NCBI RefSeq assembly: GCF_964340395.1
Contig: NC_135565.1
Location: forward strand, 17,811,709 to 17,875,708
DNA: 64,000 bases
Source: Glandiceps talaboti
Lineage: Eukaryota > Hemichordata > Enteropneusta > Spengelidae
Direction: 5' to 3'
The position numbers and the translations under genes were made by a program. The notes beneath the pieces were generated by a model. It ran no database searches. It saw only the letters and a list, made by a program, of their open reading frames with translations, and was not told the origin of the DNA. The stretch's first letter is position 1. Every line of letters begins with the position of its first letter. Shown one piece after another: positions 1 to 64,000 of the stretch.

Positions 1-2126
1 CCACAGTCTCGTCTCGTCGGGCGCCCACTAACTTCCACAATCAACAATGTTTATAATTACATCACGATTCGGAGATACTGTAATATCTGTGACTTCAAAT
101 TTTTCACAACATTGCGATAATTTTAAATGTGGTGGGGGGGGGGGATACTACTGCAAGTGCAATTACTGTTGTTCGCTGTCTTCTTTTGTTTTCATGTGAA
201 AATATGCTACACTTTGAAATGTGCCAGTTAATTAAAAAATGTTTATTTTTAATCTCTATGTTTGTGTTTGAGCTTATCATCCCTCATTTCATTCAAACTT
301 CCATCTTTTACTTTGTCCATAGACCCTACTTTCGTGATTTGTCTCATTTCTCTGTATCTGTACAGGAGAGGAGTTTGTGTGTGCTGAGGGCGCTCTGCGA
401 TTCGTTTCTTTTTCCTGCACTGTCGGTCTAAACTGTTTTATCTATGAATAAAAAGTAGTACACTGTACAGTTAGTAGCACTTTCTTACTTGTAATTGTAT
501 ACACAAGGCCGATATGTCATTTATATCTTACACATTACACAAATAGTCAATTCCGTTAATATTTGGTTGATGGAGACTATATTTTGCGCATTCAATAAGT
601 TTTGAAGTGTTGTGTTGTGTTGTGTAGTGCAATGTACTGTAGTGTAGTGCAGTGTAGTGTAATGCAGTGCAGTGTACTGTAGTGTAGAGTAGTGTAGTGT
701 AGTGTAGTGTAGTGTAGTGTAGTGCAGTGCAGTGTAGTGTAGTGTAGAGTAGTGTAGTGTAGAGTAGTGTAGTGTAGTGTAGTGTAGTGTAGTGCAGTGC
801 AGTGTAGCGTAGTGTAGTGCAGTGTAGTGTAGTGTTGTGTTGTGTTGTGTAGTGCAGTGTACTGTAGTGTATCATCATCATCATCAAGAGATGACATCAA
901 TTTTAAGTTTAATTTGTCAGAGTCACGTGAACACTTACGTGTGTGGCGAACTATTGAAAGCGAACAAAAGTATATCTCTTGAATTTATCCTCAATAGTCC
1001 ACATAGCCACCCACCCTGAAGTGTCGCCATCATAAGTATGTAAGATAACATTCATGACGTCATCTAAGTATGTATGATAATACGCGTGACGTCATTAATT
1101 AAAGTATTACGATAACTCTTGTTTTTTTCTCACCACACCATTCCGTACACTTGAACACGTTATTGTGTAACACATAGGCCCTACAGAGAAATTGATTATT
1201 TTATTTAGAGCTATATGAGACAATTCTCAACATTTTCTTGAATCATTTCCAAACAATATACAAGCTTAAAGCACATGGAAATGTCAAATGAATATTTGGT
1301 ATTTCAATTGATCATAAAATGTAACAGGTAAGCCATTTTATCACCATGGTAATGTATTGTATTGTATTACCATTCCAAGTAATACCGACTGCAAATATTG
1401 TACTAGCATGACTCGATTTTGGAAAAAATGGAAAAAAAATGGAAAATGTTTTGTAACCATGACAGCAATTGTGTTGCCATGACAAATATTGTGTCCATTG
1501 CAAATACCGTGTTACAGTGGAAAAAACATTATATTATCAAAAACATTGTGTTACCATGGTACACAATGTGTTACCATGGTTACCATAGCAAATATTGTAT
1601 TTCTATGGAAAATATTGAGTTACATTTTACCTTCTTGTTTCGACTCCCTCATTCCCCCCTCCCCCTTCCCCTCCAGTAATTCTTTTTATTACCATTATCG
1701 TGTAAATAAAACATTAAAACATTATACCAACTCAACTCCTGTCATTTTAATCTGTTTTCGAATTGATATTATTTTAATTGCACTTACTTCGTTGGTTTTT
1801 GTTTGTGCGGAAACTTGTTTTATTTTATTTTGGTATATTTTTCTTCGATGTCGTTTGTATATAAATTTAAATTTAAATGTTTTAGTCAACGATAAAAAGT
1901 TCTCACAACACCTAACTTTCGAACTGGAAGTATAAATTTGCATCGCGAAATTAAATCGATATTTCCCGTTTACTAGACACAACACATACTTGGTAAATAT
2001 CTTCAACAAAGACTGTTGCACTCAGTATAAAACATACCTTATTGCTTGCAATGGTAAAAGTAGTAAGGGTTTAGATGAACAGGAGCCGTTTATGCTAGCT
2101 TGAAAGCCTACTCCAAGGGGGAGATC
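1..2126. other. Intergenic DNA upstream of the receptor gene
   Basis: No coding exon is supported. An AATAAA at about 448 could end a plus-strand transcript lying mostly outside the window. Around 1340-1640 there is a loose repeat of a phrase with TTACCATGG and AATATTGTG. The last 200 bases hold the promoter/5' UTR of the receptor gene, but no clear core promoter element is seen. Confidence 0.5.
604..870. repeat. Degenerate AGTGT pentamer tandem array
   Basis: About 265 bases of a 5-bp unit (AGTGT/TGTAG phase) with scattered substitutions, ending in a short ATC run. Open frames across it on both strands are repeat translations (His/Tyr/Thr-rich) and not genes. Confidence 0.9.
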
Positions 2127-10776
<8,650 letters not shown>

Positions 10777-11251
10777 AACACAAGTAACAATGACCTAATT
10801 AAGACTAAAACTTGAGATGAGGGCACACATTATACGGTCACTGGCGGTACTGTTCAATATAAACCTTTAAAAGGTTGCAAAATTTCTTTCTTATATATGT
10901 TAATCAAAACAGGGCTCCCCAGTAGCCATATACAACAATGAATACTGTTATATTTTGTCTATATGTTTACTATACCATGCTTTCCTAGCATGATGTAAGG
11001 TAATAGAGCATCTATATATGGCTAGACGTAGTGGGATTCTTTATGCACGCCCTCAACGGCTGAATCCATGAACAAATTCCGTGCAAACAGGAATGTAATA
11101 TATGTATTTGAATATTAGCTTTGTTTAGATACATAAAAGGCTTAAATTGAATTAAAATAATTCTTTTTCACATTTACTAGAATTCCTGTTGATTCCTTTC
11201 AAATGCTTTGTGGTAGTTTTTTTTATCGAGTCATATAAAGATGTTCAATTG

Positions 11252-11605
11252 TTAAAGTGGCCATATGGATGAGAATTTGATATTTATTTTGGATTTTTAT
11301 TTGATAAAACAGCTTCACTATGTTTTTCTACTTGAAAAAATAATGTGAAAGAACATTGACCAAGTCCGTGTTCATAACTCAATACATTGCAAAAAGATGC
11401 ACAAAGTGTAAAAAGTTTGTTATTGTACGTACAATAACAAACATTTTACACATTGTTTAATGTTTTGCAGTTTATTGAGTAGCGAACATGAACTTGGTAT
11501 ATGTTCTGTCACATTATTTTTTCAAGTAGAAAAACATAGTGAAGCTGTTTTATCAAATAAAAATCCAAAATAAATACCAAATTCTCATCCATATGGCCAC
11601 TTTAA
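11252..11605. mobile_element. Foldback MITE with TTAA flanks
   Basis: A near-continuous palindrome of about 345 bp. The ends begin AGTGGCCATATGGATGAGAA and run inward as reverse complements to a centre at about 11436 (TTGTACGTACAA). Both ends abut TTAA (11252-11255, 11602-11605), the target site used by piggyBac- and Kolobok-type transposases (established knowledge). No coding content, so it would be non-autonomous. Confidence 0.8.
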
Positions 11606-11880
11606 CTCAACTAATGTCATCCTCTCACGTCTTATACATACCTCATACGATCGTCCTGTAGTAAATCAAAGAGTGACAGACTGCTTCGAAATTTTGAGTT
11701 TTAAAATGATATAATTTCTTACTCTAAACAAAGCCAACTAAAACAAACGAACAAATTAAACCCCGATGAGTAAGAAGGCATCGTACATTTAACAAATCTG
11801 ATATGCTACAAGACATAGGGGTACGTAGTATTTCTTAGATCAATGTTGTTTTCCTTTACTTGTCTACTGGCTAAATAAAC

Positions 11881-11946
11881 TGAAGGTAGGAATATGTATT
11901 CTAGTCAAAACGTTTTGACTCAGTGGAATACATATCCCTACCTTCA
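11881..11946. repeat. Inverted repeat around an AACGTT centre
   Basis: TGAAGGTAGG-AATATGTATTC pairs with its reverse complement ending CCTACCTTCA. Arms of about 30 bases, a few mismatches and a small asymmetric bulge. Confidence 0.8.
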
Positions 11947-13019
11947 CTATATTGATACATTTGTAGTATCAGGATTCGTGTGATATTTTCCTTATAAAAA
12001 CAATAACCTATGGTAAATACCTGTCCGAGTGCAACAGAAGTGTTCACTGATGGAGTTGTTAATACTATGACACTGCTGATCGACTGCTAGGAAAATGATG
12101 AGTTCCAAGGGTCTGCTTTGTTTTACCCCAGAATCCAGTCGTGATCGCATGGGGAGTTTTGCTCTCGTGGTAGAGGAATACCTTTATGTAAACTTGCTCA
12201 AGTCAAGGCTTTATTTACAATAACACTAATTCGTACACTGTCATGTAAACTAAGAAGAGAATTCTCTTTCTTACTAGTCTATGCATGATCGACTGTTTGT
12301 CCTGAGTGTGATAATCTCCCAGAAGATGAGAGATAACGCAAACTGTAAATGTAGGTGATCTCTCAATTATAAGATTAGGGGTGTTTTAATTTAGATAAGA
12401 GGAGAAGAAAGGACAAGGCGTCTTTATCTAGTAAATCAATAAATCAATCAATCGATCGATCGCTTAATCAATTACATGCCCGCTGCCCATGTGGTCCGAT
12501 CCTAACTTGTGACAATTTGTTCACATTCAAAAGGGTTAAATTAAATAGTGAGAATTTACTTCTATTTCCATATAAATTTTCTTGCGAAATTATCTTTTGT
12601 GATTCTTTTTAAAATCACATTCCACTAAATTAACTAGGTCTTTGAAGACTGTAAGTTCAATGAATAGGCCTACATATTTTCACTTCGGACCTTCTCGATC
12701 TCATTTAGTATATTTGATTAAACTATCACAGCTGAAGTACTGTGACAAACAAGTATCTTGTATTTAGGGTCGAAGCAATTCCTCCAAAAATAAAATACAA
12801 ATAAATAAAATTCAAACCTACCTGACCTGTTGTCTAAAGTTATGTTATCGGAATCAAACAATTATTTTTGCATAATCATGACGGAATGACTAAAATGCGC
12901 TTAATTATTGCAAAAAAAAAATTACAGTTTAAAATAATGTTGGAGCTACCCTCTGGATTACTGATATACCGACGTGTCTTTTTTCCTTTACTTTGCCAAA
13001 TTCAAGGTATCATAATGGC

Positions 13020-13389
13020 CGAAAATTGTGATGGTGCATCGAAACTTTGCAAGCAACAGGCCCCGGGCCCCCGGTACAGCTGATACAGTGACAGCTGGGG
13101 GCACAGGCGCTCTTTCGAGCAACTTTGTTGCTCCTGTTTGGCCTGACGGCGGTACGGTGTCCCTGTATGTAGTTCTCCGCTGTGATCTAGCAACTTCACG
13201 AGCGAGCGCCTGTACATGTGTAGTGTGAGCTGGGCCCCGGGGTACATTGATCGAGATGTGGGTCAACTTTCACAGGGGTCACGGTAAGATCTCGTAGTGC
13301 GCCACCACAGCTGGGAGAACATACGAGACAAACGAGACTATAAATTTGAAGCTACACGCCAAAATGGCTTCTGTATAAAGTCGACCTGG
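13020..13389 (+). promoter_or_regulatory. GC/CpG-richer NF-YB promoter and 5' UTR
   Basis: Composition shifts to GC-rich with many CpG relative to its AT-rich surroundings, just upstream of the NF-YB coding region. A short intron 13390-13450 (donor GTAAGT, acceptor TATTTCAG) would lie in the 5' UTR. The exact transcription start is not visible. Confidence 0.55.
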
Positions 13390-13522
13390 GTAAGTAAATT
13401 GTCACCGTAAAAGCTGTATCAAGGACAATAGTTACCCCGGTCTATTTCAGAACTAAGTTTGTGTCATTTCGTAGTGGTTCCCAGCTTCGGGTGCAATTTA
13501 ATTCATTGTTTGCCAACAGCGG

Positions 13523-14263
13523 ATGGAAACGACTTCTGAGAGCACAACAATGGAAGATCCTGCGACAATACAACACACACAAGGAACCGAAGGCCTGTCA
13601 GAGGGTACAGAGGGAATTGATATGGCCGTTATTGAAGGTGCTGAGCATGGCGACGACGGTATCGCCAACGATTATAATTTACCCGGTGCTCTGTACGTAC
13701 AAGCAAACCCCGAAGGTGGTAATACAGGAGACGACACCGTCGCGAGTGTTGGCGATGGCGATGACACAGAGAAGGGTCGCAGTTCACCGTTATCCGAACA
13801 AGATCGTTTCCTACCCATTGCGAACGTCAACAGAATAATGAAAAAATCCATACCTAAATCCGGTAAGATTGCCAAAGATGCTAAAGAATGTGTTCAAGAG
13901 TGTGTCTCTGAGTTCATTAGCTTCATCACGAGCGAAGCCAGCGAGAGATGCCACCAGGAAAAGAGAAAGACGATAAACGGCGAAGACATACTTTTTGCAA
14001 TGTCCACGCTTGGTTTTGATAATTACGTGGAACCACTGAAAACGTACCTGCAGAAATACAGACAGTCAATGAAAGGGGAGAAAACCATGGCTGGTACAGC
14101 CAGGTCTGATGGTTTACCCGAAGAACTCGAGGAAGACCAATTCTCAGCACACACACTGACAGCATCCAATTTGATTGGCGATGCAAATGTCAACCAGCAA
14201 GGAATCATTTATGCGACTACTTATGCAGGTGGACAGATCGGCCAACCTCTCCAGTTCTCTTAG
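13523..14263 (+). CDS. NFYB: Nuclear transcription factor Y subunit beta (NF-YB)
   Basis: Single uninterrupted frame of 246 residues. Residues 94-183 are the histone-fold domain, almost identical to vertebrate [63 protein letters not shown]. The C-terminus ends in IGQPLQFS, close to the family's IQFS ending. The acidic N-terminal 90 residues are lineage-specific. NF-YB forms an H2A/H2B-like dimer with NF-YC and, with NF-YA, binds CCAAT boxes in the nucleus. The start is the first ATG after the candidate 5' UTR intron. No intron interrupts the coding region, unlike the vertebrate gene. The upstream CpG-rich promoter argues against a dead retrocopy. Confidence 0.97.
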
Positions 14264-14508
14264 AGGGGTATAACACTTTTAAACTAAAGTATTATTGATG
14301 AATTTTTTTGGCTGCCTTTTGTCCCCTGTACCTTGGACCAATACTTTAAAATGTGCTTTGTGAAAACTAAAGCCAGATTATTAACAGGCCAATTTTTCAA
14401 TTTAAAATGTCAGTTTATTTGTAAATGCCAGATTTATGTCACATGATGTTAAGTCATACTTTCCGCTCAGAACACCCTTTGTCTGTAAACCTACATACTT
14501 TGTCATGC

Positions 14509-14514
14509 AATAAA
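14509..14514 (+). terminator. Poly(A) signal AATAAA for NF-YB
   Basis: Canonical AATAAA about 245 bases after the NF-YB stop codon, in an AT-rich 3' UTR. Confidence 0.6.
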
Positions 14515-15094
14515 CAATAAGCATATAACATTGCCACAAAGGATTTTTTGAGTACCATACGTAAAATAAGGCAGAAATATTATGACCTTTTGATAAGTTT
14601 TGAATAGTTTAATGAAAATTTTCATATATTTAACATTTCCTGTTGGACTCATTTCAAACTTGTGTGTTCTAAAGCCTAATTGAAGTAATGTATTAGTCTG
14701 GATCATAAATTCAGAAAATGTAAACTAAAATTGATAAAAATGTCGCAATTCTTAAAATTGTCTCTGAAAATTTGTTTGTCAATACGTAACATTGGCAACT
14801 CCATTATGTTTGAGTGCCACTGTACTAGGAGTATGTGGAGGGGAGTGGAGGAATATACATGAATACTTGTGTTTTCAACAGTTGCATGTGAAAATACAGT
14901 GAAAAATACCACAAGCAGTGTGCCCTCTGTCAAAAGTTGATGTGCCATTGATGCACACAATTTTTAGTGACGCACAAAATTTTGTATACCCCATCTCTGA
15001 TGACTCGCAAGAAATCATAGTTTTTCTCATTTTGCCTCACAACATTTGGCTATCATTAGAGGGTGCACTTAACACAAGTATTAGTGTAAATATG

Positions 15095-15500
15095 GTTATA
15101 CATGTACCCCCATCACTAACACCCACACATAATGTTCTGTCAATATTGCATTGTTTATCCAAAACAGTAGATTTCTCAAAATGTAAATGTGGTTGTACGA
15201 CCCATGTCATATTTTACCAAATTTGCCATTTTGGATAGTACATGTACAATGCATGCAATGAGAACAAACCCCATGATGCTCAGGTTTTGTTTGGCATACT
15301 TGTCTTTGCTATATATTCTTAAAATAACCATACCAGTTATACCTTAAGTACCCCAACCACTGGCACCCACACACAGCTCAGTGAAGTTCTGTCAATATTG
15401 CATTGTTTATCCACAGTAGATTTATTGAATAATATAGATGGGGTCGTATGACTGAAGTAATATTTTACCAACTTTGCCATTTTGGATAAACATGTAATGA
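15095..15500. repeat. Diverged direct repeat of about 160 bp
   Basis: Two copies (about 15095-15250, 15335-15500) share CACCCACACA, TTCTGTCAATATTGCATTG, TTTATCCA.ACAGTAGATTT and TTTGCCATTTTGGATA in the same order with indels. Confidence 0.75.
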
Positions 15501-15969
15501 TAGTAGATCTCGATGATGTGTAAGTGGTGTTTGACTTCACCTCAATTTAAGGTACACTGTCATCAGTTAAGATATGACATTCATGCCAAGCTATCAGCCA
15601 GTTTCGAATCCTGACAAGGCAGAACACCACAACTTAGTATGTTACCATACAATCTAGGTATACTGCTAATATATTTATTTCAGCATCAAAACTTTTAAGA
15701 TATGAACACTCTGCCACTTTTTGGCACTACTTTATGTTGGTGAGGATACATTTTTGACAACAGTGTACTTATACAAGATGTAGCCGCATACCTTGTAAGT
15801 AAACTTAATGTATTGGTTCATGTCTAACTAAATAAACCTATCTTTACCATAATGTCACGAAGTTACTCACAATTTGTCAGCAATTCCAGATCTACTTTGA
15901 TTTATTTCCCCAGTCCACCATTTTGTCAAATGTATACACTCACATAGCCTTTGCTGAAATATTACATTC

Positions 15970-16130
15970 ACAGTGACAGGGGAACGCCATGCCAGGAAAT
16001 AAAGGCATTTTCATAATTATGAATTCTGGAGTCATTTCATGATTTTACATCACCTGCAATTATTTGTGATTGGAGAGAAATATCAAGTTGATCTTGTGCC
16101 TTTTTAGGGTATCTTTACTGTGGGCCACAT
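15970..16130. mobile_element. One-ended MITE copy related to the 56.1-kb element
   Basis: Shares GCCA..CCAGGAAATA, GCATTTTCAT, TCTGGAG.TCATT, CATGATTTTAC and AAGTTGATCTTGTGCCTTT in order with the left end of the element at 56150; the opposite end is not seen. Confidence 0.7.
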
Positions 16131-19100
16131 GGCCTCAAGAAATGATTATTCATGGCTAACAGTGACTAAAAGTTTTATTCCTGTCAGTGTAAAACATCTC
16201 TCGTTGGTTTACCAATGAAATGAAGTAACAGCTGCTATTAAATTGTTTCAGATCTGGGTTGTTTCTCTATACATTGTAATATCAATACTGTGCACAAGTT
16301 GAAAATTTGACCCGTTAGTCTGGAATTATTTGGATGGGTAATGCTATGGGCACTTATTACCCCCCCCCCCCCCCCCCCACCACCACTACCCCCGATAAAC
16401 TTGAATACACATACACACACTTGTGTCCAGGTAGTGTAGTGTGGTCCTCTTGCCATCAGTGGCATTGTGATCTTTCCTCATTTGGCCACAGAGGGCGCCA
16501 TTTCATGAACATTTGCACCATATGGAATTAATAGGGCTGCAACATTTGACCTGGCCATAAGCATCAGTGTCATATCCATAGGGCATGTGTTTTACAGGGT
16601 TGGATGGGTGACATGGGTCAAGTCACAACTAACCTAGAAATGGACAAGGGTCATCCTAAAATGGGAATAGAATATAAATAGGAGTCATAAACCAGTTGAA
16701 ATAAATGTCAATATCTTATTTTTAATGTCAAGACATTGATTCTATGTAGAGTTGGAAATACACACGGATTTTCATCGCTTCAAGCATCCTGGTTATTCAA
16801 GACTATCATTTTTATAAGAAAAAACTTACAAAGAATGGTTACTTCTAAGATCTTCCAATTTGTGCTAATGGCAACAAAGCATATATTATTGTGGCATGGG
16901 TTCTTTTCTTTTTTGTGTATATTTTTTTTTTTCAATCTTCAACCCCCATAGTATGGGTTACAGCACCGTCGTCCCACACTGCATGCAGAAACTCATCAAA
17001 TATAAATACAGTGATTTCTTTTTATGGAACCCACAAAAACAAAAGTACAAAAATTAAGAAAAAATAAGTCTTTTTTTTGAAAGAGAACAAAACAAAACTG
17101 TGTACAAGTGTCGGTTTGACAGTTTTGTACAGTGTTCTTTTTATTTTGCGTATAACACACGGATAGGAAGACAGATCAAACTACGCATATGACCTTTCAC
17201 CCAACGTCTTGAGGTTAAGTGTTTCTATGACGACAGTTCATATTGTAAGTTGAGGTTGGTTGAAAATCCATCCAACTTTTTTTTTTATTCTGTGAAAAGC
17301 ATTTCCATTGCAACTGTTATTGGCTGCAAAATCTTTTCCAATTTCAACTCTATGCATATTCATGAAGAGCAATGTAAGTTCTGGTATCTGAACTTTGACC
17401 CTTGCATGCTGGCACATTTTTTCTTTCCTCCACAGCTTCATTAGTTTTAACATGTTTCCTAAAATGCATTTCAACTACAATATGGCTGCCTTTAACTGAT
17501 TACTATCTTGTAGTAAAGTGTCGATACACAAATAGAGATATACACAGCATACATTCACATAACAATTATCAGGGAGGGACAACGTGGAAAATAGTTTGAA
17601 TACCTGCCATCCACCCCTTAAATTTACATGGCATACTCTATTGTCTTTGAAAAGTTGGCAGAAACCATTCACACGTAGGTAAGGCAATGCATTGTACTGT
17701 TGATAATCAAGAGTTGAGTCTTAGAAGTGCATCTACTGTGTACGACACAGATGGTTTTAATTTGAAAATATCAGCAACACTTTAAGTAAATGCTGCACTT
17801 GGTAAGTATACTCATTGGAGGAAAGAACTACCAAAACTGACTTACAAAAACCCACATGTTGGAGGAAAGAATAACAAACACTGGGTGATTTTCTCGGCAG
17901 CAATTCAGACTTTGAAATTGGTTTGCAAAAAATTCTTACAATTTCTAAAATACATGAAATGAACTGATAGAAAAGAAAACAAACAAACAAAACACTATCT
18001 CAAAGAATCATCACATTTACACAACAACTTGTTATTCTTGGTAGCAAGTGTGCCAGGTAAGTTTTTTAAGCATGTTATATGCCCCTCTATATACACGAGG
18101 GGCAGTAATATTCCCCTTCCCCCCAAGTACCCAGTTCTGCTTCGTCGAAAGACACACTCGTAGCCCATTATCAAGCTTTGTTTTCTTTTTATGTTAACAT
18201 CAACGTGATTTAACTTTTTCTTTCTTCTTTTACATTTTTTTTTTTTGGTTTTTGAAAAAAATTAGGTGGGTGGGTGTCAAAATACAGTTTAGTTAGACAG
18301 TATCACATTTAGTACATGGACACTAACGTGCACACCCACCTCCCCCCCTCCCCCATTATATTGTCCATGCCTGTATCAGTATACATGGACGTAACCCCCA
18401 CCCCCCTCCCCACCCATGTACAACGCCAAATGCCCACTTACTCTATATAATGGAAAACCAAGTTTTCAGTGTTGATTCGTTTCCATAGAAACAGACAACT
18501 ACAAACACAGACTAGATATTGCTATAAGTTGGTTAAACAGAATCACATTAGAACTCCTCTTGTCTCTAGTAGGACTTCTATATATTCTCCTGCAAGAAGT
18601 GTATATCTAGAATTCCAATTGCACCTACGAATTCTATGATTTTGCTATACAGAACTCTTACTTTTAGTCCACCTATAATATAGAATTCCTAGTGTATTCA
18701 GTAGGACTTCTATATATTATAGAATCTCTGCTATACCTCAGACTTCTACATTATAGTATTCCTGATGTAGCTAGTCAAGACATCTGTAATATAGAATGTC
18801 TATTCTATACAGTAGGACTTCTATATTTTGGGGGGTTGGACAGTTCTCTACTACAATCTATACAACTAGATAGAATTGTGGATATACTTCCACTTTACTT
18901 GATACATGCTGGGAGATGTCATCAAGTGGAGATGTCTAGGAGAAGTAACAGGTTGCCTGGCATGCTAGACAACAGCCATGTTACTCTTAACACATTGAAA
19001 TCGACAATGCTACAAATTACCATGCAATTACAAGCAAACCTAGACCTTGGGATGTTAGTTAATTGGCATGCATTATCACTATGTGTAGACATTTTTCTTT

Positions 19101-20912
19101 TTACAAATCTAACATGTTCATTACTGAAGGTTTTATTTTCAATTGCACAGTTCACTGCAGTGGATGTTATTATTCATTGTTATAGTAAGTTTGACCAGAC
19201 TAGCTTTCAGTTGAAAAAATGTGCAAATCTTTGACATGCTTCACCACCCCACACACCCTACCCCCAGGGGATTGCGTACCTGGATTTGAAGGCCATAATT
19301 AGAATTTAAATTTTAGGTAGCCATCTTGAATTAGATGCCAATCATGTTGCACTAAATGTATATTATTTTGAATGTGATCAATGGAACAATGCTGGTTAGG
19401 AAATGGACAAGATATTTGGTTTGTATGTGTTACAGACGCTATAGACAGCCAATCCACTTATGACTTGTTCTAAACGACATGACCAAACCAAACTTCAAGG
19501 TACCTCTTCCCGTATCATTGACATTTGTTAATTTTTTGGGACAATTCTCGGGCCGTTCCTGTAATATTTCCCTCTGTGTAAATAAATCTAACCCTCTAGG
19601 GAGTACAATGTTCTAATGATAAAAGTCACTGATAAATATGGAAAATCAGCAAATATTTCAGATGGCAGTCATGTGACAACTGGAAAATAATACACTTCAG
19701 CATTACCAATATAGCCCCCCCTCTAGAGACAAAGCCTTGTAGAAGGCCAAATGTTCCTTTTGTATTGGCGAGTCCAATTTCACGAATAAGTGAATTATAA
19801 CCTCACTTCAATGCTGCAAGAGGGCTTCAAGACTTTTGTTAATTTGTTCAAGGAAAACATCACTGTCATAAAAAGAATCTTTTTGTTCTGGGGCTTCTGT
19901 TCATTACAGTACAAATCTCTGCATGATCGCACAAAAGGTGTTCATTTCCGCCATTCTACAACACGTGACTCCAGAGGGCGCCATTCATAGGAATGTTCAA
20001 TATTGTAATTTTACAAATGTTTTTGTTTAAAAAAATCAACTGAAGACTGACAGAATTGGAATTCTACTCGATGTATCCCCCCAAGACAAAAGTTTGCCTA
20101 ACATGTTTCAATTACACAGTTTCTAAGAGGTATTGATCCGTTACAAATTAAAGATTGAGGTAAGACAGAAAGTGCTATACACACAGAAAGCAAAGCAAAT
20201 ATATTAGAAGTACTCAGCAGCTATCTATCTACATAAACCTACTGTGTCATTAAGTCTTGCATATGATTAGGGCTTTCTCTCTGGAACTGTGCTTGCACTT
20301 GGTGCAAAAATTAAAACCCTGAAGTTTTAAGAACATTCCAAAGTTACTACAGCTAACTACATTATAGTTCATATATAGAGAGAGACACAGAAAAGATCTA
20401 GAAGACATCCACCAGTTAGAAACCAAAACGGACTCATGAGTTGCACATACATACAGCAAAGAAGGTGTCTTTTTCCTCCTAGTATCAAATAGTAAACAAA
20501 AAGAAAAAATAACAGGTTGAGTTCTGAGACAAGAGAACATACAGCACTGTACAAATTGGTGGACGTCTTCAGTTTAAATTTCACTGAAATTAACGTTTAC
20601 TATGTCTGTTCCTCCTTTCAAATCTTTACTATGTACAAAATACAGTGGCTAGTACGATAGCACCTGTTATGTTCTAGCCTCTCCACCCCCAATTACATGG
20701 AATTTCCCACCATTTACTATTACATGAGTTGGGTTAAAGCATTCTATACATTGAGAGTAGGGAGGCTGAGATTACTAAGTTGAGGGGCAGACATGGCTAC
20801 ATTAATTTCACTGATGACTAGTTCGTTTACTCCGATAGTCTTGGTCTTGGGCTGTTGCATAAGTTATATTTATATCTATATTCAGTTGTCGTTTAGTTTT
20901 TCGTTTTCAGTT

Positions 20913-21550
20913 TTACGCAGTTACTGGCGACGGCATTGATGTCTGGTTTGGTTGGGGAAAGCCACCCCGTCCCCTGTTGGTGATACCAGTATGGGGTAAA
21001 GAGCCGCGACCTGTAGAGACATAGAAAAAGAAAAAAAGATATATCAATAGTCAACAAACATGTTAATTACGACAACAAAATATGTTAATTACGACTAGAA
21101 AATATGATAATTTCAACAAGAAAATGTTACTTATGAAAAGAAAATATGTTAATTACAAGAATGAATGTTCATTGCGCGTCAAAAAATTATTTTTCTGGAT
21201 TTGTTAACAAAATATATTTTTGACTACGAGTAGAAATGTTCATTTGATGTTTATTAATATGAATGAAATGAACTAACCCCCCCCCCACCCCCCCAAAAAA
21301 AAAAGAAAAAAAAGAAAAGAAAGAAATATAGAGCCAATGGCGTTGTAGCACAACTGTACAGTTTTTAAACAAGTGTATCCACATCCTGATCCAATCTGCC
21401 CAGTAGTTTTTGAGTTAAGTTTTTTGACCAAAAAGTGACATTTTTTTTACCCAAATCACACACCTGTGATGCGACCATTTTGCTCTGAAAACTTTCCCAA
21501 CTACACACCAAAAATAATGCTAAATAGCAAGGTAATCGGTCTAGCACTCG

Positions 21551-21626
<76 letters not shown>

Positions 21627-24600
21627 GACACCGCTCGATGCCTATAGCACTACTGAACGTTATCAGTTCAGTTGTGCTAACGAAATCAACATCAGACATT
21701 CTTTTGTCCCTCTTAGATTGGGACTGGGGTACACTCTGTAAGCACAGCATTAGCTGGTTGTCATAACTAGACACTCCCAAATGTTATGTCACAATATGTG
21801 CAAACACAAGCATCCATTACATTTTAGCCTCCCCATCCCCCACAGTCCGACGCCAAGAACTGCCCTAACAGAGATTCATCCGGAGTTTATTTAGTGTACA
21901 TCTGAAATACATGTAGTGTGCATGCAAATTTGGAAAAGGCGACCCGTAATGGGACTTTGATGCTAATTTTAGTATGAAAGCTTCCCAGGGACGCATCAGA
22001 AAAAAAGTGACCACAACCTCTGACTAAATGTAACAACGTAAGTGATGTGCTCTTGCGCAATGCATCTTGGAAGTGAAACATCAACTATTCACCCCAGACT
22101 GCGTCTGACAACATAGTAACATAAAACTTTCCCATCAAAGACAGGGGGGTGGGAAGTATCTACCTAATAAAGCGATTCAAAATAGAAACCCCCTAAGCAG
22201 AAGCTAAAGCTTACCATGTATTATTGATGTAGCAAGGTTATTTACCTCGTGGGGCACTTCTAGGTGGGACACCCCCGCCGCCACCTCTCTTGTAGCCCCC
22301 TTGGCTAAAACCACCATATTGGTTTCTGTCCTGTGGGCTGTAACTTGATTGGAAATCTCGGGGTGAGGCATATGTAGAATATCCTCCTGCAAGAAATTAA
22401 ACAAGAATTGATTATAGATTACGTCCTACAGTGCAAGTAAAGTGTACCTTGGAAGGAACTGTGACATTTTATGGAAGAAAACGATACAAAATTATTTTTT
22501 ACAATGTACAAGCCAAGTTATTGTCTTTGAACAGAAAATATGGATTATAGGTTATATCAAGGAATAAAAGCACATTATTTTATGGAATACGCACAACAAA
22601 TTCAACCTATTTTGTACAGTGAAATAATATTAATTATAATGATTTCATGCACTGTATTCATGAAGTACTTGGATAGTAATTTCTATTCTATCACAGGTGT
22701 CTTAAATTGACATTTTCTTCATTTGTACACTAGCTAAAATCAAGTGCCAATGACAGTACAGCCTTTTGTACGTATCAACTTGGCACAATGATGAGCTCAG
22801 CTGAACTGCACTTATGACTGAAGACCATATAAGACTTCTGAACGCAATGCATGCTGGATAAAGATGATCTGAGAAACTCCTGACATGTGACAGTGTAAGA
22901 TTTCTTAATGAAATAAATGTGATAAAAGGTCTGAGATGAGAAAGTCTGACATTGGGAGGAAATTTAGAAGTCAAGGACACATGATGTGTGATATAGACAC
23001 ACTATCTCACCCCTATAAGATGACTGGAAGCGACCATTACCACGTGGGAAAGTGGGTCGATTACTGCCACGGTAACCACTGCCACCAGCACCTCGACTCC
23101 CTCGTCCTCCACGCCCGTTTCCACGTCCTACTGATGTCGATCTTGGGTAGCCGCCAGGTTGCGTCATACTGGATCCTGGATGTTGTTGATGTGGGTAACT
23201 ACCTGGCGCTACAAGGGAAATCAAGATGAGAATACAATAGGTATCAAATTATGACGTTGCAACAATTACTTTGTAGGCAGACAAGAGTTTGGACAAAGTA
23301 AACCATTTGCATTTGTCCTGGATGGCTACCCCTCGTGCAAGAGTTAGGATGTGGGTAACTTACAGAGGTACATGCCGAGTTTAAAGTTTTTTGGATGTAA
23401 TGTTTTAAGTTGAATATTCAGCAGGTACTTGAGGTATTCTATTTACTGAAGCATACCATCACCTACATTTGACTGAACTCAAACTTGGTATACAGATATC
23501 TTATATGATCCAATGATGTAATTTATTATACGTATAAAAATGTAGAATAAATTCCTACCATGTAATCAACTGTCCTAACAATGCCAGAAGACAATTATAA
23601 TGTCATAGAAGACACACATCAATATTAATTTGAATAGTTTAATTGATGCTGTATGTCATTTGAATAAAAAGTTTACAAAGTTGGTTTGCATAACTTTAAA
23701 AGCCTATCTGTATCAGAAATGTGGGTAGACATGGTTCATTCATATTTCTTAGTAACTGTGACAAGTTTCTTACTTAGCACATAAACACGGAAAGAGTTGT
23801 TTTGTACTTACCATGTGTATCACTTGTCTGGACTGTCATTTGTTGATCATGTACGGTCTGTGTGTCTTGTAACGTTTGCTGAGGTGTGAAATACTGTGCT
23901 TCTGTTTGCTGCATGCCCTGTTCACTATAATCCATTCCCTGTGGCTGCGTCGTTACAACCTGAGTTTGTGAGGCGGGCTGCATATACGACGGTGGCTGCC
24001 TCATTTGATATATGGTTGACTGAAAGGGTGGTGCGTTCACGTTAATCTGACTACTTGACGATTTGACTGGGGCTGGCTGCGTCTGTTCCTGTGTCGTTTG
24101 TTGTTGTTGTGATTGTTCATGTTGGAGTGTTAAGCTCTGTGAGGGTTCGGGAACTGTTGATGACAGACTCGTATTTGTTTGCACCGATGACAGCTGGGCT
24201 GACAGTGTGTCGGGAAGTTGACTACTTTCACTCAGCTGACTTCCACCTATCAAAAGATAGTTGATAAAACTCTTGTAAACGTAAGGAAATAGTTGTATGG
24301 CCATGTTAGCATTACGCAATGAAAACTATATCATCCTAAACAGCAGTCACCTGACTCACCATAATCTTAATATTGTTACATGTATATATTTTCTTTGCAA
24401 TAGATACTATTACGGAAGATACACTGTGAACATCCACTTGTGTAATCTACTACACTGAACAACAACAACAGTTTGTTTGTCATAGTTAGCTGATAGCTGG
24501 TTTTCCACAGTAATATTTCACTGAATGATAGAACAAGTTTTAGTGAATTATGGTTAGCTGATAGCTGGTTTTCCACAGTAATATTTCAATGAATGATAGA

Positions 24601-27600
24601 ACAATATTTTTTAGTGAATTATGGTTAGCTGATGGCTGGTTTTCCACAGTAATATTTCACTGAATGATAGAACAATAGTGCTAGTGAATTATGGTTAGCT
24701 GATAGCTGGTTTCCCACAGTAATATTTCAATGGATAGCACAATATTTTTAGTGAATTATGGTTAGCCGATAGCTGGTTTTCCACAGTAAAATTTCACTGA
24801 ATGATAGAACAATAGTTTTTGTTTATAGTTAGCCAAAGCTACATGTATAGCTGGTTTTCTGCAGTAAAATTCACTGAATGATATCGAAACAGCCAGCAGA
24901 CCTTGCAGTCTAACTTCCAGGTCTTTAACTTGCAACTACAGAAGGAGTTGTCTCTGTGCCTATTGTGGAAATATCCCAAGGAGAACACATGTATTTGAAC
25001 AAAATCATATTGACCTTTTGTGACCTGCCTTACCTGTCATTGACTGTGAGGGCAGTGTTTGTGACATGTGAGATACAGGATTTGTCTGGCTGTCTGTGAG
25101 ACTGGGTGATGAAACTAAAGTCCGTTGTCCCAGCATCGCTGCTGTTGAAAGGCTTGACTGTGTTGCTAAGTTTGAATGCTGTTGTTGTTGTTGTTGTGTT
25201 GATGTGTTGTCTGTGGATGAATACTGTTCCTGTGTATTGATACTCTGTGGTGTTGACAGTGATGCTGATCTCATCACCGACTCAAGTGCGCTTGCCTGCT
25301 GCGTTAGCTGGTCTAAAGGTGAAGGCTGTGATAGTTGCTCCAAAGCTGAATGTGTTGAGGGGTCTGAAACATAAAAGGTTCCTTAGTTTACGCTGTAATT
25401 CTCAACATATTCAACACATAAACTTGACAGCTAAAGGACCAACTGCACTATTTGATTATTTGAATGTGTTGAGGGGTCTGGAACACAAAGAGGCTCCTTA
25501 GTTTACTCTCTAATTCTCAACATACAAAATTGACAGCTAAAGGACCAACCGCACTAGAATTAATTATGACTGTGTTGAGGAGTCTGAAAGACAAACAGGC
25601 TCCTTAGTTTACTTTGAAATTCTCCACAAATTCAACATAAAAACTTGACAGCTTAGGGGACAACTGCAGTAGAATTGATTATTTGCAGCTTTCTGGTTTT
25701 TGCACACAAATAATTTTGGATGACAGTAATTGGAATTTTTTTTTACTTATTTTAAGTATGACACTTCTTAGACATTCAACCTCTACTTGTAAAAGTATTG
25801 CTAATTCAGAATATACAGGCCTTGATATAGTTTGGGCTCTTTGAAACCAACTGTGAAGACCACGTGATAAGACATTACTGGGGATTCAGTTCCAGATTGG
25901 AATTTTAGTTAAGATTTTGGTAACCAATTCCACTAATGGCGTAGGTCATTTCTTATCCAACCACTGATGGCACCCTTCTGGGGCGAATAAAACAACTGGC
26001 TTATGAGAAGACCAGTGCAGCATTGGTGGACATATGAACTCACCTTGTGGGGAAGGTTGCGGTATTGCTGACTGTAAAACTTGTGAAGATATGAACTCAC
26101 CTTGTTGGGAAGGTTGTGGTATTGCTGACTGTGTAACTTGTGGAGGTTTGAAGGGTTGTGACGTGGCCACAGCTACAACTGCTGGGTCCATATGTGGTGC
26201 TGTGGAAAGACAATAATCTCAGTCATTCTACACATCCTGTAATACCTATGACTACTGTTTGCACTGAGTAACCACTTTAAAGCCATTCTCAGATCTCTGA
26301 TGTGCGGTTTTTGAGAACCCTGGTTCAGACCCCTTTCAACAGAAATAGGGAATTTGGAAACACTTGTATGTTATCTTATGAAGAGATCATACTAAGAATA
26401 CCACTGTGAAAGTATTTAAAAGTTGTGCTGAGGTATGACTATGGTGAATCCTCTTTCTCCTAAGGGGTACTTTTTTTGACAAAAGTACCCCTTAGGAGAA
26501 AGAGGATTTCAGTACGAGGAGTAGTGGTTGCATCAGACTTTGATTATTGACAAGCATTAGTATATCAGCTCAGATTTATGCAACGATAAAGACAATTAAT
26601 TTTAAAAACTTGAACCATACGGAAACAAACAGAGAACTTACATTGGAAATCTATCATGGATTCTTGCATGAAGTTAAAGTCTCCCTGTACAGCAGCTAAC
26701 ACTTCATTAACATCACGTTGTGGTTTGTGTGGTGGTAGGATAGACTCTGCCAGTAGTGGTCCATTGGTGGATGGTGGTAAACTTGGTTCTTCAGCAGTCA
26801 CTTGTGGGGGTAACTCTGGTGGTAGAGACGATTCAACCTACAAACAAACAACACAGTCTACATCAGTATGTCTTCTACATACATGTACACTATTTTTGTA
26901 TGCAAGAGTACTATTTTATATCAGACATTTTGATTACTGGTCTTGTTTTCCCACTTACAGTTTGCTTTGAAATCCTTCAATGAGGTAAACAGATCAATTT
27001 GACAAGATAACTCACCTCAGGAGCATCAGCAGGTGGCACTTCTTCTGGGTCAACTACTACGTAATCTTCACCTTCCTTGCTTTCTTCAACGGCTGAAATC
27101 AACACATTTAATATTGCCTTGTGAATAAAAACATGTTATACCATATTTGGCCATATGGTGCTGGGTATGACACCATACTTGGACATACTGTACCACAGTG
27201 TGATACCATATTTGATCATATTATGCCCGGGTATACCATACCATATTTGGGCATGTTGTGGCAGGTATACCATATTTGGACATATTTTGCCAGGGTGTAA
27301 TGCCATATATAACCATAGTGGGCCAGGATGTCATCTAACATTTGAACATACTGTACCAGTGTGTGATATATTTGGACACAGATTGCCAAAATTGTATAAA
27401 CATATTTGGACATATTCTGCTGAGGTGTTACCATATTTGGACATATTGTGCTGTGGTGTTACCATATTTGGACATATTGTGCTGCGGCGTTACTATATTT
27501 GGACATATTGTGCTGAGGTGTTACCATATTTGGACATATTGTGCTGAGGTGTTACCATATTTGGACATATTGTGCTGCGGTGTTACCATATTTGGACATA

Positions 27601-27972
27601 TTGTTTCATGGTTTAACAAAGAAAATAGTTGCCTTGCTATGATTATGGTACATTCTTTATCACAGTCCACGTTTTGATTTAGGATAATTTTCTGGAATGT
27701 TACCTTCTTCAGGTTCTGCCTCAGTCTCCCCATTCTCTGAGTCATTGGATGGCATGTTGTCAAGGTAACCACTCTCCAGTATCTGATCAATGGTCTGCTT
27801 CAATTCCTTGTCTGTTATTTATTGGTTAAGGATATCAAACTCATACAGATAGTGACAAACTTATATAAGTGCGTGTGCACACACACACACACACACACAC
27901 AGACATGCACACACACAGACATGTACACATACACATGATACAGACAAACAGGCATGTACAGACATGCACACA

Positions 27973-28003
<31 letters not shown>

Positions 28004-31000
28004 CATACATACATTCATATCATACATACCGACAGAAACATACTGACAGGCACACTTTTAGACAATCAGACAGTGAGTTTACTAAGTAGAAAGGATACAC
28101 GTCGTTTCACAAACTTCCTTTGGCCTTGCTTCAAGAAGGTTCATAAGATGTTCACTTGCACTGGCTAGCTTCTCAGAGAAACTGTAGATGAAAACACAAC
28201 ATACTTTTAGTTTTAAAATGTGTGCGACATGTGCCCTGCTTAGTCCATTGCATTACTATTCATGAGCAGGTACACGAATATTCATTAGGGGTTGGGTTAC
28301 TCATTATCCTTGGCTTGTAACTTACAGTGTACCACATGTAGCAATAAAGAATGTAGTGTTTTGAGTATACTCTACGACTCTGGTTATCTTTCCTTACCCA
28401 CTACGCCAAATACCTGTCAACTCGCTACCAAGATCAGGAGTAAGAACTTGCTTTTAAGGTTACAATGTACATCACATATTTTCAACAAAATAATTATATT
28501 ATGACTAGAAATACAAAAATCGTCTTCTGATAAGTGTACCAAATTTTGGTGTCAGAAAGACAAGAGAATTTTGCAGTTTGCCACTAGGAGCACTGTTGTT
28601 GAAAGGGATGCCATGTCATCTCAGTCGCATCAGACTATACATGAGGCTGCTCACCTGGGAATTTCCCTGACTCCCCCTACAATAAAACAAACTTACCTTT
28701 GTTTTTCACTGCCTTCACTTGGTTCTCTTGTTGGGGACACCAACTTATAAAACATATCGATATGTTTCAGTTGTTCCTCTGGCACTGCTACTGCTCCTCG
28801 GGTTCCCTCGGTAAAATCTTTCCGAACCTTCTCATCTCCAAGTTGTTCAAGGAGATCTTGCAACTCTAAGACACTTCTGATTCTTTGCTGTCCATACTCT
28901 TGTCTTTGTAATTGCTCTCTTCTCACTAGTTTCTTCTGCTGTTTGATGTCCTGTATGGAATATCAAAATCCACATTCAGATAAAACCAAATCTACTTCCA
29001 TGCTTCATTTTAATCATGTTTCAAAAAGTGTTTGAGTCTGTAAGATATAGTGTTGGGGCACCACGACGTTTAGAGTCTGTAAGATATACAGTGTTGGGGC
29101 ACCACGACGTTTAGAGTCTGTAAGATATACAGTGTCGGGGCACACCAATGCTGAGGCTGTAAGATATACAGTGTTGGGGCACCCCAACGCTTCGGCCTAC
29201 CCATCTCAGAGAATGAGGTCGTTGACAATGGAACAAGATTATTTATCATGCTGGGTAATGGAAGTATTACTGTATTTTTAGTACCAAAGCACTGTGGAGG
29301 GCTTACCTGAGAGCCGTACAGCAGAGGGTTATCCCTTGGCTTTTGCTTGGCAACCTTCCAAGTACAGATTTGAGATCTTGTTACAATGTTACAAGACCAA
29401 CACTATGATAAGCATGTTGTGAAAATGAATAGAAAGTTGATTACTTACGTCCTGCACAATAGATTGGAACTGCTTGACCAGGTCCTTGGCAAACTCCAGA
29501 TTACTTGCGACCTCATCATACTTAGCTATGGCATCTAGTTGATCTTTGTTCAACTCTTTGCCACTTTCACTCATTACCTTGTATACATCTAACTTTCCCT
29601 GTTGATCAAAACAAAACAGAGCAAAAGTTACAGATATTTTCCTGCTAGAAAATTTGGCATCTTATTGACCGCTAACAGGTTACGCACACTGAATTTTGAG
29701 AACAGGAGTCTGGCATTTTGTTACAAACTTTTGAGTATTTTTTGAGTTTGGCACATAACAGCTCTCCTAGGAATATTTTGCATATGTTTGCATATATTGC
29801 ACTTCAATTCACAATTTTGATGGGGGAAAGCCCTATAAAACCCCTGGGGCTCTTTCATCATCAGTACATGCACAAAAGCTGCTATACATTTCTAGATGGA
29901 TGTTCCTTCAGTTAATAGGACCTTTCAACATCTATATGTACATGTACATTCTATGGTCAGAGATGGTCGCATCACATGCCAATAAAGTTACAAGACAATG
30001 GTCAGTCAATTTTCCGGTTCCAAGATGTATTGCGTGAGATGACTTTGCTTAAATGTTTGTTACGTTTAGGCTTGTTTTGTTTCTAGTACATATGAAATAA
30101 CATTTTCAAGCCAGTGATTTTACAGAACAAAGACTAACCAACCCCATCAACGACAGAGATGGATTTTACTGGTAAAACCCAGGGTATGTCCAGGTGACAA
30201 CCATCCCCCTGAGTAGCAAGTGCGAACCCCACTGCACATACGTAGAATATGTGGCACTATATGGGAAGATGAGCGATAATACATCTTGGAATCGACAACA
30301 GGTCTGTTTGATGCACACCAAATTCAAGGGGCTTCCTTACTACATGTGATAATTCACAAGAAAGCCTCCCTTTTGACCATTCTGACAAAACTCATCTAGG
30401 AGAGACACTACTCAGAGCATACATGTACTAATACGTGAAAACTATGATACATAAACCCAGTATATTGATTATTTTAAATGCACAAACCAAGTTACATGTA
30501 TGTATTATCTTTGAACAGAAAACAAGGATTATACACACTGGTTGTTCTACATCACAACTGTGTCTGCACCACTGGTTCTGTGCCCCAGTGCTTGAAATAT
30601 GAGTAAACTCGGTCCAAATACTGAAATAGCCATCATTTTTCTGAATATTTTTCTTCAGGAGGTATAATTATATCATTCCCAATATATTCTATATTCAGCA
30701 AGAAAATACTCCTGACCTTAACGGTTTGTCACTACAAGTCTAGCAACTCATAGTGACAAGTCTCCTTAAGTTACTCTTTATTTCCCTTGACTGAATGAAG
30801 AAAAGTTCAGGCTCTGAGAAATATCTGATTCTAATTCATCAGGTGACTGCACCTTAGCTATAGGTCAACATGGGATACAGGCACTTGATGACAATTACTA
30901 CATTGTATGATGGAAAGGTGGTAAAACAAACTATGTGAGGCAAATACAACACAGTCACACTTAGCCTGTGTCTTGGTGTAACTACTGTACAAAGCTCTGT

Positions 31001-34000
31001 AGCCCCAAAACTTGTCTTGGTGTTACTATATCAAGAAGCTCTCCACACCCAGAGACTAGCCAATAAGCTCTCTATACCCAGAGACTTGTAATGGTATTAA
31101 AATGAACATGTACAATGTACAAATGTACCATCTCGAGAAGATCTCTACATCCACAGACTTGCTTCGGTATAATTACTATATCAAGAAGCTTTCAAACCCC
31201 CAGACCTGTCTTGGTGTTACTACAATGTATCTCAAGACCTTCTCTACACTTGCACCACAAAGACAAGTCTCTGGACTAAGTCACACTGCACTGCCATTCA
31301 AAACTCCTCCATAGAGCATATTGCATTCTAGCCACCGAATTGACCAACATCTGTGATGTCATCTAATGCATAAAACTTGTTAGGAAGGAACCAAATATGG
31401 GCATGCTGTCTCATTCTCTCTACTGCATTGTTTAATAATATGTACATTGTTCATGCACCAAACGCCATTAAGCCTCAAAAGGTCACAGGGCTGCCTTTCA
31501 GTTTCAGTTTGATATAAAGGTATCATTTCCTATTGACACTAATCAGTTGTAATTTAGGCCCATTTAAAAATTCCTCACAATGTGCTATCATCAAAAGACA
31601 AAATTATTTTAAACCATTCTGATATTATAATCAAAATATGGCAGAGCTTGAAATTAATAGTACTCTCATGTCCACACACTACCAATTCTTGTCATGGGAC
31701 TACCATAATTTGTAGCTGGTAGCCCACTCAGGCTACCACTGATTATGTGATGAAGATGGAAGATTTATGGACATGAAAGTATTTAATAGCACACATATTT
31801 CCAACAGAGGAACTCTGTTTTCAGTTCAGAAATATGGGACTATTGGTCACCATCTCTGGGCTACCACTTTCTGAAATTGGTAGCCCGCTAGGACTACCAA
31901 AGAAAAAAGCCAATTCCAAGCCTTGTATGGCCTCAATTCATCGAAAATAGCTAAACTGTAAGCAGGAACCTGATGAGGAAGTACAAACTAAGAGTGAAAG
32001 ATGTCTGTACCCTTCTGTACATATATACGATTGAATCCATATTATAGTAAATTCCACAACACCATTCAGCTTTTCTGTTTGATACAACCAGGCAGAAACC
32101 AGTAAGAAACTACACATGCCACACTTCAATAGCAAGATGGCATTTTTGCCTACATTCAGTCTATATGAAATAAGCCATTGCCAACGCATTGCTGATTTTA
32201 GGGGCAATTCCATAAACACAAAATCATTGTATTTGAATATTGAATCTGCACATACAACATGATCATTCATGAGACATACACCTACCATGAAATAATACAG
32301 TACATTGTACATCCTGATTGCTGTGACGGACAGTGTACAACCTAATTTGTGCAATTGATATTGTACATTTAATGAACACTACCATATATAGGTATTGGGG
32401 AAAATGAAAGTAAAATGGCACCTGTTTCAAATCTAAGTTTTCGCTTAAGATTTGAACCTGTTACTGCAGTACATTAACTGCAAATACAGTTGACCACAAA
32501 CAGGCACAATGTCTTTTTATAAGCAAATGAACAATTCTTAGCAAATACATCTTTGGTTACATTATGAAAAAGAAAATGTCCTAGTTGCAACCAGTGCACG
32601 TTTTAAACAGTGTTGATCAGATTTAGGTCATGTTTAGCTTCAGTTGTCGTTTCAGACGGCAATTCCTATCATACCAAATCATCATTTCAACATATAGCAA
32701 TTAGTATATATGTCATGTAATGTCCCTAATCGTACAGTTAAATTTAGTGAAGGGGTTGAACCTGGTTGGCATTTGCTATGTAGTGAAGGAAGACTGAACT
32801 GAAAATAATTCTGTCTGATTTGAGAAGATGACATAATCCATGCAATGTAGAAACCATGTTGTTAATAATAATAATATTAGTTTTTATATAGGTCTTTCCC
32901 ACTCTGCTCAAAGCACTTTGCAATTATTACCCCTCGCTTGAATCTATATTGGTGAATTGGAATTGGAAATTGGATTGGAAATACCAAGTTCAGCAAAATA
33001 AGTAATTGATAATGGCACCTTAATTCACATCTGAGTGGAACCCCTAGAAAAACTGACAGAAACCTTCATATTACACTATATATGAATGTAGAATGGTGGA
33101 CTGATGTACAATAGATACACAATTTCATTCAGGCTAGGGAGTTGCAATTTTGTTTGAGACTAATTTTGGTAAGAATGTAAAGCGACTGTGACAGACTGAC
33201 CAATACACATAATCATTTGTATTCATGCTAGGGAGTTAGGGGTAGGGTTATGTTAGGAATAGGAATAGGGTTGGACACCCTAGCATAACCTTGATTTGTA
33301 TCTTCTGCAATGAGTAGATATTGTTCTACATGCTCTGAGCTTCAAGGTCAACAACCTCTTGGACTATCTTGACAACACAACTTAAAGTACATGGGTTTTT
33401 AATGGTGACCTTGATATTCAGGTTAAGGTCAAAGAATTAATAACTGCTAGTATTGAATGTTCAAAATATAAAACCTTAAATAACACATATCATGCAAGGA
33501 GTGGTAAATACACTGAATTTGGTGAAGGAAAAATAAATTAACATTGGAGAGAGAGAAAACATACTGACCCCAATATCCGTTATTGTTCTGAGTTATTAAG
33601 GTGAGTACATGGATATGTTGTGTTGTTAACACTCGTTCAGTGGTGGCATGTGTTTTGTGATTTTGCATAATTAATTGTATCAACAGAACACAAAGGATGG
33701 GATAGCAAGGATTACCTTAGTCAAAAATAACTGTATATAACACTCAGATACGATTTATATTACGAATAAATGCCAAGACATGTCGCGAGCGAAAGCTCTG
33801 ATCATACTCGGTGAAGACAGTTTGGGCTTGGCAAAATTCCACGACGTGGTAAAAAATAAAAGCACTTGTAGTTCCACATCAACGCTTGTATTTCATTATA
33901 GTTCAGTAAGTTCTCTTATTATGAGATTCCAACATAATAATTACGGAAATTTACGGAAGACGATGGAAGACTCACTCGATTTAAGTGATCTCTTAACAGG

Positions 34001-34683
34001 TAACGGTAACAATACATTTCAAAACCCTTACTGCAGTGCAATCACGACATTCGCTCTGAACAAGGCTGTGTCAAGACTTCCTTTGTATCGTGTGTACGCG
34101 CATAACAATGACGCCACCATAACTGCTTAGATTCCGGATAATTCTCCCACCAATGAAATAATAAAAACAACACACTGTGCTATCTGATAAAATTCATATG
34201 TCATGGCAATACTATATCTGACGTTGCACCGATAAACGTTTTCATTATCAGATGCGTGCCGCTGTCATGAGAAAACATGCTTTACTTCGAGAACGCCATG
34301 TTGGATTTAACGAATACTTGTTTCGAAAGCCACGCCACAATTCGTGGCATTCCAATCCAAATTTCCCACTCTTGAAATTATATTTCATCACCTCTAATTA
34401 AAAATCGTGTCTGTTTATCTGAAGACGTATTCAATTTTCAACCACACTGAATACAGTTCAACCTGACAACCCAGACACACGAACATGACGCAAGCTTCCT
34501 TCCATGACACCCAGTCAACCGGCATTCTCTCTCCCATAATTTCTTACTACGGTCGTAAATTTTTACCTTTCTTTTCTCCAAGTTACGGGCTTTCTTCTCG
34601 ACAACGGCGAGAGCCTGGCGCATGGCTTCAGAGCTCTCCGAAGTGGTGGTTAGAGCGGCTTGTTTCGACGAAGCAGAGGGCAT
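20913..34683 (-). CDS. CAPRIN1: Caprin (caprin-1-like stress-granule RNA-binding protein)
   Basis: Thirteen coding exons, in transcript order: 34567-34683, 29449-29598, 28697-28950, 28099-28181, 27704-27811, 27016-27092, 26642-26837, 26044-26199, 25034-25363, 23812-24246, 23011-23208, 22246-22386, 20913-21010; all phases agree, giving 780 residues (human caprin-1 about 709). N-terminal region: AVVEKKARNLEKRK, KELNKDQLDAIAKYDEV, NLEFAKDLVKQF, REQLQRQEYGQQR, the HR1 homology region involved in dimerisation. Residues 316-327 DFNFMQESMIDF match the G3BP-binding motif of caprin-1 (YNFIQDSMLDF). Later parts: Gln/Ser/Thr-rich disordered region, INVNAPPFQS (matches human), then RGG/RG repeats for RNA binding (GRGNGRGGRGSRG; ASPRDFQSSYSP; NRGRGGFPQPN). 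No C1q domain, so caprin-1-like, not caprin-2. Known role: cytoplasmic mRNP/stress-granule component with G3BP. The exon 4 donor (GTATCC) is weak but is required by phase and restores ETTYKELK. Confidence 0.95.
21546..21624. repeat. CA dinucleotide microsatellite in caprin last intron
   Basis: CACGCGCGC then (CA)n to about 21622. Confidence 0.95.
24481..24890. repeat. About 69-bp minisatellite, six units, caprin intron 9
   Basis: GTTAGCTGATAGCTGGTTTT recurs at 24485, 24553, 24624, 24693, 24761 and about 24829 with spacing 68-71 and small indels. Wholly intronic (24247-25033). Confidence 0.92.
25348..25690. repeat. Three-copy 106-114-bp tandem repeat across the caprin exon 9 acceptor
   Basis: Copies begin near 25348, 25462 and 25568 and share TGTGTTGAGGRGTCTG, CTCCTTAGTTTAC and TTGACAGCT. 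The first copy holds the real exon 9 acceptor (exon start 25363, minus strand); the others carry look-alike acceptor sequence inside the intron. Confidence 0.88.
26034..26147. repeat. 57-bp tandem duplication containing the caprin exon 8 donor
   Basis: Two 57-bp units (from 26034 and from 26091) with a few differences. Each contains CAAG|GTGAGT on the minus strand, giving donors after 26101 and after 26044. Using either keeps the reading frame, since 57 is a multiple of three. Confidence 0.9.
26447..26508. repeat. Perfect 28-bp hairpin in caprin intron 7
   Basis: AATCCTCTTTCTCCTAAGGG(GTACTTTT) is followed after a 6-base loop TTTGAC by its exact reverse complement (26481-26508). Confidence 0.92.
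27133..27610. repeat. 31-bp minisatellite in caprin intron 5
   Basis: TTACCATATTTGGACATATT recurs every 31 bases from about 27428 to 27600, with more diverged units back to 27133. Confidence 0.93.
27874..28016. repeat. AC and ATAC microsatellites in caprin intron 4
   Basis: (AC)n at 27877-27900, an interrupted CACACAGACATG phase, then (ATAC)n at about 27975-28013, ending about 85 bases from exon 4. Confidence 0.9.
29034..29195. repeat. About 40-bp minisatellite, four units, caprin intron 2
   Basis: GAGTCTGTAAGATAT-type units start at 29034, 29073, 29114 and 29153 (last GAGGCTG), each followed by AGTGTTGGGGCAC. Confidence 0.9.
29599..34566. other. Large caprin intron 1 (about 5 kb)
   Basis: Non-coding. 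Holds a degenerate repeat of about 50 bp with CTTGGTGTTACTATATCAAG (30960-31270), an imperfect foldback around 31640-31920 (TGGTAGCCC arms), and a dispersed-repeat end at 32866-32960. A 116-residue plus-strand frame at 33780-34130 is not supported as a gene. Confidence 0.6.
32866..32960 (+). repeat. Dispersed-repeat 3' end with AAT run
   Basis: AATAATAATAATATTAG joined to TTTTATATAGGTCTTTCCCACTCTGCTCAAAGC..TTTGCAAT. A similar AAT run followed by TTATTTCG lies at 49641. From general knowledge this looks like a SINE/MITE end common in marine animals, but no family is assigned. Confidence 0.4.
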
Positions 34684-35100
34684 GATTTCGATAAAATACG
34701 AAAACTGAACAACTGAAAAGATGATTCACGTGGTGTCCTTTAATTTCACCTCATACCACATAAGGGAAAACTTTCCCACAATGCTTTACGGCATCAACCA
34801 GAAATGACCGTTATTTTAGACAGCTTTCTCAATGTCTGCACACGCTGATTGCTTTTTTTCGTATTGGAATATGCATATTTTCAGATTAATACAACTCAAT
34901 CATTGCTACACCGTATATTCACATTTTACGTCGAGACATTCACCACGGAAAAGGAGTCGGGAAAATAAAGAACGGTCATGTTTGAATGACGTCATTTCCT
35001 CACCGAGGCCGTTCCGTACCGCGCCACACGAAATGACGACATCGTGTGTCACGTTTGGTATGGCCCGGTTTGTCGCCGCATTTTTGTCATAAATTTGCCA
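34684..35100 (-). promoter_or_regulatory. Caprin promoter region
   Basis: Sequence upstream of the caprin ATG with raised CpG content around 34930-35060, including GACGTCA at about 34988. No TATA box is obvious; start site not determined. Confidence 0.4.
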
Positions 35101-35516
35101 ATGTCAGTCAAAATAAACGATTGGCAAACCTTTTGTCATACACATGCGATACCTGGTAGGGGTGGATGTTTTTTTCTTGTTCGGCAACTTACAAGTTACA
35201 CCACAAGTTTCAAAGTTTAACTTTAACTTCATGGGCAGAACGGTGTAATTAAGTTTGGGGATGGGTTGGATCCCGGCAGTAGCAATATAGAAAGCGAAAG
35301 AACTTACAATTTGAAGGCATCATCTGAATTCTTTGTTGTTTAGCTGTTGTTTTACTTGATAGATAACAATTTTACTCCCAACACATCATGATTATTATTG
35401 TGGCGACGCTAAGGCTGGGATCAAAGTTTTCATTGGGGGGGGGGGGGCTGGGGAGAAATTATTTTGGTCAAGACTCGTTTCGCAGCCCCCCCCCCCCTTC
35501 TCGCTCCACCAGAAAA

Positions 35517-35696
<180 letters not shown>

Positions 35697-36102
35697 ACAG
35701 CCTAAATAGCGGTCAGGAATTTAATAACATTTTTTTTAAGTTAATAAACTCTGAAAGAAAGACAGTGATAACGGTAGGAAATACGAAATGAGAGTCAAAG
35801 GAAACGATAGTTTTGATGGTAATATTTTATAGAGAAAATGAAAACATTATTCACAGGAGCCTGCACTTTTTCGGCGTAATTGATATGACTTCTAACAGTT
35901 TATATGGTTTATTCAGTACTTTTGCCTCGTGCCTTGGGTACACGTGTTAAAATACAGCAAACGGAAACTAGAAGAGTTACAGAAGATACATAAATACAGA
36001 ATGTATCAAGACAAAAAACCAGTCACTCAATCAATGTGATAGTAGTAGCTGATGGGCGCTAGAGGGCGCGAGAGCGGAGTAACTCGATTCCGTACATCAT
36101 GC

Positions 36103-36105
<3 letters not shown>

Positions 36106-36194
<89 letters not shown>
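36106..36194. repeat. GA dinucleotide microsatellite (about 88 bp)
   Basis: Uninterrupted (GA)n of about 44 units, 0.4 kb from the previous one. Confidence 0.97.
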
Positions 36195-36196
<2 letters not shown>

Positions 36197-36529
36197 AGAA
36201 TACCCGTCTTCAGAAAGTCCGGTATAAACAGTATTGAACCGACAAGGGGCGTTTATTGCGAAAGGGTGGCGTGGTTGATCATTGCAAAGGGATATGATGC
36301 CAAAGTGCGTCATCGAAGTTATGTCTGTACGCACCTAAACCTCTAGTCTAGTTTCAGACAGGGACAGTATTAAATACTTCATCTTATTAATCCCAACGGT
36401 TAGAACGGTATGTCGGTTATATGTAGGAGTAGTACAACTTTGTCAGTAGCTATGTAAATGCTTGTGTGCAAAAGCCATTCCCGTTTAAAGTTGATTTAGA
36501 AAAAACACTCCAGGTATTCAAATCATTAC

Positions 36530-36535
36530 TTTATT
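36530..36535 (-). terminator. Poly(A) signal for the secreted-protein gene
   Basis: AATAAA on the minus strand, 200 bases downstream of the stop codon. Confidence 0.5.
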
Positions 36536-36734
36536 ACATGGTACCTTGTTTGGAAAAGATATTTTTAAGAAAGTAAACGATAAACAAAAACATCTATTTG
36601 TGGCCAATTTCAAGCTGCTGTGGTTCAATTTCGAGGGCTTGATTTTGACGTTTGTGCTCGTCAACGTCGCTTTGTCTATATATCGTTCCCTGGTTTGCTC
36701 GAAGATGTGTCTTCTCCTTCGAAACGTTAACCGT

Positions 36735-38077
36735 TTACTGGGCTCTCTTCCACACATCGTCTAAATTCAATCCCTTGAGGAGATTGGGACGGCGAAGTCT
36801 CCACCATGGTCTCACTGGTTTATTGTTGCCACGATTTCCACGTTGACCGTCTGTATCACGATCGATAGCCGCTCTCTTGATAGCGACCACGTGCTGCTCG
36901 GGTGCAGGTGGTGGTCCATTCAGAATTGTAAGCCAATATAATCTGGTGTTTGATTGGTACTCCGCGTCAGATCCACGAACAACAAGCAGTAAACTTAAGC
37001 TTGTTAGAATAATAAGTCTGTAAAAGAAGGAAAGAAAATCCGATTCCGTAAATATGGCAAATAAAATAATAAATTGCTGTTATATTTTTAATGTTTAGGG
37101 CAATGTATTCAGTCATTTTTGGTGTCAGTAAGACAGCGTAAGTTCAACAAACTACCAAGAGTCAACTTGAAGTCAACTTCGAAATTTAATTTTGTTTGTT
37201 CTTTTCACCATTTCTTACACCATATTTCTTCAGCACCCGTTGTTACATCGGGATGGGGTAGGCATTAATTGTAAATGACATGTACATGTCATCCTTTAAC
37301 TTTTCGGGTGTTGCAATTGGTTACAGTTGATTGAGGGATATATAGCTGAGTATCTAAGGCCAAAAAATAGTTTCTGGTCAGGGGAAATTTGTCAAATTAC
37401 AATGGTGCGACTACGCGAATTTATTTTTTCTTTCATGATTGTTGGCTCTGCAGTTGTCTTCACTGAAGTAGAGAGGAATATTTTTTGTGTTTTTCCCCCT
37501 GATCTGCAGATTGCATGGGTTGGACAAAGACGGGAAAAACCCAACGCGACGATATTTGAGCACCAGAAACAATTCTTTTCGCTTTTGGGGGCCTATAAAT
37601 GACGGTAATGTTTTTGGTAAAGTTGAGTTTGTCTGTTCTATGTGGGACCACAGTGGAAATAATATTTTAACTTGTCTGTGTTATCCCAGCACAATAACGT
37701 TTATTTTGTTTGTTGTAACTGTTTTCTGTATAACTGTATACTAAACGTTTATTTTATTGTGCTGAAATAAATCAAATCAAAATCAAATCAAATCAATGTC
37801 TATTCATCTTTCAGTGGCAGGCTGCTCTAATAGATTTCATCTCGCATATGCATGTCGTGGTCTAAATTAGACTGAATTGAGAAATAATTTGTTTGACTAA
37901 TTTGGTCTTAAATGGGGACTGGAGATCTGCACCATGGCTGCACAGCCCTACCAAACCAGTTGGCAGATGCCCGAATGGGCATTCCGATCCTTACAGCCAA
38001 CTACGTATGCAGTGTTTAGTCATTGTAATAGCAGAACAAGAAATAAAAGTTGCTTACCGTAAAAACGAGGTGCTCAT
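36735..38077 (-). CDS. Small secreted protein / possible peptide precursor, unrecognised
   Basis: Two exons: 38058-38077 (start ATG, donor GTAAGC) and 36735-37017 (acceptor after CTTCTTTTACAG), joining in phase to 100 residues. It begins MSTSFLRLIILTSLSLLLVV, a textbook signal peptide, probably cleaved near RGSDA|EY. The remainder has no cysteine: YWLTILNGPPPAPEQ, a Lys-Arg at 54-55, a Gly/Asn-rich stretch, RPWWRLRRP and a C-terminus DDVWKRAQ. Dibasic sites fit processing of a peptide prohormone, but there is no Gly-Lys-Arg amidation signal and no family is recognised. A minus-strand AATAAA lies about 200 bases after the stop. The 1.04-kb intron contains an apparent insertion, and part of the gene is duplicated at 50.5-50.75 kb. 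Seen: frame, splice signals, signal peptide. Inferred: secretion and processing. Confidence 0.62.
37077..37874. mobile_element. Insertion of about 798 bp flanked by AATTG direct repeats
   Basis: The right arm has an uninterrupted AATAATAAATTGAGAAATAA (reverse complement), while here the sequence is split after AAATTG at 37076 and resumes at AATTGAGAAATAA (37875). The 5-bp direct repeat AATTG at 37072-37076 and 37875-37879 looks like a target-site duplication. Inside is a (TCAAA)n run at 37770-37796 like a LINE tail, and a phrase (CTGCAGTTGTCTTC.CTGAAGT) shared with 40190. Family not assigned. Confidence 0.55.
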
Positions 38078-39182
38078 CTTGGGTCAGTATATGTATAGCT
38101 GAATGTATAACAAATTCACTTGTTTCTTCTCTTGTTAGCATTAGATTATGGTAAAAGTTTAGTTCAAACCCGTCTTTTTATTATATTTTCTTGAAGGACA
38201 AACTCATTATGCAAGCACGTACGCACATAACAAACTTGACAGGCATACGTAGTACATACGTACATACATGTACATAGTATGGGTTCCCAGGGACTCCATG
38301 AATGACAAACAACACAGACCCGTTGTTACCGTGGGGTTTTTTTTTGCGCATGATCGATCTGAACTCTGCTATCCATTGCACATTAAATCTTGGCTCGTAG
38401 AAATATTCAATCACAAGTTCTTTAGGACTATATTACACAATCCTTGAATCGAAGCTACAACCGAACATTAAAAAAATGTTTTGTTAGACACAATAACTTA
38501 TTACTGGTAATATCGTACAGTCTGCTTGTTATTGAATTTAACATACTTTTTGTAGTCATATAGTACAAGATGAAGTCGAAAGACATGAAATGTATGTAAC
38601 CAGGGAACAGGAATAATGGAACGTGTGTAAATACGTACTTCTCTGACGTTCATGGGAAGTTCTACTACCATACCTCCGTCATATTTTGAGAGTTATGTCA
38701 ATTTCACCAAACCTTGTTAAAATATTCTCGATTATTCAAACTTTGTAACAATGACTTGTTTCAATGGTAACAATTCATGCAAAGGGTCGTCAAAAGTTAT
38801 AAGGGACTGGACGAAATTTACAAGGGGGTGGGCTGGTGTTTTATTGGGGTGGGTACCTATGTTTTGCGCTAGGGATGGGGGGGGGGTCATTGGTTTTTGT
38901 GCATACATTTTGGGGTGGGTCAGTGATTTTTATACAATAATGTGTTGGTAGTCAATCAAATAAAGAAAATATTTTATGAACTCAGAACTAAAGTGTGTGT
39001 GTAGTAGTAATAAAGGAAAGGGAACTCCAAACACCATCAATATTAAATATTGAGTGTATGACTGTGCGTTTACCATAACCAACTATGGGTTGTTAGATCA
39101 AGTTTGTTAATAAGTGAAAGCATTTTCCAAAGCTGGTTCAAACTTGATTGTTTTGTTTGGTATAATAAATTGGTTTAAAGGT

Positions 39183-39492
39183 CAGTTAGCCAAGTGACCG
39201 GTTTGTCAAGGTTATTGCAGGGAAGACATTGGTGATACGTCCCCGGGTCGATACTTAGTTGACCCTTGTTTTAAGATGTTTCGGATTGGCTGTTGGGTCG
39301 CAGTTCTGTCTAACGTCAAAATTGGCGTCATATGCGGGAACACTGTCTCGTTAGACAGAACTGCGACTGCTGAAAGACACAACAGCTGGTCCGAAACGTC
39401 TTAAAACAAAGGTCAACTAAGTATCGACCCAGGGACGTATCACTAATGTCTTCCCTGAAATAACATTGACAAACCGGTCACTTGGCTAACTG
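39183..39492. mobile_element. Foldback MITE-like palindrome
   Basis: Arms of about 135-140 bases: CAGTTAGCCAAGTGACCGGT at the left and its reverse complement at the right, continuing inward through CGATACTTAGTTGACC and CGCAGTTCTGTCTAACG to a short spacer at about 39318-39350. No clear target duplication. It sits in a block of the left arm absent from the right arm. Confidence 0.85.
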
Positions 39493-40516
39493 CACAGATT
39501 TGAGGGGTCTATATTTTACATGCCTCCGTCTTTTGCAAAACACCCCCCCCCCCCGTAATTTCTGTCCGGTCCCTAACACCTCGGAAGCCAGAGCATATTT
39601 TTCTGCCGACCCGTCATGGCAAAAATGGTAACCTCTTGACGGTCTTAAACGGTGAACGTCATAGACGGTGACGTAAAAGAAACTGTAGTTTATAAGGAAC
39701 TATTTCTGAAGGTTGTCATGGCAACATAAATCAACCTCTAGATTTTGAAAAACACAGAAAGGAGATTAACTTCAGAAATAGAAAAATGGAAGTCAGCTTC
39801 TGAATGTCCATATAGTCTTATTCAGAGTCATGTCAATTTTATTAAACTTTGTAGTTTCAAATGAAGACTCATTAATCGATAAGTCAGCGTGCCCACTTTT
39901 CAAATTACAGCAAAATACATTGAAGGGTAGGTTTGGGTTTTCCTGAACAAATTTGAAGAAATAGGAAAAATGTACTATTTTTTTCTATTTCTGAAGTTAA
40001 TACGATGTTAGGTTTAAAAAGTAGGCCTGTGTTTTCAACCAAGGCAGTGAAAGTGAAATATTGAGAATAGATATATACAATAATGCTATTTCAGCCAGGT
40101 TAGTTTGCAAAGGGATTAGAGAGGTCTAAGCCCATACTAGATCATTTAATATTTTGAAGATAGGGTGCCATGTTAATTGTTCATGATAAGTTCTGCAGTT
40201 GTCTTCCCTGAAGTCACGGTAGCAATTAATTTAGGGAGAAATATTTCGTGATTTTCGTGGATCTGCACTCTTTATTGAGGTATGTATGAGTGTATCAAAA
40301 CAGCATCTGCGAGTAAAAAAGTGCTACTAGCATTTTCAACAAAACACTGTTTGCGACATGTAGCACTTCTGTTCTGCTATACCTGTAGCACTTGCATTCT
40401 GCTACTAAACATGCTAAACTAGCATTTGTATTGTACTACTGACGCTTGTTGAACGACCGGTCATAATTCAAAAATTCGTATCAGAGTTAACATCACCAGT
40501 CCTTGTCAGCGTCACA

Positions 40517-43103
40517 ATGTCATCGAGCAAATCATTCATTGAACGTTGTAGAGTCGCTCAAACCACTAGAGCATTACTATCAACTTGTCGGAAGAGGAAG
40601 AATACGTCGGCCGTTCCCGTGACCAGAAAAAGACCCATGAGGTGAGTGTTTCACTTTCTTTTCTACATTTTCATCGAAGTCTTGTAATGTAATGCAGTGT
40701 CAATGTTTATGATCGTTATCAACAGACGCAACGTTAAGCAAATATAACACTACTCCGTTTCAGTGCAGAATTAAGAAAGGTTGTTTCGAATTTTTTTATT
40801 ACAATTATTTGTGTTCACTTTCCTGCAATCTATGAAGCCAATCTATAGCATCGAGTGGTCCTCGTTCTTTACGTTTCCGTGGCCATGGACCCACTAACCT
40901 CCCGCCCCCGGACGTAGTCCTGCTTACATGACGGTGCACGAGTCTGTATTACTGACTTGACTCTAAACACCAATTGTCAGAATCGAGTCCCGAATTCCTC
41001 CGTATGCAAGGGGAGGGACAATTGTCAGAATCGAGTCCCGAATTCCTCCGTATGCAAGCAGGACTACCCCGGACGCAGTTAATTACCCGTAATACACGGA
41101 CTCAAGCCGGACCTTGCATGCATATGCGATGACGGTTGAATCGAAGGGACGTGTACGTACGAGTACCTCACCAAACTTTATCGTTTAACGCAGACGATTT
41201 CACTTGTTCAGCCACCATCACAGAACATTTTTCAAACTGAATGACGACTTCGATAGTAAATCATAGTGCAGGAAGAAATACCACTACCACTAGATAAAGT
41301 AATTGAAATTAAACGTGTATTCCAACCGCACTTTGAATTGTGTAGAAATACTTCTCCCTACTTGTACGTGCAAAAGTCCTCTATCATAACACATGTGACA
41401 TGTGTGACCTCGTAATGAACTCCATGATCCAGTCTGCAGTTCGCTCTCGACCCAAACAGCGATAGCGTAGCCATAGTGACCGTTCGAAATAAGATAAGAA
41501 ACTCGCAACAAATGAACCAAAATATGTTCATAACGATCAATTGGTTGAAACAGTGTCTGCCAACTTTCAATGCCACAAATTTATAAAGTAGAATAGAACA
41601 GGGGCAAACTGCAAAAAATAGTGAATATATTATTTATTATGCAATTTATCAGTGGATTTATTGTGTTCGATTTTACTTCATAAAAAAAAACAGTGGAACA
41701 GGAGATTTATTTATTTATTTATTTATGTACAAGCTGTGTACCCAACAAGTGACATTCTATAAGGACACTATTTTTCACATGACCTTATTCTCAAAGCCAC
41801 TCTGGTATAATAATTCTTAAAATTTTCAGAAAACATCAATAACTCCTAGATAAGTGTATAATGCAAACATACCAGAATCAAGTTTTCATTATAAATGAAA
41901 AAAAAACCTACACTATATTTATTTTGATATTTGCATGGAGTACTATTAGTTGTTTCTTTATGACTCACTGATGGTTGTCGTTTATTACAAAAAGATTCAA
42001 ATAGTTTTAATTGGGACTGTGAATCTATAAACCATCACTAGTGAATAGCAACACAGTGTCATCAGCAGATTAATACATTTTCTGTGTAGTAATGGTTGCA
42101 TTCCTTCATTTGTTCGTTCATGAATAAAGTGGATTGAGTGGGGTTTAGATTACAACCTTGTCTTGTGCCAATACATATGAAAAGAATTTAGTGAAGCCAG
42201 TTCAGTTGTCAATTTGATACAAGACTTGGTTATTAAGACTGAATGAATATCATAGATACATTTTAATTATGTACACTTCTAAAACCCTGATTTGATAATT
42301 TCCTGAAGTAATTTTCAAATTCAAATAACCCCTTTCTTCAAAGGTAGCAGGAACTGTTATACCATGGTTTACTAATTTTTCTTCTTTTAGTTTGTGATTT
42401 CTTTTTGAGATGTTTAAAAGCAGAGTGGATGGAATCACACCAATAGTGACGCAGTATATTTCATTAATGACCAAAAATAGCAAGTTTATTCAAATTTACA
42501 AACCATGTTACAGACTTTAACCCTTTCATTCCTAGAGACGACATTGGAATAAATAGAAACTTGATTGTAAGAACATTTTCTAAAATTTAAGAATATTACT
42601 TCATTGGGAAGTAATATTTCTTGAATTCTGGTCTAAAATAAAGTTGATCTTTTTCCAAAAATTACAGAGAAACAAGAATTTTTGTTCAAAAATTTTGGCG
42701 GGAAAGTTTCTAGTCCTGAAAGGGTTAACTGTGAAAAGAATGGAAAAACTTCTTGACATAATTTATATAGAGTACAGTATAAAGTCAATTGTGTCAATTT
42801 TATATACGATTTTGTGAACACTGTAGTCATCATCTTGTAGTAACATAGTGAAAAATACATTCATTGATCTAAATGGCTGTTTTATGTCTTTCCAACAGAT
42901 GTTCAACTGGTTATAACATGGACAGGTACAAAGGAAACAGAGAGATAACAAATCTGAACAGTCAAATCTGCGAACAGACGAACGCTTCCATATCAAGAAT
43001 CAAGGCACAACTATCGTACATGCTACCTGACAATTTTATCTTTCATGCAGCCCTCTTCCTTGGTCTTGCTAATAAAAAAGTGAAAGGTGCTCTGCTGTCA
43101 TAA
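40517..43103 (+). CDS. Small protein with C-terminal KDZ-transposase-like motif
   Basis: Exons 40517-40641 and 42899-43103 (donor GTGAGT, acceptor TCCAACAG) join in phase to 109 residues. Exon 1 encodes a Lys/Arg-rich, possibly nuclear leader (CRKRKNTSAVPVTRKRPMR). Exon 2 carries NLNSQICEQTNASISRIKAQ followed by YMLPDNFIFHAALFLGLAN, which resembles the C-terminal segment of Kyakuja-Dileera-Zisupton (KDZ) transposases, where N-x-x-x-x-E-Q holds the last catalytic acid and an F-x-F-H/Y helix follows. The rest of a transposase is absent, so it is either a truncated transposon gene or a small domesticated derivative. It is convergent with the NRF1-like gene (224-bp gap). The domain call is from memory of the family. 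Confidence 0.5.
40914..41067. repeat. Perfect 40-bp direct repeat inside 12-bp inverted repeats
   Basis: CAATTGTCAGAATCGAGTCC... (40 bases) occurs identically at 40971-41010 and 41019-41058. GTAGTCCTGCTT (40914-40925) and AAGCAGGACTAC (41056-41067) bracket them as inverted repeats. In the intron of the 109-residue gene. Confidence 0.85.
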
Positions 43104-43326
43104 ACAGTGAAAACAATCAAAAGGAAGGAGTTGCCACCTCAGTATGGAATATTTGACAAGACTACTACACTATTATAAAATTTAATGCAGAATGGCAATT
43201 TTAGTAATGTCTATCAAAATAAGATAAATACTGGTTTGTCAAAGAAATTGTTAGAAACTTAATGAGTGTTACAATTGGACAAAGAATTAGTGGATCAGTT
43301 AGATGTTCAATGTTTTACAGTTCCTT

Positions 43327-46300
43327 TCATCTTCTTCGGCGTGCTATCTGCATCACATACTCTAGAGCTCTTGTTGTTTTCTTGCTTTTTCTTTGACTCC
43401 TCCTGACAAGCATGGATGATGATGACTGCATAGGTTGGCTTGGGGACTGAATGGCATATGATACTGTGTGCTCAGATAGGTCGTGGCTGTGCATGCCAAA
43501 CTGGTCATCAGACTGGGTTTGGTCTTGCAAGGAGGCTTCCTCAGTTACTTGGAATGTGTCATGAAAAGACAGTGAGTCATTGGTGTGGAGAGTACTGTCT
43601 TCAAAACTCGGTATTGTTGATATTTCCATGGCTGATGGTAGGACATGTAGTGTTTCCGGTGTAGAATGCATATTTAAAAGTTCTGGTGAAAAGAGACAAA
43701 ATGAATAAATGTGGATTAATATTGTACAATTCTGAGGCTAACTAGACATTTGTTACGTTATGACAAACTCAATGTATTCTGATGCAAATAGGACTTTGCT
43801 GCTTAGCATTTTCTGTTTACAAACCCTACTTGTAGATTCCATGCAACTGGTCTTGAACTCATTATAATATGTGTATATTGGTGTGTTTTTTGCACTGTCT
43901 TGACTGAATATCTAAAGTATCGATTAGAAGGTACACAGCAAATTTAACAATTTCAGTAGATAGAAGTTGACTTCTACCATCTGTATGTATGAACATATGG
44001 TTTTCTATGTACCCATGTATTTCTGAATTTATTCTTAGTGTCTTTCAATAACAATTACACGCTTACTGTATGTTAGCCTTTGACAAGTCACCAATATATA
44101 TTTTCATGGTTAATATCAGAATTTTATGTTGTTACTTACCAAGATCATTTTGATTCAGTGTGGTATAATTGTAAACTATCTGCTGGAGGGCAGGTATTTC
44201 AGGATGGAATTGTATATCTTCTGGTGTAGCAGCTAGAGAAATAAACAAGAATTTGAACAGTTAACAAGGCAGATATTGTATTGCTTTAATATACAATAAA
44301 TTATCCATGCTTTAACATTGTATGTTTATCTTCAGGGAAACGTGCCTTCGAAATTAAATATTCAACCTTTGTCCAAATATCCCTGAAGAAACTTTATCCT
44401 ATTCATATTCAAAATCTGGGAGTTGTCTTGTACATTTTTCAAATACATATCAAAATTACCTAACTTTTTTACTAATATATATATTTCAGATGGTTATTCA
44501 TCAAAGTTATTTTATATTATAGATGTAAATGTTCATCTGTGTTTTGGCATTTTAATTTGTAACAATAATGTGTACATCAGCTTGCTATCCAAACAGATGT
44601 TTGTAAGTTGTAGCATACAGTCATCCTACAAAGGTGCAGAGTGATTATGGTCATAATCGCATTATGGTGTAAAAGTAATATGTACACATAACTGCAATTA
44701 CAGTCTACTTTCAATTAAAATGATTTACAGAACACCCTATTTTAACTGTCCTGGTTGTGAAATTTAACTCAGAGGGACTAGGTAAAAGTGTTCATGATGG
44801 AATAAAAAAAAAATTGTGACATGTGTACCCATAATAAGACACAGACAACTTGCCATTTCCAAAAAAAAAGTAACTTAAAAAAATCCAAGAACAAGTTGGA
44901 TGTACATGAAATATCAAAGAAATTTAAAAAAAAAGGGGGGGGGGGGAATAGTATATGAAACAAGTGGGTAGTTTTTGACCCAACACCACATATACATGAT
45001 TACCCACAAATCTGATAATAAATATGATAATAGAAGTTGACTTACCATTAGTAAATGTGGGGTTCTCTTCAGATAACTGAGGTTGCTCTGCTGTATTGTC
45101 TCCTGTGTGAAAAAAAAAAGAAAGATTCATTAATGTTTCAAATATTTTCTAGTATCACTTACTCTTGGGGGTGAAGACTGTTAACTCTTTCACCACTCAT
45201 GGCCTCATGAGATTGTTCTTCCTCCGAGCCCCTCACTGACAATAATTTGAATAAAGTGAGACTGAGTGTTATGTAATCAAATAGTTATAAAAATACTTAG
45301 AGTTACCCATTTTTGACAAGTGAGGTATCATTTGATTGGAAAATAAATTATCTTCATAATACTTGCTAATACATACATTCAAATGTCACAAACCAAGCCG
45401 AAATATGGAGTAATAAAATATTAATAAAACAAACATGCCTTGTTTATTTACTGACACATACAGCTCAGCATAAGTAGGACAATGAACAGAAAAAATGTGC
45501 ACTACTACCACATTTTAGGTAATTGATATTGAATCACCCCTCGCCCTCAATCTGATTAAAATCAGATGTGGTGAAAGCGGCTAGATGTCCTTATTTACCT
45601 CTATTCATCATGTTGTGACGTTTGTTTTGTTCGGAGTGATCGCGTGGGAAGGCGGCGATAAAATTTCAACTAATCAAAACAAGTACTGAGTATACTACTC
45701 AATGATAAAGGCACAGCATAAACTCGCTGAGATGAAAGTCGCCTTATATGAATACTATATCAACTCTAGTTTTGAAAACAGGTTATGACGTTGCACCTAC
45801 CTGTCAAATCTTCTCGTTGGTAGTACACGTAACAAGCCTTTGCAGCTCTCCTCAAGAGTTCTGTCCAGCCGTCTACCTCTTTCGGACGTTTGCATGGGTT
45901 GCAGTAGGGCACATCTACAGGCCACCACATGGGAGCTTTGTCTTGATTACCCCATAACGCCTGGTTTCGACCGACGCTAGTCTTCACGATGGTTGGAATC
46001 AGATGTCTGAGTTCGGCAAACGTAAGCTTGCTCAGGCAGCCTTGTGGTGAGTCACGGATGTCTGGTAGGTCTGGGATTGGTACGGACGTTGAGTTGTCTG
46101 TGGCTCCGCCGACATCTGAACTATCTGTCTCATCAGTGGCTGTACGTTGATACCGAGTGGATGTAACGGGTGGTATAACCATATCTGGAAGTTTTTCTTG
46201 AAGTGACTGCTGCATGCAATCAGTACCGTGGACGATAAACTTGCGTTTCGCTAACACTTTGTCGTAAAACGATACGACCACTCCAACTTCTAAGTTAGTC

Positions 46301-46452
46301 TTTTTTACGAACATATCGATCTGCTTCTTTAAAAGAAGCCAACTTTCAGCCTGCTTCTTCAAGAGGAATGACATTTTGCTGGTATACAGTCTTCTCGATG
46401 TGTCGACTACGAATTTTATATTGATAATGATGTGGTCGAAAGAAGTTTCCAT
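43327..46452 (-). CDS. NRF1-like DNA-binding domain protein
   Basis: Four exons in transcript order: 45801-46452, 45046-45102, 44140-44232, 43327-43682; phases agree, 385 residues. Residues 142-217 match the DNA-binding/dimerisation region of nuclear respiratory factor 1 (human NRF1, fly erect wing): LTFAELRHLIPTIVKTSVGR, ALWGNQDKAPMWWPVDVPY, GWTELLRRAAKACY and QREDL, against human MTQAQLRAFIPEMLKYSTGR, KPIWWPEDIPW, SWTQALRTIVKNCY, GREDLL. The N-terminal 100 residues follow NRF1 only loosely, and the KKRKRP nuclear signal of NRF1 is missing. The C-terminus ends in a basic patch (RRSQRKSKKTTRA...QIARRRR). Shorter and more diverged than orthologous NRF1 (503 residues in human), so a paralogue or transposon-associated derivative, perhaps a nuclear DNA-binding protein. 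Confidence 0.7.
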
Positions 46453-46620
46453 GGCTTTTAAAGTCGAAGAACAGTGTGAGAAAGTGTTAATGTCGCCTTT
46501 GCTAAACTGATCGATCCGCCGGGCAGCAAGTGGCGGATCGCCGCGTAAAGTCGTCGGTGACGTAAAGAGCGGTACCAGTTCACACTTTTACTGCTTTATG
46601 ATATGTCATTTGTCAAGGAT
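46453..46620 (-). promoter_or_regulatory. Promoter region of the NRF1-like gene
   Basis: CpG-rich stretch immediately upstream of the ATG. Contains a perfect 9-bp inverted repeat CGATCCGCC/GGCGGATCG (46512-46520, 46532-46540) and a CRE-like TGACGTAA (46558-46565). Confidence 0.4.
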
Positions 46621-48369
46621 CTGCTGACAGTCAATCCGCAATGTAACATCAAAAGACGGTAAAGTTGGGTATAAAGACAATATCATTTATCTTGGTGCTA
46701 ATTGACGGCGTTATTGAACTCATAGCGTTAACCACACAACTGTGTTGCTGTAACTAACCGAACGGTTCGCGATCTCATCACCCAGCAGACACATCTCATC
46801 TCACCAAACATTACATGTATCTTGGCCGAAAACAATCTCGTGGGTGCAATAACGAGTACGTCCACAGCTGTAAAAAACCAGCTAAACAGTTCTAACTGTT
46901 TTCGACTATGTTGAAGTTTACACACACGCTCCCTAATGAGATTAGTGGTTATGGCCGCCAACACTTCGTAATACCATAGGGTCTATGGTAATACATGCAG
47001 GGAATACATGTAGTGGTAGGACACACCGAGCGCCATCACACCCCTTTCCTAGATAGTATGTTTCACACTGGTAGGATGGTGCCTATTATTAACAATCACT
47101 CACAAATATGTAATTCATTGTCCGTCCGCCCGTACGACTGCTCCTACAAATCTGACAATCAGTAAAAATTCTCCGAAAATACCAGAGATGTCGATCGAAA
47201 GAATTTCTATCAGAAAAAATAACAACTTCAGATAACCGTTTTAAGGTGACGTATGGCATGTATAAAAGAATACCCTATTTCGGTGTATTTTACGCGGAAA
47301 AGTTATGTCGGCATGTTTCCACAGAGAGTCTATCAGCCAATCGTTGTCACGCATTCTCAAAAAGGAATAGCCATTGTCACATCAGCTAATATCATCATAA
47401 TTTATTCAAGTCATCTGACGTCACCAATTCACAAGTTTCATAGTTCTTAACAACATGTTCCCTTTCGGCAAGCTGGCCTTATTTACATCGGCAAAGGCAA
47501 CGAAAAGGATTGCAACTTTTTAAACAAACGTTTAATGTTTGATACAATGTTTTCTTCACAAGACGTGCATTTCAACACGGACCGTGATTTCAAGGACGCA
47601 ATCGTCTGCATGCAGCACATGTTAATTTTTAGTCCGTGGTGCGTCAGCTAAATTCATCAACGTCCTCCAAAAACATTTGAGACCGGTAACAATATTTTTC
47701 CTTTGTCATTGAAGTTAACACATAAATATAAAATAGATGTGAATTTGTATTTTTAAATTAAAAACTTAGAGCTATTACGTCGTATTACTTTACAAATTTG
47801 GACTATGAATTCTACGATACTGTCATAGATAAGAACGCATGTAAAAGCATGGCTGTTAGTCAAAACAAAGTGATAATAATAATCATGAACTCCTCCTCCA
47901 ACATCTGTATAAACATATTTGTTCGATGAAAAAACCCGTAAAGTTTGAGTACGTGTACTGCATTGTCATGGACGAGGTGAGAATGAACCACCGCAGCCGA
48001 TTGTTTACTTAGTATTTTGTGATTCGCACGTTGTCGACGGCAGGGGATCAAGGTCACAGCCGTCGCCTCTCTCCACGCAAACATTCTACAAGGTGACATG
48101 AAATGTTGTCTGTTTTGCCGCCAATACAATAAAACACCAATGTGAGCAAAAACTTTATTGACATCAATGACAAAGTAAACTGAAACATCGATTAGGCTTA
48201 CTTTCACATGCGTCAGGAGAGTGTCGATCATAATTTACCGTGGATCGGTAGCTACCGGGTCACGGGTGCTGTCGTCATAGTTTGGCGCATACATGCAGCT
48301 ACATTATCGCTGTTCGACCATCGATGCAAGAATCGCTGAAAGTGCTTCATTTGCTAGCAATCGCAGAAT
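46621..48369. other. Intergenic DNA, no gene seen
   Basis: Open frames here are short and show no recognisable domain or consistent splice pattern. Confidence 0.5.
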
Positions 48370-50752
48370 CAAAGTGTTATGAGTCGCAGAGTCAGAGTGC
48401 TATAGTGGTCGCAGAATGCAAGTGCTACAGGTATAGCAGAATCGAAGTGCTACATGTCGCAAACAGTGTTTTGTTGAAACTGCTAGTAGCACTTTTTACT
48501 AGCAGATGCTGTTTTGATACACCCATATATACCTGCTTTATTGGCTGAACAAACACGAGAAAAAAGAAAAGAAAATCGAGGCGGGGTATTTAAGTTATGT
48601 AAACTCACCAGAAAACAATTCTTTTTTTCCCTGGCCTTAAAATAGGTTTACAGTGGGTGCCGAGTTCACAAAGAGGTGAATTTTTCGTCAAATACTAATG
48701 CGCAGATGAATTAATTTTATTTTTGTAGATTTTCGATGAGAAGTACTGTTTAGGAAGTATTATATTGACCTCGAGACGTCTCCTTTTTACCATGTTCTTT
48801 TGTTGCAAGGCTTTGTAATAGTTTATCTAGCTTGGTATCTCAGGAAATAAATACACTCTCACGTATTTATCAAATGTAATAATCTATAATTTATACCGAA
48901 ATGTATATATACAAAATATGGAAAAATAGACCAAGCCTAGCCTATGAAGAAAATTTCGCAACAATGTATCAAAACTGGTGACCTATACATTGACCTCTAT
49001 GTGATTTTAGTGTACAGGGTGCGCCACTCAACAAAATCTTGACAATTTTCCCACAGTGATTACAGAAGTGTGAAATAGTCTACATGCGACGAGTAGACAA
49101 ACCGACTTGTAAACTCATGGAAGGACGGAAGGAAGTTCAACACTCACATGCCAATGGTTGTGTTCGCGCGACAAAAAAAATATGTGACAAAGTTGATGAA
49201 ATTGGAAACAGAATCTTATAGGATTTGGAGCAGATGGTACGTCCGTCGGTCGAAAAAGGAATGTATACACTTTACCCAGTGACGAAGTAGGGCAATAATA
49301 CCGTATCACTTCACTGTATTAAAGTTGTTAAACTGTTACGATGCTTACCATGAAGTATGTAAACTTTCTGATGCGTAATTATAGCAATGTTATGTGGGTT
49401 TGAATTTCGTTTATTATTTGCCACGGAAATTTAAACGGGTGTGCATATCCCGGGTATGTAGAGGGATCATGAAAACTGAGTGAAGTCGAGGATGGCAAGC
49501 TTTAATTTCCTGTGCATGTACTGAGAATAGGAGGTGGGGCCATTTGAACAACATTTTTGACGACTATTTTTCATTGGGAGTTGAAAGAAATCACAGATAT
49601 AGAGCTAAAGTTCTTGCATAAATCATGAAATTGCAAGACTATAATAATAATAATAATAATAATAATAATTTATTTCGTACTTTGGCCACCGGCTATACCC
49701 TTACGGAAGGCATTCAGTTTAAATCTGGTTAAAACGTATATTCACCGGATGAAAACACAGAACTTCTACTTTTTAAGCTTAATATCGTATTTAGTCATAC
49801 AACACGGAGCTAACACGCCTTGGTGTATTTTCTTTACTTTAGGCCTACGTTTTTGGCTATATCTCTGTGTCAGAGTGCCACCCATGACATTTCAAAAATA
49901 CATACACGCTGTGATATAAAGCATTTGAACTCCTGTAACCTATAGGTCAAAGAAGTCTCTAATTCGGGGAGGTCAGATGAAAGAATGAGGGTCCAATTAC
50001 TAGTATAAAGTTTGTTTATCACCATGACAACCTATCTTCAAAATATTAAATGATCTAATATTAAAAGACGATCTCTAAACCCTTTGCAGTGAAAAACTAG
50101 GCTACTAATAAGTTATTGAGTCTAACAAGACATTTTTATCAGTTGCAGCTTCAAGGATTGTGTATGTAAATATAGTCCTAAATAACTTGTGATTGAATAT
50201 TCCTATGAGCCAAGATTTAAAGTGAAATGGATAGCAGAGTTCAAATCCATAACGTGCAAAAAAAACCCACGGTAACAACGGATCAACGGTTTGTCATTCA
50301 TGGAATCCCTGAGAACCCATACTATGTATATGTGTACGTATGAATCACGTATGCATGTCTACTTGTACGTTTGTTGTGTGCGTACGTACTTGCATATAGT
50401 GAGTTTAGCCTTCAATAAAATATAATAAAAAAACGGGTTTGAACTAAACTTTTACCATGGTCTAATGTTAACAAGAGAAGAAACAAGTGAATTTGCTATA
50501 CATTCAGCTATACATATACTGACAGAAGATGAGCCCCCTCGTTTTTACGGTAAGCAACTTTTATTTCTTGTTCTGCTATTGCATTTGCCAACTAGTTTGG
50601 TAGGGCCGTGCAGCCGTGGTGCAGATCTCCAGTCCCCATTTAAGACCAAATAAGTTAAAACAAAATTATTTCTCAATTTATTATTTCATACGACATATTT
50701 ACCAATTTTCTTTCCCTTTTTTTACAGACTTGTTATTATTTTAACAAGCTAA
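48370..50752. repeat. Right arm of the large inverted duplication
   Basis: Reverse-complement match to 36996-40440, with about 1.4 kb (48540-49990) not matched. Its best part is 50105-50700. Contains a broken copy of the secreted-protein gene start and an (AAT)n run at 49641-49669. Confidence 0.8.
50527..50752 (+). pseudogene. Truncated copy of the secreted-protein gene (exon 1 and start of exon 2)
   Basis: ATGAGCCCCCTCGTTTTTACG then GTAAGC matches exon 1 and its donor at 38058-38077 but has one extra C that shifts the frame into the intron junction. The exon 2 acceptor (TTTTTTTACAG, 50726) is kept, but homology stops after ACAAGCT at about 50752, where a TAA is met. The intron is about 180 bp, without the insertion present in the left copy. 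Confidence 0.75.
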
Positions 50753-52329
50753 AAACTAGGTGGGATCGGGTAACAGGAACCAAATAATTTTGTTTTTAGG
50801 TCTCCAAGTAAAAAAGGGTACTGAATTCACAGACAATTTAGGAGACAACATAAATTAGCATAAAGTATCACTCAAATTTCTATGGATATATTTGGGTATT
50901 GTGGCCCACCAATAACACAATACATAAACACAAAAAGAACTGCATTTCAGGTTTTGTATGTTGTTTAACACTCAAGTTTATACTTTCAGTCAACATGAAA
51001 CATCAATTTAATCAAACAATTAGCTATCTTAGCCTGAATTATTTCATTTAGCAGTCATATTTGAAATGTTCACTTCACCATTGAAATTTATCAGACTCAA
51101 AAATTTTAATTTCACATTTGTCACACACAAATTCAGCCCTATTGTCGCCAAATACACTACAAGAATCACAGAAAATGTTTGTCTTATACTTCCAAATTAA
51201 TTTACAGGCATTGAAGTTTGTGTACATTTGCATATTTTATGACTAATTAGCATTAAAGTATGACTCAAATTGCTATAATCTCAGATTCAATATGGCCGCT
51301 ATATTTAAATTTCGGCCAGTTACGAGGACAGGCAAACAAGCAGACGACAATTTCTCATCGGAGGCACGACAGTGCATAATAATAGCTTGCACAGCGGCTC
51401 AATGACTAGTACGCATGCGCGTCGTATATACTATGCGAAAGCAACGCTTCAAAACGTATACGCATGCGCGAACATGTATTCTCAGTTCGATTTTCGCGCA
51501 AAAATTCAACATGTTCTCTAATTTCCAGGGTAAATTCTCTCATATCTCCTTGCATTAAAATTACGGGGATTTTTTATCTGAAAGTTTCGCCGTAAATAAT
51601 GCATATACCGAAGACTTTCCGAGTCAGAAAAGTTTGACCTCCTGAGGAGAATTCATTGACCTTACGTATAAATAAATATGACCCCAAAAGACTCACTAAT
51701 TTGAATATGAATACCAAAATTGTATCAAATTTTTAACCCCTACCACAATTTTGAACGGCTGTGCGTTAGATCGCGAAAAACCTCCGTTACATCGGATTCC
51801 AACTCTAATTTAACATACTTTTTGTGACAAAATATCCGTCCATGTGACAACACTGAACTTCTCTTTCGAAAGATGGCTTGACATGGGGTTTCAATACGTA
51901 GAACACCTGTAAAGTTAACTGTGCACTGGGGTAACTTGTAAGCTGTATCCGGATAGCTATAGCCGGCCCTAGTGTAGTGTTGTACTACCATAGATACAAT
52001 GTATGCTTTTTATCTTGGTCTAATATATTAGTATGGGAGACTTGTCTCAATCTGCATAACAATAAAGGTATTCCCCGTCAACGTCATTTCACTTCGGCCT
52101 AGATTTCTGACCGGAGGTATTGATAATGTCAACAAATAAAAAAAAATAAAAGTTACACGAGTATCATTTACGAATGTCATTCTTTTTGACGTCAGTTTAT
52201 TTTATTTGGCCCCTCCCACCTGTCAAACACAGACGACGACAAATCACCCGCCAAACTTCAAATTGTAAGTATCGTCTGCCAGGTGCCATTCTGTACTGTC
52301 AACAGGTGGTTGTCACTGTTAGCATAAAA
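50753..52329 (+). promoter_or_regulatory. Upstream region of the 1167-residue gene
   Basis: No exon supported apart from an in-frame upstream ATG at 52174. Two ACGCATGCGC motifs (51411-51420, 51460-51469) resemble the NRF1 consensus YGCGCAYGCGCR in a locally CpG-rich patch about 0.9 kb before the ATG; GACGTCA occurs at about 52189. Confidence 0.4.
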
Positions 52330-55300
52330 ATGACGTTTGTTTGCGCCCATGCCCCCCGAACCAGAACTTCTGATGGTAGATTATGTGGTGGAAGTTTGCT
52401 GGAAGTGTCAAGCGGGATTATCGCTCGAAATGCAAACGTCACTTGTGGAGAATATCTCTGCAAAAACCATTACATGGCAGCAGTCCGTCTGAGATTTTGT
52501 TCAAGCCCCAAAACACTAGGATTCCATTCACGTAGTTATGTACAACTACCATTGAAGTATCACTCAGTTTTTGATGAACTTGGTCAAAACAACCATAGCT
52601 ATCGACGTGGTTCATACATTTGTACTAATTGTTACAAAAAAATTGAAGAAATAATTGGACCAAAAACTTCTCAGAAGAAAAAGTCAGATTCAAAGGTAAG
52701 TTGAAGTAAACTTCAATGTGAATTTGATACAGTTGGTCTCTGACGACATTTTCCCAAAATTGACTGAATGAACAATTAGACATATAATTATGATCTTTAT
52801 TGATGCAATCATGAAATGAAATAATACAATGTGGTAAATCTATTTTATAACTCATTGTGTAAAAGTTGTTATACTTTACTTTGTTCAATTTGTTGGTATA
52901 TATGTACTGGTAAAAAGGGTTTGACCTGCAAGTGTAGTTGTTGTTGCATGTCCCTTTATATCTGAAGAATATATTTACTAGAGTAATGAACAACAGCACT
53001 AATGAAATGACCTGTGGTTATATTAGTCATATTATTCAAAAACTGAATCTCGCTTCCATCTCACCAAACTAGACATATTTCTGCCAACCTTGTCATTTTC
53101 TCATTATTTACATTTTTTTTATATGTTGGTTGTAAATCAGTGCTCTCACCATTTCATTTGCCACAAAGCATATCAAACTACAGTCAACTGAAACATGTTG
53201 CCCATTTTTTTTTCAATATGTATTCTTACAACAAAGAGGTTATGTATGTTGCAAAACAATCCTAGAATATGCATTACTGGTTGCAGTATGTCATTGCAGA
53301 TGACTGGTTGATTTGTTGCAAATCCAGACTGTTATTGAAATGATTATTCAAGACTTTTTCCTATACATTTGCATACTGAACTCCTGAGTTTTTAACAATG
53401 TATGTATGTATCAATATATACATGTTGGTCAACATTGTTTGCTAGCATATTGGTTTTGGCAGTATATCAAACTGTTTTAAAATACTTAAGTAATATAATG
53501 TTTGAGATTGTGGCACTGAAGTTTCTCAATGGACGAGTACAGTGTACTTTTAATAAAAGTTTGTGTTTGCTAGCATAATAAAATTAAGTTAAGAAAAACA
53601 ACACAACAAAAACATGTAACTGACTAGATTGTCCTCAATGTTTATTAAAACACACAGAGTACTTCTCTTGATTTAACAGCATTGATATGCATGGTCATTT
53701 AACTATGTACATAGATCAGTCTTTGCTAACGGTAATTTAATGGTGTAGAAAAACACAAATCAGTGAACAGATCTGTATATCTGCATATTCTTGTTATTGT
53801 ACGAAATACATATTTCTGGTAGTTTCTGTGATTGACCACATTTAATTTATGTCCAAAGTCAATATTATGAATGCAAGGAATAAATCTCTTCACATCTTAG
53901 TTGTTCCTGACTTCTATGTAGAATTACATGTAGGAGTTCCAGACATTTTTCAGCTGATGATTGATTATGGCTGTGCCACTAGTATTGTAATATCACTGAA
54001 CATCCAGCAATTACCTGTAAATATAAATGCAGATATATATCCATGTAAGTTTTTGGAAATATCTTTTTTAGGAACACAAGCATATGGACAAGTCAGCACA
54101 AGGGGGTGTTGAAATAACATTAGACTACTGGAACAAAATACAGAGAATGATGTCTCAATGTCCTGATATTGGTAAGCTATTTTTTTACCTCTTAGGCTAA
54201 CTACATGTATCTATTATGGGATATGTGGAATAATATCAATGTTCAAGCTGGTGAGAGAGAGTTTCTCTTGGAATATAAAAAATACAAGTAAAACTTCTTC
54301 ATAATCTACCTCTGCTCTGACAGTCTTTTTTCTTTTCAGAACCACCTACATGTTTTCCACAACTGCTGGCAACTTTTCAGAAAGAATTATTCCGACACCA
54401 AAAAAACAATCCCGAGGAGAAACTTTACAGTCCAAACCAGATGAAACAATTCTGTGAGGAAAAGTGTCCTGGCTTGTTTGATCTTATGGTATCTGCACTT
54501 TCCAGAGATGATCCAAGATTATCTTATGATAGGTCAGATGTCATAGAACAAAAAGCAACAGCGGCACTCCACATTCTAGCATATATGAGGTAAATTACGT
54601 GCTACAATTACGTCTTCTCTTGGATGTTCTTAAGTCTGAACTGTATGTGGTACATGTATATCTCTTTGGTGTTAGATAACTTATTCATACTGTCATCTTC
54701 CATTGTTGAAGTTGATAGAAAATTAAGCATTATGTAACTGTTAATATCTCTCCAGCTACTATTTTCCAGTAATTCACAGGCTGAGTTTATACAGTATTTA
54801 CTTTTAGTAATGCATAATAATTTACATAAAACCATGGCAAAACTAATCAAGTATAGTGTTTACAACGATTCATGTAGCCATGATATGTGTCACTTTTCAA
54901 CAACCATCCAACTTATGTGTTGTGCATGTAATGACAGGGATTTCCTCAGATTTTGTTGATATGTACCAACAATTATGTCATCAAATCTTTCAAATATTAT
55001 ATCTAAATATCAGGATTGAGTAATGAACGAGTGTGTTTCACTTTGTAGGCAATAGTCATCATATGTGACACATTTCACTACAACTACAAGACCGGTCTAT
55101 ATATAAAGTAACTGAATAATTGTCCTCCTTCATGCAGATCACAGAAAACAAATCAACTACAGAAGGACTGTGGCCTGAATCTTATGCAACATGGTGTATC
55201 TTATGATAGTCTAATGGCTGGTCCAATACTAGGATTCAGTGCTGCACCAAACACTATAACGCTACACAGATCTAAAACAGCCAGAGATAATACTCCACTT

Positions 55301-58300
55301 GTTTCTTCTCTACTATTAAGAGCAAGAAAGGTAAAGTTCAATGTATATTTCATTCATTTGTAGACAGAAAGAAATAATACAAATATACTTTCATATTGTT
55401 ATCATTTTAACAGAATGATTTTAGCAGAACTTTAGCAATTCATGTGCAGTTACATTATTCTTCATCACATACTACACAATAACTTATGTTCAGCCTCACA
55501 TTTCTCATGGGTGGTGCAAATAAATGTGATCTCTAAATCAACAGACAAACCAATTACAAAAATAAAATAATTGTTACTATAGCCATGACTCCTTGTGAGT
55601 TTCGCTAATTCTCCTGAAAGGGATAAAGTTATTCTAGACCATGACAGAATCCATGACGCGAGTACCAGTGTGAAAGACTATTGTCAAAGTTGCACTTTTC
55701 ACTGGACTTATTTATAGTTGTGATAAACTCTGTTTTGATGTCAAAATTATTATCTTTCTTTACAGGAAAGACATCTAGTGATTCATCTACTTGATGATTT
55801 CACTAACATTCAACCAATAAGACAGGCAACAAATTTAACCACATTCAAGGTATCCAAAATGGCTTCCTCACTAGTAGACGTTCATACACAAATCCTTGCA
55901 ATAAAAAAAAGACAGACTCCACACAGAACAGTACCTGTTGAAACAGCAGAAGGCACACAAGACTGTGTTGGTGGTATTGGTATTGAAAACATACTTGAAA
56001 TCATGACCATGGGAATGACGGAATATTCTACTGTCTGCATCAACACATTGCCACAGTACATGAAACACCTTGATCCAGCAACCATTGAGCAATCACTCAA
56101 ACAGTTCAGGTAAATGCCCTTCTTTTACTACATAAAGTTCAGGTATTAAAGGGGAATGCCACTCCAGGAAATAGAGCCATTTTCATAAAGTGTTGGTTTT
56201 TATTCTGGAGAGTCATTACATGATTTTACTTCACCTACAATTACTTGCAATTTCAGAGAACAGCAAGTTGATCTTGTGCCTTTATATAGGGTAGTACTGT
56301 ATCTTTACTATGGGATATTGCATCATGGAAGTCTTCACAAATTGAGTATTCATAAGCTTGGAGTGTCTATACCCTTGAGTGTACAGAATCTCATTGCGCA
56401 ACTTGAATATATTATTTCTACTAACTCCCATGATGCAATGTTCTACAGCAAAGATACCCAAAAGGGCACAAGATCAACTTGATGTTCTTTTGAAATTCCA
56501 ACTAATTGTAAATGATGTTAAATCATGTAATGCCTCTCAAGAATTAGAACCAACACTTAATGAAAATGCCTCTATTTAGTCCTGGAGTGGCATTCTCCTT
56601 AAATGTGGAATAATATATCAGGTAACTATTGTTTTACAGCAGAGTAACAACGACATAGGTACACGTACCCTTATTAAGACATAGCTTTTTATATGTGTTA
56701 CTGATCCAAACTAGGTTTTCTTGTGAGTAATCTGTAAATATCACTACCCTGTTTGTTTACTCCAGCCTAATGTACACAATACGCGCATTCGAACAGCCCT
56801 GACTTTTGGCTTGTATTTGTAAGTGCTATGACAAGATTACTGTCATTATGTGTTGGATACTACAATATGTGTCAGCTGGAATTTAAACCTTGAACACTCA
56901 CAGCCTAGTATACTTACTTTCACAATGTACTTTTATGTTGGACTCAATGACAATGCGTGCAAAACTAACAATTAAATCCACTTCTATATCTATTAACCTC
57001 AGACTTTATCTTTATAAGTGTACTTAATATCTGTCCTCGTCTTTCAGGGTCTACCAACAAGAGGACCACTCAGAAAGAAGCACACTTCAAACAACATACC
57101 TCATCGACGAATTTCAACAAGACTTGCATTCCATGGAAGACTATCAGAAAGCATATGATCACATCTTTAATACATCGCAAGACTTCTTTTCATATGCTGA
57201 ACAGTTTGTAATTCCTGCTCCTGGTGATTGGCCGACATTTTATTTTGTAAAGAAACTTATTGCCCAAGACAAACTTAGTGATAGCATTTTACCAATACAG
57301 GGACCTTTCCATGTTTCCCTTAATCTTCATGACGACCATGTTAAACTTTATCATTTTTTTTACAGTGACTTGTATTCCTTTGTTTTTGGGGGAAAGCTCT
57401 CATGTAACCCCAAACCATTTCGAACATCTCTTGTTATCATGGCTGCTTTTACAGGTTGGCAGATTGTACGTGATTCCATCCTTCAACATTTTCTCAATTC
57501 CAAAGACCCAGAATACCTTTGCCTTAAACACATCTTTGACGAACAGTTACCTCTTCTGACCTTTCAATACACCTCTATTTTTCGTTCAGGAAATCACAAC
57601 TTATACCTTCAAATCATGCGCAGAATTTCCATTTTATTCATCATCTGGAGAAGACATCATTATGACAAATCCACTCTTTCTATGCTTTCAGACACTGACT
57701 TTTACATGACCACATTTCCTGATCTTTCTGAACTCTTTCAAACTTATTTTCCAGTCCTCACTGAGAAAAAGGTAGAAGTATGGCACTCCATTCTGCGTAG
57801 TCAAATCAAACCACACACATCACCACACACAATAACAAAAACAGCACACAGCATTGCATCAACACGACTGAACAACACATTTCACCAAAACTTCTTACAT
57901 GGCTATGGCAGAGGCAATTGGCATCATGACTACACTCTCATTGCAGGTAAGACAGCCGAGTATATTGTACAACTCTTTGGGAAGGTTGCACAGAACACTG
58001 GAAAATCTTCACTACTGGAATCAAAAACAAACATACTAAAATACCAACTACCAACATTCAAAACAGACATAACTAGTAAATGCTTACCCCTTGCTTTCAG
58101 TTTTGGAATCAACAATATACCAGCCATAGATAAAGTATGTGATTTCAAACCATGTAATAATCAGGGAGATACAATCAAAGTGCTTCCCTGTGGTCATAGT
58201 TGTCATGTGAATTGTTTACAATCATCAGAAGGCAAGTGTACTGTATGTCTTCCATTACTACTTGCCAAAGTAACAGAGCTTAGTAAAAGCTTTAATGAAG

Positions 58301-59298
58301 CCATTCTCACTCCAACACAACACAGGATAAGAAACCAATCCAAACAAAATGACAAAGATGTGGACACTGATGACACCACTGACATAAACACCACAAAAGA
58401 CAGTGAACACTACACATCACAAGCATTTAAAGACAACATGACTCACTACATACAACAATATCCACCAATACAACAGCCTACAAAAGACCACCAACATCAA
58501 AATACCCATCAACCACAGCAGAACAACAGACGATGCGCTCACTGTAGACAATATGGTCACACAAAAAAGAAACGAGGTGTCATCACATGTCCTCAATTAC
58601 TACAACAAACAAGACAGAAATCTTACATTCCACAACACCATGCACTCATTAACATACATCCCATTTCCATCATGTATACTGAAGGAGAGATAAAACTTTG
58701 GGCATTGCCAAAACACATATCTCAATCTACGATTGATGGCCGTGATGGAAGCAATGCCTGTTCACTTATTACAATAATATTTGGCAACACGTACTGGAAT
58801 AATTTAATCAATCATGTGTCTCTCCCACAACAGGTATTACCACCACAGTGGTTTGAGGCGACACTCACAACATTGAGAGAAGGCAACAGAGTTTATGAGT
58901 TGTATGTAAGTCAAGTTGGCAGAAATTTGTCAGTACATGAAGCAGTCAACATGTTGCCGTATATAAATGTATGTAACATAGGACCAGAAACACCTATTGA
59001 TATCATTGATACAGATAATGATTCACAGACACTTACACTAACTAATCTCATATCCCATCTCACCCCAAAATCAGCAGGCATTTTCATTTTTCAGGGGAAA
59101 TCCATCATATTCCTTTGTAACCTTGATTGTAGCCATATAATTATGTTTGACAGTCATATTCATGGAGATGTTGGTGCCCTTTTTCTTTCCTGCCCTAGGA
59201 GGGAAGAAATAATAGCCAGAATGTTACAATATTTTAATTCTATTGCAAATAGCACACAGTTTACACTTGGTTCTTTCACAGTATTGAGATATGCCTAG
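52330..59298 (+). CDS. Multidomain transposase-like protein with RING and C76-like deubiquitinase domains
   Basis: Six exons: 52330-52695, 54072-54171, 54340-54589, 55138-55330, 55766-56109, 57048-59298; all junctions are GT-AG and in phase, 1167 residues, no internal stop. Residues 1-122 are Cys-rich (LCGG, CGEYLC, ICTNC), a probable zinc-binding N-terminus. Residues 304-319 ERHLVIHLLDDFTNIQ, about 509-520 SLNLHDDHVKLY and 660-667 VEVWHSIL are candidate catalytic D, D and E positions of an RNase-H-like transposase core (inference). Residues 782-818 form a RING-H2 finger: C782, C787, C799, H801, H804, C807, C815, C818. Residues 914-932 are a CCHC-like knuckle (CAHCRQYGHTKKK...C). Residues 963-1167 contain GRDGSNACSLI (C989) and IIMFDSHIHGDVGA (D1119, H1121), the Cys...Asp-x-His triad of herpesvirus large-tegument deubiquitinases (peptidase family C76). 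An in-frame ATG at 52174 is an alternative start; 52330 was chosen for its A at -3 and proximity to the conserved cysteines. It could be an active transposon gene or a domesticated one. Confidence 0.75.
56146..56602. mobile_element. Foldback MITE with TTAA flanks in intron 5
   Basis: Left end AGGGGAATGCCACTCCAGGA and right end reverse complement GGAGAATGCCACTCCAGGAC, each next to TTAA (56146-56149, 56599-56602). The similarity continues inward through TAGAGSCATTTTCAT, AATT.CA..AAGTTGATCTTGTGCC and GGGTA.TCTTTRCT to the middle. No coding content. Related one-ended copy at 15970-16130. Confidence 0.85.
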
Positions 59299-61560
59299 AT
59301 ACATACATAGTTGTGTATACTGTCATCTGCGTAAACAGAAAATAATACAAATAGGTAATGCAATTGTAAGTATTTTACTGTAAAATTAAATACAATGTAG
59401 ATTTGGGTCAAGATAATTTTTTAATTTTACACACTCTCACAAAACAAAAGTATTAAAAAAGAAAATGGAATACAATTATCTAGACTTTGTAGTATTTTAA
59501 AGACACACTGGTACAATAAATGTACACGTATGTGTTGTAACCTCCAGTAGCTCCATGTAGCAGGTGAAAATTCACTGGATACTTTTTAGGCTCTTTATGT
59601 GAGCCTTGTAGGTTGTATTTTCATTCTTTTTTAATTAATTGTACCATGCATACCACACTCTCTGCTAGTGTGTGTTGAGTATAATAAAGATTGATTGATT
59701 AATTATAGGAACCAAGAATGATGGATGTAGATTCTCATTTACTTCCACGAGAACAAGAAGTTTACTACTCTTGACTTTTGAATGTAATGTAATGTAACTA
59801 ATCCTTAGAAACTATTTTGTTAGCTAAATGTGTAATGTAAACAAATCTATACTAATACTCAGTGTAGTTTATCTTAGGAAATATATTTTATGATAAGGAG
59901 GTAAAGTTTACCTGACTATCAAAGGACTTTTAACTCTTTCAATTATAATCAAAAGCTATAATGTAGCTTCAGTAAACACATTTTTGAAATTCACCTTTTG
60001 CTACTGATGTTACTAAATATTAAGAGAAAAAAAATATTGACAGTATAGTATTGTCCTTGCATTTATATTAGAGTATAGATTTTCAAATACAATGGCATTC
60101 ACATTTTGTATATCACACACTGTACTTCTCATGAGTAATTTATTCAAACATATAGTAACTTCCAGTGGAATTACTAAAGGTTACAAAGTAAGGACAAAAA
60201 TCAAATTATTTAAAACTAAATGAGTACATTTATGGAATTAAAGTATTGTATAATTGAGTATGTATAGTAGTACTAAAAGAACATTTGTAAATAAACTGAC
60301 TATGTAGATTAATTATTATATTGTATGATCATGTTTGTGTTTGTTCATAATTGTTTCCCAACTTGTGATTTTTTTGTAAACAATACCGTCCTGGTAGAAA
60401 GAGGATTAAAACATGGTATCAAATGTTATAAATATATTCCTTTAATGATTAATTCATATTGGTATTTTTGTGATAATAACAATCCCTGAATGGAACTGTT
60501 TACCCTTGAACATTAGGGAAGTATCATCCAGTTATTCAACATACTCATCTGCCATCACTAATATTAGTAATATGGTTGCTAGCAGGTTCATTGTTTACAT
60601 ATACGTGTGGTGGAGGAACGTACAGTGACAATGTGATAAACAGGTATGTAAGTCGTAACACTCATTACTATACGATGAGTGTCATTTACTTACCTGGTTA
60701 GGTGACGGTTATTCCCATTGCAAACACGCCGATGAATCGCATGGAAATGAGTCAATTTCTACGTACAAGTTACCTACGATATATCAATAATAACGCCATC
60801 GTGTTACAAATTCCATACTTGTCATGAGTACATCCATGATCCATTACGCGGTGAAGTTATACACGCTCTTCGATCATGTTTTCTCAAACGGGAACAGCAA
60901 AGGAAGTGTCCTGTTATATGTATGAAATCATTGTCCACAGGTCTACCTAAAACGTGTTTTAAATAAAGTGCGTATCTCCAGAGGAAGGCAGGGAGAACGT
61001 GAGCTCATGGCGTACATGTGCACCGACCATGCACGTCCATTTATTTTCATTTCCACATATTCTGACGCATGCGCATTGCGAAAAAAATGATAGAGGCAGT
61101 ACGCGCGTTGTCGAGTTTGCAGACATGAGAGTTGCCAGTAACGCATGTGACTGGTAAACAACGCCTGTGTCTGGTTTAATTCTGTGGGTTTAAAATGGGC
61201 CATATAATGAGTTTTGAATAAACACAGCTGTTGGAATGAACGATGTTTTGAAGAGAACCATGCAAGATTGTGTATACACAGACAGTTTTCTGAGCTTTCC
61301 TAGTGACTAGCATGAAGTTTAACAACAGACATTGATACTGGTAGTAGTACTGTATTCTCAGCTGTGTCTACAGTCAGTCAATCTTTACATGCATGGTAAA
61401 GCATACAAAAATAACATGCAGAAATAAAATGATTAAAATATATTCTTTTAACCAACTGATGGAACACTGTTTACATCGACTAGAAAGTTTCCAAGAGGAA
61501 GTCTATCATCTGAGGTCAAAATATGCAGAAACTGAATGAAAATTTGAATTATCTAATGAA
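59299..61560. other. 3' flank of the 1167-residue gene and intergenic DNA
   Basis: AATAAA at 59515-59520 and 59683-59688 are candidate poly(A) signals; the second is followed by GATTGATT, a LINE-like tail. An imperfect hairpin lies at 60641-60696. A CpG-rich patch at 61020-61180 contains a third ACGCATGCGC (61065-61074) and may be a promoter. No exon is supported. Confidence 0.5.
60641..60696. repeat. Imperfect hairpin CAGGTATGTAAGT...ACTTACCTG
   Basis: Arms of 22-25 bases (60641-60665, 60675-60696) around TACTATACG. Confidence 0.75.
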
Positions 61561-61589
61561 AAAGAAGAAGAATAAGTGCCTTTCTTTAA

Positions 61590-62690
61590 TTTGTATAATG
61601 AGAATAAAGCATGAAATGATGAAATTCATCTTCTACCGCATAATTTGACAAAATTTAAAGATTCTTTCATCATGTACAGGAATCTTAGGAGTACACCATC
61701 TCCCCAACTCAATATAAATATTATAATCCAAAATTCTAAATTTAGTCACTAGTCTTCTACCAACTGGATTTTTAATTTGCAGAAGATGTTTCTCAAAACC
61801 AAAAGCTGTTTTAAATAATCCAGGGAAATAATCTAAATGTTCTCATTTTGTTTTTATTAGTACTTTTTTCTTCTAATGTCATTATGTAATTCCCTGTACC
61901 ATGATTACAAAATTCTAGACATAAGTCATAAAATTATGATGAACCTTCCTAGTATAATTAAACCTGCAAAGATTTGACCACACACTGTTCTCATTATATT
62001 TAACAAGTAAGTTTCTAATAATAAAATATAAATACCCCATGTTGAATAACACATAGAACAAATGTAGGCTGCTCACAATAAATTGTCCATCGACAATTAA
62101 TCTATACCAATACTTTAACAGAAGTTTAATTACAGTGAAATTAGTGGGGAAATGACCTAATTCTCCAACAATACCACATCTTGATATCTTATAAGAAACC
62201 CAAAGTAGAAATCTATAAAAAGAAAAAAAAAACATCAACAAGAATCTGAAAATTTCTCAATTTCATAACCCCAAACTTCACATCTGTAAGTCACAATAGC
62301 AACAATTAAACAATCAAAGAGATCTAAAGCCACATCAATAGAAATACTCTAGTTAGAAGAAATAGTTATACATGAACTTAAGAGAGCTCTCGTGGATTTA
62401 AACTTCAAGTTATTGAGGTTTTGTTTAAATTTACTGTTAGAAGAAATAATGATACCAAGAAAACAGTATTCTCTTAGGCTTACATTGTCGAGAGTAAAAT
62501 TATAAAAAATAAAATTTGGATTTCCTGTATTTACATATGACCTTGATTTCTTAATGTTGATTATTATTTTCTACTTTGTACAAAATAATGTAATTTAAAT
62601 AAACAACTTTGCAACTCAACTTTAATTTCTAGTGGTAGAGACTCATCAGGATATAAAAGACAATTCAGAGACACACTTGTAAGTTTCACA
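61590..62690 (-). mobile_element. Decayed LINE (non-LTR retrotransposon) ORF2 C-terminal part
   Basis: Minus-strand frames read, in order, EIKVELQSCLFKLHYFVQS, VSLREYCFLGIIISSNSKF, ALDLFDCLIVAIVTYRCEVWGYE, then GELGHFPTNFTVIKLLLKYW. This is the series of motifs that follows the reverse transcriptase core in LINE ORF2 proteins (YLG.. ; LFD.LV.P.L.YG.EVWG ; .ELGR.P....K.R...YW). Several frame changes and stops (for example a TAG after TISSN) separate the pieces; the RT catalytic core is not in the window. A 108-residue stretch, 61915-62241, remains open. Clade not assigned. Confidence 0.75.
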
Positions 62691-62709
62691 GGGATATCAT
62701 TCTTGACAA

Positions 62710-64000
62710 AACAAGCTCTTTCCAAACTGGTGGATTCTAAATCAACTCTTTCCTTGTTTTTGACCTTCCTTTACCAATCTTAGACTAAAGTACTAAAATT
62801 TATTACAAAAATGTTCGCAATTTTCGTTTTAAACATGTACAAATGTAACTACATTTTTGTATGAGGCCAGACACCAGAGTTATACCTAGCCTTACAAACT
62901 ATGCTCTATTCCAAATTCATTCATGCTACAACAACACTGTCACTGTTTCTCACCTACTTCTATCCATCTTAGTCTAAACTATTAAAATTTATTAGAAAAA
63001 TGTCAGCCATTTTGATTTTTAGCATGTAACTAGGAGACCAGACACCAGAGTTACCTAGCCTTACAAACTATACTCTTTTCCAAATTGATTCATGCTACAA
63101 TAACACTGTCACTGTTTTTCACCTATTTCTATCCATCTTAGACTAAACTACTAAAATTTATTAGAAAAATGTCCGCCATTTTGATTTTTAGCATGTAACT
63201 AGGAGACCAGACACCAGAGTTACCTAACCTTACAAACTATACTCCTTTCCAAATTGAATCATGCTACAATAACACTGTCACTGTTTTTCAACTATTTCTA
63301 TCCATCTTAGACTAAACTACTAAAATTTATTAGAAAAATGTCAGCCATTTTGATTTTTAGCATGTAACTAGGAGACCAGACACCAGAGTTACCTAACCTT
63401 ACAAACTATACTCCTTTCCAAATTCATTCATGCTACAATAACACTGTCACTGTTTTTCACCTATTTCTATCCATCTTAGACTAAACTACTAAAATTTATT
63501 AGAAAAATGTCAGCCATTTTGATTTTTAGCATGTAACTAGGAGACCAGACACCAGAGTTACCTAACCTTACAAACTATACTCCTTTCCAAATTGAATCAT
63601 GCTACAATAACACTGTCACTGTTTTTCAACTATTTCTATCCATCTTAGACTAAACTACTAAAATTTGTTAGAAAAATGTCAGCCATTTTGATTTTTAGCA
63701 TGTAACTAAGAGACCAGACACCAGAGTTACCTAGCCTTACAAACTATACTCTTTTCCAAATTCATTCATGCTACAATAACACTGTCACTGTTTTTCAAAT
63801 ATTTCTATCCATCTTAGACTAAACTACTAAAATTTGTTAGAAAAATGTCAGCCATTTTGATTTTTAGCATGTAACTAGGAGACCAGACACCAGAGTTACC
63901 TAGCCTTACAAACTATACTCCTTTCCAAATTGAATCATGCTACAATAACACTGTCACTGTTTTTCACGTATTTCTATCCATCTTAGACTAAACTACTAAA
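62710..64000. repeat. 169-bp satellite array running off the window
   Basis: TATCCATCTTAGACTAAACT starts at 62961, 63130, 63299, 63468, 63637, 63806 and 63975: exactly 169 bases each time. Units also share TGTCAGCCATTTTGATTTTT and GGAGACCAGACACCAGAGTT. The first unit (about 62710-62960) is diverged and longer. Identity between units is very high, with few substitutions. Confidence 0.97.

Follow-up and report, generated by a model that had tools for sequence, protein, structure and literature searches.

The window analysed here, a stretch of 64,000 nucleotides from the genome of the hemichordate Glandiceps talaboti, carries a gene of six exons that encodes a single long protein (Table 1). Once spliced, the coding sequence comprises 3504 nucleotides and 1167 residues free of stops, with GT and AG at the borders of all five introns. 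The in-phase model put forward in the sequence-only reading is borne out by this splicing and by the comparison of five near-identical genomic copies, in all of which the splice sites and the coding sequence are intact. Indeed, the five copies differ by 24 distinct runs of insertion or deletion, none of which touches the coding sequence, while variable alignment columns amount to 36 of 3504 in coding and 113 of 6344 in other sequence. As the pairwise dN/dS (NG86) is also low, ranging from 0.11 to 0.38 over all 10 pairs, the gene model can be considered sound and the protein under selection. With the in-frame ATG at position 52174 as start, 52 more residues might be added.

Table 1. Features of the transposon copy and its left host flank, in coordinates of the window.
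Feature	Position	Strand	Remarks
Host-flank ACGCATGCGC	51411-51420		lies some 20 bases beyond the left end; candidate cue for targeting
Whole transposon copy	51440-61080	+	block common to five genomic copies, flanks differ; last 15 bases of the right end missing
Left terminal inverted repeat AGCAACGCTTCAAAACG	51440-51456	+	17 bases
Left subterminal ACGCATGCGC	51460-51469		starts 20 bases inside the end
Exon 1	52330-52695	+	residues 1-122; N terminus rich in Cys/His
Exon 2	54072-54171	+	
Exon 3	54340-54589	+	
Exon 4	55138-55330	+	
Exon 5	55766-56109	+	DDF motif at the end of a hydrophobic strand, D313/D314, 55793-55798
TTAA-flanked inverted-repeat element	56145-56604		in intron 5; present in all five copies, travels with the transposon
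Exon 6	57048-59298	+	residues 419-1167: remainder of the core (D478, E657/E661), RING, knuckle, protease-like domain
RING-type zinc finger	58138-58248	+	residues 782-818
Zinc-knuckle-like Cx2Cx3GHx9C	58534-58590	+	residues 914-932
Putative VTD-like cysteine protease domain	58672-59295	+	Q977 58723-58725, C989 58759-58761, D1119 59149-59151, H1121 59155-59157
Right subterminal ACGCATGCGC	61065-61074		

The block that contains this single long gene is a recently active DNA transposon. Upon search of the assembly (590 Mb, 47 contigs) with the exon-6 protein, at least 28 stretches were matched, five of which, distributed over four contigs, are full-length and show a rounded identity of 100%. At the nucleotide level the five copies are 98.94-99.74% identical in pairs, and unrelated sequence begins beyond the block they share. 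The element is about 9.6 kb long, and the three complete copies (C4, C20p and C20m) have 17-base inverted ends that begin with AGCAACGCTTC, the left-end consensus across copies being AGCAACGCTTCA[AG]AACG. The right inverted partner is found in C20p and C20m and, with one mismatch, in C4; it is about 3 bases short in C1m and missing from the window copy. All three copies having both ends are flanked by 9-base target duplications, namely TATATATCG, ACACACACA and TAAACAAAC, of which ACACACACA is weak because it lies within a CA repeat. No duplication was found around C1m or the window copy, in both of which the right end is incomplete. Owing to this incomplete end, the window copy is perhaps immobile, and the same loss accounts for the inverted ends having been missed when the window was considered alone.

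The remaining matches include more diverged relatives. C14a is 59-62% identical to the window copy and C15b and C7 are 30-35% identical, all three being broken by stops or frame breaks. A second family is represented by C4b, C5 and C15a, whose core is 41-42% identical to that of the window copy; since its members share 96-99% identity over the aligned pieces, this family has also spread recently, and the protease region is broken in C5 and C15a. The inverted ends of C4b and C5, ACAGTCTGGACATTCGTCACGCATGCGC, extend over 20 bases as computed and over 28 by reading of the printed ends, and they contain the palindrome ACGCATGCGC about 20 bases inside. These ends adjoin more end-like sequence. Genome-wide, the end pattern of the first family occurs 28 times with at most one mismatch, compared with a single occurrence of the reversed control; eight of these lie in the five copies and the other 20 in 17 loci, all of which were read. 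In six of the 17 loci there are miniatures of 51 bases, each consisting of a pair of ends that face each other across a single palindrome, and exact 9-base duplications accompany two of them (L060 and L065) and are lacking in four. Outside this genome, relatives were sought in viral_contigs, genome_contigs and phages and none was found; these are collections of viruses and prokaryotes, and the result thus says little about animals. The single pattern match in viral_contigs, L001, is no relative as judged by tblastn. Similar unnamed proteins in other invertebrates represent a lead.

RING fingers usually attach ubiquitin. In the window protein the eight ligands C782, C787, C799, H801, H804, C807, C815 and C818 follow the cross-brace order, so that the RING-H2 ligands noticed at first are present, although the usual C-x2-C of the first pair is not: it is a C-x4-C, as in all five aligned rows. 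A RING pattern allowing C-x2-4-C was obtained in 0 of 5000 shuffles of the protein. Six of the eight ligand columns are invariant across the five rows, and C799 or C807 is substituted in no row other than those of C7 and C15b, both of them broken copies. The single-sequence search pointed to RLIM (E 0.0028), and the five-row profile matched solved RING ligases in the PDB, with synoviolin as the best (E 5e-4). In Pfam, the best single matches of the window protein are RINGs of the Vps8/Vps41 type, under the curated cut-off (zf_RING_Vps8, 23.7 bits vs 27.3 needed). Prediction of the RING alone by AlphaFold from a single sequence gave no usable model (pLDDT 49.6). The residue that follows the seventh ligand is Thr in the window protein, whereas it is Pro in many active ligases. 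The zinc knuckle, which lies between RING and C-terminal domain, reads C914-x2-C917-x3-GH922-x9-C932; its Cys and His ligands are in place and recur in relatives, while the usual x4 spacing is replaced by x9. A knuckle pattern allowing x4-9 appeared in 1 of 5000 shuffles of the protein, and Cx2Cx3GHx9CP is present in the window copy, C14a, C15b and C7.

The C-terminal domain carries Cys 989 and Asp-x-His 1119/1121, as had been seen in the letters, as well as Q977, and the pattern recurs in relatives. In particular, Q977 and C989 are kept in all four aligned rows, and D-x-H is found in each of the three rows reaching that far and in a separate piece of C14a; C7, which stands outside that alignment, keeps the Cys, has no Gln at Q977, and its match ends before D-x-H. 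The Cys/D-x-H pattern alone is not rare, being obtained in 938 of 5000 shuffles of the whole protein and in 28 of 5000 shuffles of residues 950-1167. The distance from C989 to D1119 is 130, and it is 129 in the solved viral-tegument-type deubiquitinase (VTD; C76-like) of a zebrafish Helitron, DrT1, whose residues are C322, D451 and H453 (PMC9741609). On the basis of the recurring triad and its spacing, a VTD-type protease is plausible. Of the viral-type deubiquitinase domain proposed for this region, the triad and the spacing hold, whereas similarity to VTD profiles does not: neither the single sequence nor a four-row alignment of the domain retrieved VTD entries in the PDB or Pfam. AlphaFold gave no usable model of the domain from a single sequence (pLDDT 35.6). 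Two other matches were discarded, one to kinesin, which is remote from the catalytic residues and disappeared once the alignment was used, and one to UCH_1 in Pfam (E 0.0079, under cut-off), which falls on the linker and knuckle between RING and protease domain.

These features bear on what the two modules may do. It is unlikely, yet deserving of weight, that in this same transposon the C-terminal D-x-H protease acts on another ubiquitin-like protein or on the transposase itself and that the RING is structural or dimerising, so that ubiquitin would not be both written and erased. UFSP2 and ATG4 have the same D-x-H order and act on other modifiers (PMC9741609), and the unusual first RING pair and the Vps8/Vps41-type best matches would agree with a RING of this kind. 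Against it stand the near-equal Cys-to-Asp spacing in the transposon VTD DrT1 and the RING profile, whose nearest relatives in the PDB are RING ligases.

The core of the protein was compared by profile and sequence searches, including Pfam, with transposases and other families, and nothing rose above chance. Of the transposase-like core described at first, neither a match to a known transposase family nor an RNase H fold was confirmed. The window copy, C4b, C5, C15a and C7 share a hydrophobic strand with DD[FY] at its end; this was not found in C14a and C15b, and neither were the early exons of both. DW at 478-479 is present in all four aligned rows (D478 at 57226-57228), and TEKK[VI]E in the window copy, C14a and the second family, being broken in C7 and C15b. 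The order of acids, D313/D314, D478 and E657 or E661, would fit an RNase-H transposase, with D313/D314 as a candidate for the first catalytic acid. Judged by its position, the 1167-residue protein is most likely the transposase. That it does not cut DNA, and that a second, unseen protein moves the element, appears very improbable: the absence of any match of the core to a known transposase would leave room for such a protein, but within the element no stop-to-stop frame of more than 130 amino acids exists besides the long gene, and the acid-bearing DD[FY], DW and TEKK[VI]E recur between families.

The body of the element is depleted of CpG in all five copies (observed/expected 0.21-0.24), and CpG levels form a mosaic along the window, with a CpG-rich start beside the depleted body. 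Since the depletion is equal in the five copies, it was inherited by the family, and together with the mosaic levels it suggests that the family had long been methylated when it last spread. Although the depleted body and CpG-rich start resemble methylated host gene bodies and the window sequence alone yielded no inverted ends, there is hardly any chance that this is a host or domesticated gene of transposon origin that has lost its mobility, a reading ruled out for the family by the genome search, which returned five copies, spread over four contigs and 98.9-99.7% identical, of which three have inverted ends and duplications; the CpG depletion, moreover, is a trait of the family. Between the mobile and the domesticated gene originally envisaged, it is the mobile one that stands. 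Transposons are methylation targets in cnidarians, as are gene bodies in invertebrates at large, according to the passages available of PMC8857917.

The ends of the element and its targets appear to have a sequence in common. The palindrome begins 20-22 bases inside each end, and CATGCG occurs in the host flank of four of the five copies, the edge closer to the element being about 20-22 bases away from an end, on the right in C4, C20p and C20m and on the left in the window copy. The full CGCATGCG is present in three of these four flanks, and C20m keeps part of the palindrome; near C1m there is no CATGCG within 120 bases of either flank. As a background, the motif lies at 15-25 bases from 328 of 80125 points in 80.7 kb of surrounding sequence, and from 39 of 5101 when CpG-rich points only are taken, a comparison in which the motif was derived from the element itself, the distance was noticed first and then tested, and five insertions are few. 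Among the 17 further end-like loci, which are older or miniature, the motif is found at a like distance in two (L051 and L058) and at 40-42 bases in L052, and 14 are without it within 45 bases. We read these positions as one palindrome that may be recognised both in the ends and in the targets. A promoter reading of two sites, which we take to be NRF1-like, was rejected, one of them being inside the left end of the element and the other in the adjoining host flank.

Taken together, a recently active cut-and-paste transposon in which a single protein combines transposase core, RING, knuckle and VTD-like protease is the probable explanation. In its movement the protein would first bind ACGCATGCGC about 20-22 bases inside each end. 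Targets bearing a like sequence would then be captured, and insertion would occur about 20 bases away with duplication of 9 bases, a step for which four of the five copies show the positions and the mechanism is conjectural. Finally, the RING and the protease might tune the load of ubiquitin, or of a ubiquitin relative, that is carried by the transposition complex or by host factors bound to it; in the simplest form, the transposition complex would be protected from degradation. It is a tentative proposal, with the balance tilted against it, that the element represents a DNA transposon superfamily of its own, with a transposase able both to add and to remove ubiquitin, and that its targets are chosen by recognition in host DNA, possibly at promoters, of the ACGCATGCGC palindrome which is also bound in its ends; the superfamilies of Repbase and their PSI-BLAST rule are listed in PMC4455052. 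If both modules work, the element would be a genetic parasite that is self-contained and brings along the means both of attaching ubiquitin and of removing it, and it would become possible to test why deubiquitinases turn up time and again in transposons and herpesviruses. Likewise, a rule by which the element inserts at a set distance from a sequence that also occurs in its own ends would be a simple and testable form of target choice. Given the recent activity of the family, its defined ends and its miniatures of 51 bases, excision and targeting can be assayed.

The element is thus a recently active DNA transposon in which a core without known family is followed by RING, zinc knuckle and VTD-like protease. 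Helitrons encode a Rep/helicase protein and have neither inverted ends nor target duplications; inverted ends and 9-base duplications are found here, and no helicase match. Mutator-like elements have a transposase domain, often with a SWIM finger, and 9-base duplications are typical of them; the window protein shows no SWIM pattern and no Pfam transposase match. The earlier statement that no described family has this combination holds in that no transposase with RING and deubiquitinase is described in the literature searched, Repbase and most subscription papers aside, but the element is less isolated than was thought. Indeed, VTD deubiquitinases occur in Helitrons, their spread by transposons has been proposed, and in cnidarians they are fused to transposon-associated domains (PMC9741609). 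The VTDs of Helentron-type Helitrons, such as DrT1, are likewise transposon-encoded proteases with Cys and Asp-x-His, although they accompany a RepHel protein, whereas here an inverted-repeat transposon has a core without family match and a domain without VTD profile match. A VTD and a ubiquitin ligase are also united in the VTD-RBR fusion of Agaricomycetes (mushrooms), where the ligase is an RBR and there is one protein per fungal genome, as opposed to a single RING in a mobile element (PMC9741609). RAG1-like transposases also have a ring finger and a knuckle, theirs being Cx2Cx3GHx4C, and the ring domain of RAG1 has E3 activity; their ring is N-terminal, the passages available of PMC7204232 describe no protease with it, and the core described here is without C-x2-C. 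KDZ transposons (Zisupton, Kyakuja and Dileera) are eukaryotic DNA transposons that also carry an extra enzyme, and their target duplications are of 8 (Zisupton) or 7 bases (Kyakuja), in contrast to 9 here, with a core without Pfam match (PMC12730594). In the CMCT group (CACTA/Mirage/Chapaev/Transib/Plavaka), C(2)C and H(3-4)H lie between the second D and the last E (PMC12730594); in the window protein C-x2-C occurs only at 98, 815 and 914, outside that interval if the acids are placed as proposed. Finally, a C3HC4 ring finger is on record for one Mutator-like element, from Phytophthora, and a 9 bp duplication is listed for the MUDR groups (PMC6446971), which the 9-base duplications found here fit.

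Six further genomic loci with sequence like the transposon ends (L050, L051, L060, L063, L064 and L065) are 51-base miniatures of the transposon, in which two transposon ends enclose one common palindrome and little else, and two of the six (L060 and L065) are flanked by exact 9-base duplications.

The fifth intron of the transposon gene contains a hairpin-like element with TTAA flanks, which is present in all five transposon copies. A partial, diverged copy of this element is also found in the window outside the transposon.

The CpG observed/expected ratio across the window (1-64000) is a mosaic, with CpG mostly depleted at about 14-33, 42-45 and 52.7-60.3 kb and near-normal stretches around these. 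The neighbouring genes and the satellite array are collected in the table, and the open frame with the Nrf1 domain is located upstream of the transposon.

Repeats and neighbouring genes by window position
Feature	Position	Strand	Details
tRNA-Ala (TGC)-like genes (two)	3651-3722, 7250-7322
Open frames encoding WSC, CUB and Sushi domains	5479-8962	+	at least one gene
NF-YB-type histone-fold gene piece	13502-14260	+	Pfam E 3e-28
Partial copy of intron-5 element	15978-16121
Open frame with Nrf1 DNA-binding domain	45769-46587	-	Pfam E 3.5e-17
TTAA-flanked intron-5 element	56145-56604
Satellite array	62863-64000		169-base unit, 6.7 copies, 96%; reaches window end
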